From: Actinoplanes sp. NBC_00393 | Lineage (GTDB): Bacteria; Actinomycetota; Actinomycetes; Mycobacteriales; Micromonosporaceae | DNA: 64,000 nucleotides | Reading direction: 5' to 3' | Assembly (NCBI RefSeq): GCF_036053395.1 | Contig: NZ_CP107942.1 | Location: 834,501-898,500, forward strand | In this document: positions 1-64,000 of the stretch, piece by piece | Layout: each line of letters opens with the position of its first letter | Position numbering within the stretch: position 1 is the stretch's first letter | Translations under genes and position numbers: made by a program | Notes under the pieces: generated by a model | Database searches by the model: none | What the model saw: only the letters and a program-made list of their open reading frames with translations | What the model was told of the DNA's origin: nothing

Positions 1-141
1 GTCCAGACTTCTGATGCCCGCTTCCACCTGCTTGGCGGCCGCCAGCCGCTCGGGTTCGGTGGCCGACACCAGTCGCGCGGAGATGCGGTCGAGTTGGCCG
101 GCTTGCGCAAGCTGATCGAGCTCCTCCCAGGTGAGGCTCAT
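1..141 (-). CDS. partial CDS, unknown protein coupled to SWIM gene
   Basis: Only the first 47 codons are inside the window; the gene runs off the left edge. The protein begins MSLTWEELDQLAQAG and continues as a charged, Leu/Ala-rich helical segment with no recognisable motif. Its ATG overlaps the stop of the upstream SWIM gene in an ATGA arrangement, so the two are almost certainly co-translated. From memory, SWIM proteins in actinomycetes are often followed by large DUF-type helical-repeat proteins and MoxR/VWA genes. That is a hint only; the fragment is too short to assign. Confidence 0.6.
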   Translation of the reverse strand, partial: MSLTWEELDQLAQAGQLDRISARLVSATEPERLAAAKQVEAGIRSLD

Positions 142-1466
142 GCCGCCGACTCCACCGCGAACTCGGTGCGGACCATCCGGAAGGCGAGGGCATGCTTGCA
201 CGGGCCCCGCTCGCCGCGGTGTTTCGCCCACCACGGGCAGGTGCACGAATACGCCCCGGCGGCGTGCCGCACCTGGTAGGAGATGTCCCCGCTGCGCACC
301 ATCGCCAGGTCGCCGGTGTAAGCGACGGCACCCGTCTCGGCCAAAGCCCGCGCAGCCGCCAGGCGGGGGTTCATCCGCTCCACGGCCGCCGCCGAGTACG
401 GCAGCGTGCGATGGAAGTAGCCCGCCTCGGCCACGTCGTAGCCCACCCGCCCGGCCACCCCGAGCTGGGCGAGCGCGTCCCGGACCCGGCGCGCCTCGAT
501 GCCGGCGGCCAGGGCGAGAGCGTCCACGTCGATCGCCGGGTCCCAGGAGAGCAGGGCGCTGATCAGGTCGGCGTCGTCGGAGGTCTCGTCGGCGGCGAGT
601 GACTCCAGCACCGCGCCCTCGCCGGAGAACCCCCGGTAGGGCTCCGGCGACAGGGTCAGCGACAACCGCAGCGTGGGCATGCTGAGCTCCCAGGTGCTGG
701 CGACCGGACCGCTGCCCGCCGCGACGGATGGACCGTACACGCGCAGCGCTGACGCGTACCGAAGGAAGGGTTTCAAAGCGGCCAGGCGGCCGGCGCCCGG
801 CAGGCAGACCGCGCCCGGCGCAGGCCGGGACGTGAGGCGCAATGAGCGCCCGGCTGGAACGGCCCAGAGGATCGAGCGGTCGCTGGCCGGAAGCCGGTTG
901 AGCAGCACCCGAGCCTCGGCGGCGCCGATCTCGGCGCGTGGGTCGAACCGGGCGGTCAGCACCTGCGCCTCGGCGAAACCGCGCAGCCAGCGGGACGGGA
1001 GCGGCACCTTCCGCTCGACCAGTGGACCGTCGAACGTGGTGACGGTGAGATCGTCGGGACCGACCGCGACGTGCAGCGGGTCAGCACGCCCGACCCGGGT
1101 CAGAGCCCGCTGCAAAGGCACATTGACGTCCACGTTGGTGGTCCCGTGCGCCACGATCTCCCCGTCCAGCCCTGCAGGAAGCACGTCCATCCGCGCGTAC
1201 ACCCCGCAGCAGCCGGAGAAGGACTCGAACCGCAACCGGTCGGACCCGGCCGTGACCACCGGATCGAGGCTGGCCGGGCTGACCGGCCGGAAATATCTGG
1301 TCCGCGCGACCTCGGCGACCGCGAGCAGGCCGGTCGCCGCGGCGCCGGGATCGGTGAGGAAGCCGGTGAAGAACCGGGGGTGCGCCGCCGGACCGCCGGA
1401 AGTCTGCAGGGTGAGGCTCTCGTCCAGGGTGGACGAGCCGAGATACGAGTACGCCGCGGAAACCAT
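138..1466 (-). CDS. SWIM zinc finger family protein
   Basis: The protein has about 442 residues. The C-terminus carries a SWIM-type zinc ligand set, YSCTCPWW followed by CKHALAF (CxC...CxH), close to the end. The SWIM domain is a zinc-binding fold that mediates DNA or protein contacts. The rest of the chain has no motif I recognise. An upstream TTG in the same frame would add 10 residues (position 1496), but I prefer the internal ATG; neither has a strong Shine-Dalgarno sequence. The gene overlaps the next gene by four bases (ATGA), which indicates an operon running off the left edge. The exact role is unknown. Confidence 0.8.
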   Translation of the reverse strand: MVSAAYSYLGSSTLDESLTLQTSGGPAAHPRFFTGFLTDPGAAATGLLAVAEVARTRYFRPVSPASLDPVVTAGSDRLRFESFSGCCGVYARMDVLPAGLDGEIVAHGTTNVDVNVPLQRALTRVGRADPLHVAVGPDDLTVTTFDGPLVERKVPLPSRWLRGFAEAQVLTARFDPRAEIGAAEARVLLNRLPASDRSILWAVPAGRSLRLTSRPAPGAVCLPGAGRLAALKPFLRYASALRVYGPSVAAGSGPVASTWELSMPTLRLSLTLSPEPYRGFSGEGAVLESLAADETSDDADLISALLSWDPAIDVDALALAAGIEARRVRDALAQLGVAGRVGYDVAEAGYFHRTLPYSAAAVERMNPRLAAARALAETGAVAYTGDLAMVRSGDISYQVRHAAGAYSCTCPWWAKHRGERGPCKHALAFRMVRTEFAVESAA

Positions 1467-1625
1467 GCCGGAGAACTTAGAACGTAGGTACGACAATTTC
1501 CGGCAGGAGTGAAACCAGCAGTCTCGGGGGACACGAGTGCCGTACGGGGTAGCAAGCGGGGCAGATCGTCCGCCGACTAACCTCGCGGGTACGGCGGTTC
1601 ATGCCAGGATTTCGGAGTGGGAGAG

Positions 1626-3254
1626 ATGAGCGAACACGTTTCCGACAGTGCCGAATGGCAGACCCTCCAGGGACTCGCGGAGAAGTTCTCGGCGGTGCAC
1701 CTGCGCGACCTGTTCGGCAGTGATCCGCAGCGCGGCGAGCGCTACGCCGCCGAGGTCGCCGACCTGTATGTGGACTACAGCAAGAACCTGGTCACCGACG
1801 AGGTGTTCACCGCCCTGTTCGCGCTCGCGCAGCGCGCGAAGCTGAGCGAGAAGATCACCGCGATGTTCTCGGGCGAGCACATCAACGTGACCGAGGACCG
1901 GGCCGTCCTGCACACCGCCCTGCGCCTGCCGTCCTCGAGCAAGCTGGTCGTCGACGGCCAGGACGTCGTCGCCGACGTGCACGAGGTGCTGGGCCGGATG
2001 GGCGCCTTCGCCGAGAAGGTCCGCTCCGGCGCGTGGACCGGGCACACCGGTCAGCGCATCAAGACCGTCGTCAACATCGGGATCGGTGGTTCCGACCTGG
2101 GCCCCGTGATGGCGTACGAGGCTCTCAAGGACTTCTCGCAGCGCGACATCGAGTGCCGGTTCGTCTCCAACATCGACCCCACCGATCTGTACGAGAAGAC
2201 CCAGGACCTCGACCCGGCGAGCACGCTGTTCATCGTGGTGTCGAAGACCTTCACCACGCAGGAGACGCTGACCAACGCGCGCGAGGCCCGGAGCTGGCTC
2301 CTCGGCAAACTCGGCGATGATGCCGCCGTCGCCAAGCACTTCGTCGCGGTCAGCACGAACGCCGCGAAGGTCGCTGACTTCGGCATCGACACCGAGAACA
2401 TGTTCGGCTTCTGGGACTGGGTCGGCGGCCGGTACTCGCTCCCGAGCGCGGTCGGCCTCTCCGTGATGATCGCGATCGGCAAGGAGCGCTTCACCGAGAT
2501 GCTCGCCGGCTACCACGCCGTCGACGAGCACTTCCGCAGCACGCGGATCGAGCGGAACGTACCGGCGCTGCTCGGCCTGCTCAACGTCTGGTACGACACC
2601 TTCCTCGGCGCCCAGTCGCACGCGGTCCTGCCCTACGCGCAGTACCTGCACCGCTTCGCCGCCTACCTCCAGCAGCTGACGATGGAGAGCAACGGCAAGT
2701 CGGTGCGCCTGTCCGGCGACCCGGTCACCTTCCAGACCGGCGAGGTGTTCTGGGGCGAGCCCGGCACCAACGGCCAGCACGCCTTCTACCAGCTCATTCA
2801 CCAGGGCACGAAGCTGATCCCGGCGGACTTCATCGGCTTCAGCGTGCCCAACCACGACATCGGCGAGATGCACGACCTGTTCATGTCGAACTTCCTGGCT
2901 CAGACCGGCGCGCTCGCTTTCGGTCGCACGCTGGAGCAGGTCCAGGCCGAGGGCACCGACCCCAAGGTCGCGCCGCACCGGGTCATGCAGGGCAATCACC
3001 CGACCACGACCATCCTCGCGGAGAAGCTCACGCCGGGCACTTTCGGTCAGCTGGTGGCGCTCTACGAGCACATCACCTTCACCCAGGGCGTGATCTGGGA
3101 GATCAACTCCTTCGATCAGTGGGGTGTGGAGCTGGGCAAGGTGATGGCCAACCAGCTCGCGCCCAAGCTGACCTCGGCCTCGGCGCCGGCCGACGACGCC
3201 GATTCGTCCACGAACGTGCTCATCAAGCGCTACCGGGCGGCGCGCGGACGCTGA
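1626..3254 (+). CDS. pgi: glucose-6-phosphate isomerase
   Basis: This cytoplasmic enzyme interconverts glucose 6-phosphate and fructose 6-phosphate in glycolysis and gluconeogenesis. Both classical PGI signatures are present: a [13 protein letters not shown] stretch in the middle and [15 protein letters not shown] near the C-terminus, plus the sugar-phosphate-binding segment [10 protein letters not shown]. The length of 542 residues is normal for the family's long bacterial form. I chose ATG 1626 because GGAG sits about 9 bases upstream; an in-frame GTG at 1617 would add three residues. The gene stands alone and the following gene begins 33 bp later on the same strand. Confidence 0.97.
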
Positions 3255-3287
3255 TTTCTGTCGTACCTCAGGCCTAGGCTCGGTGCC

Positions 3288-4361
3288 GTGGACACGAACA
3301 CGGCACTGAGCCTTCGCATGACCAGCCTGTTGCTGGGCCCGCGGTCGATCGACGACGTGCCCGGCATCGTGGAGTGGTTCGGCGCCATGCAGGCGCAGGA
3401 TCTGAACAGTGTGCTCTGGTCACTCGGCGCCCGCCTGCCAGGCAGGTCTCTGCCCGAGATCGTCGCGGCCACCGAGGAGCGCCAGGTGGTGCGCACCTGG
3501 CCGATGCGCGGCACCGTCCATCTCATCGCGTCCGCCGACGCGCACTGGATGCTCGATCTCACCGGCGTGCGCCAGCTGACCGCGGTCGAGAAACGCTGGG
3601 ACTATCTGGGGCTCAATGAGAAGATCGCCAACCAGGCGATGGAGCTTCTCGCCGCCGCCCTGGCGGCCGGCGGCGGCCGACTTCCGCGATCGAGCTGCCT
3701 GGCCGCGCTCGCCGAGGGCGGCCTCGACGTGACCGGTCAGCGCGGTTACCACCTTCTTTGGTACGCGTCACAGCGCTCGCTGACCGCGATAGCGCCGAAT
3801 GCCGGTTCGGAGCAGACGTTCGTCCTGCTCGACGAGTGGGTTCCCGCGCGGAATGAGCCGTCCCGCGAGGAAGGCCTGGCGATCTTCGCCAAGCGCTATT
3901 TCCGGTCACACGGCCCGGCCACGGTGAAGGACTTCGCCGGCTGGACCAGTCTGCCCATGACCGATTCCCGCGCCGGCATCGCGGCGGCGGGCTTGGTGTC
4001 CGTCGACGTCGACGGCGTGGAGATGTGGGCCGATCCGGAGGTGCTCGACGCCGGCCCGGTGACCGGCTGGTGGGCGCTGCCCGGCTTCGATGAGTATCTG
4101 CTGGGCTACAAGGACCGCTCGATGATGGCCACCAAGGAGCAGCTGGCGAAGATCGTCCCGGGCAACAACGGCGTCTTCCAGTCCACCCTGGTCCGTGACG
4201 GCCTCGTGGTGGCGACGTGGAAACGCACCCTGGGCAAGAAGGCGGTGACGGTCACCGTCCAGCCGGTGGCCGACTTCGACCTCGACGATGCCCGACCAGC
4301 CCTCGAACGCTTCGCGTCCTACGTCGGCCTCCCACTGACGGTCAAGCCGGCGGCAGGCTGA
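3288..4361 (+). CDS. HTH_42 winged-helix protein, AlkZ-like DNA glycosylase homologue
   Basis: The 357-residue protein belongs to the winged-helix HTH_42 superfamily (YcaQ/AlkX and AlkZ). It has the N-terminal segment GAMQAQD, with Q35 and Q37 forming the Q-x-Q catalytic motif of the AlkZ branch rather than Q-x-D of the AlkX branch. The family signature continues with RTWPMRGTVHLI. AlkZ of the azinomycin producer removes bulky alkylated bases and unhooks interstrand crosslinks, so a base-excision DNA repair role is plausible here. The start is GTG 3288; the GTG is preceded by no strong Shine-Dalgarno sequence, and an ATG at 3318 is an alternative. No biosynthetic cluster is visible beside it. 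Confidence 0.8.
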   Translation: MDTNTALSLRMTSLLLGPRSIDDVPGIVEWFGAMQAQDLNSVLWSLGARLPGRSLPEIVAATEERQVVRTWPMRGTVHLIASADAHWMLDLTGVRQLTAVEKRWDYLGLNEKIANQAMELLAAALAAGGGRLPRSSCLAALAEGGLDVTGQRGYHLLWYASQRSLTAIAPNAGSEQTFVLLDEWVPARNEPSREEGLAIFAKRYFRSHGPATVKDFAGWTSLPMTDSRAGIAAAGLVSVDVDGVEMWADPEVLDAGPVTGWWALPGFDEYLLGYKDRSMMATKEQLAKIVPGNNGVFQSTLVRDGLVVATWKRTLGKKAVTVTVQPVADFDLDDARPALERFASYVGLPLTVKPAAG

Positions 4362-4647
4362 GCTTCCCACTTCGGGGTACGCGCGAGGCCGTCCCGCCGA
4401 ATCGTGCCCGTTCCCGCCGCCCCGGCGCGGCCACCTCGCTGGGCGCGGTACCGACGCGACTTCCGGGCTCAAGCATTCGGTAACGCTGAGTGCAGCGCTC
4501 AGCCTCAGTCTTGCGGGTCGGCGGACGCTGAGCGCTGTTCCGGACTCGGCCGATGCGCCGGGAGCCGTAATAGTTAAGAAGCCTTGATATTTACGGATGT
4601 GAACGCCACTATGTCAGGCACACGTCCGCACGGGTCAGGGAGCGGCT
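4362..4647 (+). other. intergenic region with short inverted repeats
   Basis: These 286 bp hold no convincing gene. Around 4485-4503 there is an inverted repeat with arms GCTGAG and CTCAGC, followed at about 4528-4537 by GACGCTGAGCG. This wording resembles the 63-bp repeat family found elsewhere in the window but is too degenerate to assign. The last 50 bp should contain the chitinase promoter; I see no clear -35/-10 pair. A Shine-Dalgarno AGGGAG lies just before ATG 4648. Confidence 0.4.
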
Positions 4648-5958
4648 ATGGGAATTCGGCGCGGGTTGATGGCAGTGGTCGCCGGGATGGTGGTGGCCAC
4701 CGGGGCCGTGATGGCGTTCTCGCCGACCGGGGCCGCGGCTGTCGCCTGCTCCTCGACGGTGTGGGCGGAGGGGCCCACCTACACCGCCGGGCAGCAGGTC
4801 ACCTACCAGTCCAAGCTGTATCAGGCCCTGGTCACGCACACCGCTTACGCCGGGACCGGCTGGAACCCGGCCGCCACGCCGACGCTCTGGCGTGACCTGG
4901 GCGCCTGCACTGGAGGCTCTTCGCCGTCACCGTCAGTTCCGGCGTCGCCGTCGAGTTCGCCGTCCACCTCGCCGTCGGTCTCGCCGTCGCCGTCCACCAG
5001 CCAGCCTGCCTGCGCGATCAAGGGGCGGCCGGCCGGCAAGGTGCTGCAGGGCTACTGGGAGAACTGGGACGGCGCCTCCAACGGCGTGCACCCCGGCATG
5101 GGCTGGATCCCGATCAACGACAGCCGGATCACCCAGCACGGCTACAACGTGCTCATGGCGGCCTTCCCGGTGATCCGCTCGGACGGCACCGTGCTCTGGG
5201 AGAACGGCATGGACGCCGGCGTCAAGGTGCCGACCGCCGCCGAGATCTGTGCGGCCAAGGCTCGGGGCGCGACCATCCTGATGTCCATCGGCGGTGCCAC
5301 GGCCGGCATCGATCTGAGCTCGAGCGCGGTCGCCGACCGGTTCGTGGCGACGATCGTGCCGATCCTCAAGGCCTACAACTTCGACGGCATCGACATCGAC
5401 ATCGAGACCGGCCTCACCGGCAGCGGCAACATCAATACGCTGTCCACCTCGCAGGCCAACCTGATCCGGATCATCGACGGGGTGCTCGCCGCGATGCCGT
5501 CGAACTTCGGGCTCACCATGGCGCCGGAGACGGCGTACGTGACCGGTGGCAGCGTCGTCTACGGCTCGATCTGGGGCTCCTACCTGCCGATCATCAAGAA
5601 GTACCTCGACAACGGCCGGCTCTGGTGGCTGAACATGCAGTACTACAACGGCAGCATGTACGGGTGCGCCGGCGACTCGTACTCGGCCGGCACGGTTCAG
5701 GGCTTCACGGTCCAGACGCAGTGCCTCGCCAACGGTCTGACCATCCAGGGCACGACGATCCGGATTCCGTACGACAAGCAGGTGCCCGGTCTGCCCGCCC
5801 AGCCCGGCGCCGGTGGTGGCTACATGACGCCCGCCCTGGTCAGCCAGGCCTGGAACAGCGTTCCCGGCATCAAGGGCCTGATGACCTGGTCGATCAACTG
5901 GGACGGCTCACGGAACTGGACCTTCGGCGACAACGTCAAGGCCCTGCAGGGTCGCTGA
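4648..5958 (+). CDS. secreted chitinase, GH18 with carbohydrate-binding module
   Basis: The protein is predicted to hydrolyse chitin outside the cell. Residues 1 to about 33 form a Sec signal peptide (MGIRRGLMAVVAGMVV then an Ala-rich cleavage region). Residues about 36-88 form a CBM5/12-type chitin-binding module with aromatic positions (WAEGPTYTAGQQVTYQ and WRDLGAC). A Ser/Pro linker follows at about 90-122, then the GH18 barrel to residue 436. The catalytic DxxDxDxE signature is DGIDIDIE at residues 246-253, with E253 the acid. The gene is monocistronic with AGGGAG before ATG. This layout is standard for actinomycete chitinases. Confidence 0.95.
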   Translation: MGIRRGLMAVVAGMVVATGAVMAFSPTGAAAVACSSTVWAEGPTYTAGQQVTYQSKLYQALVTHTAYAGTGWNPAATPTLWRDLGACTGGSSPSPSVPASPSSSPSTSPSVSPSPSTSQPACAIKGRPAGKVLQGYWENWDGASNGVHPGMGWIPINDSRITQHGYNVLMAAFPVIRSDGTVLWENGMDAGVKVPTAAEICAAKARGATILMSIGGATAGIDLSSSAVADRFVATIVPILKAYNFDGIDIDIETGLTGSGNINTLSTSQANLIRIIDGVLAAMPSNFGLTMAPETAYVTGGSVVYGSIWGSYLPIIKKYLDNGRLWWLNMQYYNGSMYGCAGDSYSAGTVQGFTVQTQCLANGLTIQGTTIRIPYDKQVPGLPAQPGAGGGYMTPALVSQAWNSVPGIKGLMTWSINWDGSRNWTFGDNVKALQGR

Positions 5959-6039
5959 CACCCGGAGCAGCTCATCGGTCCGGACCGTCCCCGGGCCGGT
6001 GGGCTGCGGGCGCCGGGAAAAGATAGTTGACTCGACTCC

Positions 6040-7068
6040 ATGTCGATATGGATCAGTGAACTCGCCGGGACTCTGCACCACGAGAGCATCGAGTCGGCGC
6101 TGCTGCGGGACAACCCGCTCGGGGACCCGCATGTGCGGCCGCTCTGGGTCTACACGCCGCCGGGGTACGAGCAGGGCGACACCCGCTACCCGAGCATCTA
6201 TGTGATCCAGGGGTACTCGGGCCAGGTCACCATGTGGGCCAACAAGCAGGCGTTCCGGGATTCGTTCATCGAGAACACCGACCGGCTGTTCGCCGAGGGC
6301 CGGGCGCCGGGCTGCATCCTGGTCTTCGTGGACGCCTGGACCGCTTACGGCGGGTCGCAGTTCGTCGACTCGCCGGGCACCGGGAAGTACCACTCGTACC
6401 TCTGTGACGAAGTCGTGCCCTGGGTGGACGCGCATTTCCGGACGATCGTGGACCGGGAGTCGCGGGCCATCTCCGGGAAGTCGTCCGGCGGGTTCGGCGC
6501 GATGATCAGCCCGATGCTGCGGCCGGATCTGTTCGGCGCGCTGGCCACGCACGCCGGGGACGCGCTCTACGAGTACTGCTATCTCAACGAGTTCGCCAAG
6601 GCCACCCGGGCGCTGCGCGCCTACGACCACGACATTCAGGCCTGGTGGAAGGACTTCAACTCGCGGGTCGCGTTCACCAAGGAGGAGGACATGCCGCTCA
6701 CGCTGCTGCTGGGCTGCACGGCCGCCTTCTCGGCCGACGCCGACGGCACGCCGCGGCTGCCCTTCGATCCACGGTCCGGGCAGCTCATCCCGGAGATCTG
6801 GGAGCGGTGGCTGGCCTGGGATCCGATCCGGATGATTGATCGGTACGCCGACGAGCTCCGTTCCCTGCGCGCGGTCTGGATCGACGCCGGAACCAGCGAC
6901 GAGTGGTTCCTCGACCTGGGTGCGGAAGCGTTCAAGGAAGGTCTGCGCCGCGTCGGCCTGCCGGACGAGAAGGTCGCGTTCGAGCTGTTCCCGGGCAAGC
7001 ACGGCGGCATCGATTACCGCTATCCGCTCGCCGTGGCCTGGCTCGCCGAACGACTGCGACGGGACTGA
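6040..7068 (+). CDS. alpha/beta-hydrolase, putative esterase (enterochelin esterase-like)
   Basis: The 342-residue protein has no signal peptide and matches the putative-esterase fold (esterase D / enterochelin esterase type). The nucleophile elbow is GKSSGG with S148 as likely catalytic serine. The Trp/Tyr-rich N-terminal half contains YVIQGYSGQ and the C-terminal GKHGGIDYRYP supplies the likely catalytic histidine. It lies between a chitinase and an EccC-like gene with its own 80-bp upstream gap. The substrate cannot be inferred from sequence; a trehalose-ester or siderophore-ester link would be speculation. Confidence 0.82.
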   Translation: MSIWISELAGTLHHESIESALLRDNPLGDPHVRPLWVYTPPGYEQGDTRYPSIYVIQGYSGQVTMWANKQAFRDSFIENTDRLFAEGRAPGCILVFVDAWTAYGGSQFVDSPGTGKYHSYLCDEVVPWVDAHFRTIVDRESRAISGKSSGGFGAMISPMLRPDLFGALATHAGDALYEYCYLNEFAKATRALRAYDHDIQAWWKDFNSRVAFTKEEDMPLTLLLGCTAAFSADADGTPRLPFDPRSGQLIPEIWERWLAWDPIRMIDRYADELRSLRAVWIDAGTSDEWFLDLGAEAFKEGLRRVGLPDEKVAFELFPGKHGGIDYRYPLAVAWLAERLRRD

Positions 7069-7133
7069 GATCAACATCGATATCGCCTGATGTCTGCGGC
7101 TAGCCTGGGCCGGGACGGCGAGGCGAGGTGGGC

Positions 7134-10100
7134 GTGCACATCACTTACGCGGCGGGGTCGGGGACCGCGACGGGCTGGGACGTCGCGGTGCGCCCGCGCA
7201 GCCGGGACGCCACGCTTGCGGACCTTTTCCGGGCGCTCGGCGTGGCCGACCCGGGCACGGCGACGATCGATGGCCGGCCCGTTGCGACGACCGTTCCGAT
7301 CGGGGACTCCGGACTGCATGAAGGGGCCCTGCTCACCGCGGGCGCAGCGGCGATGCCCGGGCCGTGGAGCCGGCCGCGCTTCGAGGCGGTGACGGTCGGC
7401 GGGCTGCGGGCCGGGCAGGTCTTCCCGTTGCCGCCGGGGCAGTGGGTGGTCGGGCGCAGCCCGCAGGCCGGGTTGCGGCTCGACCACGACACCGTCTCGC
7501 GGGAGCACTGCCTGTTCACGGTCACCCCGGAGGGGGTCACCGTGAACGATCTGGGCGCTGCGAACGGCGTACAGATCAACGGGGTGAACCTGACCGAACC
7601 TGCGGAGATCGACCCGCGGGACGTGCTGGGGATCGGCGCGATCGCGCTGGTGGTGCGTCGCGTCAGCGACGCGGACCGCCCGGCTGGCCTGGACCTGCTG
7701 CGGCATCTGGGCCGCGGCGGCACGGTGGCCTTCAATAGGCCGCCACGGTCCGCGCCACCGGCCGGCCCACCCGGGACCACCGCGCCGGCGGAACCGAAGG
7801 AGCCGGCGAAACCGCACTTCAGCGTTGCTTCCACGCTGGGTCCGCTGGTCCTCGCCGGGCTCATGGTGGCGATCACCCGGGATCTGCGGTTCGGGCTGTT
7901 CGCGCTGCTCTCGCCGCTGATCGGGGTGGGCACCTACCTGGAGTCGCGGCGGCGCGGGCGCAAGGAGGCCGCCGCTGATCAGCAACGGTACGAGCGGGAG
8001 CTCACCGAACTGGACGAACGGCTCGCCGCGTCCGGGCAAGTGGAGCGTGCCCGGCTGCGGCACATCCTCGCCGACCCGGCCGAGGCCCTGCGCCGCGCCG
8101 AGCTGCCGAGCACCCGGCTGTGGGAGCGGCGTACGCATCACGACGACTTCCTGTTGCTGCACGCGGGCCTCGCCGACCGCCCCTGGAACCCGCCCGTCGA
8201 GCCCGCGGCCGGACGGCTGCCGGAGGCCGTGACCGAGCGGATCGAGGCGGCCCGGCTGCCGGCCGCCCCGGTCGAGGTGAATCTGGCCGGCGGGGGAGTG
8301 ACCGGCATCGTCGGTGACCGGGCCGCCGCGCTGGCCGTGGCCCGCAGCCTGCTCTGCCAGGCGGCCGTGCATCACGGGCCGGCCGACCTGTCGATCGGCG
8401 TGTTCGCCGACGACGGCCGGGAACCGGAGTGGGACTGGTGCAAGTGGCTGCCGCACACCCGGCTCGGCGACGACAGCGGCCGGTGGCTGTCGCACCGCCG
8501 TGCCGAGAGCGACGGGATGTTGCGGCAGCTCGCGGCCGGTGCGGCCGCCGGTACCGCGCTGATCGTGCTCGATTCGGACGTGCTCACCGAGGGTGTCCAC
8601 TCGCCGGCCCGGGATCTGCTGAACGCGGCGAGGATGCCGAGGCGAGTGCCGGGCGAGAGGCCGGTTCCGGTGGCCGCGATTGTGCTCGCCGCGACCGCCG
8701 ACCGGCTGCCCGCAGCCTGCGACACGGTGATCGAGATCCTCGACGAGGACGGCGACGCGACCGTGCGACGGCCCGCCGAGGGCACTGAAGTGACCGGGGT
8801 GCTGCTCGCCGGGCTGGCGGTCGCGGACGCCCGGGCCTGCGCCCGGAACCTGTCCCGCTTCGACGATCCCGAACTGCGGCGGAGCGGGGCGGGGCTGCCG
8901 GACGGCGTACGGTTGCTCCCGATGCTCGGCCTGACCAGCATCGAGGCGGAAGCGATCCGGGATCGCTGGCGCCGGGCCGACCCGGTGGCGCTGGCCGCGC
9001 CGCTCGGCGTGACCGACCGTGGCGTGTTCACGCTCGACCTGATCCGGGACGGGCCGCACGGGCTGATCGGCGGCACCACCGGCTCCGGCAAGAGCGAACT
9101 GCTGCGCAGCCTGGTCGCCGCCCTCGCCGCGAACGCTGACCCGACCCGCCTCACGTTCGTGCTGATGGACTACAAGGGCGGCGCGGCGTTCGACGAGTGC
9201 GCGCGGCTGCCGCACACCGTCGGGCTCGTCACCGATCTCGACGAACAGCTCGGCGAGCGCGCCTTGCGCGCTTTGGAGGCGGAGCTGCGGCATCGCGAGC
9301 GCCGGCTGCGCGAGGTCCGGGCCGACAACCTGATCGAGTACGTGCGAAGCGGCGCTGCCGCACAAGTTCCGCTGCCGCGACTGGTGGTGGTGATCGACGA
9401 GTTCGCCACGATGGCCAAGGAACTGCCGGACTTCCTGACCGCGCTGGTCGGGATCGCGCAGCGGGGCCGCACCCTCGGCGTGCACCTGATCCTGGCCACG
9501 CAGCGGCCGTCCGGCGCGGTGAACGACAACATCCGGACGAACACGAACCTGCGGGTGGCGCTGCGGGTGCAGGACGCCGCCGACTCGGTGGACGTGATCG
9601 GGGTCCGGGAGGCGGCCGAGCTGAGCCGGCTGCTGCCGGGGCGGGCCTATGTGCGGCTCGGACCGGGTGAGGTGGTGCCGATCCAGACGGCGCTGGTCAC
9701 GACGGTTTCGGGTGGCGGGGATGACGCGCCGGTGTCGGTGATGCCATTCGTCTTCGGCCCGGGCCGTGACGGCGGCTCCCAGGCCGCCCCCGGCGCGGTC
9801 GCGGGCCCGAACCAAGGGGACGGCCGGGATTCGGCGTTTCACGGCGTCGCGCGTACCGGAAATGGGTTGGAAAGAACTGACCTGGCGCGGCTGGTGGATG
9901 CCATCGCGGCAGCTGCGGCAGGCTTGCCGGCGCCGCGTCGTCCCTGGCCTGAGCCGCTGGGCGGCGATGTGGATCTGGCGGCGCTGCGACCCGACGCGGA
10001 GCGGGCTGTGGTCGCGCTCGCTGATGATCCGGATCGGCAGGAGCAGTATCCGGTCGGCTGGGATCCGGGCGAGGGGAACCTGCTGCTCTTCGGGATCACC

Positions 10101-11378
10101 GGCAGCGGCACCACCACAGCCCTGCAGTCGATCGCGCTGAGCCTGGCCGTCGCTCGTGCGCCGGATCAGCTCGAGCTGTACGCGATCGACTACGGCACCG
10201 GTGACCTCGGCGTTCTCGAGGCGCTGCCGCACACCGGCGCGGTGCTCGCCGCGGACGACCGGGAGCGGCAGGTGCGGCTGGTCCGGCACCTGCGCGCCGA
10301 GCTGGACCGTCGCCGCGCCGGACCGGCCGGGCGCCCGATCCTCGTGCTGATCGACAACCTGGCCGCGATGCGCGCCGAGTTCGACGACGTCGAAGGGCTT
10401 GCCGTGCTGGACACGCTGACCCGGCTGTACGCGGACGGCACCGCGGCCGGGATCTGGTTCGCCGTGACCGCTGACCGGTTCAGCACAGTGCTGCCGGCCT
10501 GGACGTCGGTGACCACGCAGCGGTGGCTGTTCCGGTTGCCCGACCCCTACGACTATGTGCAGGCCGGGCTGACCCGCAAGGACGTGCCCGCGAAACGCGC
10601 CGGGCGCATGGTCACTCTGCCGGCGGGGTTGCAGGCGCAGGTGGGGCGGCCCACGCCGACACCGGCGGCGATGGCTGCCGCGGTCGCGGCGAAGTACCCG
10701 GACGGGCCCCGGCCGGCGGCCCGGATCGGCGTGCTTCCCTCGGCGGTGGCCGTTACTGATCTGCCCGCGCCGTCGCTGGCCGGCGAGCCGTGGCGGCTGC
10801 CGGTCGGGATCCGCGAGTCGGACCTGGAGGCCGCGCCGCTGGTGCTCTACGAGGGCGATCATGCGCTGATCGCCGGGCCGGCCCGCTGCGGCAAGAGCAC
10901 GGTGCTGGCGACGCTGGCCGCGGTGCTGCGGGGCAGCGCCTACGTGGCGGCGACCGGCGGGCGGCGGTCACCGCTGCGCGAATGCGCCGACCTGGACCGG
11001 TTCGCGGCGGCTGGCGGTGCGGCGTCGGGGCTGCTCGCGGAGCTGCGGACGATGGACGGTCCGGTGGTCCTGCTGATCGACGACGCGGAGACCATGGACG
11101 ACGCGGACGGGGCGATCGCCGGCCTGCTGGCAGCGAACCGCCCCGACCTGCACGTGATCATCGCGGCGCGGGCGGATGCGTTGCGGGCGCTGTACGGCCA
11201 TTGGACGCAGACGGTCCGCCGGTCGAAGGCGGGCCTGCTGCTGCGGCCGAACATCGATCTGGACGGTGATCTGCTGGGGGTGACGCTGCCGCGGCGGGCG
11301 CCGGTGCGGTTGGGGGTGGGGCGCGGCTACCTCATCCACAACGGCGAGTGGGACATCGTCCAGGCCGCCGCCGGGTAG
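7134..11378 (+). CDS. FHA-domain FtsK/EccC-like type VII secretion ATPase
   Basis: This protein of about 1414 residues is built like EccC, the motor of ESX/type VII secretion. An FHA phosphothreonine-binding domain lies at about residues 80-170 (VVGRSPQAGLRL, SREHC, NDLGAANGVQING). Two membrane segments follow near residues 225-270, then three FtsK/SpoIIIE-type ATPase modules. Module 1 has an intact Walker A GTTGSGKSE (K653) and Walker B VVVIDEF. Module 2 has GITGSGTTT, with T993 replacing the lysine. Module 3 has GPARCGKST (K1254). I chose GTG 7134 because GAGG precedes it by 5 bases; an upstream GTG at 7128 adds two residues. The gene ends 6 bp from the small genes trailing the Rhs gene, facing it. 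FHA-EccC fusions are typical of actinomycetes other than Mycobacterium. Confidence 0.88.
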   Translation: MHITYAAGSGTATGWDVAVRPRSRDATLADLFRALGVADPGTATIDGRPVATTVPIGDSGLHEGALLTAGAAAMPGPWSRPRFEAVTVGGLRAGQVFPLPPGQWVVGRSPQAGLRLDHDTVSREHCLFTVTPEGVTVNDLGAANGVQINGVNLTEPAEIDPRDVLGIGAIALVVRRVSDADRPAGLDLLRHLGRGGTVAFNRPPRSAPPAGPPGTTAPAEPKEPAKPHFSVASTLGPLVLAGLMVAITRDLRFGLFALLSPLIGVGTYLESRRRGRKEAAADQQRYERELTELDERLAASGQVERARLRHILADPAEALRRAELPSTRLWERRTHHDDFLLLHAGLADRPWNPPVEPAAGRLPEAVTERIEAARLPAAPVEVNLAGGGVTGIVGDRAAALAVARSLLCQAAVHHGPADLSIGVFADDGREPEWDWCKWLPHTRLGDDSGRWLSHRRAESDGMLRQLAAGAAAGTALIVLDSDVLTEGVHSPARDLLNAARMPRRVPGERPVPVAAIVLAATADRLPAACDTVIEILDEDGDATVRRPAEGTEVTGVLLAGLAVADARACARNLSRFDDPELRRSGAGLPDGVRLLPMLGLTSIEAEAIRDRWRRADPVALAAPLGVTDRGVFTLDLIRDGPHGLIGGTTGSGKSELLRSLVAALAANADPTRLTFVLMDYKGGAAFDECARLPHTVGLVTDLDEQLGERALRALEAELRHRERRLREVRADNLIEYVRSGAAAQVPLPRLVVVIDEFATMAKELPDFLTALVGIAQRGRTLGVHLILATQRPSGAVNDNIRTNTNLRVALRVQDAADSVDVIGVREAAELSRLLPGRAYVRLGPGEVVPIQTALVTTVSGGGDDAPVSVMPFVFGPGRDGGSQAAPGAVAGPNQGDGRDSAFHGVARTGNGLERTDLARLVDAIAAAAAGLPAPRRPWPEPLGGDVDLAALRPDAERAVVALADDPDRQEQYPVGWDPGEGNLLLFGITGSGTTTALQSIALSLAVARAPDQLELYAIDYGTGDLGVLEALPHTGAVLAADDRERQVRLVRHLRAELDRRRAGPAGRPILVLIDNLAAMRAEFDDVEGLAVLDTLTRLYADGTAAGIWFAVTADRFSTVLPAWTSVTTQRWLFRLPDPYDYVQAGLTRKDVPAKRAGRMVTLPAGLQAQVGRPTPTPAAMAAAVAAKYPDGPRPAARIGVLPSAVAVTDLPAPSLAGEPWRLPVGIRESDLEAAPLVLYEGDHALIAGPARCGKSTVLATLAAVLRGSAYVAATGGRRSPLRECADLDRFAAAGGAASGLLAELRTMDGPVVLLIDDAETMDDADGAIAGLLAANRPDLHVIIAARADALRALYGHWTQTVRRSKAGLLLRPNIDLDGDLLGVTLPRRAPVRLGVGRGYLIHNGEWDIVQAAAG

Positions 11379-11384
11379 GAGGGA

Positions 11385-11657
11385 TCACTCCGGCGGCGGG
11401 GGTCCCCACGGCGTCGGGAGCTGCCCGAGGCGTTGCAACCGGCGGCTCTCCCGGCTGTTGTGGTACTCGAGGGGGATCTCATCGAGGTCGATCCGCTCGC
11501 CGGTGCCACGGCGTTGCGCTGCCACGATGTGCACGAAGGGGCGCGGGCCGGGTCCTCTCTCGATCCATTCGGTCAGGGTGGCGGTGGTCTCGCCGTGCGA
11601 GGTCGCCACGGTGACGATGACGTCGTCGTACTCGGAGGGATCCAGCACTGTGCTCAT
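11385..11657 (-). CDS. small acidic protein, candidate immunity or accessory gene of Rhs locus
   Basis: The 90-residue protein begins MSTVLDPSEYDD and ends in a proline-rich tail (LPTPWGPPPPE). It has no motif I recognise. It is the last gene of a minus-strand string with the Rhs gene and the 67-residue gene; an in-frame GTG at 11666 would overlap the preceding stop by four bases (GTGA). GAAGG lies just before ATG 11657. Small genes immediately downstream of polymorphic toxins commonly encode immunity proteins, so that role is inferred from position only. Confidence 0.6.
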   Translation of the reverse strand: MSTVLDPSEYDDVIVTVATSHGETTATLTEWIERGPGPRPFVHIVAAQRRGTGERIDLDEIPLEYHNSRESRRLQRLGQLPTPWGPPPPE

Positions 11658-11662
11658 GTCCT

Positions 11663-11866
11663 TCACCTACGGATCGTCGTCACCACGGTGGCCTTTCCCG
11701 AGCGCCGGTTCACCCGGACGATGACGTTGCCTCCGCGGAAGGACGTATTTGTCAGCACCTCGTAACGGAACAGGCCCCAGCTGACGGTCACGGGTTCGAG
11801 CCAGGGCAGGCCACTGCGCTCGACCTCGGCCCGTGCCAGTTCGACAGCCTGATCGCGGTCAATCAT
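11663..11866 (-). CDS. small protein overlapping Rhs gene end, candidate immunity gene
   Basis: The 67-residue protein MIDRDQAVELARAEVER... contains an N-terminal helix and then a beta-rich part (VTVSWGLFRYEVLTN, NVIVRVNRRSGKATVVTTI). It resembles a small PepSY-like or DUF-type fold, but I cannot name a family. Its ATG overlaps the last 8 bases of the Rhs reading frame, so it is translationally coupled to it. That is the usual place for a toxin's immunity gene, which makes it the leading immunity candidate. No signal peptide or membrane span is visible, implying a cytoplasmic location. Confidence 0.65.
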   Translation of the reverse strand: MIDRDQAVELARAEVERSGLPWLEPVTVSWGLFRYEVLTNTSFRGGNVIVRVNRRSGKATVVTTIRR

Positions 11867-14800
11867 CGGAGAACACCCCTTCGAGGACCTTGTAGCCGCC
11901 GTATCCCACCGCCCCGGCGCCGACGGCGACTGCTCCCGTCTCGGCGAGCAACCGCCCAGGCGTGACATAGCCCTCCTTGAGGGGGAACGCCATTCCCTTG
12001 AACGGATTCAGCGTCCCGTAGCTTTCCGCGGCCGCCTCTTCCGTGTAACGCCAGAGAGAAGACTTGTCGTAGAGGCCCAGTGTGATCTTGCGCAGCGCGT
12101 CACGGCCCGGCGTGAGGATGGAATGCACGGTCTCGTGCCGCAGTGTCTCGGCGAATCCGGCCGGTGTCTGGCCCGGCTGGATGAAGATGCGGCCGAACTC
12201 GTCGGTTTGACCCAGGGTGTTGGGCGGGAGATTGGCGAGTTGATAAGGCCGGTTCGAGGTCTGAGCTCGAGCGCCGACCCGGCCGCCGACGCCTCCGGTC
12301 ACCCCGCCCAGCAGCAGGTCCGTGGCCATTCCCGCCGGGTCGAACACATCCTCGCCGTGCAGGCCCCGATTGACCCCGCCGCCGAGGACATTGCTGACTC
12401 CGCCGGCGACCGCGCCGCGCAGAAACGGGCTCGTCGCGGCGAGCCGGGCGGAACTGCCGACGAAGAGCCCGGCACCGGCGCCGACAACGCCGGTCGCGCC
12501 GCCGATCAGGCCGGAAACGGCGACCTCGCCCCAGTTGACCTCGCCGGTCGTGGCTTTCTGCACCGCCGTGCTGCCGCCGGCGCTGAGCAGCGCGCCACCG
12601 ATCATCGCGGCTCCCAGCGGCCCGCCGACGCCGGTCGCCATCACGGCGATGCCGCCGACGATCATCGCGCCCGCGGCGATGTACTCCCAGTTGTCGCCGA
12701 CCCATGCGGCGGCGTCCTCGAAGGCGCCGCTGCTCATCTCGTCGCGGTAGGAGGCCAGCTCGGCGTCGGTGATCGGGCGCAGCCCGAGGGGATCGGCCGA
12801 GCCGAGCGGGTCGTTGCCGGCGTAGCTGTACGGGTTGCCCTCCCAGGACGTGCCCGGGATCGGCGGCAGCGGGTCAGGCGACAGGAACGAGCGGCTCCCC
12901 GGCTGGTAGACCCGGTTGCGCAGCCAGGTCAGCCCGGCGAACTCCAGCTCGCCGCGATATCCGATGCCCGGTTCGTCCCGGGCCGGCGCGCCCCACGCGT
13001 CGCGGTGCGAAGGGGTGCCCTGCCAGTCGGGCGTGAGCTGCTGATCACCGACCACCCACGGGGTGAATGCCCCCAGAACCGGCTGGTCGCCGAGCCGGCA
13101 CAGCATCCCGGCCGGTCCGGTGTCCCAGACGACCGGCTGCCCACCCACTTCGGCGAGCTCGCCGAGCGGGTCGTGGCGCAGCTCCAGGTCGTCGACCGCG
13201 GCGAGCCGGCCCAGCGCATCCCAGTGATACGTCCGGTCACCTTCCCGGACGCGGCGACCTGCGCCGTCGTACTCGAACCGGGTGTCGCCGCGGGACAGCA
13301 GCCGGCCCGCCGCGTCGTACACATATGTCAGGTCGCCTTCGCGGACCAGCCGGCCCACCGCGTCGTACTCGAAGGTGATCTCCCCGGCCGCGGTCAGCTG
13401 GCCCGCCGCGTCGTAGCGGTAGGTGCGCTCGCCGTCCCCGGTGATCCGCCCGGCCGCGTCGTGGGTCAACCGGGCGGTGCGCCTCCCGGCCGATGACTCG
13501 AAGGTGTACGCCGTACGCAGCCCACCCGAGTATTCCCAGGTCATCCGCGCCTGCCCGGACTCCGCGGCGATCACCCGGCCGAGCGCGTCCCGGCGGATCG
13601 TGATCGTCCCGGTCACCGGGTGTGCGACCGCGGCCAGCCGCCCACCCGCGTCGTACGAGTAGGTGCTCTCCGAGGAGTCCGGATGCACCAGCGCCACCCG
13701 CTGCCCGTCCGGGTCGTACCGGTGTCCCACGGTCACGCCGTCCCGGCTGCGCGAGACCAGCCGCCCGGCCCGGTCCCACGCCAGATCCACCCGGCGGTCG
13801 CCCTCGGTGACCGTGACCGGCCGGCCGAGCCGGTCACGGCGGAACCTCAGCGGCGGCCCGTCGCCACCGGTGATCGTGACGACCCGGCCCGATGTGTCGT
13901 AGGTCCAGCGGATCGTGCGGCCGGAGCCGTCGGTCCGCGCGGTCAGCCGTCCGCCCTGGTCGTACTCGTAGTGAGTGCGCCCGTCTTGCACGACACGCCC
14001 GGACTCGTCATGGCGGAACCGGGTCTCCGCACCGAGCGGATCGACGATCTTCGTGATCCAGCCGCGCGGATGCCGTTCGTAGCCGGTCCGGTTGCCGAGC
14101 GCGTCCACCGCGGCGATCAGGCGGCCGGCCGCGTCGTACTCGAAGCGGCGCGTGCCGCCGGTCGCGTCGGTGACCGCCACGACCCGTCCGGCCGCGTCGT
14201 GCTCGTATCTGGCCCGGCCACGTCCCGGGATCTCCCGCTCGACCAGGCGACCCGCGACGTCGTACGCGAAAGTCTGTGTGAGCCCTTCACCGTGCTGCAC
14301 GGCGACCAGGGCGCCGTCGGCGTCGCGCTGGAAGGCGACGCGCCGGCCTGCGCCGTCGATCCGGGCCGAGATCCGCCCGGCGGCGTCATGTTCGAAGGTG
14401 GTCACCCTTCCCGAGGGCGAGATGGTACGGCGTACGCGCCCCGCCGCCGTGTACTCGATCCGGGTGCGCCCACCGTCCGGCCCCTCGATCACCGTGCGGC
14501 GCCCACACCGGTCGTACTCCGCCCGGGCCGCGGCGCCGTCCGGCCGCACGTGCGCCGTCACCCGGCCGAGCGGGTCGTACTCGAACCCGCTCCCGGTCAG
14601 CCCGTCGTGCAGCCCGGTCACCCGGTTCTCGTCGTCCACGGTCACCGTGCGCCGGGTCCCCATCGGGTCGAGGGCCGCGACCTGGTTGCCGGTCGCGTCG
14701 AACTCGCGCATCCAGCTCGCCCCGGACGGATCGGTGGTGGCGACCAGCCGGGAGAGCGTGTCGAAGGTGAAGTCCCACTTCGCGCCGTCCGGCAGGATCA

Positions 14801-16565
14801 GCCGGGCCGGGTTGCCGACGTCGTCGTAGGCGATCGTGGTGTGGTGACCCAGCGGGTCGATCGCGGTCTCGGGGTCGCCGTGCGGCCCGTAGACCGTCTC
14901 CTTCCGGGCGCCCGCCGGATCCGTCACCGCGATCTGCCGGCCGCCGGGGGAGTGTTCGTACCGCCAGGCGCCGCCGGCCGGGTCGCGCCACTCGACGAGG
15001 CGTCCGCGCTGGTCGTACCGGAAGGTGTTGCGGCGGCCGAGCGGGCTGATCGTGGCGGTGACCCGGCCGGCCGCGTCGCGTTCCACCCGGGCGGTGTTGC
15101 CGAGCGCGTCGGTGGCGGAGATCAGGTTGCGCGCGCCGTCGAAGCCGAAGGAGACGGTGACCCCGTCCGGGTCGGCGATCCGGTGCACCAGGCCGTCCCG
15201 GACGTCGAGCCGGGTGATCCCGCCCTCCGGGCCGAGGATCTCGCTGGGCGTCCGCTCCTCGCCGTCGTAGCGGTAGCGGACCTCCGAGCCGGTCGTCGCC
15301 GCGACCCGGATCAGCCGCCCGGCCGGGTCGTAGCCGTACTCGAACTGCCCTTTCCGCAGCAGGTGCCCGCGATCGTCCCAGCGCATAGTGCTCACCGCGC
15401 CGTTCCGGTCGGTCACCGTGACCGGGTTGCCCCACTCGTCGTAGGTGCGCCGCAGCGTGTTCCCGTGCCCGTCGGTGACCGCGAGCAGCCGGCCGTGGTC
15501 GTCGTGCACATAGGTGTCGGTCTCGCCGACCACCGTGACCCGCCCCGGCAGGTACGCGTACCCGGTGCGCCGCCCGAACCGCGAGACCTGCTCGACCACC
15601 CGCCCGTCAGCGTCGTACCCCGTCCGCGCCTCGGCCACCCCGTCCGCGTCGACCAGCGCGGTGACCCGCCCGTGGTCGTCCACCTCGTACCGATGGCCGT
15701 CGGCCTCGACCAGCACGCCGTCCGCATAGCCGTAGTCGATCCGCCCGGCGGCGTCCGCCAGCCCGGTGATCCGGTCATCGGTCCAGGTCAGCGTCACCGG
15801 CCCGACCGAGGTGAGCCGGTCTGCGGTCCAGCCGAACTCCAGCCGCCCGGCGTGGCGCAGATGCCCGGCGTGGTCGAACCGCCAGACCTCCCCGTCGAAC
15901 CAGCGCAGCTCCAGACCGTCCGCGACCGGATGCACCGTGGCCGGAACCCCGACGACCCGGCCGTAGCCGTCGCCCTGGCGCCCGAAGACCGCCCGCTGCC
16001 CGTCCGGCCCGGCGTACTCGGCGCCGTCCGGGCGGGCGTGCAACCGGGTGTCGGCCCACGAGGACCAGCCGCGGCCGAACGCGCCGACCACGTCGGACCT
16101 GCTGTTGAAGACCCGGCTGAAGGTGGGCCGGTCGGTGACCTTGAGAACCAGGTTCCCGCTGGCGGTGTTGACCGGGTCGTCCGCGAAACCGCTGGTGGGC
16201 GGAAACCCGTACGCCACCGGGTCGTCGAACGTCACGGCCGCGCGCCCACCGCTCAGGCCGGCCGCCCGCAGACTCGCGGCGATGGCCGCGTCCGGCAGCC
16301 GGGCCAGGTCGCCGTCACCGCCGGCCGCGCGGAACGCCTGCGAGATCTGCGCGACCCAGCGGGCGTCGGTCTCGTTGAGATCCAGATACTGCCCGAAGGC
16401 GGTGATCAGCGAGGTCGCGTCCAGACTGCCCCAGCGCGTGCCGTCCTGAAACTCCGCATAGGCCGCGCGCAGCCGTGCGGCGTGCCCGCGCAGCTCGTCG
16501 TCGGCCGCCCGGCTGCCCCGGACGAACGCGTCCAGATCATCCGGGCGGGCCGAACTGCTCGCCAT
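11859..16565 (-). CDS. Rhs/YD-repeat polymorphic toxin with C-terminal zincin domain
   Basis: The protein has 1568 residues. Residues 1 to about 95 are helical (MASSSARPDDLDAF..., containing TRWGSLD), without a Sec signal. At about 120-135 a DPVNTASGNLV segment marks the start of the DUF6531/Rhs shell, followed by more than 40 YD repeats (YDAAGRL, YEHDAAGRV types) to about residue 1210. The Rhs core ends with YQPGSRSFLSPDPL...NPYSYAGNDPLGSADPLG, after which the variable C-terminal toxin region begins. That region has a Gly/Ala-rich hydrophobic segment and then HETVH (H1477, E1478, H1481) with downstream EEAAAE (E1510 or E1514), the zincin metallopeptidase pattern. A GGGGGA Shine-Dalgarno precedes ATG. 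Proximity to EccC-like and WXG genes suggests type VII export; that is inference. Confidence 0.88.
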   Translation of the reverse strand: MASSSARPDDLDAFVRGSRAADDELRGHAARLRAAYAEFQDGTRWGSLDATSLITAFGQYLDLNETDARWVAQISQAFRAAGGDGDLARLPDAAIAASLRAAGLSGGRAAVTFDDPVAYGFPPTSGFADDPVNTASGNLVLKVTDRPTFSRVFNSRSDVVGAFGRGWSSWADTRLHARPDGAEYAGPDGQRAVFGRQGDGYGRVVGVPATVHPVADGLELRWFDGEVWRFDHAGHLRHAGRLEFGWTADRLTSVGPVTLTWTDDRITGLADAAGRIDYGYADGVLVEADGHRYEVDDHGRVTALVDADGVAEARTGYDADGRVVEQVSRFGRRTGYAYLPGRVTVVGETDTYVHDDHGRLLAVTDGHGNTLRRTYDEWGNPVTVTDRNGAVSTMRWDDRGHLLRKGQFEYGYDPAGRLIRVAATTGSEVRYRYDGEERTPSEILGPEGGITRLDVRDGLVHRIADPDGVTVSFGFDGARNLISATDALGNTARVERDAAGRVTATISPLGRRNTFRYDQRGRLVEWRDPAGGAWRYEHSPGGRQIAVTDPAGARKETVYGPHGDPETAIDPLGHHTTIAYDDVGNPARLILPDGAKWDFTFDTLSRLVATTDPSGASWMREFDATGNQVAALDPMGTRRTVTVDDENRVTGLHDGLTGSGFEYDPLGRVTAHVRPDGAAARAEYDRCGRRTVIEGPDGGRTRIEYTAAGRVRRTISPSGRVTTFEHDAAGRISARIDGAGRRVAFQRDADGALVAVQHGEGLTQTFAYDVAGRLVEREIPGRGRARYEHDAAGRVVAVTDATGGTRRFEYDAAGRLIAAVDALGNRTGYERHPRGWITKIVDPLGAETRFRHDESGRVVQDGRTHYEYDQGGRLTARTDGSGRTIRWTYDTSGRVVTITGGDGPPLRFRRDRLGRPVTVTEGDRRVDLAWDRAGRLVSRSRDGVTVGHRYDPDGQRVALVHPDSSESTYSYDAGGRLAAVAHPVTGTITIRRDALGRVIAAESGQARMTWEYSGGLRTAYTFESSAGRRTARLTHDAAGRITGDGERTYRYDAAGQLTAAGEITFEYDAVGRLVREGDLTYVYDAAGRLLSRGDTRFEYDGAGRRVREGDRTYHWDALGRLAAVDDLELRHDPLGELAEVGGQPVVWDTGPAGMLCRLGDQPVLGAFTPWVVGDQQLTPDWQGTPSHRDAWGAPARDEPGIGYRGELEFAGLTWLRNRVYQPGSRSFLSPDPLPPIPGTSWEGNPYSYAGNDPLGSADPLGLRPITDAELASYRDEMSSGAFEDAAAWVGDNWEYIAAGAMIVGGIAVMATGVGGPLGAAMIGGALLSAGGSTAVQKATTGEVNWGEVAVSGLIGGATGVVGAGAGLFVGSSARLAATSPFLRGAVAGGVSNVLGGGVNRGLHGEDVFDPAGMATDLLLGGVTGGVGGRVGARAQTSNRPYQLANLPPNTLGQTDEFGRIFIQPGQTPAGFAETLRHETVHSILTPGRDALRKITLGLYDKSSLWRYTEEAAAESYGTLNPFKGMAFPLKEGYVTPGRLLAETGAVAVGAGAVGYGGYKVLEGVFSDD

Positions 16566-16609
16566 TTCAGAAAATCCCCCGCGTATTGATCATCGCCTTA
16601 TTCTAGAAC

Positions 16610-18091
16610 TCAGAACGTGACGAGCGGATCCCCGAAGAAGTCGGCGATGAAGTTGATGAAGAAGAATCCGAAGAACAACACGTTCGCCGCCAGCAGCACG
16701 TAGTGCCACGGGCGCGGGCGTGCGGGCCTGGGCAGCTTGCTGTTCAGGTACATCAACATGAACGGATAGATCAGCGCGCCGAGATTCGACATGTTCGCCG
16801 ACCACTGCACGAGATTCACCGGCAGGGCCAGATGCAGAATCACCGAAATGACCACGAGCAGCACCAGCATGAACGGGAAATAGAACCGGCGCGGATCGCC
16901 CTCGATCATGGCGCGCAATTTCGGGCTGGTGCCGTGCGCGGCGTCGGTGGTCACCCGGACCATCGCCTCGAAGATGCCGAGCTGCGTGCTGAAGAGGATG
17001 AGCACGCCCAGGATCAGCGCGATGTAGAACATGCCGCGGCCGTACTCGGCCTCCAGCACGGAGGCGACGAAGGTGGGCACGTCCGCGGCGGTGGGCCGGG
17101 TGCCGGAGACCTCCACGGCGTGCGCCATCAGGATGGTCGGCAGCAACATCCCGATCATGGCGCCGACGAAGAAGACGCCCCACATGTCGACCAGCAGTAG
17201 TCGGTACCACCGGCGCCAGCGTCCCCGGTTGGCGTCGTCGTCGGGGAAGGTGACACCGACGTCGAGCAACTTGGTCTGGTCGCCGCGCAGGCCGGAGATG
17301 AACCCGGTCCGGTACCCCATGCCGTAGCCCTTGTCCCGGTAGTGGCCCATCACGTACCAGTTCAGGCCGGAGGCGAGGGCGGTGAAGCCGGCCAGGCCAC
17401 CCAGCTGGGTCGCGGTGATCCCTTCCGGCGGCGCTGCCGGGGTGACGAACCCGCGGATGCCCTCCCACCACATCGAGAACGGCACCACGAACAGGTCGAT
17501 GAGGATCAGCCCGACCAGGATCGTGCCGACCATCAGCCAGTTCGCCAGCTCCAGGGCGCGGCTGATCCGGCGGGCGAACGCGGTCAGCAGGAAGACCACG
17601 ACGAGCAGGCCGATCGCCCAGAGCCGCGGTTCCTCGGCGCCGGCCGGTGCGACCTCCCCGTGCACCAGGGCGTACATGCCCTGGCCGGCAGCCGCGGCCC
17701 ACCCGCCGGCGATGAAGGAGAAGATCACGATGAAGACCGAGAGCGGCACCCAGAGCAGGTAGCCGGGCGGCACCCGGCCCCAGCCGACGACCGGCGCCTC
17801 GCCGGTGGCCAGGACGTACCGCGAGCACTCCACGTTGTAGAACGTCTGGAGGACCGCGGAGACCAGGATGACCCAGCCGACGCCGACGAAGCCGTACTGC
17901 CCGACCGCCTGTGGGCCGAGCAGCCACTCGCCGCTGCCGATCGAGATGCCCAGCGCGATCAGGCTGGGGCCGACCACGTACATGAACAGCTGGCGTGGGC
18001 CGATCCGGCTGATCTTGAAGACCTGCTCCGGCTCGGGCAGGTTGTCCACAGCCAGGTCCGGGCGGCTGCGTCCCAGCGGGTACTGGTCCAT
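16610..18091 (-). CDS. NRAMP-like membrane transporter
   Basis: The 493-residue polytopic membrane protein has about 11-12 hydrophobic segments. The first is preceded by RIGPRQLFMYVVGPSLIALGISIGSGEW, reminiscent of NRAMP TM1 (family motif DPGN is not present in canonical form). Annotation pipelines place similar proteins in the NRAMP divalent-metal family, but the absence of canonical DPGN and MPH motifs makes Mn/Fe transport uncertain. I chose ATG 18091 because GAGGAGG lies 7 bases upstream; the frame extends 24 codons further without a good ribosome site. It lies 44 bp downstream of the Rhs start on the same strand but is probably unrelated to it. Confidence 0.75.
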   Translation of the reverse strand: MDQYPLGRSRPDLAVDNLPEPEQVFKISRIGPRQLFMYVVGPSLIALGISIGSGEWLLGPQAVGQYGFVGVGWVILVSAVLQTFYNVECSRYVLATGEAPVVGWGRVPPGYLLWVPLSVFIVIFSFIAGGWAAAAGQGMYALVHGEVAPAGAEEPRLWAIGLLVVVFLLTAFARRISRALELANWLMVGTILVGLILIDLFVVPFSMWWEGIRGFVTPAAPPEGITATQLGGLAGFTALASGLNWYVMGHYRDKGYGMGYRTGFISGLRGDQTKLLDVGVTFPDDDANRGRWRRWYRLLLVDMWGVFFVGAMIGMLLPTILMAHAVEVSGTRPTAADVPTFVASVLEAEYGRGMFYIALILGVLILFSTQLGIFEAMVRVTTDAAHGTSPKLRAMIEGDPRRFYFPFMLVLLVVISVILHLALPVNLVQWSANMSNLGALIYPFMLMYLNSKLPRPARPRPWHYVLLAANVLFFGFFFINFIADFFGDPLVTF

Positions 18092-18117
18092 AAGGCGCCT
18101 CCTCGGGAAGAACCTTC

Positions 18118-18150
18118 GTCCGCCCCCTGTGCAGGGGGCAAGAGCCGGAC
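18118..18150 (-). promoter_or_regulatory. GC-rich nested hairpin in 5' region of NRAMP-like gene
   Basis: Arms GCCCCCTG and CAGGGGGC (18122-18139) form a strong hairpin, nested inside a five-base outer stem (GTCCG at 18118-18122, CGGAC at 18146-18150). It lies 27 bp or more upstream of the start codon on the transcript, ahead of the GAGGAGG ribosome site. It could be a leader-RNA element or an attenuator. I could not match it to a known metal or guanidine riboswitch consensus. Confidence 0.35.
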
Positions 18151-18192
18151 CGGTTCGGTGCACGATCTGGAAAAGTGATCGATATTAGTCAA

Positions 18193-18489
18193 TCAATGCA
18201 GGTGTCGCTGCGCGGTCGGCGTCAGCGGCCGCCACCGGTTGCGGCCCTTGCGGTCCGGCCCGCAGATCGTCGCCAGGCCGTGCGCGGTCCGGCCGATCGC
18301 CCAGTTCGGCGTGCAGCGCCGCCCGATCTGCACGCCGACCCGGACCGCCTGGGGTGGCGCCCAGCCGGCGGTGGGCGCCGGCTGCGGTTCCGGCCGGGGC
18401 TCGGGGTCATTGCTGTGCGGCAGCACCGAGACGCCGACCAGTCCGCCGCAGCACAGGGCGGCGAGCGTCAACCGGAAGCGATTGCCCAC
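18193..18489 (-). CDS. hypothetical small protein with N-terminal hydrophobic segment
   Basis: The 98-residue open frame from GTG 18489 has an N-terminal segment GNRFRLTLAALCCGGLVGVSV that looks like a membrane anchor or signal. A Pro/Glu-rich linker (DPEPRPEPQPAP) follows, then a basic C-terminal part with CTPNWAIGRTAHGLATICGPD. The architecture resembles a short exported protein. No family is recognised and no good Shine-Dalgarno sequence is present, so coding status is moderate. It is upstream of, and codirectional with, the NRAMP-like gene. Confidence 0.45.
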   Translation of the reverse strand: MGNRFRLTLAALCCGGLVGVSVLPHSNDPEPRPEPQPAPTAGWAPPQAVRVGVQIGRRCTPNWAIGRTAHGLATICGPDRKGRNRWRPLTPTAQRHLH

Positions 18490-18619
18490 CCGGTCAGCGT
18501 GACTGTGACCCCCGCCGCAGCACAAGTTCTTTGAATCTGAAATAGTTTCTCCGTCAAGGAAGTTGTGCAGGGCAGATCCGGGACGTCAGAGCCCCGGCCG
18601 GAAGCTCCAGGAGCGGGTC

Positions 18620-19726
18620 ATGCAGTTCGGAATCTTCAGCGTCAGCGACATCACCACCGACCCCACCACCGGCCGGACCCCGACCGAGGCCGAGCGCATC
18701 AAGGACATCGTCATCATCGCGAAGCACGCGGAGGAGGTCGGCCTCGACGTCTTCGCGCTCGGCGAGCACCACAACGAGCCGTTCTTCTCGTCCTCGCCGA
18801 CGACGACGCTGGCGTACATCGCCGCGCAGACCTCGACGTTGCAGCTCAGCACCGCGACCACGCTGATCACCACGAACGACCCGGTGAAGATCGCCGAGGA
18901 CTTCGCGATGCTCCAGCACCTCGCCGACGGCCGCGTCGACCTGATGCTCGGCCGCGGCAACACCGGCCCGGTCTACCCCTGGTTCGGCAAGGACATCCGC
19001 GCCGGCATCCCCCTCGCCATCGAGAACTACTCGCTGCTGCACAAGCTGTGGCGCGAGCACGTCGTCGACTGGCAGGGCAAGTTCCGCACCCCGCTGCAGA
19101 GCTTCACCTCCACGCCGCGCCCGCTCGACGAGATCCCGCCGTTCGTCTGGCACGGCTCGATCCGCAGCCCGGAGATCGCCGAGCAGGCCGCCTACTACGG
19201 TGACGGCTTCTTCGCGAACCACATCTTCTGGCCCGCGTCGCACACCCAGCGCATGGTCCAGCTGTACCGGCAGCGCTTCGAGCACTACGGCCACGGCTCC
19301 GCCGACCAGGCCATCGTCGGCCTCGGCGGCCAGGTGTTCATGCGCAAGAACAGCCAGGACGCGGTCAAGGAGTTCCGGCCGTACTTCGACAACGCGCCCG
19401 TCTACGGCCACGGCCCGACGCTCGAGGACTTCACCCGGGAGACGCCGCTGACCGTCGGCAGCCCGCAGCAGGTCATCGACCGCACGCTGGGCTTCCGCGA
19501 CTACGTGGGCGACTACCAGCGCCAGCTGTTCCTGATGGACCACGCCGGCCTGCCGCTCAAGACGGTCCTGGAGCAGCTCGACCTGCTCGGTTCCGAAGTC
19601 GTCCCCGTCCTGCGCAAGGAGTTCGCGGCGCTCAAGCCGGCCCACGTCCCGGACGCGCCCACCCATGCGTCCCTGCTGGCTTCGAAGTTGGCGAAGGACG
19701 AGAACAAGGAAGAGGTCCAGGCATGA
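18620..19726 (+). CDS. LLM-class flavin-dependent oxidoreductase, CE1758 type
   Basis: The 368-residue protein has the luciferase-like monooxygenase fold: it starts MQFGIFSVSD, has GLDVFALGEHHNEPF and ends its core with TVGSPQQVIDRTL. This exact two-gene arrangement, an LLM oxidoreductase followed by a small FMN reductase, is the 'LLM duo' described for CE1758/CE1759-like pairs. It probably oxidises an unknown substrate with reduced flavin supplied by the partner. CAGGAG precedes ATG 18620 by 7 bases. Its stop overlaps the partner start by four bases. Confidence 0.9.
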   Translation: MQFGIFSVSDITTDPTTGRTPTEAERIKDIVIIAKHAEEVGLDVFALGEHHNEPFFSSSPTTTLAYIAAQTSTLQLSTATTLITTNDPVKIAEDFAMLQHLADGRVDLMLGRGNTGPVYPWFGKDIRAGIPLAIENYSLLHKLWREHVVDWQGKFRTPLQSFTSTPRPLDEIPPFVWHGSIRSPEIAEQAAYYGDGFFANHIFWPASHTQRMVQLYRQRFEHYGHGSADQAIVGLGGQVFMRKNSQDAVKEFRPYFDNAPVYGHGPTLEDFTRETPLTVGSPQQVIDRTLGFRDYVGDYQRQLFLMDHAGLPLKTVLEQLDLLGSEVVPVLRKEFAALKPAHVPDAPTHASLLASKLAKDENKEEVQA

Positions 19727-20337
19727 AGCAGCGCAAGCTCGTCGTCATCAGCGCGGGCCTGAGCCAGCCGTCGTCGACCCGCCTGCTCGCGGACCAGCTG
19801 TCCGCGGCGGCGGTCGGCGCCGCCGCCCGGCTCGGTGTCACCCTCGACGTTCAGGTCATCGAGCTGCGCGACCTGGCCCACGAGATCACCGACAACATGC
19901 TGACCGGTTTCGCCAAGACCAACCTGAAGCAGGCGCAGGAGGCGGTCACCGCGGCCGACGCGCTGATCGTGGTCACGCCGGTGTTCAGCGCCAGCTACAG
20001 CGGCCTGTTCAAGTCCTTCTTCGACGTGCTCGACAAGGACGCCCTCGTCGACAAGCCGGTCCTGCTGGCGGCGACGGCCGGCACCGCGCGGCACTCGCTG
20101 GTTCTCGAGCACGCGCTTCGCCCGCTCTTCGCGTACCTGCGCGCCACCATGATCCCGACCTCGGTCTTCGCGGCCAGCGACGACTGGGGCGCCAACTCGG
20201 TGGAGGGCCCCCTGCGCGGCCGCATCGACCGCGCCGCGGCCGAGCTCGCCCGCGAGATCGAACATCGCGAGCCGGCAACGGTGACGGATCCCTTCGCGCT
20301 GACGGCCAGCTTCGAAGATCTGATGAAAAACCTTTAG
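19723..20337 (+). CDS. NAD(P)H-dependent FMN reductase, CE1759 type
   Basis: The 204-residue flavodoxin-fold reductase starts KLVVISAGLSQPSSTR, the phosphate-binding loop of the NADPH-dependent FMN reductase family. It contains ADALIVVTPVFSASYSGLFKSFFD, the conserved central segment of these enzymes. It is co-translated with the preceding LLM oxidoreductase (ATGA overlap) and should supply it with reduced FMN. The length is normal for the family. Downstream is a hairpin and then a tandem-repeat array. Confidence 0.92.
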   Translation: MKQRKLVVISAGLSQPSSTRLLADQLSAAAVGAAARLGVTLDVQVIELRDLAHEITDNMLTGFAKTNLKQAQEAVTAADALIVVTPVFSASYSGLFKSFFDVLDKDALVDKPVLLAATAGTARHSLVLEHALRPLFAYLRATMIPTSVFAASDDWGANSVEGPLRGRIDRAAAELAREIEHREPATVTDPFALTASFEDLMKNL

Positions 20338-20368
20338 CCGTACGCCTACGCAGCTTCCCCCGACTACC

Positions 20369-20400
20369 GCAGCGGCCTGGGCACATCCCCGGGCCGCTGC
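20369..20400 (+). terminator. hairpin downstream of FMN reductase gene
   Basis: Arms GCAGCGGCC (20369-20377) and GGCCGCTGC (20392-20400) form a 9-bp stem with a 14-base loop, 31 bp after the FMN reductase stop. There is no T-tract, which is usual for GC-rich actinomycete terminators. It sits between convergent genes and could serve both strands. Confidence 0.5.
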
Positions 20401-20432
20401 GCCACTTCCGGGCTGAAGCACGTGGCGGCCCG

Positions 20433-20647
20433 GCTGACGCTCAGCGCTGCTTCGCAGCGCTTGAGGCAGCGTTGGTGGTCAGCCGGGGGTTGCTGGCTGA
20501 CGCTCAGCGCTGCTTCGCAGCGCTTGAGGCAGCGTTGGTGGTCAGCCGGGGGTTGCTGGCTGACGCTCAGCGCTGCTTCGCAGCGCTTGAGGCAGCGTTG
20601 GTGGTCAGCCGGGGGTTGCCGGCTGACGCTCAGCGCGGTTCAGCCGG
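20433..20647. repeat. tandem array of a 63-bp hairpin repeat (3 full copies plus a partial)
   Basis: Three near-perfect 63-bp units start at 20433, 20496 and 20559, and a truncated fourth starts at 20622. Each unit begins GCTGACGCTCAGCGCTG and contains an internal perfect hairpin, AGCGCTGC-TTC-GCAGCGCT. It ends with GGTCAGC, which can pair with the starting GCTGAC. The array separates two convergent genes, and the fourth, partial unit runs into the LysR stop codon at 20640-20642. The open frame through it is an artefact of the 63-bp (21-codon) period. Related units occur at 35389, 40347 and 59200. Confidence 0.9.
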
Positions 20648-21515
20648 CGATTCGGCGCAGGGTGGCCAGGACTGTGCGGACTGCGGCGCGGTGCAGGGTC
20701 TCGGGGCGGGTCAGGACGTCGATGTGGCGGCCGGCCGGGAGGTCGGCGAGCGGGCGGAGGACGACGCCGGGGTTCGGGACTGTCGTGTAACCGGGGAGCA
20801 GCGCCAAGGCGGCACCTGAGGCGACCACCGCGGCGGCGACGGTGAACTCGTTGATGCGGTGCGCGATGGTCAGCGGACGTCCGGCGGCCGCGGCGATCGC
20901 GGTCAGGGTGCCTTCCAGCGGGAAGCCGTCGTGCACGCTGATCCACGGCTCGGTGCTGACGTCGGCGCTGGTCAGCGGGGACTTCGTGGCCAGCCGGTGG
21001 CCGGCGGGGATCGCCACGTAGAGCGGCTCGTGGACCAGCGGGACCACGGTGACCCGGTCGGTCGGCCAGGGCGGGCTGTGCGCCAGCCGGTGCGCCAGGA
21101 CCAGGTCGTAGTCGGCGACCAGGGCCGGGAAATCGGCGTGCGCGACGTCGGCGTCCGCGCAGCGCACCGGCGGGCCGCCGGCGGTCAAGAGCTGCGGGAA
21201 GTACGTCACACCGGCGCTGTGGAACGCGGCCACGGTGACCGGCGCGGCCGGATCGTCGAGGTACGCGTCGACGATCCGGTTCGCCTTGTCGAGGGCGGTC
21301 CACACCTCGGCCGCCGCGCCGGCGAGGGCCCGGCCGGCGTCGGTGAGCACAAGCTTGCGGCCACGCAACTCGGTCAGCGGCACCCGGGTGGAACGCTGCA
21401 GCGCCTTCAGCTGTTGCGACACCGCCGACGGGGTGATGTGCAGGGCACGGGCGACCGCGGCGACACTGCCCCGGTCGCCGAGTTCGCGCAGGAGCCGCAG
21501 ATGGTGCAGATCCAT
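20640..21515 (-). CDS. LysR family transcriptional regulator
   Basis: The 291-residue protein has an N-terminal winged HTH (MDLHHLRLLRELGDRGSVAAVARALHITPSAVSQQLKAL) and a substrate-binding domain (starting about residue 90). It is divergent from an EamA exporter gene with 73 bp between starts, the classic layout for a LysR regulator controlling its neighbour and itself. The inducer is unknown. Its stop codon lies inside the last partial unit of the 63-bp repeat array. Confidence 0.93.
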   Translation of the reverse strand: MDLHHLRLLRELGDRGSVAAVARALHITPSAVSQQLKALQRSTRVPLTELRGRKLVLTDAGRALAGAAAEVWTALDKANRIVDAYLDDPAAPVTVAAFHSAGVTYFPQLLTAGGPPVRCADADVAHADFPALVADYDLVLAHRLAHSPPWPTDRVTVVPLVHEPLYVAIPAGHRLATKSPLTSADVSTEPWISVHDGFPLEGTLTAIAAAAGRPLTIAHRINEFTVAAAVVASGAALALLPGYTTVPNPGVVLRPLADLPAGRHIDVLTRPETLHRAAVRTVLATLRRIAG

Positions 21516-21588
21516 TAGTCCTCGCTACATCGTCAGTTGAGAAGTTGCTGCCTTGTCTACATCATCGGGCCGCCCGAGGCTGGACCCC
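21516..21588. promoter_or_regulatory. divergent LysR/EamA control region
   Basis: The 73-bp gap between the two divergent starts contains AT-richer sequence with short dyads (CTACATCGTCAG and TCTACATCATC, a near-direct repeat of CTACATC at about 21523 and 21556). LysR regulators usually bind T-N11-A dyads in such gaps; the exact box is not certain. CGAGG lies 9 bases before the EamA ATG. Confidence 0.4.
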
Positions 21589-22509
21589 ATGCTGATGCTG
21601 CGGGGCCGGGTCGACCTGTTGCTGCTCGCCGTGGCGGTGGTCTGGGGCAGCAGCTACCTGGCCGCCAAGAGCCTCGTCGTGGTCGGCGGCGTCCTCGCCG
21701 TACTGGCCCTGCGCTTCCTCGTCACCGTCCTGGCGATGGCCCCCGTCGTGATGGCCCGCCGCCCTCCGCGGCCGGGCCGGCGCGAACTCGCCGTGGGCGC
21801 ACTGCTCGGCCTCACCCAGGCCGCGGTGCTGGTGCTCGAGACGTACGGGGTGTCGCTCACCAGCGCCACCAACGCCGGGGTGCTGATCAGCCTGACCATC
21901 CTGCTCACCCCCGCCCTGGAGGGCGCGCTGACCCGGCGGCGGCTGCCCGGCCGGTTCTTCCTGACCGCGGCCGTCGCGTTCGCCGGTGTCGTCCTGCTGG
22001 TCGCCGGCCCCGGCCTGCGCCCGCCCTCCACCGGTGACGCGCTGATGCTGGCCGCCGCCGTGGTGCGCACGGTTCACGTCACCCTCTCCGGGCACCTGAC
22101 CCGCGGCCGCGACTACGACACGGTCACCCTCACCGCGATGCAGACCCTGGTCGGAGCGATCGTCTTCACCATCGCGGCCGCACCGGTCCTCGCCGTCACC
22201 GTGCGCGCCTTCGAACCCGTGCACTGGCTCGGCGTCGTCTATCTGGCCGTCGGGTGCAGCCTCTTCGCGTTCCTGGTGCAGCTGTGGGCCGTACGCCGCA
22301 CCTCTGCCTCCCGGGCCGGCCTGCTGCTCGGCACCGAACCGGTGTGGGCGGTCCTGATCGGCGTGGGGCTCGGCGGCGAACATCTCACCGCGACCACCCT
22401 CCTCGGCATCGTCCTGGTCCTCGCCGGCGCCCACTTCGGCCTGCGCATCGAAGCCCAGCATCGGGCCGCCGCCCCGCCGGCCACCGATCGGGCGCTGCTA
22501 CCAGCCTGA
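21589..22509 (+). CDS. EamA family (DMT) exporter
   Basis: The protein of about 306 residues has ten predicted membrane spans in two EamA repeats (drug/metabolite transporter superfamily). The N-terminal repeat has AVVWGSSYLAAK and the C-terminal repeat has GTEPVWAVLIGVGLGGEHL, both typical. It probably exports an amino acid or other small metabolite. I prefer ATG 21589 with GAGG upstream; a TTG at 21553 is in frame. The end overlaps the convergent DUF6529 gene by 12 bases. The divergent LysR gene is the likely regulator. Confidence 0.88.
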   Translation: MLMLRGRVDLLLLAVAVVWGSSYLAAKSLVVVGGVLAVLALRFLVTVLAMAPVVMARRPPRPGRRELAVGALLGLTQAAVLVLETYGVSLTSATNAGVLISLTILLTPALEGALTRRRLPGRFFLTAAVAFAGVVLLVAGPGLRPPSTGDALMLAAAVVRTVHVTLSGHLTRGRDYDTVTLTAMQTLVGAIVFTIAAAPVLAVTVRAFEPVHWLGVVYLAVGCSLFAFLVQLWAVRRTSASRAGLLLGTEPVWAVLIGVGLGGEHLTATTLLGIVLVLAGAHFGLRIEAQHRAAAPPATDRALLPA

Positions 22510-23034
22510 GCCGATCGTGGTGAAGAACCACAGCGACGAGGTCAGCCACAACCCCGCGACAGCGGTCAGGACCAGGCCGCCGGCCAGCGGCAACGCCCAG
22601 GCGCGGCCTTCACCGGGGCGGCTCAGCAGCAGCATCTTGGCGACGAACGCGCCGTAGAACAGGCAGCCGAGCAGCGAATGGGCCAGCGCGCGGGGGCTGT
22701 CGCTGCGGAAGCCGAGGGCGTACAGGCAGTGGACGGCCACCGGCAGCGAGACCAGTAGGGCGAGCCGGCCGCTCCACCGGTGCACCATGGGGGTCCAGCG
22801 TGCGGTGGGCAGCTTGCCGTACAGGGAGAGGGCGGAGAGCAGCTGTACGACGGCGAGGGCAGCGACGGCGGTGGCCAGCCACACCTTGGTGGTCTGCAAC
22901 CGCAGGAACTCGGAGATCGTGGAACTGCCGGCCGGGTCGTGCAGCCGGCCGTACACCCCGAGACCGATTGCGACGCCGACACCGGCCACCGCGGGCAGCC
23001 ACACGCGCGGCTGCCGTACGGTGCCGGTGTCCAC
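22498..23034 (-). CDS. four-to-five-TM membrane protein (DUF6529-like)
   Basis: The 178-residue protein begins VDTGTVRQPRVWLPAVAGVG and has five hydrophobic segments. Conserved-looking histidines sit in or near membrane spans (MVHRWSGRLALL, AVHCLYAL, LAHSLLGCL), a pattern reminiscent of b-type cytochromes such as cytochrome b561. I believe such proteins are filed as DUF6529. GTG 23034 lies two bases after the stop of the kinase gene, so the two are translationally coupled. A redox role is inference from the histidines. Confidence 0.65.
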   Translation of the reverse strand: MDTGTVRQPRVWLPAVAGVGVAIGLGVYGRLHDPAGSSTISEFLRLQTTKVWLATAVAALAVVQLLSALSLYGKLPTARWTPMVHRWSGRLALLVSLPVAVHCLYALGFRSDSPRALAHSLLGCLFYGAFVAKMLLLSRPGEGRAWALPLAGGLVLTAVAGLWLTSSLWFFTTIGSGW

Positions 23035-23036
23035 GG

Positions 23037-25216
23037 TCAGAATCCCTCGCCGCTGTCGACGTCGATCGTGGTCGCGGTGAGCGTCGTGCCGTCGACCGTG
23101 GTGGTGCGGTTGGTGACGTCGAGCGACGGCGCCGGGGCGGGCACGCCGTCCTCGGTGAGCACGCCGACCTGGCGGCCGTTCGGGAGCACGATCCAGGAGC
23201 CGTTGAGCTGGGCGCCGCGTACCCGGGCCGCTGTTCGGTAAAGCCCGGAGGGTTTCTTCACCAGGCCGAGCGCGAAGTCCTTCGTGTCGCCCTCGACGGT
23301 GATCTTGCCCTTGGCCCGGCGCGCGTCGAACGTACCGGTGATCTTGCCGCCGCCCTTGCCCTTGAGCGAGAGAACGCCGCCGCGAGCAGTGCCTTGCAGC
23401 CACTCTTCGACCCGGTTGCCGTCGCAGACGTACGCGATGGCCTTCCCGTCCCGGATCGAGACCGCGAGGGTCCCGCCGTCGTCCGCGACCTCCCCGGCCA
23501 GGGTGACCCGCAGATTCTGCGGGCTGGCCGACGCCCCGGCCGGCGGAATCGCCAGCTCCGTGGTGGGCGGCAGCGAGGCGGGCGCGGCGTTGCCCCCGGT
23601 CTGCGGAGTCACCGCCGGTGGCAGGCTGACCTGCTGAACGGTCTGGATGTTCCGCTGGTCCGCCGAGGCGGTCATGTTGAGCCCGATCAGGACCGCCGCG
23701 ACCAGCGCGGCGCCGGTCAGGGTGAGCAGCGGCCCGCGCCGCCATCGCCCTTTCTCCCGCGCCGGCGGCCCGGCCGGGGGAGGAGTGGGCGGCGTGACAC
23801 CGGGCCTGAGACGCGTCTCCCGCTGCTCGTCGCCGGGCAGCTGCCCGGCCCAGTGGGCCAGGTTGTCCGCGGTCGGCCGCCCGGGATAGGGCTGCCCTGC
23901 AACTCCCGGGTCCGCAGCGGCACCCGCGCCTTCAGCGCCTGCGTCCACTGCGCCCGCCGGGCCCGGCGTAGGTGAGCCGGGGCGCGGTGGCCACAGGCCG
24001 CCGACCGAACCCGAGCCCGAGCCCGAGGCGCCGGGATACGGCTCCCCGGTCGGTCCCGGCGCAGGCGATCCGGGGTAGGCGCCGCCCGGAACGGGGCCGG
24101 CGGGGTACTGCTCGGAAACGGGGCTGGGCCCCGGAGATCCCGGGTATGGCGCGTCCCCGTGCGGCGCTCCCGTGCTGCCCGGCATCGGCGAGCCGGGATG
24201 AGCTTGATCGGCTGCGCCGGGGCCAGGAGTGCCGGGATAGGCAGAGCCGAACCCGGGTGACTCAGGATGTGGCACGCCTGCGGCCCCTGCCGCGCTGGCC
24301 GCCGCCGCGCCTGCCGTGCCAGCCCCGCCCGCAGCGGCGGCACCGGGATATAACGGACCTCCCGCGCCAGCCGCGGCGGCGCCGGGCTGCAGCGGCCCCG
24401 CCGCCGCAGTGCCGGGAAAGGCCGCAGCGCCGGGCGAGAGTGCGTCGGGGCGTGGTGTGCCGGCGGCGGTCAGCTGCCGCAGGTAGGCGGCTACCCGCCG
24501 GGCTGGCGGGCGATGGCGGGGATCGGCCGCCAGGCAGTCGCGGGCCACCGCGTTCAACGGCGCGGGCAACTCGTCCGGCGTGCCGCGCGGGTTCCCGGGT
24601 GACCATCTCCACCAGCAGGACGCCCAGCGACCACACATCGGCCGTTGCGGTGGGTGCGGCACCGGTGAAGATCTCCGGGGCGGTGTAGCCCGGTGTGCCG
24701 CCGACCGCACCCCCGGTCGGCGTCGTGCAGCAGCACCGCCACGCCGAAGTCGGTGATGCGGACCGAAGGCGCGGCGGAACCGCGCGCCACCAGCACGTTT
24801 TCCGGCTTCAGGTCAAGGTGGACGATGCCCTGGGCGTGGGCTGCGGCCAGCGCGGCGGCGGCCTGGGCGGTGATCGCGGTGGCCTCGGATGGGTCGAGGC
24901 GGCCGCCGCGGTGGGACAGGTGGCGCCGCAGGTTGGGCCCGTCGACGAAGTCCATGATGAGCGCGAGAGTGCCGCGTTCGACGATCAGGTCGCGCAGCCC
25001 GACCACGTTCGGGTGGTCCAGGCTGCTCAGCGCGGCCTCCTCGCGGAGGAACAACTCGCGGATGCGGCGGTCGGCGGCGAACTCCGGGCGCAGCAGTTTC
25101 GCGGCCAGCGGTGGGCCGCCGTTCCGGCTGGTCGCCCGCCGCACCACCGCCACCGCGCCGCGGCCGATCTCCTCGTGCAGCAGATATTCCCGGCCGAGCG
25201 GCTCCTGATCGGCCAT
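23037..25216 (-). pseudogene. membrane Ser/Thr protein kinase gene with two +1 frameshifts
   Basis: The kinase starts at ATG 25216 after GAGAGG. In the first frame it has the Gly-rich loop EIGRGAVAVVRRA, K40 (AAKLLRPE), the catalytic loop HLDLKPENVLV (D135) and DFG (D156). The frame then shifts at a run of five C (24710-24714) into the frame reading GGTPGYTAPEIF and WSLGVLLVEMVTREP. It shifts again near 24589-24591 into the frame reading GTPDELPAPLNAVARDCLAADPRHRP. Removing one base at each place restores a continuous Pkn-type kinase. Beyond the kinase lie a long Pro/Gly/Tyr-rich linker, one membrane span (LLTLTGAALVAAVLIGLNM) and an extracellular beta-rich domain. Both changes are single-base gains in short homopolymers, so a sequencing error is a real possibility; otherwise the kinase is inactive. 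Confidence 0.85.
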
Positions 25217-25259
25217 CCCCGTACCTCTCAGAATTGATCTTCGAATGAGCGAGAATTCC

Positions 25260-25544
25260 TCAGTATCCGCCACCGGCGGTCATGATGTTCTGCGCGATCT
25301 TCTGCAGTTGCTCGCGCAATTGATCCAATTCGACCTTGGCCTTGTCCAGCGCGGCCTTCGTCTCCGGCCAGGTCTGATCCCGGAACTGCTGGGCCAGCGG
25401 ACCGTCCCACACGTCCGGGTTGGACAGCATCTTTCCCTGCGCGTCGAGCTGAGCGATCTGATCAGTGAGCCCCCCGTTGATGATGGCCTGCACCTGCTGG
25501 ATCGAGGTTTTCGCCTGGTCCGTCGAGAGTACGCGTCCCGCCAT
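25260..25544 (-). CDS. WXG100 (ESAT-6-like) protein
   Basis: The 94-residue protein MAGRVLSTDQAKTS... is a helical hairpin with the central W-x-G motif in NPDVWDGPLAQQF, typical of WXG100 proteins exported by type VII secretion. An AGGGAG ribosome site lies about 9 bases before ATG 25544. The C-terminal helix (ALDKAKVELDQLREQLQKIAQNI) carries no clear YxxxD signal, so it may be recruited as a heterodimer. It lies directly upstream of the kinase gene on the same strand and divergent from a second WXG-like gene. Confidence 0.92.
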   Translation of the reverse strand: MAGRVLSTDQAKTSIQQVQAIINGGLTDQIAQLDAQGKMLSNPDVWDGPLAQQFRDQTWPETKAALDKAKVELDQLREQLQKIAQNIMTAGGGY

Positions 25545-25640
25545 CTGTCCACTCCCTTTCTCGGACTGCCATTGTCGGCACGACCCGCCTATCATCGCAA
25601 TGAATCTCTGCCGGATGTGAGGCCGATTCAGAGGATGGCG

Positions 25641-26090
25641 ATGGTCGATCTGCGGGGGATTTCCGAGGACGTGCCGTTCGACTGGGGTGCGGCCGGCCGG
25701 CTGGCCGCTCAGCTGCGAGCGAGCGCCGAGGAGTGCGAGGGCCAGATCTCCCGCCGGACCGCGGTGGCGAATCTGGCGGCCGAGGAGTGGCGCGGGTTGT
25801 ACGCGCGGCAGTTCGCCGGCCGGATGCGGATCTGCACCGGCGACGCGCAGCGGCTGGCCGCGGCCATGCGGCAGGCGGCGAACCAGGTGGACGAGTTGAG
25901 CCGGCTGGCCCGCGAGGAGCAGGAGCGCCGGGAGAAGGCCCGCGCGTGGCAGCGCCAGCAGCAGGACGAGGGCGTGCTGGAGCAGATCGGCGACTTCATC
26001 TTCGGCGAGGACGACCTGCCCCCGGTGCCGGACCCGGTCACCCCACCGGTCTACACGTCCCCAGCACCGGTGACAGCGGGCCGCGAATAA
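25641..26090 (+). CDS. WXG-like helical protein, possible type VII partner
   Basis: The 149-residue protein MVDLRGISEDVPFDWG... has two long helices around AAEEWRGLYARQFAGRM (W-R-G at the turn), then a charged coiled-coil (REEQERREKARAWQRQQ). A proline-rich acidic tail (DDLPPVPDPVTPPVYTSP) follows. The first 100 residues fit a longer WXG/LXG-like fold. AGAGG sits 6 bases before ATG 25641; an ATG at 25635 is also in frame. It is divergent from the WXG100 gene with 96 bp between them. A role as its secretion partner or substrate is inferred from position. Confidence 0.7.
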   Translation: MVDLRGISEDVPFDWGAAGRLAAQLRASAEECEGQISRRTAVANLAAEEWRGLYARQFAGRMRICTGDAQRLAAAMRQAANQVDELSRLAREEQERREKARAWQRQQQDEGVLEQIGDFIFGEDDLPPVPDPVTPPVYTSPAPVTAGRE

Positions 26091-26165
26091 GGCGCGGCCG
26101 CAAGCCAGAGGCGCGAGCCAGGAGCAGGGGCCGCGAGCAGGGGAGAAGCCCGGTAGCTTGGATCG

Positions 26166-26678
26166 ATGCGGCCCGAGTTGACGTACGCCGAGGTGGGCGC
26201 CACCCGGGAAACCCCGCTGCCACCCGGCTACCGCCACGTCCGCCGGGACGCGCCGATCGGTTCCGGCCAGGCCGATTTCGACCGCGCCTGCGAAGCCCTC
26301 CTCACCTGGCGCATGCACCGCCACGCCGGCCTGACCGTGGCGGCAGGTTCCACGCCGCGTGCCGTGCCCGGCGCATTCGTGCACCTCCGCCTGGGTTGGG
26401 GCCCGCTGAGCATCGGCATCCCCTGCCGGGTGGTCTACTGCCTGGAACATCCCCGGCTGCGCGGTTTCGCCTACGGCACCCTGCCGGGCCACCCGGAGCG
26501 CGGCGAGGAGGCGTTCGCCGTGCATCTGACCGATTCGGGCCTGGTCCGGTTCCGGATCACCGCGTTCTCCCGCCCGGCCACCGTCCTGGCCCGCGCCGGC
26601 GGCCCACTGTCCATCGCCGTGCAGGAGATCGCCACGAGCCGCTACGTCGGCGCACTACGCAGGCTCTCACGAGGCTGA
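26166..26678 (+). CDS. DUF1990 family protein
   Basis: The 170-residue protein matches the DUF1990 pattern: GYRHVRRDAPIGSGQADFDRAC near the N-terminus, LTWRMHRHAGLTV in the middle and GTLPGHPERGEEAFAV near the C-terminus. The function of this family is unknown. The gene's end overlaps the convergent serine hydrolase gene by 12 bases. The 75-bp gap upstream contains a short GC-rich repeated wording (GGCCGC, GCGAGC). Confidence 0.88.
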   Translation: MRPELTYAEVGATRETPLPPGYRHVRRDAPIGSGQADFDRACEALLTWRMHRHAGLTVAAGSTPRAVPGAFVHLRLGWGPLSIGIPCRVVYCLEHPRLRGFAYGTLPGHPERGEEAFAVHLTDSGLVRFRITAFSRPATVLARAGGPLSIAVQEIATSRYVGALRRLSRG

Positions 26679-27653
26679 CCGCAGCTCGGTGAGCAGCTCG
26701 AACGCCGGGTTGTCGACCATCCGCTGGGTGTCGCTGAGCACCACCACCCCGACCTTCTTCTCCGGGTCCCAGCCGGCGAACGACGAGAATCCGCCGGTGC
26801 CGCCGTTGTGGTAGATCTGCAGGTGACCGCCCTGTTTCGGATGCCGCCGCAGGGCCATCCAGCCGAGCCGCACGCTCAGGAACGGGTTCACCCGGTGCTC
26901 GGTCTCCAGCGCCAGCCGGATCGCCGGGGTCAGCTCACCGTCGGCCAGATGCGCCCGGACGAACGCGACCACGTCGGTGGCGGTCGACCGGAGTCCACCG
27001 GCCCCGGCCAGGTCGGCGAGGTGCCAGGGCCCGGTGGGTTTGCCGTTGCGGCGGTGTCCCTGTGTCGGCACGCCTTCGGTAGACGTACCGATCAATCCCA
27101 ACGGCATGCTGATCTCGCGGCTGACGAGTGCGTCGTAGCCGAGGCCCGCGCGGCGCGCCAGCGCCAGGCCGAGCAGCCCGGCGCCGAAGTTGGAGTAGCG
27201 GAAGCGCCGGCCGGGCACGGCGCCGAGCCTGGCACGGCCCAGCGCGCCGAGCAGATGGTCTTCGGAGCAGTGTGCGTACGGATCCGGCTGATTCGGCCGC
27301 AGCAGCGCGCCCAGCAGCATGCCGGTCGGCAGGCGGGACAGCCCGGAGGTGTGCGTGGCCAGATGCCGCAGGGTGATCTCCTGCCCGCCGCGCGCCGGCA
27401 CCTTCGTCCCGGCCGGCAGCAGGTCGCGCAGCGGTTCGTCGAGCGAGGTGACGCCGGCGAGGGTGAGCCGGGCCAGGGTGAGCGCGGTGAAGACCTTGGT
27501 CACCGAGCCGATCTCGAAGCGGGTGGTCGCGTCCAGGCCGCCGCTGCCCTGGATCTCGACGGTGTCGCCGGCGATCGCCGCGACCACCACGCCGTGCCGT
27601 CCCGGGGCGAGTCTTCCGAGGGTCTGCCGGACCGGGCCATCAAGATCGGACAT
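26667..27653 (-). CDS. serine hydrolase, class C beta-lactamase / penicillin-binding fold
   Basis: The protein of about 328 residues has the SxxK motif in EIGSVTKVFTAL, the YxN motif in FRYSNFG and an HNGGTGG motif equivalent to KTG. These are the active-site elements of the beta-lactamase/PBP-like serine hydrolases (esterase EstB, class C, D-aminopeptidase group). No signal peptide is visible, so it is more likely a cytoplasmic esterase or peptidase than a secreted beta-lactamase. Several in-frame ATGs lie at 27653-27680; I list the shortest, which still covers the fold. Confidence 0.87.
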   Translation of the reverse strand: MSDLDGPVRQTLGRLAPGRHGVVVAAIAGDTVEIQGSGGLDATTRFEIGSVTKVFTALTLARLTLAGVTSLDEPLRDLLPAGTKVPARGGQEITLRHLATHTSGLSRLPTGMLLGALLRPNQPDPYAHCSEDHLLGALGRARLGAVPGRRFRYSNFGAGLLGLALARRAGLGYDALVSREISMPLGLIGTSTEGVPTQGHRRNGKPTGPWHLADLAGAGGLRSTATDVVAFVRAHLADGELTPAIRLALETEHRVNPFLSVRLGWMALRRHPKQGGHLQIYHNGGTGGFSSFAGWDPEKKVGVVVLSDTQRMVDNPAFELLTELRSAS

Positions 27654-27715
27654 GGGCTCCATCATGGTCCGCCGCCGCAAGGTTGGATCACCGGGGATCG
27701 GGGAACACCGGCGGG

Positions 27716-29971
27716 GTGGATCGGATCAGCGACATCTGGGGTACGCGTAACCCGCACTCCCGGGGCACGACCTGGCCGGCACGGGTGGATCTGCACCTCG
27801 ACGAGGGCCTGACCGAGGCGCAGGTGGACCGCTGGGTGCCGAGTGCCTGCGTGCTCTGCAGCAACGGCTGTGGTTGTGAGATAGCCGTGAAGGACGGCCG
27901 GATGGTCGGCGTCCGCGGCCGCGCGGACGACCCGGTCAACGGCGGCCGGCTGGGCCCGAAAGGCCTGTACGGCAGCACGCCCTGGTCCCGCTCCCCGGAC
28001 CGGCTCACCCGGCCGCTGATCCGCGAGGGCGGCGAGCTCGTCGAATGCGACTGGGACACCGCGATGGGCCGGATCGCCGAGGTCTCCCGGCGGCTGCTGC
28101 GCGAGCGCGGCCCGTTGTCGCACGGCTTCTACACCAGCGGCCAGCTCTTCCTCGAGGAGTACTACACGCTCGCCGTGATCGGGAAGGCCGGCATCGGCAC
28201 CCCGCACATGGACGGCAACACGCGGCTGTGCACGGCGACCGCGGCCGCCTCGCTGAAGGAGTCGTTCGGCGCGGACGGGCAGCCGGGCTGCTACGACGAC
28301 GTCGAGCACTGCGACGCGATCTTCCTGTACGGCCACAACATGCCGGAGACGCAGACGGTCCTGTGGGCGCGGGTGCTCGACCGGCTCCGGGGCGCGGATC
28401 CGCCGGTGCTCGTCTGTGTGGATCCGCGGCGTACCGCGGTGGCGGCCGAGGCCACGGTCCATCTGGCGCCGAAGGTAGGCACCAACCTGGCGCTGATGAA
28501 CGGCCTGGTCCGGGAGCTGTTCGTCAACGGCTGGGTGGACGAGGACTGGGTCGGCGAGCACACGGTCGGCGTGGAGACGTTGCGGGAGATCGTTTCTCCC
28601 TACACGCCGGACGAGGTCGCACGGATCTGCGAGGTCGAACCGGAGGACGTGACGAAGGCGGCGCGGATCTTCGGGACCTCCCAGCGCGTGCTCTCCACCG
28701 TCCTGCAGGGCTTCTACCAGTCACATCAGGCCACCGCGTCGGCGGTCGCGGTGAACAACCTGCACCTGCTGCGCGGCATGCTCGGCCGGCCCGGCGCCGG
28801 CATCCTGCAGATGAACGGCCAGCCCACCGCGCAGAACAACCGCGAGTGCGGCGCCGACGGCGACCTGCCCGGCTTCCGCAACTGGGACAACGAGCAGCAC
28901 ATCGCCGAGCTGGCCCGGCTCTGGAACGTCGATCCGCTGGTGATCCCGCACTGGGCCGAGCCGACCCACGCCCTGCAGATCTTCAAGTACGCCGAGGAGG
29001 GCAGCATCGGCCTGCTCTGGATCTCGGCCACCAACCCGGCGGTGTCGCTGCCGGAGTCGGCGCGGATCCGCCGGATCCTCGGCGGCGACTGCTTCGTGGT
29101 CGTCCAGGATCTGTTCCGCACCGAGACCGCCGAGCTCGCCGACGTGGTCCTGCCCGCGGCCGGCTGGGGTGAGAAGACCGGCACGTTCACCAACGCCGAC
29201 CGGACGGTCCATCTGAGCGAGCAGGCCGTGTCGCCTCCGGGCGAGGCCCGGAGCGACTTCGAGATCTTTCTGGGGTACGCCGACGCGATGGATTTCCGGG
29301 ACGCGGACGGCCGGCCGCTGATCGGGTGGCGGACGCCGGAGCATGCGTTCGAGGCGTGGCGGGAGGCGAGCCGCGGCCGCCCGTGCGACTACAGCGAGCT
29401 GTCCTACGACCGGCTGCGCAGTTCGGGCGGGCTGCGCTGGGGCGCGGACCGGCTCTACACCGACGCGAGCTTCCCCAGCGCGACCGATTTCTGCGAGACC
29501 TACGGCCACGATCTGCTGACCGGCGCGACCGTCACCGAGCAGGAGCACCGCGCGCAGGGTGCGGACGGCCGGGCGTTCCTCAAGGGCGCGCCGTACCACC
29601 CGGCGCCGGAGACGCCCTCCGAGGAGTTTCCGCTGCTCTTCACCACCGGGCGGACCGTCCACCAGTTCCACACCCGGACCAAGACCGGCCGCTCCCGGCC
29701 GCTCAACAGGGCCGCACCCGAGGCGTGGGCCGAGCTTTCCGAAGCGGATGCGGCCAAGCTCGGGATCAAGGACGGGGATCGGGTACGCGTGGAGTCGCCC
29801 CGATCCGCCGTCGAGGTGCCCGCCCGGATCACCCGGGTGCCCACCGGGACCGTGTTCGTGCCGTTCCACTACGGCCAGGCCAACGAGCTGACCGCGACGG
29901 TCTGGGACCCGGTCTCCAAACAACCGGCCTTCAAGACCGCAGTCTGCCGGGTGACGCCATGCAACTCGTGA
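27716..29971 (+). CDS. molybdopterin oxidoreductase, assimilatory nitrate reductase/formate dehydrogenase type
   Basis: The 751-residue protein belongs to the DMSO reductase superfamily. An N-terminal iron-sulfur segment CVLCSNGCGC has C45, C48, C52 and C54, but the usual fourth cysteine (LCPKG) is glycine (G80 in RLGPKG). A GNTRLCTATA segment supplies a likely molybdenum-ligand cysteine (C172). The C-terminal dinucleotide-binding domain contains TTGRTVHQFHTRTKTGR and HYGQANELT. It resembles stand-alone nitrate reductase or formate-dehydrogenase-like catalytic subunits of actinomycetes. No twin-arginine signal is seen, so it is cytoplasmic. GTG 27716 is my start. It overlaps a small downstream gene by 13 bases, its probable partner. 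Confidence 0.85.
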   Translation: MDRISDIWGTRNPHSRGTTWPARVDLHLDEGLTEAQVDRWVPSACVLCSNGCGCEIAVKDGRMVGVRGRADDPVNGGRLGPKGLYGSTPWSRSPDRLTRPLIREGGELVECDWDTAMGRIAEVSRRLLRERGPLSHGFYTSGQLFLEEYYTLAVIGKAGIGTPHMDGNTRLCTATAAASLKESFGADGQPGCYDDVEHCDAIFLYGHNMPETQTVLWARVLDRLRGADPPVLVCVDPRRTAVAAEATVHLAPKVGTNLALMNGLVRELFVNGWVDEDWVGEHTVGVETLREIVSPYTPDEVARICEVEPEDVTKAARIFGTSQRVLSTVLQGFYQSHQATASAVAVNNLHLLRGMLGRPGAGILQMNGQPTAQNNRECGADGDLPGFRNWDNEQHIAELARLWNVDPLVIPHWAEPTHALQIFKYAEEGSIGLLWISATNPAVSLPESARIRRILGGDCFVVVQDLFRTETAELADVVLPAAGWGEKTGTFTNADRTVHLSEQAVSPPGEARSDFEIFLGYADAMDFRDADGRPLIGWRTPEHAFEAWREASRGRPCDYSELSYDRLRSSGGLRWGADRLYTDASFPSATDFCETYGHDLLTGATVTEQEHRAQGADGRAFLKGAPYHPAPETPSEEFPLLFTTGRTVHQFHTRTKTGRSRPLNRAAPEAWAELSEADAAKLGIKDGDRVRVESPRSAVEVPARITRVPTGTVFVPFHYGQANELTATVWDPVSKQPAFKTAVCRVTPCNS

Positions 29972-30435
29972 TCTATCTCGGTCTGGTGCACCACGCCGAA
30001 CAGACCCTCGCCGAGTCGTTCCGGGTCGTCGGGCACGGCCACGCCGACCAGCCCGACGTGCAACTCATCTGCGAGCAGCTCGCCGCGCTCAGCGACGACC
30101 ACGTCCGCCGGCTCACCCCGGTCGTCGACCGGTACGGCGAGCAGCACAGCGGCGCCGACGTCGAGGAACCGGAACGTCTGCACGCCGACGGGCTGGCCGA
30201 GGTGCGCCAGGGCCCGGTTGGCCTGCTGCGGGATCTGCAGGACTTGCACGTGCTGGGCACTCTGGTACAGACCACCTGGACGGTCGTCCACCAGGCCGCA
30301 CAGGGCCTGCGCGACGCCGAGCTGATCGGGGCGGCCCGGCACTGTTCGGCCGAGACGTCCCGGCAGCTGGCCTGGTTGAACACCCGGATGAAGGCGGCGG
30401 CTCCACAGGCGCTGATCGTTGCCGGGCGGGACTGA
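29959..30435 (+). CDS. small helical protein paired with molybdopterin oxidoreductase
   Basis: The 158-residue protein MQLVIYLGLVHHAEQTLAE... is predicted all-helical. Histidines recur along the helices (VHHAEQ, VVGHGHAD, SDDHVRR, LQDLHVLG, TVVHQAAQ, AARHCSAE), suggesting a four-helix bundle that might bind metal or haem. I recognise no family. The gene overlaps the 3' end of the oxidoreductase by 13 bases, so translation is coupled. A role as a redox partner or maturation factor for that enzyme is inferred from position only. Confidence 0.7.
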   Translation: MQLVIYLGLVHHAEQTLAESFRVVGHGHADQPDVQLICEQLAALSDDHVRRLTPVVDRYGEQHSGADVEEPERLHADGLAEVRQGPVGLLRDLQDLHVLGTLVQTTWTVVHQAAQGLRDAELIGAARHCSAETSRQLAWLNTRMKAAAPQALIVAGRD

Positions 30436-30524
30436 CTGGCCACCCCTATCGGGCGTATTGTCGGCATCCGCGTGAACCGGATGCCACCATGGGAATCCGG
30501 CACGGCGGTAAAAGGAGGACGAAG

Positions 30525-31145
30525 ATGTCCGAGACCATGGTCGGCCAGACCGAGACCCGCCCGGCGGGCCGGCTGGAGACCCTGCCGTCCGGTCCGCTGG
30601 CCTGGCAGCGCACCGACGTGGTCGGCACCGAGCTGGTCTTCCCCAGCGGCAGCGGCACCGCCGTCGTCACCGGCGCCACGCCGTACGCGGTGGAGTGGCA
30701 CGCCGAGCTCGACGACGACGCGGTCGTGCGGGAACTGAGCGTCACCTGCCGGGGTGGTGGCTGGAGCCGCACCCTGCAGCTGCGGCGCACCGGCGAGGAG
30801 TGGGCCTGCCGGGCCGACGAGTCCGGCGACGCGGGCCTGCCGCCGCCGGGCGCGCCCGAGCCGGCCGGAATCGCCGCCGACGCCGTGGTCCGCCTCGCCG
30901 ACTCGCCGGTCTTCGTGACCTGGGCGGTCCGCCGGCTCGGCCTCACCGTGAAGGGCGGCCCGGTGACAGTCGCGTCCGTGCGGGTCCTGCTGCCCTCGCT
31001 CACCGTGGTTCCCGGCACCACCACCTACCACCTGGTCAGCCCGAACCGGTTACGCGTCACCGGCGACGGCCCGGCCACCACGTACGAGCTCGACCCGGCC
31101 GGCGTGGTCGCCTACCAGGCCGGACGCCTGCGCCTGGTGCGCTAA
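30525..31145 (+). CDS. putative glycolipid-binding domain protein
   Basis: The 206-residue protein matches the putative glycolipid-binding family (PF06475 type): AWQRTDVVGTELVF near the start, AVEWHAELDDDAVVRELSVTCRGGGWSRTLQL in the first half, and YHLVSPNRLRVTGDG...YELDPAGVVAYQAGRLRLV at the end. The family adopts a beta-rich closed cup; its physiological ligand is not established. AAAGGAGG lies about 6 bases before ATG 30525. It is followed directly by a decayed regulator gene. Confidence 0.8.
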   Translation: MSETMVGQTETRPAGRLETLPSGPLAWQRTDVVGTELVFPSGSGTAVVTGATPYAVEWHAELDDDAVVRELSVTCRGGGWSRTLQLRRTGEEWACRADESGDAGLPPPGAPEPAGIAADAVVRLADSPVFVTWAVRRLGLTVKGGPVTVASVRVLLPSLTVVPGTTTYHLVSPNRLRVTGDGPATTYELDPAGVVAYQAGRLRLVR

Positions 31146-31149
31146 GCCG

Positions 31150-31600
31150 AGGCTGCCGCCGTCCCGGTAGGACATTCGGCGGCGTTCCTGCCCCTGCACG
31201 GCGACCGCACCCACTCGCCGGCCTCGGCACTGAGCCACCGCCGTCGGTGCTGATCTCCTACTCCGAGGCGGAACGGCAGCGGGGGTATCCGCTGCGCGCC
31301 GGACCGTTCGACCTGGTGGAGACCAGCCCGGGCGACCTGGATCCGCTGGACCGGCAGGCGCTCGGCCTGCTCCTGGCCGGCCTGACCGACCAGGCCATCG
31401 CCGGCCGGCCTGACCGACCAGGCCATCGCCGGCCGGGCTGACCAGGCCGTCGCCGGCCGGGCTGGGCTTGTCGGCGCGCACCCTGCCCCGGCGGATCCGG
31501 CAACTGATGGGCAGACCGGCGTGGACAGCCGGATCCAGCTGGGGTGGGCTCGACCTTTCCGCATCTCGCCGGGCTGCCGCTCGGTCCCGGCGAGCTGCCG
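31150..31600 (+). pseudogene. decayed LuxR/TrmB-type HTH regulator remnant
   Basis: Pieces of one regulator appear in successive frames. HSAAFLPLHGDR (about 31173-31208) is in one frame. LDPLDRQALGLLLAGLTDQAIAG (about 31340-31408) is in a second, LSARTLPRRIRQLMG (about 31465-31509) in a third, and DSRIQLGWA (about 31524-31550) back in the first. These match, in order, the end of the sensor part and the C-terminal LuxR-like HTH of TrmB-type actinomycete regulators. A slipped tandem duplication of a roughly 28-bp stretch (CTGACCGACCAGGCC, 31380-31450) causes one of the frame breaks. The N-terminal half of the gene is missing. Confidence 0.6.
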
Positions 31601-31604
31601 CTCC

Positions 31605-31861
31605 ATCTCGCGAGCCGCCGCCCCATCTCAGCGAGTTCCACCTCGGTCTCCACAGGCTGCAGCTTGCCTTCGCGGGCTCCTGCTCGGTCTCCCGCGGACT
31701 TCAGCTCGCTGCTTCCTGCTCGTTCTCCGCGGGCTCCGCTCGTACTCCGCGGGTTGTCGCGGGCTCCGCTGGATCTCAGGAGATTCCTGCTTTGATCTCC
31801 GTGGACTACCGCTCGTTCCCGCAGGTTCCTGCTCGGCCTTTAGGCGGACTCTCCGCTTAAG
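31605..31861. other. CT-rich low-complexity spacer
   Basis: This stretch between the regulator remnant and the cupin gene has repeated wording such as CTGCTCGTTCTCCGCGGG and CTCCGCGGGCTCC, with shorter CGCGGG words between. Open frames through it read as Ser/Arg/Ala-rich filler without domain features. I see no gene in it. It may be degraded tail sequence of the regulator plus simple-sequence expansion. Confidence 0.5.
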
Positions 31862-32446
31862 TCAGAGAAGTCGGAAATCGGCGTAGTCGAAGCCTGGCGC
31901 AACCACGCAGCTCACCAGGACCGGTTGATCACCCGCCGGGACGGCCGACTGCCAGACTCCGGCCGGCACGAGAATCTGGGGCCGCTGACCCGCAGCCAGA
32001 TCCGAGCCGAGCACCACCACCCGGGCAGCCTCGCTGGCCAATTCCGCGTCATTGACTTGCCGAGCCGCCGTCCCCACACCCTGAGCCGCTCCGGCCGTCC
32101 CAGTACCGGCGGTCCCAGTCCCGGCGGTCCCGGCCGCCTTTGTTGCCCCCACGGCGTGGGCCGTTCCTGCGGCACCTACCTCGCGAGGCGTCTCCCCATT
32201 GCCGCCGAGCCGCAACTCCAGCGGCCCGCCGGAATGCCAGAACCAGATCTCGTCAGAGCGGACCACATGCCACGCGGAGACCTCGCCCGGATGCAGCAGG
32301 AAGTAGATCGCGGTGGCGACGCTACGCGGTCCGTCATAGCCGTCGGGGGAGAACGTGACCGGAGACCGCCAGGTCTCCCGGAACCAGCCGCCCTCAGGAT
32401 GCGGCGCCATGTCGAGCTGCTCCGCCAGCGGCGGCCGAACCGTCAT
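31862..32446 (-). CDS. DUF985 (Cupin_5) family protein with internal Ala/Gly/Thr insertion
   Basis: The 194-residue cupin has PHPEGGWFRETWRS and TAIYFLLHPGEVSAWHVVRSDEIWFWHSGGPLEL before a low-complexity insert. After it come VVLGSDLAAGQRPQILVPAGVWQSAVP and VSCVVAPGFDYADFRLL, the family's C-terminal half. The insert (about residues 85-133: GNGETPREVGAAG... AGTAGTGTAGTGTAG...) is absent from ordinary DUF985 proteins, which are about 145-165 residues. The cupin fold probably still forms, because the insert lies in the loop after the first metal-binding strand pair. Substrate unknown. Confidence 0.85.
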   Translation of the reverse strand: MTVRPPLAEQLDMAPHPEGGWFRETWRSPVTFSPDGYDGPRSVATAIYFLLHPGEVSAWHVVRSDEIWFWHSGGPLELRLGGNGETPREVGAAGTAHAVGATKAAGTAGTGTAGTGTAGAAQGVGTAARQVNDAELASEAARVVVLGSDLAAGQRPQILVPAGVWQSAVPAGDQPVLVSCVVAPGFDYADFRLL

Positions 32447-32574
32447 GAACGCCGATCTTACCGACCTGCCCCGAGAACGGAGGCATCGCGGACGCCGCCC
32501 AGGCGCTGCCCGAACCGGCCGCTCCGGGCATTAGTAACACCCAGCCGCTGCGTGCCGACCGCACCCGAACTGGG

Positions 32575-32945
32575 AAACGCCGGCGATTCTGGTGGCAGCG
32601 CCGGCAACGTTGGTGGCGTGCGGCGATGCTGAGGGAAGCCGCTGGCAACGCTGGTGGCTCGCCTAGCTCCGGGCCCGTGGCCTGCACGACATGGCCCACG
32701 CGGCGATGCTGGCTGCAGCGCCCGGCAACGCTGCCGGCGTGCGACGATGCCGACGGGAGAGCGCGGCAACGCTGCTGGCGTGCGACGATGCCGGCGGGAG
32801 CGCGCGGCAACGCTGCTGGCGTGCGACGATGCCGACGGAGCGCGCGGCAACGTTGGTGGTGTGCGACGACGCCGGCGGGAGCGCGCGGCGACGCTGGCGG
32901 TAGTCCCGGGCAAACGCCGGCGTAGCGCTCGGCACGCTGGCACGG
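32575..32945. repeat. degenerate tandem repeat of about 40 bp
   Basis: Six or more copies of a unit close to GCGCGGCAACGCTGCTGGCG-TGCGACGATGCCGGCGGGAG follow one another, clearest between 32700 and 32900, with periods of 40-41 bp. Copies differ by a few substitutions. Long open frames in several phases run through it and are Arg/Ala-rich artefacts. It lies between the cupin gene and the membrane protein gene, both on the minus strand. Confidence 0.8.
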
Positions 32946-32948
32946 AAC

Positions 32949-33048
32949 GCCATAACGCACAGCTGAGCACCCATTTCGGAGCCTTTCGATCATCCGGCTG
33001 TGCGTTATGGCTGCCTCAGCCGCCGGGAGACAGCCATAACGCACAGCC
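32949..33048. repeat. three copies of GCCATAACGCACAGC, two forming a 16-bp perfect inverted repeat
   Basis: GCCATAACGCACAGC occurs at 32949-32963 and 33033-33047, and its exact reverse complement lies at 32996-33011. The second and third copies form a 16-bp perfect inverted repeat with a 21-base loop. These words are AT-richer than their surroundings. They could be a transcription terminator or a protein-binding site. Confidence 0.85.
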
Positions 33049-33265
33049 GCGCCTCCCAAATCGGACATTCTCGTCAGCGAGCTGTCACTTAGGAACCTGT
33101 CGCCGTTCGTCGATCTGTCCAGCCGCACCGGGTGATTCCGACGTGGTCAACATGGAGAGTTCACCGCCACCGACCGTGACAAGTGCTGGTGCCGGAAAGT
33201 GGCTGTGGACGGCCGAGGCTCCGGCGTCGGGGGCACGACGCCGGAGCGGTCAATGGCCGGAACGA
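33049..33265. other. non-coding stretch downstream of membrane protein gene
   Basis: Apart from the hairpin at 33218-33247 I see nothing in this stretch: no reading frame with domain features and no promoter pair. Composition is normal for the window. Confidence 0.5.
33218..33247 (-). terminator. strong hairpin after membrane protein gene
   Basis: Arms GCTCCGGCGTC (33218-33228) and GACGCCGGAGC (33237-33247) pair perfectly over 11 bp around an 8-base loop. The hairpin begins 18 bp past the stop codon of the minus-strand membrane protein gene. No T-tract follows. A terminator role is inferred. Confidence 0.6.
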
Positions 33266-34468
33266 TCAAGCGCCGGCTGTGATGATGCGGTCTTCGCCGG
33301 ACGTGACGGCCGATTCAGCAATTCCCGAATCGCTACCGGCCGGGCTGGCCGATCCGCTCCGGCCAGCCACGTGGCGTGAGCCGCTCTCGCCAGCAAAGTC
33401 GCCGTGCCCAGCGGAATTGCCCTGCCCAGCGGAGTTGCCATGCCCGGCGAGGTTGCCGTGGCCGGCCAGCTCGCCCTCTACGGCCGAGCCCTTCTCGTTG
33501 GCCGAGCCGTTCTGGCCAGCCGAGCCGTTCTGGCCAGCCGAGCCGTCCTGGCCCGCCGACCCACCAGCCGGGGACAGGCCACCGCGCCGACCCGACACAG
33601 TCACCAGGAGCAAACCGACCACCGCCCACCCCGCCAATGTCCACGCCGCGGCCGCACCGCCGGCGCCGTCGAAGTACGCAGTCGAGCGCAACAGCGTCGC
33701 CCCTGCCCCCGGCGGCAACAACTGGCCGACGGCGCCCCACGGCTGGGGCAGCAGTTCCGGAGCCGAGGCGATCGCGGACAGCGGGTTGCCGAGCAGGAAG
33801 ACCAGCAAAGCACCCAGGCCCAGGCCGGGCCGGCCGAGGGCGGTGCCGAGACCGGCCAGCGTGGCCGAAACTGCCAGGGCCAGCAAGCCGAGCGCCCCGG
33901 CCGCGGTGAGATAGTCGCCGGGCAGGATGTCGTAGCCCTGGTGCAGCACCCAGGAGCCGGCGAGTCCGGCGAGCAGCGCGTACCCGGTCAGGCCGACCAA
34001 CCGCCCCAGCCGGGACGGGACGGCCAGGAACAGGATGATGCCGGCGATCATGCTGGTCAGCACGATGGGCAGGAACGCCGCGGCCAGACCGGCGCCGCGT
34101 GGATCGTCGGGGTCGACCGGGACCACGTCGACGACCGGGCCGGGCGCATGCTGGGTGAGCAGCGCGGCAACAGTGGGGGAGGCGGCCGAGGCGACGTGCA
34201 GCGAGATGCCGTCGGGGCCGGTGACGAAGGCCGCGTACGCCGCACGCTCGCGCAAGGCCTGATCAGCGGCAGCCGCGTCACCGACCGTGGTGATCTCGAA
34301 GCCGGGCGGCAGTTTCTCCTGCACCTGGGCGGCGGCCGGGCCGCTGACCACGACCGGTAGGTCGCGCGGCGCGGTCCGCAGTGCGGGCCAAGCGAAGAAG
34401 GCCACCAGCGCCGCCTGGACGAGGACGACGACGAGGGCGATGGCGAAGGGCCGAGCTTTTGCATGCAT
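33266..34468 (-). CDS. YhgE/Pip-like or ABC-2-like membrane protein with Gly/Ser/Asn repeat tail
   Basis: The 400-residue protein has one N-terminal span (FAIALVVVLVQAALVAFFAW), an extracytoplasmic region of about 110 residues and then five to six spans. This layout is that of YhgE/Pip and ABC-2-type permease relatives. After the last span (VVGLLLVTVSGRR) comes a tail of about 95 residues made of short imperfect repeats such as SAGQNG, SAGHGN and SAGQGN. GAGAT/AGGAG precedes ATG 34468. The gene is divergent from a TetR gene, and two matching operators lie between them, so it is probably a TetR-repressed exporter component. The substrate is unknown. Confidence 0.75.
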   Translation of the reverse strand: MHAKARPFAIALVVVLVQAALVAFFAWPALRTAPRDLPVVVSGPAAAQVQEKLPPGFEITTVGDAAAADQALRERAAYAAFVTGPDGISLHVASAASPTVAALLTQHAPGPVVDVVPVDPDDPRGAGLAAAFLPIVLTSMIAGIILFLAVPSRLGRLVGLTGYALLAGLAGSWVLHQGYDILPGDYLTAAGALGLLALAVSATLAGLGTALGRPGLGLGALLVFLLGNPLSAIASAPELLPQPWGAVGQLLPPGAGATLLRSTAYFDGAGGAAAAWTLAGWAVVGLLLVTVSGRRGGLSPAGGSAGQDGSAGQNGSAGQNGSANEKGSAVEGELAGHGNLAGHGNSAGQGNSAGHGDFAGESGSRHVAGRSGSASPAGSDSGIAESAVTSGEDRIITAGA

Positions 34469-34484
34469 GACAATCTCCTAAAAC

Positions 34485-34496
34485 GAACGCTCGTTC
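34485..34496. promoter_or_regulatory. TetR operator, membrane-protein side
   Basis: GAACGCTCGTTC is an inverted repeat (GAACG/CGTTC with two central bases) located 17 bp upstream of the membrane protein start. With flanks it reads AAAACGAACGCTCGTTCT, exactly the reverse complement of the second operator. Position between divergent TetR and target genes supports autoregulation plus target control. Confidence 0.8.
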
Positions 34497-34538
34497 TCGT
34501 TGGAACCGAGCATGAACCCTCCTCCACCCTCTCGTCAA

Positions 34539-34550
34539 GAACGAGCGTTC
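34539..34550. promoter_or_regulatory. TetR operator, regulator side
   Basis: GAACGAGCGTTC is an inverted repeat 17 bp upstream of the TetR start codon. It is the reverse complement of the operator at 34485-34496 including flanking bases over 18 bp. The two sites are 54 bp apart centre to centre and symmetrically placed with respect to the two genes. Confidence 0.8.
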
Positions 34551-34566
34551 GTTTTACAGTTGGTGC

Positions 34567-35160
34567 ATGCCGAGAGTCTCCGAAGCCCACCTCGCCGCCC
34601 GGCGGCAGCAGATCCTCGACGCGGCGGCCCGCTGCTTCGTCCGCAACGGGTTCCACCAGACGTCGATGCAGGACGTCATCAAGGAGGCGGGCCTGTCGGT
34701 CGGGGCGTTCTACCGCTATTTCAAGAGCAAGAACGAGCTGATCACCGCCATCGCCGGCACGAAGATCGGCCAGGTCACCTCGGTCCTCGACGACCTGCTC
34801 ACCGAGGACCCGATGCCACCCCTGACGACGATCATCGAACGCGTACTCGAAATCGTCGACACCAACGTCGGTGAGGGTGGTCCGGTGCGCATCGCCGTAC
34901 AGGTCTGGGGTGAGGCCGTCCACGATGCCGAAGTCGGCGCCGTTGTGGCGGAGATCTACGGGCGTGTCCGCGGCCGCGCCGTGAAGATGGCCGAGCGCGC
35001 CAAGACGACCGGCCAGCTGCCGCCCGACGCGGACGCCGAAGGCGTCGGCGCCGCCCTGTTCGGCCTGATCCAGGGCTACATCCTGCAGCGCATCCTGGTC
35101 GGCGAGACCGACCGCCAGAGCTATGTGGCCGGGGTCCGCGCGCTGCTCGCGGCCGAATGA
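34567..35160 (+). CDS. TetR family transcriptional regulator
   Basis: The 197-residue protein has the TetR N-terminal HTH: RRQQILDAAARCFVRNGFHQTSMQDVIKEAGLSVGAFYRYFKSKNELI. The C-terminal ligand domain is of average length. It is divergent from the membrane protein gene, and each gene has one copy of the same palindromic operator just upstream, so it most likely represses both. The ligand is unknown. Confidence 0.95.
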   Translation: MPRVSEAHLAARRQQILDAAARCFVRNGFHQTSMQDVIKEAGLSVGAFYRYFKSKNELITAIAGTKIGQVTSVLDDLLTEDPMPPLTTIIERVLEIVDTNVGEGGPVRIAVQVWGEAVHDAEVGAVVAEIYGRVRGRAVKMAERAKTTGQLPPDADAEGVGAALFGLIQGYILQRILVGETDRQSYVAGVRALLAAE

Positions 35161-35434
35161 AACGCGGGGGTACGAGCAATCGCCCTCACACCCGACATCC
35201 GCGCGATGCCTAACCACCCAAGGCCCCAACGCGACCGCCGGGCCCATGCAGGTGGTCCCGCATGCAGACCATCCCCCATCCCAGCCCTCAGCCGACCGGA
35301 AGCGCTGTCCCCGCGCGTAGGCCCGGCTGGCTCTGACGGCTGTTCCGCAGCCCGCGAAACAGCCGTGAGCGCCAGCCGAGGCGGGCCGGCTGACGCTCAG
35401 GGCTGCCTGCGCGCCCGTTGTGCAACCCTGGCGG
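35161..35434. other. convergent intergenic region with hairpin repeats
   Basis: No gene is seen. Two units related to the 63-bp repeat family occupy its right half. One, at about 35330-35378, has arms ACGGCTGTT and AACAGCCGT. The second begins GCTGACGCTCAGGGCTGC at 35389 and ends GGTCAGCC at 35433-35440. The methyltransferase stop codon (35435-35437 on the plus strand, read as TGA on the minus) lies inside this last word. Confidence 0.7.
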
Positions 35435-35440
35435 TCAGCC
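35389..35440. repeat. single copy of the 63-bp repeat family
   Basis: GCTGACGCTCAGGGCTGC matches the start of the 20433 units at nearly all positions. The copy ends with GCGGTCAGCCGGGTTCGGGG, equivalent to GGTCAGCCGGGGGTTG there. It separates the convergent TetR and methyltransferase genes and supplies the latter's stop codon. Confidence 0.7.
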
Positions 35441-36025
35441 GGGTTCGGGGCGGCGCCACGCCAGATGCAGGCCCTTGCCGACCGCGACCGTCGTGCCCGT
35501 GAGGGCAGGATCAGCCCCGGTCAGCGCAAGGAACGGGGCGACCTCGTCCGGATGGGACAGCACGTTGTCGACCGCGAGGATCCCACCCGCCCGGATCACC
35601 CGTCGCGGCGCCGGCCACCACCCCGCGTACTGCACCCGCTCAGCATCCAGGAACAACAGGTCGACGCTCCCGTCCGGCAGCCGTTCCAGATACCCGCCGC
35701 CGTCACCGACCTCGAACGTCACCAGCCCACCCAGCCCGGCCCGCGCCAGATTGACCACCGCCGAAGCCGGCGACGCCACATCCACGCTGGTCAGATGACC
35801 CCCGGTGTCCCGGACAGCGTCGGCGAGCCAGATCGCCGAGTACCCGTTGCCGGTCCCGATCTCCACGACGACCCGCACCCCGGCCATCCGCATGATCAGG
35901 GTGAGCAGGGCGGCGGCGTCCGGTTCGAGGTTGCGGCGTCGGCGCAGCCGGTCCGGCTCGACGGCGTCGGCGGTGAGGCCTTCGGCATACAGGTCGTCGA
36001 GCAGGGTCCGCAGCGCGTCGTCCAC
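35435..36025 (-). CDS. class I SAM-dependent O-methyltransferase
   Basis: The 196-residue protein has the SAM-binding motif VVVEIGTGNGYSAIWLA and the post-motif acidic residue in TSVDVAS. The later LLFLDAERVQYAGWWP and GGILAVDNVLSHP are typical of the catechol-O-methyltransferase-like family (PF01596), where the acidic residues hold a divalent metal. I chose GTG 36025; the frame runs 14 codons further upstream into the preceding gene. It follows the YwiC-like gene by 10 bp, so the two form an operon. Confidence 0.88.
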   Translation of the reverse strand: MDDALRTLLDDLYAEGLTADAVEPDRLRRRRNLEPDAAALLTLIMRMAGVRVVVEIGTGNGYSAIWLADAVRDTGGHLTSVDVASPASAVVNLARAGLGGLVTFEVGDGGGYLERLPDGSVDLLFLDAERVQYAGWWPAPRRVIRAGGILAVDNVLSHPDEVAPFLALTGADPALTGTTVAVGKGLHLAWRRPEPG

Positions 36026-36035
36026 ACCTCTGGTT

Positions 36036-36770
36036 CTACGTGGCGGCGGCGACCAGCACCAGAACACTCGCCCCGATCTCGAGCAGGCCCACCCGCTTGG
36101 GGGTGAGCGGCCGCCCGGGCAGCAGCCACGCGCGGGCCAGCAGCAGCGCGAAGACCACCGCGGGCAGCGCGCCGAGCAGGCTCGTCAGGGCGAGCGCGGC
36201 CAGGTGATAGCCGATCGAGGCCCGGCGGTACGCGAGGACGCCGCGCTCCCGGATCATGGTCTTGACGTAGAGCACCGTGCCGGTGAAGTAGAGCAGGACG
36301 ATCAGGAACGGCTCGAGCACCCGCTGCGGTGGCAGACCGGCGACGACCGCCACGACCGGGATCATCAGGCAGCTCTGCACGACCGAGGCCAGGTCGTTGA
36401 CCAGGGCGCGTTCGTTGCGGCGCAGCGCGTACCAGCCGTTGACGGCGAGCAGCAGCCCGTAGACCGGCGCGAACCACAGCAGCTGCGGCCGGGCCCAGAG
36501 CACCGGGACGGCCAGCACCGCGGTGACCGTGCCGTAGAGCAGCAATTGCTTCCGGACCCGCCCTGGCCGGCGGGTCTTCACCGCCTGGAACGCGAAGTAC
36601 GAGAACAGGTAGCCGGCCAGCCAGGCGCCGAGCAGCGGCACGTCCGGCCAGCGGAAACCAGCCACCAAAAGACCCGCGACGTACGGGACCAGCAGCATCG
36701 CCCACGCGCCGTGCTGCGGGGGAACGTACCGGCGTCGAACCGGCCGGGCGGTGGCGGTGGTGGCGGGCAC
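36036..36770 (-). CDS. YwiC-like membrane protein
   Basis: The 244-residue protein begins with a short basic stretch and then YVPPQHGAWAMLLVPY, the signature of the YwiC family. Seven to eight membrane spans follow. The function is unknown; in Bacillus subtilis ywiC lies near nitrate respiration genes, and here a narGHJI operon lies 5 kb away, but no direct link is shown by sequence. Start is GTG 36770. It is followed closely by the methyltransferase gene. Confidence 0.85.
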   Translation of the reverse strand: MPATTATARPVRRRYVPPQHGAWAMLLVPYVAGLLVAGFRWPDVPLLGAWLAGYLFSYFAFQAVKTRRPGRVRKQLLLYGTVTAVLAVPVLWARPQLLWFAPVYGLLLAVNGWYALRRNERALVNDLASVVQSCLMIPVVAVVAGLPPQRVLEPFLIVLLYFTGTVLYVKTMIRERGVLAYRRASIGYHLAALALTSLLGALPAVVFALLLARAWLLPGRPLTPKRVGLLEIGASVLVLVAAAT

Positions 36771-36824
36771 GAGACGGACGCTACGTCGCGCGAGTGGCGA
36801 CCGGCCAGGGACGAAGGTCCCGGA

Positions 36825-37379
36825 TCAGCTCGCGATGAGGCGGCGGATCGCGGCGGTCAGCCCGGGCTCGTCCAGTTCGGTCTCGGTCACCAGGGCGAGC
36901 AGGATGATCCCGTCGAGCAGGGCGGAGATGTCGCGACCGGCCGCGGCCCCGAAAAGCGGCTCGAGGATCTCCGGCAGGCCGCGCATCCACACCTCGGCGA
37001 TCGGCCGCAGCGCCTCGGACCGGGCAGCGGCCACGCACAGTTCGTACTCCAGGCGGACCTGCCGGCGGTCGGTCAGGTACTCCCTGGTCAGCCCGGCGAG
37101 CGCGGCAGCCGGGTCGGCCGCCGAACGCAGCCGCTCCGCCCACTCGTCCAGATCGGTCTGGAGGTGGTCGACGGCGTGCCGCAGCCCGGCGGCGATCAGG
37201 TCGTCCAGGGTGGGGAAGTAGTACGTGGTGGCGCCGAGCGGCAGGCCGGCCTTCGCGGCGACGGCCCGGTGCGTGGTGCGGCCGACGCCGGCCTCGGCGA
37301 TGACCTCCATGGTCGCGGCGGCGAGAGCGGCACGGCGCGCCTCGGGGTCGCGGGCGCGTTGCGGGCGGCGGCCGGTCAA
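36825..37379 (-). CDS. TetR family regulator of SMR transporter
   Basis: The 184-residue protein has the TetR HTH ARRAALAAATMEVIAEAGVGRTTHRAVAAKAGLPLGATTYYFPTLDDLIAAGL. Its start overlaps the stop of the SMR transporter gene by four bases (ATGA), so the two are co-translated. The palindromic operator upstream of the transporter gene is the expected binding site, giving an autoregulated efflux operon. The inducing drug or metabolite is unknown. Confidence 0.93.
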   Translation of the reverse strand: MTGRRPQRARDPEARRAALAAATMEVIAEAGVGRTTHRAVAAKAGLPLGATTYYFPTLDDLIAAGLRHAVDHLQTDLDEWAERLRSAADPAAALAGLTREYLTDRRQVRLEYELCVAAARSEALRPIAEVWMRGLPEILEPLFGAAAGRDISALLDGIILLALVTETELDEPGLTAAIRRLIAS

Positions 37380-37702
37380 TGGGCCGTCCCGCTGTTCAGG
37401 TTCAGCATGACGACTCCGGCGATGATGAGCGAGACCCCGGCAACCTTAACCGCAGTGAATGGCTCGTCAAGGAAGAGCGCGCCGATCACCACGATCGCGG
37501 CGGTGCCGACCGCGGACCAGATCGCGTACGCGACGCCGACCTGGATGCCCTTCACGGCCTGGGCGAGCAGCACGAAGGAGAGGCCGTAGCCGATCAGGAC
37601 GGCGACGGTGGGCCAGAGCTTCGTGAAGCCTTCGGTCGCCTTCATCAGGCTGGTCGCGAAGAGTTCGGCGGCGATGGCGGTGAACAGGAAGACGTACGGC
37701 AC
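37376..37702 (-). CDS. small multidrug resistance (SMR/EmrE-like) transporter
   Basis: The 108-residue protein VPYVFLFTAIAAELFATSLMKATEGFTKLWPT... has four membrane spans. The membrane-embedded glutamate of TM1 (AAELFATS) is the proton- and substrate-binding residue of SMR proteins. The conserved YAIWSAVG of TM3 is also present. It exports cationic drugs or, in the Gdx branch, guanidinium; sequence alone does not decide. AAGGAG lies 8 bases before GTG 37702. Co-translated with its TetR gene. Confidence 0.93.
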   Translation of the reverse strand: MPYVFLFTAIAAELFATSLMKATEGFTKLWPTVAVLIGYGLSFVLLAQAVKGIQVGVAYAIWSAVGTAAIVVIGALFLDEPFTAVKVAGVSLIIAGVVMLNLNSGTAH

Positions 37703-37716
37703 TGCAGGAACTCCTT

Positions 37717-37745
37717 CTTGTACTAATGTACAAGTACGATCGTAC
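37717..37745. promoter_or_regulatory. SMR/TetR operator: overlapping palindromes
   Basis: CTTGTAC-TAAT-GTACAAG at 37717-37734 is an 18-bp inverted repeat with perfect 7-bp arms. It overlaps by one base a second perfect palindrome, GTACGATCGTAC (37734-37745), followed by AAG. The two share the half-site GTACAAG. They lie 15 bp upstream of the transporter start, overlapping where the promoter should be, the expected place for repression by the co-encoded TetR protein. Confidence 0.85.
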
Positions 37746-37762
37746 AAGAATGGTCCACGCAT

Positions 37763-38314
37763 TTATAGGGGCCGTAGGCCCTCGGCCACCGCCTGGATCT
37801 CCGCGGCCGGCATCGTGCCCGGCCCGGACACACTGATCACCGCGCCCCCGGCTGCCGTGATCACCACCTCGGAGACCGTGGTTTCGCTGCCCACATGCTT
37901 GATCAGCCGGGCCAGGCCGGCCGGCACGTCGTACTCGTCGGCGAGCTCGGTGCCGGCCGTGTGGAAGCCGACCAGCCATCGGGTGATGAGCGTCGCATCG
38001 ACCGCCGCGGTGGTCTGCTCCGGCCGGGACACCGTGATCCACAGCCGGGAGGCGCCGACGTCGTTGCTCACGTAGCGATGCATCGTCATCGCCGCGGTGG
38101 GCTCGTCCCGGCCGGACGCCGGGCGGTCGGTGCGCAGCCGGTCCTTCTCGATCACGTAGGCGGCCCCGCCGGACGGGCCGTCCAGCCGGAGCCCGGCGGG
38201 CAGGTAGCCGATCTCGAAGCCGTCCACGGATGCGCGTGGCGTCGGCGCGATCGGCGGCTGTGCGGCCGGAGAACAGGCGGCGATCAGCAGGACGGCGGTC
38301 AGAAGGATCTTCAC
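37763..38314 (-). CDS. hypothetical lipoprotein
   Basis: The 183-residue protein starts MKILLTAVLLIAAC with a lipobox (I-A-A-C, Cys14), predicting lipid attachment outside the membrane. The mature part is proline-rich at first, then a mixed alpha/beta domain (FEIGYLPAGLRLDGPSG, SRLWITVSRPEQ, VSEVVITAAGGAVISVSG). No family recognised. It is 4 bp downstream of the GNAT acetyltransferase gene on the same strand, suggesting co-transcription. Confidence 0.75.
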   Translation of the reverse strand: MKILLTAVLLIAACSPAAQPPIAPTPRASVDGFEIGYLPAGLRLDGPSGGAAYVIEKDRLRTDRPASGRDEPTAAMTMHRYVSNDVGASRLWITVSRPEQTTAAVDATLITRWLVGFHTAGTELADEYDVPAGLARLIKHVGSETTVSEVVITAAGGAVISVSGPGTMPAAEIQAVAEGLRPL

Positions 38315-38318
38315 ATGG

Positions 38319-38939
38319 TTACGACACCGCGGCGGGCCGGTCAGGTTCCACCCGGATGCCGAGATAGGTGAGCGGGCCGGGATCCGGCACCGCGAGCCCG
38401 GTGAAACCGAGCCGGTCGTAGAAGCCGCGCGCCTTGACGTTGGCGGTCACCATCCCGACGTGTACGCCCGGAGCGTCCACCACCGCCAGGAACCGGTCGA
38501 TGAGCCGCCGCCCCCAGCCCTGTCCCTGATACGGCGGGAGCAGATCGATGTGCAGGTGGGCCGGATAGTCCTCGAGTCCCGGGACCAGCATCCGCTCCGG
38601 GTCGTAGTGCAGCGCGACCATCGCCTGCTCCGGCGTCCGGCCGGTTGCGGGCGGCACCGGGTAGCGGTCGCCGACCAGCGGGATCCACTCGGCCCGGTAG
38701 CGGCGGGCGAACGTCGCCGTGTCCGACGTGCCGACCACGTAGCCCACCGCCTCGCCGCCGTCGTCCAGGACGAACGCCAGGTGCGGTTCGAGGTGGGCGT
38801 ACGGGCCGGCGAACAGGTCACCCATCAGGTCGTCGGTGGAGTACTGTCCGCGCGCGTCACCGCCGGCGTCGGCGGTGCGCACGCAGATGTCGTAGAGGGC
38901 GGGCCGGTCGGCGGGGCGGTACTGACGGATCTCAGGCAC
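38319..38939 (-). CDS. GNAT family N-acetyltransferase
   Basis: The 206-residue protein VPEIRQYRPADRPALYDICVRTADAGG... carries the acetyl-CoA-binding motif A in LHIDLLPPYQGQGWGRRLIDRFL (Q-x-Q-G-W-G version) and motif B in NVKARGFYDRLGF. N-terminal wording is typical of GNAT proteins related to O-GlcNAcase-associated acetyltransferases. GTG 38939 is preferred because the longer frame overlaps the VOC gene. The substrate is unknown. Confidence 0.88.
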   Translation of the reverse strand: MPEIRQYRPADRPALYDICVRTADAGGDARGQYSTDDLMGDLFAGPYAHLEPHLAFVLDDGGEAVGYVVGTSDTATFARRYRAEWIPLVGDRYPVPPATGRTPEQAMVALHYDPERMLVPGLEDYPAHLHIDLLPPYQGQGWGRRLIDRFLAVVDAPGVHVGMVTANVKARGFYDRLGFTGLAVPDPGPLTYLGIRVEPDRPAAVS

Positions 38940-38949
38940 GCCCGCGACG

Positions 38950-39360
38950 CTAGGCGGTGAAACCGTTTCCAGCGCAAACATCGAGGTAGTGCTGGTTGAA
39001 CATGACCCCGAGGATGTTGCCGAACGGGTCGGTGACCGACGCGGTGACGTACCCGGGGCCGCGCTCGGTCGGCTTCTCGTGCGGTTCGGCGCCGAGCGCG
39101 AGCAGCCGCTGGTAGGCGGCCTCCACGTCGTCGACGGCCCAGTAGATGACGGCCCCGGCCGGGCGCCCGGCCGGCTGGTGCGGCGCGAACCGGCTGTCGA
39201 GCAGGCCGAATTCGTGCTGGTAGTCGCCGACGCGCCACTCGATGTAGGCGTCCTCCTTGTTGAAGTACGGCTCGATGCCGAACACCTTCGTGTACCAGGC
39301 GGTGGCGGCGGCCATGTCGTCGGCGAAGAACGTGACTGTGGTGAATCCGCGAAGCATCAT
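38950..39360 (-). CDS. VOC family (glyoxalase/bleomycin-resistance fold) protein
   Basis: The 136-residue protein is a paired beta-alpha-beta-beta-beta VOC fold. Strand starts TTVTFFADDMAAATAWYTKVFG and AVIYWAVDDVEAAYQRLLALGAEP mark the two halves, and the C-terminal YVTASVTDPFGNILGVMFN carries the usual metal-side DPFGN. It could be a dioxygenase-type, isomerase or resistance protein. It is divergent from a WYL regulator with a perfect inverted repeat between them, so the WYL protein probably controls it. Confidence 0.9.
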   Translation of the reverse strand: MMLRGFTTVTFFADDMAAATAWYTKVFGIEPYFNKEDAYIEWRVGDYQHEFGLLDSRFAPHQPAGRPAGAVIYWAVDDVEAAYQRLLALGAEPHEKPTERGPGYVTASVTDPFGNILGVMFNQHYLDVCAGNGFTA

Positions 39361-39380
39361 GCGACCGATCCTCGCGGGTT

Positions 39381-39403
39381 AAGTGCTCATCTTCTGAGCA
39401 CTT
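39381..39403. promoter_or_regulatory. inverted-repeat operator between VOC and WYL genes
   Basis: AAGTGCTCA and TGAGCACTT form perfect 9-bp arms around a 5-base centre (TCTTC). The site lies 21 bp from each of the two divergent start codons, the expected place for binding by the WYL-domain DeoR-type regulator. Confidence 0.85.
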
Positions 39404-39423
39404 TCTCTGCGAACCTTGAGGAC

Positions 39424-40350
39424 ATGCGTGCGGACCGGCTCGTCGCCACCCTGTTGCTGATGCAGAACCGTGGGCGGGTCACTGCCGCGGAACTCGCCGC
39501 CGAACTGGAGGTCTCGGTGGCGACTGCGCGCCGTGACCTGGAAGCGCTGTCGGCGGCCGGGATCCCGGTCTATCCGCAGCCGGGGCGGCACGGCGGCTGG
39601 TCGTTGGTGGGCGGCTCGCGTACCGATCTCAGTGGTCTGTCGGCGGCTGAGGCGCAGGCGCTGTTCCTGCTGGTGGGCCCGGCTGCAGCGGTGTCCGGCG
39701 AGGCGAAGGCGGCGCTGCGCAAACTGCTGCGGGCGTTGCCCGCGCCGTTCCGGACCGACGCCGAGGCAGCCGCGTCCGCGACGCTGATCGACCCGGCGGG
39801 CTGGGGTGCGCTCGACCGGGAGCGGCCGGACGGCGTCGGCCTGCTGCAGGACGCCGTGGTGCGACAGCGCCGGATCCGCTTCACCTATCAGGGCAGTTCC
39901 CGCGAGGCCGATCCGTGGGGCCTGGTCGACAAGAACGACATCTGGTACCTGATCGCCGGCACGTCCCGCGGGCAGCGCACCTTCCGCCTGGACCGGATGT
40001 CGTCGGTGACCGTCACCGGGTCCGGCTTCGAACGGCCGGCGGACTTCGCCCTGGACTCGGCCTGGGAGCGGGTGGTCGGGGAGGTCGAGGAGAAGCGGGC
40101 GCGCACGTGGGCGACGCTGCTGATCGCGTCCCGGTTCGTCTGGGTGCTGCGTGACCACTTCGGGCGGCACTGCGAGGAGGTGTCGGTGCTGGACGACGGC
40201 CGCAGCCGGGTCCGGGTGGGAGCGCCGACCCCGCTGGACATCGCCCGCACCCTGGCCGGATGGGGCGCCGACGTCGAGGTCCTCGACCCACCCGAGGTAC
40301 GCGCCTCGCTGGCCCGAATCGGCACCGAGCTGGCGGCCCTGTACAGCTGA
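39424..40350 (+). CDS. WYL-domain HTH transcriptional regulator
   Basis: The 308-residue protein has an N-terminal HTH_11 (LVATLLLMQNRGRVTAAELAAELEVSVATARRDLEAL), then the WYL domain with RIRFTYQGSSREADPWGLVDKNDIWYLIAG and RTFRLDRMSSV. A C-terminal WCX-type extension ends the chain. WYL domains sense small ligands or nucleic acids. It is divergent from the VOC gene, sharing a palindromic operator. The stop codon TGA is the TGA of GCTGACGG, the first word of the tandem repeat that follows. Confidence 0.93.
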   Translation: MRADRLVATLLLMQNRGRVTAAELAAELEVSVATARRDLEALSAAGIPVYPQPGRHGGWSLVGGSRTDLSGLSAAEAQALFLLVGPAAAVSGEAKAALRKLLRALPAPFRTDAEAAASATLIDPAGWGALDRERPDGVGLLQDAVVRQRRIRFTYQGSSREADPWGLVDKNDIWYLIAGTSRGQRTFRLDRMSSVTVTGSGFERPADFALDSAWERVVGEVEEKRARTWATLLIASRFVWVLRDHFGRHCEEVSVLDDGRSRVRVGAPTPLDIARTLAGWGADVEVLDPPEVRASLARIGTELAALYS

Positions 40351-40523
40351 CGGCCAGTGTTGCTTCCCGGCCGTTGAGGCAGCAGTGGGCGTCAGCCGTG
40401 GGGTTGGGCTGACGGCCCGTGTTGCTTCCGGGCCGTTGAGGCAGCAGTGGGCGTCAGCCGATGGGGTTGGGTTGACGGCCACTGCTGCTTCCCGGGCGTT
40501 GAGGCAGCGGTGGCGGTCAGCTG
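40347..40523. repeat. three tandem copies of the 62-63-bp repeat family
   Basis: Units start at about 40347, 40409 and 40472. Each begins G[CT]TGACGGCC, contains GTTGAGGCAGC and ends GTCAGC followed by a GGGGTTGG-rich word. They match the 20433 array in length and layout (GCTGAC start, central GCTGCTTC, TTGAGGCAGC, GTCAGCC end), with about a quarter of positions changed. The array lies between convergent genes and includes the WYL stop codon. Confidence 0.85.
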
Positions 40524-40533
40524 GAAGGCGAGG

Positions 40534-41484
40534 CTAGGCGGTGGCTCGCAGGATCGGGCGGCTGGGGAAGAGGCGGCCGCGTTCGGGGGCGCCGAGGGCG
40601 GCGCGGGCGGCGGCGACCGCGATCAGTTCGACCGGGTGGGTGGCTGTGGACAGGGCCGGGTTGGTGGCCGCGGCCAAGGGGATGTCGTCGAAGCCGGTGA
40701 CCGCGACGTCGTCCGGGACCGGGATGCCGGCGGCCGCCAGGGACTGCAGGACGCCGAGGGCGGTGGCGTCGCTGACGGCGGCGATCGCGTCGGTGTCCGG
40801 CCAGCGGCGCATCACGATGCGGGCGGCGGCGCGTCCGCGGACCGTGGTGAAGTCGCCCGGCACCACCCGGACCGGCAGGCCGGCCGAGCGCATCAGCTCG
40901 GTGTAGGCGTGCAGCGGCGCCCGGGACGCGGCCACCCACGGCGGGCCGCCGATCAGGGCGATCCGCCGGCGGCCGGTCGCCATCAGGTGCCGGACCAGGG
41001 AACCGACGCCGGCCCCGCTGTCCACGTCCACGCCGCCGGCGCCGATCGCGGCGGTCCGGCCGCGCAGCCGGGCCGGCAGCCGGTCGAGCATCGCCCGGTC
41101 GTGGCCGGCCAGCACCACGGCCGCGACGCTGCGGTCGGCCGCGATCGACTCGAGCTCGCCGGCCGCGTCCAGCGGGAGGCGGCGCAGGCTGACGCCGAGG
41201 CCGTCCGGTTCGGCGGCACTGGCCATCGCGGCGGCGGCCCGGCTGACGAACGGGTCCCGCAGGATGTCGGTGCGCCGGTCCCGGAACGCGAACACGATCC
41301 GGGTGCCCTCACCGCGAGACAGGTGCTGGGCCACCGGGTGCGGCACGTAGCCGAGGTCGGCGGCGGCGCGGCGTACCGCGTCGCGGCTGGCCGGCGAGGC
41401 CGGGCCGCGGCCGGAGAGCACCCGGGAAGCGGTGGCGATCGAGACGCCGGCGCGGCGCGCGACATCGGTGAGCTTCGCGGTCAT
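40534..41484 (-). CDS. LacI family transcriptional regulator
   Basis: The 316-residue protein has the LacI HTH: TAKLTDVARRAGVSIATASRVLSGRG. The periplasmic-binding-like core contains VAAVVLAG, RRRIALIGGPPWV and VAVTGFDDIPLAAATNPALST. It lies upstream of and divergent from narG by 186 bp, but a sugar-type LacI regulator is not an expected nitrate-reductase regulator. Its own start region is duplicated upstream (see findings). Confidence 0.93.
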   Translation of the reverse strand: MTAKLTDVARRAGVSIATASRVLSGRGPASPASRDAVRRAAADLGYVPHPVAQHLSRGEGTRIVFAFRDRRTDILRDPFVSRAAAAMASAAEPDGLGVSLRRLPLDAAGELESIAADRSVAAVVLAGHDRAMLDRLPARLRGRTAAIGAGGVDVDSGAGVGSLVRHLMATGRRRIALIGGPPWVAASRAPLHAYTELMRSAGLPVRVVPGDFTTVRGRAAARIVMRRWPDTDAIAAVSDATALGVLQSLAAAGIPVPDDVAVTGFDDIPLAAATNPALSTATHPVELIAVAAARAALGAPERGRLFPSRPILRATA

Positions 41485-41497
41485 GGCGAGGTGAGCT

Positions 41498-41560
41498 TCG
41501 CGGTCACGGCGAGGTGGGTGACGGCGAGGTGGGTGACGGCGACGTGGGCCATGGCGACGA
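41498..41560. repeat. 15-bp tandem repeats upstream of LacI gene
   Basis: GTGACGGCGAGGTGG occurs twice perfectly (about 41518-41547) and once degenerately on each side. On the minus strand this is the upstream part of the LacI gene, where GTGACCGCGAAGCTCACC is a near copy of the start ATGACCGCGAAGCTCACC. This points to slippage-type expansion of the gene's beginning. Confidence 0.7.
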
Positions 41561-41670
41561 AGATACGGGACTTTGGTCCCGGGCCGCCCGGGACCGGCGG
41601 CTCAGGCCGGAACGGCCCCGGCGGACAAGGCTGAAAGGGCGTCGAGCACCCGCCCGAGAGGAACCCCACC

Positions 41671-44600
41671 GTGTCCGAGATCCCGTCGCCGTTACTGGCC
41701 GCACGCCGTTTTCTCACCAGGGAGACGGTCGGCGACCACGGGCGCACCGTGCACCAGGTCGACGGCAACGAGTGGGACGCGTTCTACCGGGACCGGTGGC
41801 GCTACGACAAGGTCGTCCGGTCCACCCACGGGGTCAACTGCACCGGCTCGTGCTCGTGGAACGTCTTCGTCAAGGACGGGCTGATCACCTGGGAGCACCA
41901 GGCCACCGACTATCCGGCGACCGGGCCGGACGCGCCGGACTACGAGCCGCGGGGCTGTCCGCGCGGGGCGAGCTTCTCCTGGTACGAGTACTCGCCGTCC
42001 CGTGTGCGTCACCCGTACCTCCGCGGTGTTCTTGCCGAGATGTATCGGGAGGCGCGGCAGCGCCTGGGTGACCCGGTGGCCGCGTGGGCGGAGATCGTGG
42101 AGACCCCGCTGAAGGCTCTGGCCTACAAGTCGCAGCGTGGCCGCGGTGGGTTCGTGCGGGCGAGCTGGGACGAGGCGATCGAGCTGGTGGCGGCCGCGCA
42201 CGTCTACACGACGAAGAGGTACGGGCCGGACCGGGTGGTCGGGTTCTCGCCGATCCCGGCCATGTCGATGGCGTCGTTCGCGGCCGGCACCCGCTACCAC
42301 GCGCTGCTCGGCGGCACCCTGCTCAGCTTCTACGACTGGTACGCCGACCTGCCGATCGCCTCCCCGCAGATCTGGGGTGACCAGACCGACGTGCCGGAGG
42401 CGGGGGACTGGTGGAACGCCACCTACCTGATGATGTGGGGCTCGAACATCCCGGTGACCCGCACACCGGACGCGCACTTCCTGGCCGAGGCCCGCTACAA
42501 GGGCACGAAGGTGGTCGCCGTCTCGCCCGACTACGCGGACAACGTCAAGTTCGCCGACGACTGGCTCGCCCCGCACCCGGGCACCGACGGCGCCCTGGCG
42601 ATGGCGATGGGGCACGTGGTCCTGAAGGAGTTCTTCGCCGACCGCGAAGTGCCCTATTTCACCGACTATGTTCGCCGCTTCACCGACCTGCCGTTCCTGG
42701 TCACGCTCAAGGACGGCAAGGCCGACCGGTTCCTCACCGCCGCCGATCTCGGCGATCCTGACGGATCGCACAAGACAGTGCTCATCGATGCACGCAACGG
42801 CGAGCTGGTCGTTCCCAACGGTTCGCTCGGTTTCCGGTACGCCGAACCCGGCCGCTGGAATCTCGATCTGGGTGACGTCGTCCCCGCGCTCGGCATCGGG
42901 TCCTCGGACGACGCCGTCGAAGTGGAACTGGCCCGCTTCGACATCGGCGACACCGAGGGCGGCTCGACGATCAAGCGCGGCGTCCCGGTCCGGCGCGTCG
43001 GCTCGCATCTGGTCACGACGGTGTTCGACCTGGTCATGGCGACCTACGGCGTGCGGCGGGGTGATCTGCCCGGTGAGTGGCCCACCGGCTACGACGACGC
43101 CGACTCGCCGAACACCCCGGCCTGGCAGGAGAAGATCACCGGTGTGCCGGCGGCGCTGGCGGCCCGGATCGGCCGGGAGTTCGCCCGCAACGCCGAGCGC
43201 AGCAACGGCCGCTCGATGATCGTCCTCGGGGCCGGCGCGAACCAGTGGTTCCACTCCGACATGACGTACCGGGCGTTCATCTCGCTGGTCACGCTCACCG
43301 GCTGCCAGGGTGTCAACGGCGGCGGCTGGGCGCACTACGTCGGCCAGGAGAAGGCCCGGCCGGTCACCGGGCAGCAGCACCTGAGCTTCGCCTTCGACTG
43401 GCAGCGGCCGATGCGGCACCAGGCGTCGACCCCGTTCTGGTACCTGCACACCGATCAGTGGCGGTACGAGCGGGTGCCGGCCGACGAGCTGTCGTCGCCG
43501 CTGGGGACCGGGCGGTTCGCCGGGATGGCGTTCGCCGACACGGTTGCCGCAGCTCAGCGGATGGGCTGGAGTCCCGGTCACCCGTTCTTCAATCAGAACC
43601 CTTTGGATATTTCGGACGCTGCGGTGGCCGCCGGCAAGCCCGTTCAAGATCATGTCGTGGCGGAGCTGCAGGCCGGCCGTTTGACGGCCGCCGCGGAGGA
43701 TCCGGACGACCCGGCGAACTTCCCGCGCTGCCTCACCCTGTGGCGGGCCAACCTGCTCGGCTCCTCCGGCAAGGGCAACGAGTTCTTCATGCGCCACCTG
43801 CTCGGCGTCTCCTCGCTGGCCAGCGCCACCGAGTGCGAGCCGGGACAACGGCCGCGCGACGTCACCTGGCGTGACGAGGCCCCGGTGGGCAAGCTCGACC
43901 TGCTCACCACGCTCGACTTCCGGATGACCAACACCGGCCTGCACTCCGACCTGGTCCTGCCCGCCGCCACCTGGTACGAGAAGCACGACATCTCCACCAC
44001 CGACATGCACCCGTTCGTGCACGCGTTCAGCCCGGCGGTGGAGCCGCCGTCCGATGCGCACACCGACTACGACACGTTCCTGGCGCTCGCCGACAAGGTC
44101 AGCGAGCTGGCGGTTACGCACCTCGGTGTGCGTACCGATGTGCTTGCCGCGCCTTTGCAGCACGACACCCCGGACGAGCTGGCCATGCCCAGCGGCCGGG
44201 TCCGTGACTGGAAGTTCGGTGAGTGCGCGCCGGTGCCCGGGAGGACGATGCCGAAGCTGGTGTCGATCGAGCGTGACTACACGCAGATCGGCCGCAAGAT
44301 GCGTACGGTCGGCCCGCTGCTCGACAAGCTCGGCACGACCACCAAGGCGATCACGGTAGACGTGAGCCCCGAGATCTCCTACCTGAAGCACCAGAACGGT
44401 GTGATCGACGGCCGGCCCTCTCTCGCCACCGCCGACCGGATGTGTGAGGCGATCCTGGCGCTGTCCGGGACGACGAACGGGCGGGTCGCCCACGCCGGCT
44501 TCGTCGAGCTGGAGAAACGCACCGGGCAGTCCTTCGTGGACCTGATCGCGGGCCACGAGAACGACCGGATCACCTTCCCGGACACCCAGGAGCAGCCGCA

Positions 44601-45285
44601 GCCGGTCTTCACCAGCCCGGAGTGGTCCGGCTCGGAGAAGAACGGCCGCCGCTACTCGCCGTTCACGATCAACGTGGAGCGGCTCAAGCCGTGGCACACC
44701 ATCACCGGCCGCCAGCACTTCTTCGTCGAGCACGACTGGGTGGCCGAGCTGGGCGAGCAGCTTCCGGCGTTCCGGCCGCCGCTCAACATGGCCCGGCACT
44801 TCGGCAAGCCCGGCGACGCCGTGGACGGGGGAGTGACCGTACGGTTCCTGACCCCGCACGCCAAGTGGTCGATCCACTCGATGTACCACGACAACGAGCT
44901 GATGCTGGCCCTGTCCCGGGGCGGCCCGGTGATCTGGATGAGCGTGGCGGACGCGGCCAAGATCGGCGTCGCCGACAACGACTGGATCGAGGCGCACAAC
45001 CGCAACGGCGTGGTGGTCGCCCGTGCCGTGGTCAGCCACCGGATGCCCGAGGGGACGGTCTTCCAGTACCACTCGCCGGAGCGCACGGTGAACGTCCCCA
45101 AGGCCGAGAAGTCCGGCAGGCGCGGCGGCTACCACAACTCGATGACCCGGCTGCTGGTCAAGCCCACCCATCTGGCCGGCGGGCACGCCCAGCTCACGTA
45201 CGCCTTCAACTACTACGGCCCGATCGGCAGCCAGCGCGACGAGATCACCGTGATCCGCCGCCGCAAGCAGGAGGTGGAGTACTGA
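41671..45285 (+). CDS. narG: respiratory nitrate reductase alpha subunit
   Basis: The catalytic subunit of membrane-bound nitrate reductase, 1204 residues, reduces nitrate to nitrite with a bis-MGD molybdenum centre facing the cytoplasm. The FS0 cluster ligands are H53, C57, C61 (HGVNCTGSC) and C96 (GCPRG). The molybdenum-ligand aspartate lies in GDQTDVPEAGDWW (D240). Nar-specific segments such as HGVNC, FSPIPAMSMASFAAG and CQGVNGGGWAHYVGQEK are present, and the C-terminus ends RRRKQEVEY. GTG 41671 follows GAGAGG. Expected to form the NarGH heterodimer anchored by NarI. Confidence 0.97.
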   Translation: MSEIPSPLLAARRFLTRETVGDHGRTVHQVDGNEWDAFYRDRWRYDKVVRSTHGVNCTGSCSWNVFVKDGLITWEHQATDYPATGPDAPDYEPRGCPRGASFSWYEYSPSRVRHPYLRGVLAEMYREARQRLGDPVAAWAEIVETPLKALAYKSQRGRGGFVRASWDEAIELVAAAHVYTTKRYGPDRVVGFSPIPAMSMASFAAGTRYHALLGGTLLSFYDWYADLPIASPQIWGDQTDVPEAGDWWNATYLMMWGSNIPVTRTPDAHFLAEARYKGTKVVAVSPDYADNVKFADDWLAPHPGTDGALAMAMGHVVLKEFFADREVPYFTDYVRRFTDLPFLVTLKDGKADRFLTAADLGDPDGSHKTVLIDARNGELVVPNGSLGFRYAEPGRWNLDLGDVVPALGIGSSDDAVEVELARFDIGDTEGGSTIKRGVPVRRVGSHLVTTVFDLVMATYGVRRGDLPGEWPTGYDDADSPNTPAWQEKITGVPAALAARIGREFARNAERSNGRSMIVLGAGANQWFHSDMTYRAFISLVTLTGCQGVNGGGWAHYVGQEKARPVTGQQHLSFAFDWQRPMRHQASTPFWYLHTDQWRYERVPADELSSPLGTGRFAGMAFADTVAAAQRMGWSPGHPFFNQNPLDISDAAVAAGKPVQDHVVAELQAGRLTAAAEDPDDPANFPRCLTLWRANLLGSSGKGNEFFMRHLLGVSSLASATECEPGQRPRDVTWRDEAPVGKLDLLTTLDFRMTNTGLHSDLVLPAATWYEKHDISTTDMHPFVHAFSPAVEPPSDAHTDYDTFLALADKVSELAVTHLGVRTDVLAAPLQHDTPDELAMPSGRVRDWKFGECAPVPGRTMPKLVSIERDYTQIGRKMRTVGPLLDKLGTTTKAITVDVSPEISYLKHQNGVIDGRPSLATADRMCEAILALSGTTNGRVAHAGFVELEKRTGQSFVDLIAGHENDRITFPDTQEQPQPVFTSPEWSGSEKNGRRYSPFTINVERLKPWHTITGRQHFFVEHDWVAELGEQLPAFRPPLNMARHFGKPGDAVDGGVTVRFLTPHAKWSIHSMYHDNELMLALSRGGPVIWMSVADAAKIGVADNDWIEAHNRNGVVVARAVVSHRMPEGTVFQYHSPERTVNVPKAEKSGRRGGYHNSMTRLLVKPTHLAGGHAQLTYAFNYYGPIGSQRDEITVIRRRKQEVEY

Positions 45286-46817
45286 TGCGCATCCGCGCGC
45301 AGGTCGCCATGGTGATGAACCTGGACAAGTGCATCGGCTGCCACACCTGCTCGGTCACGTGCAAGCAGACGTGGACCAACCGGGAGGGCACCGAGTACGT
45401 CTGGTTCAACAACGTCGAGACGAAGCCGGGCATCGGCTACCCGAAGCACTACGAGGACCAGGAGCGCTGGAAGGGCGGTTGGAAGCTCGACTCCCGCGGC
45501 CGCCTCGTGCTGCGGTCCGGTGGCCGGGCCAAACGCCTGAGCCGGATCTTCGCCAACCCGGATCTGCCGACCATCGACGACTATTACGAGCCGGCCACTT
45601 TCGACAAGGACATCCTGGTCAACGCTCCCGGTGGCCTGGCCGACACCCCGGTCAAGAAGCCGTACTCCGCGCTGACCGGCGAGCCCACGACGATCGAGTG
45701 GGGCGCGAACTGGGAGGACTCCCTCGGCGGCGCCACCGGTCAGGAGGATCCGAACCTGGCCGGGCTGGCCGACAAGGTCAAGTTCGAGTTCGAGAAGACC
45801 TTCATGTTCCACCTGCCGCGGATCTGCGAACACTGCCTCAACCCGGCGTGCGTCTCGGCGTGCCCGTCCGGCGCCATGTACAAGCGCGAGGAGGACGGCA
45901 TCGTCCTGGTCGACCAGGACCGCTGCCGCGGGTGGCGGATGTGCGTCTCGGCCTGCCCGTACAAGAAGGTCTACGTCAACCACGCCACCGGCAAGGCCGA
46001 GAAGTGCACGTTCTGCTTCCCGCGCATCGAGGCGGGGCAGCCCACCATCTGCAGCGAGACCTGCGTGGGCCGCCTGCGCTATCTGGGCATTCTCTGGTAC
46101 GACGAAGACGCCGTCCTCGCCGCCGCATCAGTCCCTGAAGCTGACCTGCTGGATGCGCAGCGGGCCGTCTTCCTCGACCCGTTCGACCCGGCCGTGCAGC
46201 AGGCCGCCCGCGACGCCGGCCACCCCGACGAGTGGATCGAGGCGGCCAAGGCCTCCCCGGTCTGGAAGCTGATCAGCGAATACCGGATCGCGCTGCCGCT
46301 GCACCCGGAGTACCGGACCCTGCCGATGGTCTGGTACGTCCCGCCGCTGTCGCCGGTGCTCGACGCGGCCGGTGCCGCCGGGCGTGACGACACCGACGCC
46401 GACGACATCTTCCACACCATCCAGGACCTGCGGATCCCGGTCGAATACCTGGCGTCGCTCTTCACTGCGGGCGACACCGAGGTGGCCGGCGGGGTGCTGA
46501 TGAAGCTGGCGGCGATGCGGTCCTACATGCGGGCCCGCACCCTGGACGGGACGGTCGCCCAGGAGATTCTCGACGGCATCGGCATGACAGGTGCGCAGGT
46601 CGAGGCGATGTACCGGCTGCTCGCCATCGCCAAGTACGACGAGCGGTATGTCATCCCGGCGGCGCACGCGCGCGACGCCGCAGCCCTCGAAGCCCAGGCC
46701 GCGGCCCAGCCGGACTGCTCGCTGAACTGCGAGGGCGGGCCGGGCATGGGAGAGAACTTCCATCTCATCGAGGGCGTCCGGGGCCTGTCCCTCAACCCGA
46801 TGCGGAGGCGGTCATGA
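45285..46817 (+). CDS. narH: respiratory nitrate reductase beta subunit
   Basis: The 510-residue electron-transfer subunit carries four iron-sulfur clusters. The cysteine motifs CIGCHTCSVTC, CEHCLNPACVSACPSG, CRGWRMCVSACPYKK and CTFCFPRIE...CSETCVGR are all present. The Trp in CRGW marks the [3Fe-4S] cluster. It overlaps narG by one base (TGATG) and narJ by four, so translation is coupled along the operon. Confidence 0.97.
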   Translation: MRIRAQVAMVMNLDKCIGCHTCSVTCKQTWTNREGTEYVWFNNVETKPGIGYPKHYEDQERWKGGWKLDSRGRLVLRSGGRAKRLSRIFANPDLPTIDDYYEPATFDKDILVNAPGGLADTPVKKPYSALTGEPTTIEWGANWEDSLGGATGQEDPNLAGLADKVKFEFEKTFMFHLPRICEHCLNPACVSACPSGAMYKREEDGIVLVDQDRCRGWRMCVSACPYKKVYVNHATGKAEKCTFCFPRIEAGQPTICSETCVGRLRYLGILWYDEDAVLAAASVPEADLLDAQRAVFLDPFDPAVQQAARDAGHPDEWIEAAKASPVWKLISEYRIALPLHPEYRTLPMVWYVPPLSPVLDAAGAAGRDDTDADDIFHTIQDLRIPVEYLASLFTAGDTEVAGGVLMKLAAMRSYMRARTLDGTVAQEILDGIGMTGAQVEAMYRLLAIAKYDERYVIPAAHARDAAALEAQAAAQPDCSLNCEGGPGMGENFHLIEGVRGLSLNPMRRRS

Positions 46818-47440
46818 GAGCCCGGCTGTTCCAGCTCGCCTCGCTGCTGCTCACCTACCCGGACGACGAACTGCTCGCCGCCGGCCCGGAACTGCGTGCG
46901 GCGGCCGACGGCTTCCCGCAGATCGAGGAGTTCCTGGACTGGCTGCTGGCGACCGCGCCGATCGAGGTGCAGCGGCACTACGTGCAGACGTTCGACCTGC
47001 GGCGTCGGTCCGGGCTCTATCTGACCTACTACCTGCACGGCGACACCCGCAAGCGCGGGATGGCGCTGCTCGTGCTCAAGCAGCGCTACCGGGCACACGG
47101 GCTCCGGCTGGCCGACGGGGAGCTGCCCGACTTGCTGCCGGTCGTCCTGGAGTTCGCGGCCACCGTAGGAGCGGGCGACGGCGAAGCGCCGCTGCGTCAG
47201 CACCGGCAGGGCATCGAACTGCTGCATGCGGCACTGAGTTCGACGCGTAGCCCGTACGCCGCGGTGTTGGATGCGGTCTGTGCCGTGCTGCCGCAACTCA
47301 CCGATGAAGATCGCGCCGCGCTCGCCGCCCTGGCCTTCGACGGGCCGCCGGTCGAGACCGTCGGCCTCGACGCGGTCGGCCTCGGGCCGGACCTCTCTCC
47401 CTACGCCGCCGCCTGCTCCGTTCCGGAGGCCTCCCGATGA
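46814..47440 (+). CDS. narJ: nitrate reductase molybdenum-cofactor assembly chaperone
   Basis: The 208-residue helical chaperone of the TorD/NarJ family has FQLASLLLTYPDDELL at the start and YVQTFDLRRRSGLYLTYYLHGDTRKRGMALL, the NarJ signature. It binds NarG and helps insert cofactor and membrane-anchor the complex; it is not part of the final enzyme. ATGA overlaps on both sides show tight coupling. Confidence 0.95.
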   Translation: MRARLFQLASLLLTYPDDELLAAGPELRAAADGFPQIEEFLDWLLATAPIEVQRHYVQTFDLRRRSGLYLTYYLHGDTRKRGMALLVLKQRYRAHGLRLADGELPDLLPVVLEFAATVGAGDGEAPLRQHRQGIELLHAALSSTRSPYAAVLDAVCAVLPQLTDEDRAALAALAFDGPPVETVGLDAVGLGPDLSPYAAACSVPEASR

Positions 47441-48168
47441 ACACCCTGCTCTGGGTCGTGATCCCCTACGCCTGCCTCGCCGTGTTCGTGGCCGGGCACA
47501 TCTGGCGCTGGCGCCACGACCAGTTCGGCTGGACCACCCACACCAGCCAGCTGCTGGAGAACCGGCTGCTGCGGCTCGGCTCGCCGCTGTTCCACCTCGG
47601 CGCGTTCGGGGTGATCGCCGGGCACGCCATGGGCCTGCTGGTGCCGGCCTCGTGGACGCACGCCCTGGGCGTCTCCGAACACACCTACCACCTCGTCTCG
47701 GTCACCGGTGGCGTCATCACCGGCGTGATGCTGGTCGTCGGGCTGGCGTTGCTGATCGCGCGTCGTTTCGTCAGTGGCCGGATCCGGCGGGTGACCACCC
47801 GGATGGACAAGGTCCTGTACCTGGCGCTCACCGCGATGGTCGTCCTCGGCATGAGCGGCACCGTCGTGATCAACCTGTTCGGCGACGGGTACGACTACCG
47901 CGAATCGCTCGCCGTCTGGTTCCGGCAGATCTTCTACTTCCAGCCGGACCCGTCCCTGATGACCGGCGCTCCGCTGGTCTTCCAGCTGCACGCGCTGGGC
48001 GGGTTCCTGTTCCTGGCGCTGTGGCCGTTCACCCGCCTGGTCCACGTGTGGTCCGCGCCGCTCGCCTACCTGTCGCGGCCGTACGTGGTCTACCGCCGCC
48101 GTCGCGGCCCGGCCCCGGAACCGCAGCCCGCTCCCGCTTCCGTTCGGAATGTCGTACCCGGGCTCTAG
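47437..48168 (+). CDS. narI: respiratory nitrate reductase gamma subunit
   Basis: The 243-residue cytochrome b subunit anchors NarGH and takes electrons from menaquinol. Five membrane spans are evident. Haem-ligand histidines are expected in FHLGAFGVIAGHAMG and in FQLHALGGFLFLALWPFTRLVHVW. The operon is complete as narGHJI; no NarK transporter or obvious nitrate sensor is next to it. Confidence 0.95.
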   Translation: MNTLLWVVIPYACLAVFVAGHIWRWRHDQFGWTTHTSQLLENRLLRLGSPLFHLGAFGVIAGHAMGLLVPASWTHALGVSEHTYHLVSVTGGVITGVMLVVGLALLIARRFVSGRIRRVTTRMDKVLYLALTAMVVLGMSGTVVINLFGDGYDYRESLAVWFRQIFYFQPDPSLMTGAPLVFQLHALGGFLFLALWPFTRLVHVWSAPLAYLSRPYVVYRRRRGPAPEPQPAPASVRNVVPGL

Positions 48169-48177
48169 GGTGTGGCC

Positions 48178-48732
48178 ATGACGACCTTGCCTGACCGTCC
48201 GAACACCGCTCTGCTGGTCATCGACGTGCAGAACGGGGTGGTCGCCGGCGCCCCACGCCGCGACGACGTGATCGCCAACATCAACGCGCTGCTCGACAAG
48301 GCCCGTGCCGAGGAGGTGCCGGTGATCTGGGTGCAGCATTCCGACGACGGCCTCGTCCAGGGCAGCGACGAGTGGGCATATGTGCCCGAGTTGACCCGCC
48401 GCGACGCCGAGCCGCTGGTCCACAAGAACTACGGCGACTCGTTCGAGGCCACCGACCTGGAGTCGCTGCTCGCCGAGCGCGGTGTCGGCCGCCTCGTGGT
48501 GACCGGCGCGCAGAGCGACGCCTGCATCCGCAGCACCATCCACGGCGGTTTCGTGCGGGGCTACGACGTGACCCTGGTGTCGGATGCGCACACCACCGAG
48601 GACCTCTCGGCGTATGGTGCTCCAGCACCCGAGCAGGTCATCGCCCACACCAACCTGTATTGGCAGTGGCAGAGCGCTCCCGGCCGCACCGCCGGGCTGA
48701 CCGAAACGGCGAAGGTCGACTTCGCCGGCTGA
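48178..48732 (+). CDS. isochorismatase-family cysteine hydrolase
   Basis: The 184-residue protein has the triad of the family: D16 (LLVIDVQNG), a lysine in VHKNYGDSF and the nucleophile cysteine in VTGAQSDACIRSTIHGG, preceded by a cis-peptide turn. It may hydrolyse an amide such as nicotinamide or a carbamoyl compound; the substrate is unclear. It is 9 bp past narI on the same strand, but narI ends the nar operon logically, so co-transcription is only possible. Confidence 0.88.
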   Translation: MTTLPDRPNTALLVIDVQNGVVAGAPRRDDVIANINALLDKARAEEVPVIWVQHSDDGLVQGSDEWAYVPELTRRDAEPLVHKNYGDSFEATDLESLLAERGVGRLVVTGAQSDACIRSTIHGGFVRGYDVTLVSDAHTTEDLSAYGAPAPEQVIAHTNLYWQWQSAPGRTAGLTETAKVDFAG

Positions 48733-48745
48733 CTACGGTGAGACG

Positions 48746-49066
48746 ATGACCGACGACTACCTGCCCGGCATCTACCAGCAGTTTCTGTCGCGCTTCCCGG
48801 AGGTTGCCGAGGCCCAGGGCAACCTGGCCCGCACCATCCGGGAGCGCAACCCGTTCGACTCGCGCACCGACCGCCTTCTCAAGCTGGCCATCGCGATCGG
48901 CGCCGAGGCCGAGGGCGCCGTGCGCTCCAACGTCCGCAAGGCGCTGCAGCAGGGCGCCACGCTGGACGAGGTGCGGGCGGTCGCCCTTTCCGCGGTGACC
49001 ACGTGCGGTTTCCCCGCGGCGGTCGCCGCCCTGGGCTGGATCGAGGAGGTCGCCGAAGCCGGGTGA
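48746..49066 (+). CDS. carboxymuconolactone decarboxylase (AhpD-like) family protein
   Basis: The 106-residue protein has the helical CMD fold: NPFDSRTDRLLKLAIAIGAEAEGAVRSNVRKALQQGATLDEVRAVALSAVTTCGFPAAVAALGW. The AhpD redox motif C-x-x-C is absent; only one cysteine lies in the helix-turn, so peroxidase-linked thiol chemistry is unlikely. It follows the isochorismatase-like gene by 13 bp and is probably co-transcribed. Confidence 0.85.
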   Translation: MTDDYLPGIYQQFLSRFPEVAEAQGNLARTIRERNPFDSRTDRLLKLAIAIGAEAEGAVRSNVRKALQQGATLDEVRAVALSAVTTCGFPAAVAALGWIEEVAEAG

Positions 49067-49181
49067 CTTCCCCGGCGTCCCGTACCGGCTTGCCGGGGCC
49101 GTTTGCCGGCCGCGACGTAGAGTTGCTGTTCGATGATCACTGGGCCGTCCGGCTCCCCGACGAAGAGGTAGTGACCGCTCG

Positions 49182-49778
49182 ATGACCGCCACCGACAATC
49201 TCTGGCTGCGCAAGATCGCCGAGAACCCGGGCCACTCGCGCTGGTACATCGACCGGTTCCGCGAGATGGCAGCCCGCGGCGACGACCTGGCCGGCGAGGC
49301 CCGGCTGATCGACGCGATGGTCCCGCGTGGTTCCCGCATCCTCGACGCCGGCTGCGGCACCGGCCGGGTCGGTGGCCACCTCGCCGCCTCCGGCCACGAG
49401 GTCACCGGAGTCGACCTGGACCCGGAGCTGATCGCCGAGGCCCAGCAGAACCATCCCGGCCCCCGCTGGCAGGTCGGCGACCTCAGCGAACTCGCCCTCC
49501 CCGACCGCTTCGACGCCATCGTCTGCGCCGGCAACGTGATGACCTTCGCCGCCCCCGCCTCCCGCGTCGAAATCCTGAGCCGCTTCGCCACCCATCTCGC
49601 CGACGGCGGCCGAGCGGTGATCGGCTTCGGCGCCGACCGCGGCTACGACTTCGACGACTTCCTCACCGACGCCACCAAGGCCGGCCTGACCCCGGACCTG
49701 CTGCTCAGCACCTGGGACCTGCGCCCCCGCACCCCGGACGCCGATTTCCTGGTCGCCGTCCTGCGCCGCTCTGCCTGA
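49182..49778 (+). CDS. class I SAM-dependent methyltransferase
   Basis: The 198-residue protein has motif I SRILDAGCGTGRVGGHLA, motif post-I VTGVDLDPELI and the DAIVCAGNVM motif IV region. It resembles small-molecule methyltransferases (type 11/25). No partner gene points to a substrate. Downstream lies a 42-bp tandem repeat separating it from the convergent erm gene. Confidence 0.9.
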   Translation: MTATDNLWLRKIAENPGHSRWYIDRFREMAARGDDLAGEARLIDAMVPRGSRILDAGCGTGRVGGHLAASGHEVTGVDLDPELIAEAQQNHPGPRWQVGDLSELALPDRFDAIVCAGNVMTFAAPASRVEILSRFATHLADGGRAVIGFGADRGYDFDDFLTDATKAGLTPDLLLSTWDLRPRTPDADFLVAVLRRSA

Positions 49779-49798
49779 TCCGCCGCGGCGCGGATGGC

Positions 49799-49924
49799 GC
49801 GGCGCCCTTCGCAAGCGGCCCGGATTGCGGCGCGGGCTACGCGGCGCCCTTCGCAAGCGGCGCAGATTGCGGTGCGATTTGCGCGGCCGGCCCGCCGGGC
49901 GGCCCGGATTGCGGCGCGGACGGC
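49799..49924. repeat. three tandem 42-bp repeats
   Basis: Three 42-bp units begin at 49799, 49841 and 49883. Units 1 and 2 share GCGGCGCCCTTCGCAAGCGG exactly, and all three end with a GATTGCGG[CT]GCG-type word. The array lies between the convergent methyltransferase and erm genes, the same setting as the 63-bp family but with a different sequence. A 14-codon period keeps reading frames open, so the open frame here is not a gene. Confidence 0.85.
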
Positions 49925-50014
49925 GGGGCAGCCGTCAGCGCGCTGTCCCGGTTCGGGTCGAGGTGCGGGGACTCCAAGTACATGCCGGGTTGTGCCGTGC
50001 GGCCGGCAACCGGT

Positions 50015-50791
50015 TCAGCGCAACAGCCGGAAGAGGGTCAGCCACTGCTCCGGCCACACCGCGCCGACCGGGACGCGTTCGTCCAGCCGGCACGCGCGGA
50101 ACGCCCCCGACACCCGGCGTGCTCCGTAGCGCCGGGCGAGGCTGGCGTGCACCGACCCGCCTACCCCGGTGAAGCCGAGTTCGACCAGCCGCCGATACCC
50201 GGGCATCCGGTCCGGCGGCACCAGCGGAACCGGCCGCCGGTCCAGCACCAGGATGCCGCCGTCGACGCGGGGGACCGGCCGGAACGCCGCCGCCGGCACC
50301 CGCCCGGCCAGCCGCCAGTCGAACTCCGGCCAGGTCAGCACGGTCAGTCGGCTCCAGCGGCCGTAGTCGCCGGTGCGCTTGCGCGCGTACTCCCACTGGG
50401 TGAGCAGGGTGGCACGCCGCAGGCCGGGCGCGCGCAGGCACCAGGTGATTACAGCGGACGTCAGCCCGTACGGAATGTTGCCTGCGACGGTGAACGGCCC
50501 CGGCGGCGCTTGCGCCGCGAGAAAATCATCGGTGCGCACGGTGAGCGCGCGGTGTTCCGGCAGCATGCCGGCCAGGTCGGGATCGATTTCGTACGCGATG
50601 ACGCGCCGGCTCCGCCGCACCAACTGAACGGTGAGGCGGCCGCGCCCGGCGCCCACCTCGTAGACGGGAATGTCAGGATCGATGACCGCGGTGTCGGCGA
50701 TCAGCCGGGCCGCGGCCGGGTCGAAAAGGAAGTTCTGTCCGAAAACGCGGCGGGCACGGTTGTGCTCGCGCCGCAGTGGTTGAGGCGCCAT
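50015..50791 (-). CDS. erm: 23S rRNA adenine-N6 dimethyltransferase, Erm family
   Basis: The 258-residue protein has the rRNA adenine dimethyltransferase signature: HNRARRVFGQNFLFDP, motif I VYEVGAGRGRLTV, motif IV GNIPYGLTSAVI and motif VIII-like RVDGGILVLDRRP. Erm enzymes methylate A2058 of 23S rRNA and confer macrolide-lincosamide-streptogramin B resistance. KsgA is distinguishable by its N-terminal AKKSLGQHFL, so this is Erm-type. The upstream 210 bp contain a probable leader peptide, pairing stems and a WhiB7-like promoter. Confidence 0.9.
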   Translation of the reverse strand: MAPQPLRREHNRARRVFGQNFLFDPAAARLIADTAVIDPDIPVYEVGAGRGRLTVQLVRRSRRVIAYEIDPDLAGMLPEHRALTVRTDDFLAAQAPPGPFTVAGNIPYGLTSAVITWCLRAPGLRRATLLTQWEYARKRTGDYGRWSRLTVLTWPEFDWRLAGRVPAAAFRPVPRVDGGILVLDRRPVPLVPPDRMPGYRRLVELGFTGVGGSVHASLARRYGARRVSGAFRACRLDERVPVGAVWPEQWLTLFRLLR

Positions 50792-50899
50792 CGGGGCGGG
50801 TCCTGTCTGCCGCCGGGCGGCGGCGAAACACGGACAGGCGGCATCGCGGCCCGTCCGATCCGAAAAGGACTCTCGGGCCCTGGCGCAGCGATGGAGAAG
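50792..50899 (-). promoter_or_regulatory. putative attenuator stems in erm leader
   Basis: Reading the minus strand, CCCTGGC (inside the end of the leader peptide) can pair with GCCAGGG downstream. The overlapping GGCCCG can instead pair with CGGGCC further on. A last hairpin (CCTGTC and GACAGG arms enclosing GCCGCC/GGCGGC) covers the AGGA that serves as ribosome site 10 bases before ATG 50791. This is the layout of translational attenuation: alternative pairing decides whether the erm ribosome site is open. Inferred by eye; not folded by software. Confidence 0.5.
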
Positions 50900-51004
50900 T
50901 CAGCGGCGAGCCAGGGCGTGACGCCCGGCGCGCAGACGGATGGCATGCAGCGATCCCCGCGCGGGCGTCAGCGCCAGCGCGAGAAGAGCGTGCGTCGTAG
51001 GCAT
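50900..51004 (-). CDS. 34-residue leader peptide of erm
   Basis: ATG 51004 opens a 34-codon frame MPTTHALLALALTPARG...RAGRHALARR ending in TGA at 50900. It begins 6-8 bases after the -10 element, so the message may be leaderless. The peptide ends in an Arg-rich stretch and its last codons overlap the first pairing arm of the attenuator. Leader peptides of this kind sense ribosome stalling by macrolides upstream of erm genes. The match is by position and structure only. Confidence 0.5.
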   Translation of the reverse strand: MPTTHALLALALTPARGSLHAIRLRAGRHALARR

Positions 51005-51011
51005 GTCGCGA

Positions 51012-51047
51012 ACCCTAGCCGGGCCCGCCGGAGTGGTCATCCGATTT
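51012..51047 (-). promoter_or_regulatory. erm promoter with WhiB7-like upstream element
   Basis: On the minus strand AAAT (51044-51047) is followed by three bases and then -35 ATGACC (51035-51040), a 17-base spacer and -10 TAGGGT (51012-51017). An AT-rich element three bases upstream of -35 is the hallmark of promoters activated by WhiB7, the actinobacterial antibiotic-response regulator. The -35 is close to TTGACC. Transcription would start at about 51004-51006. Confidence 0.55.
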
Positions 51048-51234
51048 ACTCGGAGCCGCGCTCCACGTGGGTCTCCGGGCCCGGGAAGATCAGGCCGGTG
51101 TGGCCGTCCTCCCAGCGGACCTCGTAGGGCGGGGAGCCGTCCTCGTGCTGCAGCCGGGTGATCACCCCGACCTTGTTGCCGTCGCCGACGTGTTTGCCTT
51201 TCACGACGAGCCGGTCGCCTACCTGAGCGATCAT
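51046..51234 (-). CDS. DUF1918 domain protein
   Basis: The 62-residue protein MIAQVGDRLVVKGKHVGDGNKVG... is an SH3-like beta-barrel DUF1918 protein. Typical segments are GVITRLQHEDGSPPYEVRWEDGHTGLIFPGPET. GGAGG lies 6 bases before ATG 51234. The function of the family is unknown. It lies upstream of the erm promoter on the same strand; the erm promoter's AT-rich element sits at its very end. Confidence 0.92.
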   Translation of the reverse strand: MIAQVGDRLVVKGKHVGDGNKVGVITRLQHEDGSPPYEVRWEDGHTGLIFPGPETHVERGSE

Positions 51235-51386
51235 CCCTGCCTCCACGTGTGCCGGTTTGACTGCCGCTTCCGGCAGCATGGCATCTCCCGCACGCCGCGG
51301 GCAGAGCCGATCAACCGATTTGTCACGACACGGAGATGCCCGGCCGCGGGGGTGCGGCCGGGCAGTGGGGGAGGGACGGGGGAAGG

Positions 51387-51947
51387 TCAGATCAGCCAGC
51401 GGTTCTTCTGGACCAGCGGGAGCTTCGCCCACCAGCGGCCCAGGCCCCAGGTGTGGCCGGCGTAGGTGAGGGCCACGACCACGCCCGCGATGCCGTAGAT
51501 GACGTGGTAGTCGACGACCGGGTTGGAGGAGCCGCTGGCCAGGGGCCATTCGGCGACCCACATGAAGGCCATCATCAGGGCGCCGGCGACGGCGGCGATG
51601 CGCAGGCCGATGCCGAGGATCAGTGCGAGGCCGATGCCGAGCAGGCCCAGCATGAACAGCCAGTTCGCCCAGCCGGCGCCGGCGATGTCGTGGAAGAAGC
51701 CGGCGAACGGGCCGGTCTCCAGCGAGCTGAGGAAACCTTTGGTGGGCGAGCCGCCGTTGATCCAGGCACGCTCCGTGGGGGTCGAGAACCCGAGGCCGAA
51801 GGTCTTGTCGAGAAAGGCCCACAGGAAGACGAACCCGGTGGCGATCCGGAGGACGGCCAGCGAACGGGCCGCGGCGTGGGTCAGCATGGCGCCGGGTGCT
51901 TCGACGGACTCGAGTTGGGTGATGTTGTGGCGACCGATGGTGGCCAT
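51387..51947 (-). CDS. DoxX-family membrane protein
   Basis: The 186-residue protein has four membrane spans: SLAVLRIATGFVFLWAFLDKTFG, WLFMLGLLGIGLALILG, AAVAGALMMAFMWVAEW and YHVIYGIAGVVVALTYAG. This is the pattern of DoxX/thiosulfate:quinone oxidoreductase-like proteins. Cysteines are absent, so a redox role by thiols is unlikely. AGGAGG precedes ATG. Confidence 0.88.
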   Translation of the reverse strand: MATIGRHNITQLESVEAPGAMLTHAAARSLAVLRIATGFVFLWAFLDKTFGLGFSTPTERAWINGGSPTKGFLSSLETGPFAGFFHDIAGAGWANWLFMLGLLGIGLALILGIGLRIAAVAGALMMAFMWVAEWPLASGSSNPVVDYHVIYGIAGVVVALTYAGHTWGLGRWWAKLPLVQKNRWLI

Positions 51948-52083
51948 CTGGTCCTCCTAGCGACGTTGTCTTCACCTATGACTATTCGCTGGTGGAGGGC
52001 TTCGCACCGGTGCCGGAGGCCATCGGATCGAGGTCCGTGCGGCCTGCCCGGTTCAGGACCAAGGACCTGGCCGGACGACAGTC

Positions 52084-52302
52084 CTATCGGGACCGGCGTC
52101 CCCAGAGCAGATAGGACGGTGGGCCGAACGGCTGCACGAACAGCACCGGCCACCAGGCGGCCTTCGGGCCGCGTACGCCGGACGACGGCCGGCGGATCAG
52201 GTCCACCACCGCCACCGTCGTGAGGGCGATCTCGATCGGGGCGACGACAGCGATCGCCACCTTCTGCCCGCGGGACAGGTCCTGCCAGGAACGTACGGTC
52301 AT
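52084..52302 (-). CDS. PLDc_N domain membrane protein
   Basis: The 72-residue protein is the short PLDc_N membrane module. It has one span (IAVVAPIEIALTTVAVVDLI), a KAAWWPVLFVQPFGPPSYLLWGRR segment typical of this family, and a polar connection. Such proteins accompany membrane or stress genes; role unknown. A longer upstream frame exists, but the ATG at 52302 fits the domain boundary. Confidence 0.8.
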   Translation of the reverse strand: MTVRSWQDLSRGQKVAIAVVAPIEIALTTVAVVDLIRRPSSGVRGPKAAWWPVLFVQPFGPPSYLLWGRRSR

Positions 52303-52471
52303 CGCATCACGGTAAGGGAACCGGCGGTACGACGGGGGAATTGGCGTCATTTGCCGGGTCGCCGACGGCCCCGGAGGGGGCTGTAACATTTCCGGGATGC
52401 GACATGCCGGGGTGAGATCCCTGGCCCCCGGGGTATCGAAGGGCCACCATGTAACCGAGGAGTTGGTCATC

Positions 52472-52783
52472 ATGCTGGTCCTGGTGGTTCTGATCGTGGC
52501 GATGATCGCCGCGTGGACGTTTGCCCTCTGGCCGAAGCCCCGCACCGCGCGGGACTCACCGGCCCCGGAAGCCGTGCCGCCGACGACGGAAACCACCGCG
52601 CCGGCCGCAACAATGGAAACAACCCCGGTCCGTCGCCTGCCGCGCGCCGAGAGCACCGAGGGTCTGCTGGTGGCCCAGTTGATCCAGGGTGACCTGACCC
52701 AGCATCAGTACCAGAAGGCGATGGCCTGTCTGGCCGAACGGGACCGGACCCGGCACCCTTTGTCCCTCCCCGAAGAGGCGTGA
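52472..52783 (+). CDS. small membrane-anchored protein with SHOCT-like C-terminus
   Basis: The 103-residue protein starts MLVLVVLIVAMIAAWTFALWP, a single span, then a Pro/Thr-rich linker (residues about 30-60). A C-terminal helix pair (ESTEGLLVAQLIQGDLTQHQYQKAMACLAERD) resembles a SHOCT domain. GAGGAG lies 9 bases before ATG 52472. It precedes the histidine phosphatase gene by 9 bp. Function unknown. Confidence 0.75.
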   Translation: MLVLVVLIVAMIAAWTFALWPKPRTARDSPAPEAVPPTTETTAPAATMETTPVRRLPRAESTEGLLVAQLIQGDLTQHQYQKAMACLAERDRTRHPLSLPEEA

Positions 52784-52792
52784 TCGCACCCG

Positions 52793-53371
52793 ATGGCGGA
52801 GATCGTGCTCGTCCGGCACGGGCAGACCGAGTGGAGCGCCAACGGGCGGCACACCTCGTACACCGAATTGCCGTTGACCTCGGAGGGCGAACGCCAAGCC
52901 CGGGTGGTCGGTGAGCAACTCGCCGGGCGTACCTTCGCTGCTGTTCTCTCCAGCCCGCGTAAGCGGGCCCGGCACACCGCGGACCTGGCCGGGCTCACCG
53001 TGACCGAGGTGACCGAGGACCTCGCCGAGTGGAACTACGGCGAGTACGAAGGAATCACCACGAAACAGATCCGCGCCACCCGGCCGGACTGGTCGTTGTG
53101 GACCGACGGCTGCCCGGGCGGTGAGTCCCCGGAGCAGGCCGGCGCCCGGCTGGATCGGGTGCTCGCCCGGGCCCGCGAGCTGACCGCCGATGGCGACGTG
53201 GCGCTGGTGGCGCACGGGCACTGCCTGCGGGTCGCCGGGGCGCGCTGGGTCGGATTGCCGCCGAGCGCCGGCGGACTGCTCAAACTGGATACCGCGACCC
53301 TTTCCGTGCTCGGCTTCGAACACGAGGTGGATCCGGTCCTGATCACCTGGAACGCGCCGCTGCCCGGGTAA
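52793..53371 (+). CDS. histidine phosphatase family protein (phosphoglycerate-mutase-like)
   Basis: The 192-residue protein has the catalytic LVRHGQTEWSANGRHTS (R8, H9, G10) and the later ALVAHGHCLRVAGARWVG, in which the second histidine completes the active site. It is of the CobC/PhoE/GpmB type, hydrolysing a phosphate ester of unknown identity. It lies between the membrane-anchored protein gene and a LacI regulator, 9 bp from each. Confidence 0.93.
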   Translation: MAEIVLVRHGQTEWSANGRHTSYTELPLTSEGERQARVVGEQLAGRTFAAVLSSPRKRARHTADLAGLTVTEVTEDLAEWNYGEYEGITTKQIRATRPDWSLWTDGCPGGESPEQAGARLDRVLARARELTADGDVALVAHGHCLRVAGARWVGLPPSAGGLLKLDTATLSVLGFEHEVDPVLITWNAPLPG

Positions 53372-53380
53372 GGTGCTCGC

Positions 53381-54355
53381 ATGTCACGGGTGACCAGTGC
53401 GGACGTCGCCCGCACCGCCGGGGTTTCCCGGGCCACCGTCAGCTATGTCCTGAACGACACGCCCGGTCAGAGCATCTCGCCCGCCACGCGCAGCCGTGTC
53501 CTCGCCGCCGCGGCCGGCCTCGGTTACGCCCCTTCGGCCGCCGCGCGAGCCCTGCGTACCGGGCGTTCCGACGTGGTCCTTTGCCTGCTGCCCGACTGGC
53601 CGATCGGCGACGAGGTCGGTGACCTGCTCGGCCGGCTCTCCACCGAACTGGCCCGGGCCGGGCTGACCTTCGTGGTGCATCCGGGCAGCCCCGCGGACCG
53701 GCCGGCCGGCGAGATCTGGAAGGCGATCACCCCGGCCGCAGTGATCGTGTTCGCCGGGTTCTCCGACGGGGAGCTCGACGCGATGCGGGCCGCCGGTGTC
53801 GCCCCGGTGGTCGCCCTGCTCGGCCGGGCCAGCAGCGACGGGCGCGAGCTGGAGATGCCGCAACGGCTGGCCGGGCGGCGCCAGGCCGAGCATCTGCGGG
53901 CCACCGGCCATCGGCGGCTCGGTTACGCGTTCCCCGACGACGACCGGTTGCGGATCTTCGCCGAGCCGCGCCTCGCCGGGGTGCAGGCTTGTGCCGGCGG
54001 CGACCCGCAGGTCGAGATCGTCCCGCTGGATCCGGAACGTGCGGCGGAGGCAGTACGCCGGTGGCGGGCGGGCGGGGTGACCGGCGTGTGTGCCTACAAC
54101 GACGAGGTGGCCCTCGCGGTCCTGGCCGGGGCGCGCCGCCTCGGGCTCTCGGCGCCGGGCGACCTCGCCGTGATCGGGGTGGACGACATCACGGCGGCGC
54201 GTCTGGCCGTACCACCCTTGACCACGGTGACCACCGACCAGCGCAGGCTGGCCGCCCACCTCGCCGCCATCGTGCTGGCCGCGGTCAGCGGCCGCCCGGC
54301 CCCGCCGCCGCCGGGCGATGACCTGATCTCCATCGTCATTCGTGAATCCGCCTGA
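53381..54355 (+). CDS. LacI family transcriptional regulator
   Basis: The 324-residue protein has the LacI HTH: RVTSADVARTAGVSRATVSYVLNDTPGQSISPATRSRVLAAAAGLGY. Its sugar-binding-like core contains AVIVFAGFSDGELDAMRAAGV and GVCAYNDEVALAVLAG. It lies 9 bp past the histidine phosphatase gene on the same strand. The controlled pathway is not evident in the window. Confidence 0.93.
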   Translation: MSRVTSADVARTAGVSRATVSYVLNDTPGQSISPATRSRVLAAAAGLGYAPSAAARALRTGRSDVVLCLLPDWPIGDEVGDLLGRLSTELARAGLTFVVHPGSPADRPAGEIWKAITPAAVIVFAGFSDGELDAMRAAGVAPVVALLGRASSDGRELEMPQRLAGRRQAEHLRATGHRRLGYAFPDDDRLRIFAEPRLAGVQACAGGDPQVEIVPLDPERAAEAVRRWRAGGVTGVCAYNDEVALAVLAGARRLGLSAPGDLAVIGVDDITAARLAVPPLTTVTTDQRRLAAHLAAIVLAAVSGRPAPPPPGDDLISIVIRESA

Positions 54356-54461
54356 TCCGGGCAAGAGCTGACAAGAAACGCACAGCTTCGGCACATGGTG
54401 ACGCACAGCCGCGAGGCGAATCGTGGAGATCACACGAGGGACCCAGCGAGGGGATGACACC

Positions 54462-54869
54462 ATGCTCACCCAGATCGATCGCGACGTGGCGCCGGAGCCG
54501 GCGCCTGACCCGGTGGTGGCCGTGCTCGGGCAGCCGAGCCGGGTGGCGAGCCTGCCGCAGTACCTTCCGCACGGCTGGACCATGCGCCTGATCCCCACCC
54601 TGGAGGCGGCGCGCCCCGGCGAGCTGATCGTCCTCAGCGGAGCGACCGTTGCCGCTGTCCACCAGGCCCGCGAGGTGCTGTCCGCCGACACCCGGGTGAT
54701 CGCGCTGATCGACGACTGGGCGCCGGGCGAGCTGGTCGCCGGCGTGCTCAGCGCGGGCGCCGACGTCTGCGTCCGCGGCGGCCATCCGGCGATTCTCGCC
54801 GGCCACCTCGTCGCCTGCCGGCGCCGCCAGCTCACCGAACGCTGGGCACATATCGGCCTTGCATCCTGA
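54462..54869 (+). CDS. receiver-like protein of unknown function
   Basis: The 135-residue protein has a CheY-like alternating beta/alpha pattern: VVAVLGQPSRVASLP, ELIVLSGAT, TRVIALIDDWAPGELVAGVLSAGADVCVRGG. The last stretch matches the A-G-A-D-[DY] end of response-regulator receiver domains, but the phosphoacceptor aspartate of strand 3 is replaced by serine (VLSG). GAGGGG lies 8 bases before ATG 54462. It may be a pseudo-receiver or a relic of a regulator; no output domain is attached. Confidence 0.65.
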   Translation: MLTQIDRDVAPEPAPDPVVAVLGQPSRVASLPQYLPHGWTMRLIPTLEAARPGELIVLSGATVAAVHQAREVLSADTRVIALIDDWAPGELVAGVLSAGADVCVRGGHPAILAGHLVACRRRQLTERWAHIGLAS

Positions 54870-55077
54870 TTTGTACGGGCATCGGGTCCCGCCGAAATCG
54901 ACGCCGTCCCGCCGAGCCGCGCGATCAGGCAGCGGGTCCGGGCCGCAGCGCGGGCGCCGGGCATAAGCAGCGGGTCACCGTTCTCCGAGCAGCCGCGCCC
55001 TCCCGTGCGGACCACTCGCCGCTCGCCGCTCGCCGTTCGCCGCTCGCCGGTCGCCGAGCAGCCGGAGCCGGAGCTGG
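54870..55077. other. convergent intergenic region with 7-bp repeats
   Basis: These 208 bp carry no gene. From about 55013 to 55060 there are six imperfect copies of a 7-bp word, CGCTCGC / CGTTCGC / CGGTCGC. Upstream lie GCAGCGGGTC and AGCAGCGGGTCA, a repeated 10-bp word. The region separates the receiver-like gene from the convergent LAL regulator. Confidence 0.6.
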
Positions 55078-58062
55078 TCAGCGTGAGTTGAGCAGCCGGG
55101 CCATCTCCGTGCGGGACCGGACGCCGAGCCGGGCGAAGACGTTGCGCAGGTGATGGTCCACTGTGCGCGGGCTCAGATGCATCTCCTGGGCGACCTCACG
55201 GTTCGTGGCGCCGCCGGCCACCAGGGCGGCGATCCTTTCCTGCTGCGCGGTCAGCGGTGGCCCGCTGGGCACCTGCACCGGCTGTTCGATCCGCTCACCC
55301 GCGGCCCGCAGCTCGCGGACGCTCTGCTCGGCCCACGGGTCCGCGTCCAGCAGCCGGAACGTCTCGGCAGCCCGCCGCAGGTGGGTGCGCGCCTCGACGT
55401 GCCGGCGACGGCGGCGCAGCAACCGGCCGTAGAGCAACTCGGTGTGCGCCCGCGGGAATCCGGCCTCGCCGATGTGCCCGAGCGCCTGCCCGAAATGCGC
55501 CTCCGCGGCCTCGGCGTCGGTAGCCCGCAACGCCCGGCAGCGGTCGCGCAGGGCCAGCCAGGCCGGCTGCCCGGTCCGCCCGGTCCACCGGTCGAATCCG
55601 GTGGCCACCGCTTCCAGCCCGAGCGACGCACCCGGGTGCCCGCCCGGCGTCCGGGCGTCGGCCTGCGCGGCCGCTTCTAGCAGGTGCGGCACCACGGCGA
55701 CCTGGAGGAGCGCGGAACCGTACCCGGGTGGCGCGGTCAGCACCGACACCAGACGCTCGGTGGCCGTGGTGAACCGGCCCTCCACCAGGTCGAGCAGTGC
55801 CAGCGCCCAGCCGCTGTGCGCCCGCGCCGGCCCGCCGCCGGCAGCCTCGATCCGGGTCAATGCCGTCTCCCGGTCGCCGACCAGCGCGGCCAGCACCCCG
55901 AGCAGCGCCAGATGCACGCCCGCCAGCACCGGCTGCCCGGTGCCGCGGGCCACCGCCGCGCCGTCCAGAGCCGCGGTGTTCGCGGCCGTGTAGTCCCCGG
56001 AAGCCATGCCGGCCACGACAGCGAGTTCCAGCGCGCGCGGCACCAGCACGGTCGCCCCGGACTCGCGGGCCAGAACCGTTGCCCGCCCGGCCAGCGCGGC
56101 CGCCCGGCGGGAATCGCCGACCAGGATCCCGGCGGTCGCGGCCCGGATCAGCGGCCCCGGCTCGGTGACCCGGTCGGCCACGTCGAGCGCCCGCCGGAAC
56201 CGCGCGAACGCGGCCGGTTCGTCACCGTCGGCGATCCCGGCCAGCCCGGCGACGTGGTGGAAGGCGAGGGTCACGGCCGGTGGCTCGTCGCCGCGCTGTC
56301 GTGCCACGATCCGGCGGGCCAGTCCCGCGTAACGGCCCTGCTCGCCGGGTTCGGCGGCGGCCTCCCCGGCCAGGGCGAGCGCGTCCAGAGCGGCGGCGGT
56401 GTCGGTGGCGGCCAGGTCGGTGGCCACGTCGAGCAGCAGCTCGCGGCTGCCGGGACGGCCCTCCGGCAGCCGCATCTCGGCGGTCAGGCCGCGGGCGCGC
56501 ACCCGGGCCGGTCCGGCCGCCGACGGAATCCGCCGCACCAGGAGCCCGGCATCGTACGGCCGCCCGGCCAGCCACGCCGACCGCGCCGCGTCGAGCAGCG
56601 CCGTGCCCTGGTCGCCGGGTTCCGCGCAGAGTCCGGCAGCCCACCGGTGCGCCTCCGCGGCAACTGCCGGGTCGGCCGTGCGTGCGATCCGGGTCAGCTG
56701 CCCGGCCAGCGCCGGGTCCGGCCCGGCGGTCGCCGCCGCACGATGCAGCAGCTCCGGTAGCCGGGCCCCGCGTTCCCCGGCAACCCCGGCCAGCGCGGCG
56801 TGCGCAGCCCGGCGCGAGGCCGCAGGCATTTCCGCGTACGCACACGCCGCCAACAACGGCGACGCAAAGCGCACCCCGTCCGCGCCGATGCTGACCAGCC
56901 CGGCCCGCTCCGCCGGCTCGAACCCGCGCAGACCCTCCGAGGCGTCGGTGTCGACTCGTCCGGCCTGCTCGGCCGATGCGAACCCGCAAAGACCGCCCGA
57001 GGCGTCGGTGTCGACTCGCCCGGCCTGCTCGGCCGATGCGAACCCGCAAAGACCGCCCGAGGCGTCGGTGCCGGCTCGCCCGGCCTGCTCGGCCGTTGCG
57101 AGCCCGCACTGGTCGTCGCGGGCGGCTGCGGCGAGCAGGTCGGCCAGCGGGGAGTGCGGTGGGGCGGCGGCCAGCAGGAGCAACTGCCGGGTGCCGGCAG
57201 GCAGGGCGTCCAGCTCGGCGCGGTAGCGGCGGCGCAGCGTGCTGCCCGGCGGCAGGGTTTCCGGTGGTGGGGCGAAGCCGCGCCGCTGCTCCGGCGTGAG
57301 GGCGTCGGTGAGGTCGATGAGGGCCGCCGGGTTGCCGCCGGACAGTTCGGCGACCGCCGCGGCGACCTCTTCGGCGAGGTCCGGGGCGCGGTGGGCGAGC
57401 AGTTCCCGGGCCGCGCCGGCCGTCAGCGGGCCCAGGCGGCGCACCGGCAGGCCGGCGGTCTCCGTACCGGTCGCCGCGGTGGCCAGGATCGCGAGCCGTT
57501 CGCCGCCGGACCGCCGGGCCGCGAAGGTGACGGCCTGCCAGCTCGGCAGGTCCAGCAGATGCGCGTCGTCCAGCAGGCACAACACCGGGGCGCGCCGGGC
57601 CGCCAGGGTCAGCATCCCGAGGGTGGCGAGGCCCACGGTGAGCCGGTCCGTCTCCTGCCCGGACCAGCCACGCGACAGCGCGGCACGCTGCGCGGACTCC
57701 AGCTCGGCGAGCCCGTCCCGCACGGGGGTGAGCAGGCGGTGCAATCCGGCGTACGGGACCGCGCGCTCCTCCACACACCCCGAGGCGGTGAGCACGGTCC
57801 ACCCCCGGGCAGCGGCCGCCGCGGCGTGGAGCAGGGCGGTTCGTCCTTCGCCGGGCGCCGCCGCGAGGACGAGTGCGCCGCTGCGCCCGGCCGCCGCCGA
57901 AGCGGTGAGCCGGCTGATCGCTCCCAGGTCCGCGTCGCGCCCGAACAGGCCGGGAGCCTTCGCCGGGCCGAGGTTCAGCCCGGCCGCCCCGGCGCCCGGT
58001 CCAGCCGTGCCGGCCGAGTTTGCCGTCGGGGAAAGTTTCTGCACTGACGGTGCATCAAACAT
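55078..58062 (-). CDS. LAL-type LuxR family ATP-binding regulator
   Basis: The 994-residue protein has an N-terminal AAA/STAND ATPase region with PGEGRTALLHAA (a Walker A in which lysine is replaced by arginine) and Walker B PVLCLLDDAHLLD. A long helical TPR-like middle follows. The C-terminal LuxR HTH is LTAQQERIAALVAGGATNREVAQEMHLSPRTVDHHLRNVFARLGV. Such regulators (MalT-like) often control antibiotic or sugar genes. Residues about 325-385 contain a 20-residue tandem repeat with core CGFASAEQAGRVDT. It faces away from the polyesterase, whose gene begins 182 bp from its start. Confidence 0.92.
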   Translation of the reverse strand: MFDAPSVQKLSPTANSAGTAGPGAGAAGLNLGPAKAPGLFGRDADLGAISRLTASAAAGRSGALVLAAAPGEGRTALLHAAAAAARGWTVLTASGCVEERAVPYAGLHRLLTPVRDGLAELESAQRAALSRGWSGQETDRLTVGLATLGMLTLAARRAPVLCLLDDAHLLDLPSWQAVTFAARRSGGERLAILATAATGTETAGLPVRRLGPLTAGAARELLAHRAPDLAEEVAAAVAELSGGNPAALIDLTDALTPEQRRGFAPPPETLPPGSTLRRRYRAELDALPAGTRQLLLLAAAPPHSPLADLLAAAARDDQCGLATAEQAGRAGTDASGGLCGFASAEQAGRVDTDASGGLCGFASAEQAGRVDTDASEGLRGFEPAERAGLVSIGADGVRFASPLLAACAYAEMPAASRRAAHAALAGVAGERGARLPELLHRAAATAGPDPALAGQLTRIARTADPAVAAEAHRWAAGLCAEPGDQGTALLDAARSAWLAGRPYDAGLLVRRIPSAAGPARVRARGLTAEMRLPEGRPGSRELLLDVATDLAATDTAAALDALALAGEAAAEPGEQGRYAGLARRIVARQRGDEPPAVTLAFHHVAGLAGIADGDEPAAFARFRRALDVADRVTEPGPLIRAATAGILVGDSRRAAALAGRATVLARESGATVLVPRALELAVVAGMASGDYTAANTAALDGAAVARGTGQPVLAGVHLALLGVLAALVGDRETALTRIEAAGGGPARAHSGWALALLDLVEGRFTTATERLVSVLTAPPGYGSALLQVAVVPHLLEAAAQADARTPGGHPGASLGLEAVATGFDRWTGRTGQPAWLALRDRCRALRATDAEAAEAHFGQALGHIGEAGFPRAHTELLYGRLLRRRRRHVEARTHLRRAAETFRLLDADPWAEQSVRELRAAGERIEQPVQVPSGPPLTAQQERIAALVAGGATNREVAQEMHLSPRTVDHHLRNVFARLGVRSRTEMARLLNSR

Positions 58063-58243
58063 GCGGCGAGTGTTCCGCGCCGAGCCGCCCGAAGGAAGAC
58101 CCTGGCACCGGATTTCAGTGGATGAAATTTCCGGGATGTTGCCGGGCTATGACACGACGCCGGTGATTTCGCCGATGCGGCACCCGCCGCGACCCGCTGA
58201 AACTGACGCTCGTCGATCCAATCCCCGGTAAAGGAGATTCGAC

Positions 58244-59131
58244 GTGCAACTGTCATCCGTCCCCACCCGGGCTCGCCGGTTCCTCGTCACGGCGGCCACC
58301 GCTCTCGCCCTCGTCGCCGTTCCCGGCGCCACCGCCGCACAGGCCGCCGACAACCCGTACGAGCGGGGCCCGGCGCCCACCCGGGCCGCCCTCGAGGCGT
58401 CCCGCGGCCCGTACAGCGTCTCCACCACGTCCGTCTCCCGCCTCGCGGCCACCGGATTCGGCGGCGGCGAGATCTACTACCCGAGCACCACCAGCGACGG
58501 TACGTTCGGCGCGATCGCGATCTCGCCGGGCTTCACCGCGTACTGGTCGAGCATCTCCTGGCTCGGGCCGCGCCTGGCCTCGCACGGCTTCGTGGTCATC
58601 GGCATCGAGACCAACACCACGGCCGACCAGCCGGCTTCGCGTGGACAGCAGTTGCTCGCCGCGCTGGACTACCTGACCCAGCGCAGCTCGGTGCGCACCC
58701 GGATCGACTCGTCCCGGCTGGCGGTGGCCGGCCACTCGATGGGCGGCGGCGGCAGCCTGGAGGCGGCCAGTGACCGGCCGTCCCTGCAGGCCGCGGTCCC
58801 GCTGGCGCCGTGGAACCTGGACAAGTCGTGGAGCGAGCTCCGCGTGCCGACCCTGATCATCGGTGGCGAGAGCGACTCCATCGCCTCGGTGAGCAGCCAC
58901 TCGATCCCGTTCTACAACAGCATCCCGTCGTCGGCGGAGAAGTCGTACCTGGAGCTCAACAACGCCAGCCACTTCTTCCCGCAGACCACCAACACGCCGA
59001 CCGCGGTGCAGATGGTCTCCTGGCTGAAGCGGTTCGTCGACAACGACACCCGCTACGACCAGTTCATCTGCCCGGGCCCGAGCACCGGCCTGTCCATCTC
59101 GGACTACCGGAGCACCTGCCCGCTGAGCTGA
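58244..59131 (+). CDS. secreted cutinase-like polyester hydrolase (PETase family)
   Basis: The 295-residue protein has a signal peptide (residues 1 to about 35, ending AAQA) and a mature chain starting [16 protein letters not shown]. It resembles Thermobifida cutinase TfCut2 along its length ([85 protein letters not shown]). The triad is S165 (GHSMG), D211 and H243. The C-terminal cysteine pair (ICPGP...STCPLS) forms the conserved disulfide. Natural substrates are cutin-type polyesters; relatives hydrolyse PET. AAAGGAG precedes GTG 58244. Confidence 0.93.
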
Positions 59132-59143
59132 TCATCGATGCAG

Positions 59144-59182
59144 CCCTGAGCGCCAGCCGGTCTGTCCGGCCGGCGCTCAGGG
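59144..59182 (+). terminator. strong hairpin after polyesterase gene
   Basis: CCCTGAGCGCC (59144-59154) pairs with GGCGCTCAGGG (59172-59182), with an inner CCGG/CCGG stem, 12 bp past the stop codon. No T-tract follows. The adjoining bases 59183-59240 carry a degenerate copy of the 63-bp repeat family (CCAGCCGATGGGTTGGGG matches the 40450 region). Confidence 0.75.
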
Positions 59183-59199
59183 TCGTTGAAACCCCGCCG

Positions 59200-59245
59200 G
59201 AACAGCCCTGAGGACCAGCCGATGGGTTGGGGTGAGCGGGACCGC
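59200..59245. repeat. degenerate copy of the 63-bp repeat family
   Basis: CCTGAGGACCAGCCGATGGGTTGGGGTGAGCGG (in part) aligns with GTCAGCCGATGGGGTTGGGTTGACGG in the 40347 array. It lies between convergent genes, like the other copies. Confidence 0.55.
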
Positions 59246-59327
59246 CTGGTGTTTCCCGGCGGTCGCGCTGGGGCCCGGCTCCGCGCCTGGATCGCGCGGT
59301 AGCGGGGTACTCCTTCGAAAACTCGTA

Positions 59328-59385
59328 CCGAAAAAATGGCCGTGCCGGCGCAGCGAACGACGGGGGGACGTGCTGCGCCGGCACG
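59328..59385 (-). terminator. intrinsic terminator of lipoprotein gene
   Basis: On the minus strand a 14-bp perfect stem, CGTGCCGGCGCAGC (arms 59372-59385 and 59341-59354), is followed by GGCCATTTTTTCGG, i.e. a run of six T at 59331-59336. It begins 7 bp after the stop codon. This is a textbook rho-independent terminator, rare in such GC-rich DNA. Confidence 0.9.
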
Positions 59386-59391
59386 GAGTTT

Positions 59392-60009
59392 CTAGGAAGC
59401 GGCGGAAGCCGCGGCGGTGGGCTTGAGCACCGCGCAGGTCTCCACGGCCTTCTGCACCGTCGCGTCGGTGGTGTCCAGATCGGCGGTGCCGGTGACGCCG
59501 TTCTCCTTGAGGCAGTTGGTGTAGGCGGCGTTCGCGCCGTTGTCGCGGTTGCCGCGGCCGGCGCCCATGCTGGGTCGCACCGAGGCACAGGCCGACTGGG
59601 CCTTCTCCCAGGTGGCGTCGTCCACGCCTTCCGGCTTGCTGAAACCGCCGCCGCCGGGGAAGCCGCCGCCACCGCGCGGGCCGGCGCTGCCGTCGGGGCG
59701 TGGCTGACCGGACGGCATGGCGCGGGGCTGGCTGCCGTCCGGACCACCCTCCGGTGCACCGGACGGGCGGACGCCGCCGGGGCCACCGCCGGGGCCGCCG
59801 GACGGCATCGTGATGGTCACGCCGTTCTCGTTGAGGCAGCTGAGGTACGCGGCGAACGCGTTGTTCCCACCGCCACCGTTCTGGGCGGACGAGGTGTTCG
59901 CCGTGCTCTCGGAGTCCGAGCCGCCGCAGGCCGCCGTGAACAGCATCGCCACGGAGGCCGCCAGCAGGGCGGCGGCGCGGCGGTGCGCCTTCGAACTGAC
60001 AACCGGCAC
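59392..60009 (-). CDS. Gly/Pro-rich lipoprotein with duplicated C-x(n)-ENGV motif
   Basis: The 205-residue protein has a lipoprotein signal (ALLAASVAMLFTAACGG, Cys about 28). After a Ser/Asn/Gly linker comes AYLSCLNENGVTIT. A long Gly/Pro/Arg-rich stretch follows (about residues 70-130), then VDDATWEKAQSACASV and AYTNCLKENGVTGT, with a final TCAVLKP. The two cysteine-containing units with CLxENGVT are an internal duplication. AAGGAGA lies 8 bases before GTG 60009. It is divergent from the adaptor gene by 161 bp and shares a control region with it, so a partner role in the efflux locus is likely. Confidence 0.8.
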   Translation of the reverse strand: MPVVSSKAHRRAAALLAASVAMLFTAACGGSDSESTANTSSAQNGGGGNNAFAAYLSCLNENGVTITMPSGGPGGGPGGVRPSGAPEGGPDGSQPRAMPSGQPRPDGSAGPRGGGGFPGGGGFSKPEGVDDATWEKAQSACASVRPSMGAGRGNRDNGANAAYTNCLKENGVTGTADLDTTDATVQKAVETCAVLKPTAAASAAS

Positions 60010-60170
60010 GTTGGGTCTCCTTCGTCGGGGGTGGGACGAGGGACAGGAAAGCGGCGCCACCTGTGCGGAAGATCGGACGACCCTAGGAGTTTCGTAAGAG
60101 CCGCGGCTCCTAGCGAACTCCCAGGTGGGACCTAGCCCGCGGCGAGGACGGCTGCGCAGACTCCTCGCCC
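60010..60170. promoter_or_regulatory. divergent control region of lipoprotein and adaptor genes
   Basis: CTAGGAG (60083-60089) and CTCCTAG (60107-60113) form an inverted pair around 17 bases. Next, CTCCTAGCGAACTCCCAGG (60107-60125) contains two half-sites CTCC[TC]A spaced 11 bp, the usual spacing for OmpR-type response regulators. A matching CCTAGCCGACTCCCAGGT lies at 63597-63614, ahead of the second adaptor gene. Confidence 0.6.
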
Positions 60171-61394
<1,224 letters not shown>

Positions 61395-61427
61395 GTTCTT
61401 CAAAGGCTGGCTTGGTAAGTCTGTGCG

Positions 61428-62177
61428 GTGCACTCCGAAAACCGTGGTTCCGTAGTCGTCAGTGACCCCGCGGCGCCTCCCGCCCGCGTCCTCGTCGTCG
61501 ACGACGAGCCGAACATCTCCGCGCTGCTCAGCGCGACGCTTCGGCTGGTCGCCTTCGACGTCCGGGTCGCCGAGTCCGGGCACGCGGCCCTGGTGGCGCT
61601 GCAGGACTTCGAGCCGGACCTGATCGTCCTGGACGTGATGATGCCCGGCATGGACGGTTTCGAGGTGGCCCGGCGGCTGCGCGCCGCCGGGCACCGGGTA
61701 CCGATCCTGTTCCTCACCGCCCGCGACGCGGTCGAGGACCGGATCCACGGGCTGTCAGCCGGCGCCGACGACTACGTGACCAAGCCGTTCAGCCTTGAGG
61801 AGGTCGTGCTACGGATCCGCGCGATCCTGCGGCGCAGCCAGCCGGACGAACCGCAACCGGAGACCGGCGTGCTGCGCTACGCAGACCTGGAGCTGGACGA
61901 GAACGCGCACGAGGTGCGGCGGGCCGGCCGGTTGATCGAGTTGTCCCCGACGGAGTTCAACCTGCTCCGCTACCTGATGATCAATGCCGGCCGGGTGGTC
62001 AGCAAGGCGCAGATCCTGGACCGGGTGTGGAAGTACGACTTCGGCGGCGACGGACGGATCGTCGAGTCCTACGTCTACTACCTGCGCCGCAAGATCGACC
62101 GGACCGATCCGCCGCTGATCCACACCGTGCGTGGCGTCGGCTACGCCCTCAGGTTGCCCCGCGGCGGCGAGGAATGA
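61428..62177 (+). CDS. OmpR/PhoB family response regulator
   Basis: The 249-residue protein has an N-terminal receiver domain (RVLVVDDEPNISALLSATL, phospho-Asp in DLIVLDVMMPGMDGFEVARRL, LTARDAVEDRIHGLSAGADDYVTKPF). The C-terminal winged helix is VRRAGRLIELSPTEFNLLRYLMINAGRVVSKAQIL ... YVYYLRRKID. It overlaps the sensor kinase gene (ATGA). It is 34 bp past the first adaptor gene, so the operon couples the sensor and efflux parts. The direct-repeat boxes at 60107 and 63597 are its candidate sites. Confidence 0.95.
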   Translation: MHSENRGSVVVSDPAAPPARVLVVDDEPNISALLSATLRLVAFDVRVAESGHAALVALQDFEPDLIVLDVMMPGMDGFEVARRLRAAGHRVPILFLTARDAVEDRIHGLSAGADDYVTKPFSLEEVVLRIRAILRRSQPDEPQPETGVLRYADLELDENAHEVRRAGRLIELSPTEFNLLRYLMINAGRVVSKAQILDRVWKYDFGGDGRIVESYVYYLRRKIDRTDPPLIHTVRGVGYALRLPRGGEE

Positions 62178-63601
62178 TCCTTCGCTGGCGACATTGGACG
62201 CTGCGCTCGCGGCTCGTCCTGGTCGTCGGCGCCCTCTCCGCGGTCGCCCTGATCGTGGCGAACGTGGCCGGCCTCGTCCTCATCCGCGGTTACCTGCTGG
62301 ATCGGGTCGACGAACAGTTGAAACCGATCAGCCGGATGATGGCCGACCCGAATCCTCCGCGCAGCGGCTTCCTGCCCCGCGCCCCGCGCCTCCGGATCGG
62401 CCCGGACCAGGTCATGTACCTCTACCTGCCGGACGGCACCCTCGATCCCGAGGTCAGCTCCATGGCCGATGCGACCAGGCCGGCGGCCCTGCCGATGGAC
62501 GAGGTGCGGCAGCGCGTCGCCGCCGGGAAACCGTTCACCGTCTCCACGGCCGAGGGCGCCGACTGGCGGATGATCGCCGTTCCCTTCGGCCTGACCGGCG
62601 GATACGTCCTGACCGGCTCCTCGCTGCAGGAGGTCGAGCAGACCACCGAACGGCTGCTGCTGATCGACGCCGCCGTGATGGTGCTGATCCTCGGCCTGCT
62701 CGGGCTGGGCGCCGCGTTCGTGGTCCGGCTCGGGTTGCGCCCGCTCACCGAGATGGAACGGGTGGCCGCCGACATCTCGGCCGGCAACCTGTCCGGCCGG
62801 GTGCCCGACCCGGACCCGCACACCGAACCGGGGCGGCTCGGGCGGGCCCTGAACGCCATGCTGTCCCGGATCGAGAACGAGGTCGATGCGCGTACCGCCT
62901 CGGAGCAGCGGTTGCGGCAGTTCGTCGCGGACGCCTCGCACGAGTTGCGTACGCCGCTCACCTCGATCCGCGGTTTCGCCGAGCTGTACCGCCGCGGCGG
63001 GACGCCACCCGGCCCGGTCCTGGACGAGACGATGGCCCGGATCGAGGGCGAGGCCGGCCGGATGGGTGTGCTGGTCGAGGACCTGCTCATGCTCGCCCGC
63101 CTGGACCGGCAGCGCACCCTGGACCTGCGCCCGGTGGACCTGCTCGAGATCGTCCTCGACTCGGTCCGGGACGCGCACGCCCGCGCGCCGGACCGGACGA
63201 TCCGGCTCGCCGACGACTTCGAGCCGGTGACCGTGCTCGGCGACGATCACGGACTGCGGCAGGTCGCCACGAACCTGCTGGCGAACGCGCAGAACCACAC
63301 CCCACCGGGGACCACTGTGACGGTACGCGTGGGCCACACGCGGGACGCGCCGTCTTTGGCGATCCTGGAGGTCAGCGACAACGGGCCCGGGGTGCCGGCC
63401 GAACACGCGCCCCGGATCTTCGAGCGGCTGTACCGCGCGGACTCCAGCCGTACCCGGGTCAAAGGCGGCGGATCCGGGCTGGGCCTGGCGATCGTGGCGG
63501 CCATCGTGCAGGGCCACGGCGGCCGGGTGGAGCTGCACGACACACCCGGTGGCGGCGCGACGTTCCGGGTCCTGATCCCGGCCGTCCGGGAGACTTCCTA
63601 G
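62174..63601 (+). CDS. HAMP-domain sensor histidine kinase
   Basis: The 475-residue membrane kinase has two spans (RLVLVVGALSAVALIVANVAGLVL and LLIDAAVMVLILGLLGLGAAFVV) flanking an extracytoplasmic sensing part of about 110 residues. A HAMP domain follows (LRPLTEMERVAADISAGNLSGRVP), then the H-box ASHELRTPLTSIRGFAELYR and an N/G-box ATPase part (NLLANAQNHTPPG, SDNGPGVP, GGSGLGLAI). Its start overlaps the response regulator stop by four bases. It signals to that regulator; the stimulus is unknown. Confidence 0.95.
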   Translation: MILRWRHWTLRSRLVLVVGALSAVALIVANVAGLVLIRGYLLDRVDEQLKPISRMMADPNPPRSGFLPRAPRLRIGPDQVMYLYLPDGTLDPEVSSMADATRPAALPMDEVRQRVAAGKPFTVSTAEGADWRMIAVPFGLTGGYVLTGSSLQEVEQTTERLLLIDAAVMVLILGLLGLGAAFVVRLGLRPLTEMERVAADISAGNLSGRVPDPDPHTEPGRLGRALNAMLSRIENEVDARTASEQRLRQFVADASHELRTPLTSIRGFAELYRRGGTPPGPVLDETMARIEGEAGRMGVLVEDLLMLARLDRQRTLDLRPVDLLEIVLDSVRDAHARAPDRTIRLADDFEPVTVLGDDHGLRQVATNLLANAQNHTPPGTTVTVRVGHTRDAPSLAILEVSDNGPGVPAEHAPRIFERLYRADSSRTRVKGGGSGLGLAIVAAIVQGHGGRVELHDTPGGGATFRVLIPAVRETS

Positions 63602-63657
63602 CCGACTCCCAGGTTCCGCCGAAGATCCTCATAGCCCGCGCCCGCAGAGTGGCCGGC

Positions 63658-63696
63658 ATGAAGTTGCTCAGCTTCCCCGCGGCGGAACACCGATGA
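63658..63696 (+). CDS. 12-codon upstream open frame coupled to second adaptor
   Basis: ATG 63658 opens MKLLSFPAAEHR and its stop TGA overlaps the ATG of the following adaptor gene (ATGA at 63693-63696). It would make translation of the adaptor depend on ribosomes finishing this frame. No strong ribosome site precedes it, so its use is uncertain. Confidence 0.35.
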   Translation: MKLLSFPAAEHR

Positions 63697-64000
63697 AAAA
63701 TCGCAGATGGAGCCGCCACCCGTCCCTGGTGGTGAACGCCGTGATCGGCGTGGCGCTCGTCGCCGGGGCCTTCACGGTGTACGAGACGTTCTCCGGTTCC
63801 GATGACGGGACGGCCGCCGTGGCCTCCGAACGTACGGTCCCGGTCCAGCAGGGCACGGTCACCAAGACCGCCACCGCGGACGGGACGCTGGAGAGCGCGA
63901 GCACCGCGACCGCCGGCTTCGAGACCAGCGGCACGGTCACCGAGGTGCGGGTCAAGGTCGGCGACAAGGTCAAGAAGGGCCAGATCCTCGCCAAGATCGA
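63693..64000 (+). CDS. second efflux membrane-fusion adaptor (partial)
   Basis: The first 102 codons are visible and the gene runs off the right edge. The protein starts MKNRRWSRHPSLVVNAVIGVALVAGAFTVYET, a membrane anchor. It then enters a lipoyl-type domain (RTVPVQQGTVTKTATADGTLESASTATAGFETSGTVTEVRVKVGDKVKKGQILAKID), like the first adaptor. An ABC transporter of the MacB type would be expected next beyond the window. It follows the sensor kinase gene by 91 bp. Confidence 0.85.
   Translation, partial: MKNRRWSRHPSLVVNAVIGVALVAGAFTVYETFSGSDDGTAAVASERTVPVQQGTVTKTATADGTLESASTATAGFETSGTVTEVRVKVGDKVKKGQILAKI

Follow-up and report, generated by a model that had tools for sequence, protein, structure and literature searches.

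The window, by which we mean the whole 64-kb stretch of DNA analysed here (71% G+C, from a single-contig genome of 11,433,213 bp, G000), carries at several of its gene ends copies of a dyad-symmetric repeat, most of them in short head-to-tail arrays. The preliminary description had placed four such sites – near 20, 35, 40 and 59 kb – between convergent genes, and Pfam matches on both sides (FMN reductase/LysR, TetR/O-methyltransferase and WYL/LacI) agree with this at the first three; at 59 kb only the + strand gene, which is PETase-like, has a match, the − strand frame having none. The units were called with a covariance model (R1) and are listed here in order of position:

20432..20484, + strand: array A, unit 1 (R1 70.1 bits, E 5e-16)
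20495..20547, + strand: array A, unit 2, an identical copy (R1)
20558..20610, + strand: array A, unit 3, an identical copy (R1)
20621..20645, + strand: array A, unit 4, truncated (R1 E 0.22, and the sequence itself)
32996..33048, − strand: isolated palindrome of the family, additional to the preliminary description (R1 45.2 bits, E 1.5e-9)
35325..35377, + strand: two-unit array, unit 1, arms diverged but palindrome kept (R1 43.2 bits, E 5e-9)
35388..35440, + strand: two-unit array, unit 2 (R1 51.4 bits)
40345..40397, + strand: array B, unit 1 (R1 70.5 bits)
40407..40459, + strand: array B, unit 2 (R1 62.2 bits)
40470..40522, + strand: array B, unit 3 (R1 67.5 bits)
59144..59182, no strand assigned: strong palindrome with 17-bp arms and a 5-nt loop, between frames ending at 59131 and 59392
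59168..59220, − strand: degenerate unit (R1 21.8 bits, E 0.0018)

The arrays reported at 20433 and 40347 are thus confirmed, with R1 units at 20432–20645 and 40345–40522, whereas the supposed single copy at 35389 turns out to be the second of two units. Near 59200, where a degenerate copy had been noted, a weak R1 match does exist, yet the most striking feature there is the palindrome with 17-bp arms. The isolated palindrome at 32996–33048 differs in arm sequence and lies near a 41-bp tandem repeat (32717–32896).

What had been described as a hairpin unit of about 63 bp is indeed a repeat of this period, but the unit itself is 53 bp long and is followed by a spacer of 9–10 bp, giving a period of 62 or 63 bp. 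Position i lies opposite position 54−i: an outer stem of 7 bp (GGCTGAC/GTCAGCC) is followed by a weak zone of 2 nt, inside which come a 13-bp inner stem and a 9-nt loop. Among 236 pairs of adjacent units, the spacing is 62 bp in 139, 63 bp in 90 and larger in 7; array A is read by TRF as 3.3 copies of period 63 with 99% match. Full units at the 20-, 35- and 40-kb sites have R1 E-values of 4e-16 to 5e-9. As + strand RNA, six window units are predicted to form G+C-rich hairpins of −31 to −39 kcal/mol, with −33 kcal/mol for 20433–20488 and a fold z-score of −5.47 for 40470–40524 (array B unit 3). Neither the window nor five array regions gave an Rfam 15 match at the gathering score.

The family extends far beyond the window. 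A pattern of its conserved positions matches 666 times on the forward and 670 times on the reverse strand of the genome, compared with 0 for the reversed pattern, which excludes chance occurrence; as the pattern is nearly palindromic, the two counts describe the same set of about 670 units. Among the matches listed, the stretches 1.493–4.457 Mb and 7.182–9.166 Mb are without zero-mismatch units, and these span the expected terminus (~2.82 Mb) and origin (8.53 Mb). R1 finds matches at E 1e-6 in 18 of 60 genomes of the genus, and a stricter general pattern matches 8 of 200 genomes of the family, all eight from this genus although 44 genera were sampled (G000 is counted in both sets); among the genomes searched, the repeat is confined to the genus of Actinoplanes. 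In a second single-contig genome of this genus (G010), a variant whose core reads GGGTG matches 126 times on the forward strand. The one protein tested has its nearest named relative in Actinoplanes aureus (86% identity), and the general unit pattern, with up to two mismatches, has no match in 37 named loci. In A. aureus, the ortholog of the convergent junction downstream of the gene ending at 40350 carries, as read by eye, a different palindrome (locus L040, ~6395–6600), followed by partial repeats whose + strand is G-rich.

Multiplication of the units into head-to-tail arrays is local: for 251 of 306 units the closest relative lies in the same array, and spacer likeness is 0.85 within arrays, 0.41 between arrays and 0.33 as expected from shuffled letters.

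Placement relative to genes was examined in 78 merged regions of G000 (1,643,002 bases), obtained from 81 stretches – 51 picked for high-scoring arrays, 29 spread over the genome and the window itself – with genes called by a simple codon-usage caller, whose stops are good and whose starts are rough. The number of arrays depends on the definition, being 71 at up to three mismatches and 75 when extended. The 71 arrays (307 units in 1.64 Mb) lie between convergent genes in 40 cases, between tandem genes in 28, between divergent genes in one and inside a called gene in two, while the array-free gaps (n = 1274) comprise 209 convergent, 810 tandem and 255 divergent ones. Relative to gene orientation, the comparison proposed in the preliminary description, the arrays thus show a convergent preference (40/71 against 209/1274, Fisher p 2e-13; 4e-17 against gaps of at least 60 bp), with just 1/71 in a divergent gap, but the tandem and intragenic cases make it a preference and not a rule. 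Distances from stop codon to array are often short, 47 of 108 being at most 50 bp, and 12 of 108 have exactly the value that makes the unit's TGA the stop codon. The overlap of this kind reported for the window is real: the TGA of array B unit 1 ends the WYL-domain gene (to 40350), and unit 35388..35440 contains the TGA of the O-methyltransferase gene (− strand, ending at 35435). At these two stops (40348 and 35435), and at the 12 distances just mentioned, the units look as though they had eaten into the ends of genes.

Whether the stems show compensatory change, as the preliminary description would have it, depends on the size of the array. In arrays of one or two units (33 distinct units), covariation exceeds all 300 shuffles; in arrays of at least three, it does not rise above shuffles, either in units 1 to n or in first units. 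The first alignment, built from arrays, likewise gave no covariation above shuffles and served as an early argument against a hairpin. Relatives side with the small arrays: in 44 units (39 from G010 and five from a further genome, G016), taken from among the matches listed and with one strand picked per unit, pairing, doubly changed cells, pair types and covariation score were matched in 0 of 500 shuffles, though the number of doubly changed pairs was reached by 79 of 500.

The longer arrays are polar with respect to replication. Polarity was scored by comparing the strand that carries G.T-type pairs with the leading-sense strand of the replichore. Among extended arrays of at least three units in G000, these pairs lie on the leading-sense strand in 56 of 56, and the sign flips between 2.45 and 2.99 Mb, the antipode of dnaA being at ~2.82 Mb; of the extended arrays of one or two units, 11 of 19 agree, seven are opposed and one is tied. 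When strict units are counted, 66 of 71 arrays run with the replichore, four run against it and one is tied. The 56 longer arrays comprise 32 convergent ones and, between tandem genes, 11 on the leading and 13 on the lagging strand, and strict arrays between tandem genes follow replication on the leading (14/14) as on the lagging strand (14/14), which rules out transcription as the determinant: array polarity follows replication, independently of gene direction.

The same holds in G010, where 17 of 18 arrays of at least three units follow the replichore when all pairs are counted, the remaining one being a tie (20 fetched regions, all picked for arrays; dnaA at 1,765,366). These arrays have array-specific spacers and periods of 83–188 bp, and lone G010 units are near-perfect palindromes without polarity. 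An asymmetric pattern gives a similar picture for clusters built from 100 of its 124 matches (those among the matches listed): 38 of 47 clusters agree and nine disagree, or 17 and three of the 20 clusters with at least two matches. Four of the disagreeing clusters lie near 5.27–5.60 Mb, which might reflect a local inversion or arrays of mixed make-up; two of those arrays agree once all pairs are counted.

Inheritance of a single polar mobile element was rejected as the source of this polarity, given the array-specific spacers, the other periods and spacers of G010 and the lack of clear polarity in arrays of one or two units. Nor do tandem repeats in general behave in this way: on the leading-sense strand, the family divides into 59 keto and 3 amino, and intergenic repeats of other kinds into 75 keto and 56 amino. 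Ten of the latter rows (eight keto, two amino) have period 63 and are probably relatives that escaped recognition. A fixed direction in which arrays grow could be the sole cause, but need not be invoked.

Within an array, polarity is acquired from the second unit onwards. In G000 arrays of at least five units, the ratio of G.T to A.C pairs is 90:63 in the origin-proximal bin and 5- to 8-fold beyond it, and in G010 arrays of at least four it is 15:11, then 24:4, 30:5 and 28:1, so that the origin-proximal unit is balanced and the bias climbs across the next two or three. T/(T+A) in the first four G010 spacers rises in parallel (0.63, 0.71, 0.79 and 0.82). The spacers of longer G000 arrays consist, on the leading-sense strand, of 0.464 G, 0.254 C, 0.222 T and 0.060 A; spacers are keto-rich on this strand in 46 of 56 arrays in G000 and 15 of 18 in G010, 10 and 3 not being so, and the loops share the bias. 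Genome-wide skew was rejected as its source, array-free intergenic DNA in G000 having only 0.510 G/(G+C) and 0.515 T/(T+A). In units 1 to n, G.G mismatches rise alongside G.T (481, against 124 C.C). As predicted for DNA, the leading-sense strand folds more stably in 48 of 56 longer arrays (mean −1.9 kcal/mol), with no advantage in the other eight, and in 10 of 19 small arrays; by unit, the difference is −0.09 kcal/mol for unit 0 and −2.36 for later units.

The genes beside the arrays carry a composition footprint of their own. Irrespective of the reading direction of the flanking genes, the strand that leads away from the array is G-rich on both sides; the keto excess, mainly of G but with T close to the array, extends for about 1 kb and includes synonymous sites. 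Around G000 arrays of at least three units, outward G/(G+C) at 4-fold sites is 0.692 at 0–150 bp (bootstrap 0.659–0.723) and falls through 0.626, 0.586 and 0.549 to 0.529 at 1–1.5 kb, with a positive skew in 52 of 56 arrays; in G010 it falls from 0.714 to 0.522 (15 of 18 positive). Arrays of one or two units have 0.630 and then 0.505–0.534 in G000 (16 of 19 positive) and 0.515–0.560 in G010 (seven of nine). At control junctions, inward-reading genes have 0.51–0.53 and outward-reading genes at tandem controls 0.47–0.48, with 369 positive against 349 not. The dependence on array size is weak (Spearman 0.19, p 0.10).

Two simple sources of this skew were considered and rejected. It is not a property of any inverted repeat, as generic 12-bp inverted repeats in G000 have no outward G excess (0.48–0.51), although 18 such repeats in tandem gaps of G010 have 0.547 G nearby, so that this control is clean only in G000. 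Cytosine deamination alone does not account for it either, since at 4-fold sites G is gained chiefly at the expense of C, while G+C hardly changes.

The reading that best joins these observations, and to which we give about an even chance of being right, is that these are REP-like palindromes whose arrays act as recurrent sites of replication trouble, from which DNA synthesis would radiate outward. A lone unit would be a palindrome tolerated at gene ends, its symmetry kept by compensatory change, and local multiplication would turn such units into head-to-tail arrays. Palindromes, and arrays above all, may then hinder or break the replicating chromosome; the replisome would first run into the unit nearest the origin, after which synthesis for repair or restart would proceed outward in both directions, the new outward strand gaining G and T in place of C and A over evolutionary time. 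As the fork always comes from the origin, synthesis beginning at the unit met first would leave the remainder of the array on the leading-sense side, so that units and spacers past this point would become keto-rich on that strand while the first unit stays balanced; outward synthesis in both directions would at the same time explain both flanks. Several observations fit this reading less well. The footprint on the terminus side is no weaker in longer arrays, although an event confined to the first unit should make it so, and its dependence on array size is slight. The 10 and 3 arrays whose spacers lack the keto excess, the eight in which the leading-sense strand has no folding advantage, the disagreeing G010 clusters of the asymmetric pattern and the G excess near generic repeats in tandem gaps of that genome also count against it. 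Singleton stem substitutions within arrays run against it at face value, G>A (74) and T>C (69) outnumbering C>T (45) and A>G (33) when read from the majority to the minority letter, but they are unpolarisable, the odd unit often being the origin-proximal one.

Candidate enzymes for such events are encoded in G000, namely the hairpin nuclease SbcD (177 bits) and the mismatch nuclease NucS (151 bits). In E. coli, palindromes form hairpins at forks that are cut by SbcCD, but the palindromes concerned are hundreds of bp long; the same source sets the in vitro limit of SbcCD at palindromes of 20–36 bp, by which, it states, natural genomic ones are spared (PMC4245961). The imperfect 53-bp unit lies above this limit, and its cleavage is putative. 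NucS acts on G-T, G-G and T-T mismatches, and its processing spans less than 20 bp in M. smegmatis (PMC11551767), which means that NucS alone cannot yield a 1-kb footprint. Speculatively, mispairs that are NucS substrates put G or T opposite G or T, and synthesis beyond the reach of NucS would then give the bias.

Among the alternatives, the one that survives best is that the units are bidirectional terminators or mRNA 3′-end hairpins, ending or protecting both transcripts, with copy number incidental. We consider it possible, though clearly less probable than arrays as sites of replication trouble. The convergent enrichment with avoidance of divergent gaps, the many stop-to-array distances of at most 50 bp, the strong predicted RNA folds of the window units and the compensatory changes in one- and two-unit arrays and in relatives all speak for it, but gene ends are also the best-tolerated place for any inserted element, 209 convergent gaps manage without the repeat, and TTTT occurs within 12 nt on either side of just one of 339 units. 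Above all, a bidirectional terminator does not predict replication polarity, the strongest signal here: polarity tracks replication and not gene direction, and the outward skew is present also beside genes that read away from the array.

A further possibility, in our judgement an unlikely one, is selection for hairpins on one strand, whereby arrays would persist only where the lagging template folds and the leading template does not, so that at most one sister is cut; G.T pairs would be tolerated on one strand, with A.C on the other. The better folding of the leading-sense strand in most longer arrays (and in 10 of 19 small ones) fits this, as does the finding in E. coli that a perfect palindrome cut on both sisters is lethal, whereas an interrupted palindrome cut on the lagging template is repaired (PMC4245961). 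Spacers and loops, however, are free of any need to pair and are equally keto-biased, and G.G rises together with G.T, so that a general strand bias would be required anyway.

More doubtful still is that the units are REPs which a Y1 (RAYT/IS200-like) transposase carries, as single-stranded DNA, into the template of the lagging strand; their orientation relative to replication would thereby be set. The imperfect hairpins and the replichore orientation fit the lagging-template insertion known from IS200/IS605 and TnpA-REP biology (PMC6006769), and the tandem REP arrays of Pseudomonas fluorescens SBW25 take the forward orientation around 2 Mbp and the reverse one around 4 Mbp (PMC3116915). A PF01797 search of G000, positive when run on E. 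coli, found no intact RAYT and just two partial Y1_Tnp matches (L068 and L069, at 3.49 and 3.44 Mb), one of which contains an internal stop; the frame at L068 is no more than a short fragment that looks IS200-like from its motif. Array-specific spacers and the differing periods in G010 point, moreover, to local growth of the arrays, those of one or two units lack clear polarity, and the skew extends into flanking genes. Least probable of all is selection on both sides for C-rich, G-poor RNA upstream of the hairpin as Rho loading sites: the strand read toward the array is C-rich, but the skew is found also where the neighbouring gene reads away, reaches ~1 kb into coding sequence with strength at synonymous sites, and leaves the polarity inside arrays unexplained.

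As to class, short imperfect palindromes in many extragenic copies are characteristic of REP (palindromic unit) and BIME families, and the Actinoplanes repeat shares this feature (666/670 matches, two of 71 arrays inside a called gene). In BIMEs, palindromic units alternate in orientation, and RAYT-associated REPs have a tetranucleotide of the GTAG/GTGG type adjoining the hairpin. The Actinoplanes arrays are instead head-to-tail (period 62/63) with one polarity per array on balance and no alternation, and their spacers contain no conserved tetranucleotide, although positions 1, 2 and 6 lean to G. Of the REP/BIME-like role once suggested, the REP-like build and placement are therefore a fair description and the BIME-like part is not; because the defining features tested are absent, we class the repeat apart from both RAYT-associated REPs and BIMEs, from which it also differs in its 53-bp unit, in the lack of an intact RAYT in the search above, and in longer arrays that are polar with replication and flanked by outward skew. 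MIRU-type mycobacterial repeats resemble it as actinobacterial tandem intergenic repeats that overlap stop codons, but they are non-palindromic and oriented with transcription.

REPs of enterobacteria and pseudomonads are frequent between convergent genes (PMC1525189). The nearest parallel is in SBW25, whose REP/REPIN arrays are head-to-tail, five being forward near 2 Mbp and six reverse near 4 Mbp, but are built from larger modules that combine two types of REP, and RAYT genes are present in that genome (PMC3116915); the Actinoplanes arrays, unlike these modules, show polarity one by one with unrelated spacers, and have a composition footprint of which the available text on SBW25 makes no mention. 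With the work on SbcCD and palindrome fragility in E. coli (PMC4245961), the common theme is hairpins at forks, the distinction of leading and lagging template and break repair, although the palindromes there are engineered and hundreds of bp long, whereas here they are natural 53-bp units with an evolutionary footprint. In the literature searched, which covered few subscription journals, neither the repeat family nor a local outward skew around such repeats is described, nor is replication polarity of such arrays beyond the remark on SBW25 (PMC3116915). REP-like palindromes at gene ends are thus already known; of array-by-array acquired polarity with an outward footprint we saw no description in the texts available, and both are apparently undescribed.

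A natural repeat family that marks the direction of replication from sequence alone, in 56 of 56 longer arrays and 17 of 18 in a second genome, is accompanied here by a synonymous-site footprint in the adjacent genes. To our knowledge, there is still no agreement on the effect of REP-like repeats on the chromosome, and these marks make it testable whether replication in wild bacteria is disturbed, and local mutation shaped, by natural palindromes as short as these. Tentatively, and on compositional grounds, the arrays may be standing break or restart sites over long times – small bidirectional starts of synthesis that write a kb-scale, replication-directed mutational footprint. If so, array polarity would be a sequence record of fork direction, usable to infer it, and the composition of gene ends beside arrays would not be gene-specific.
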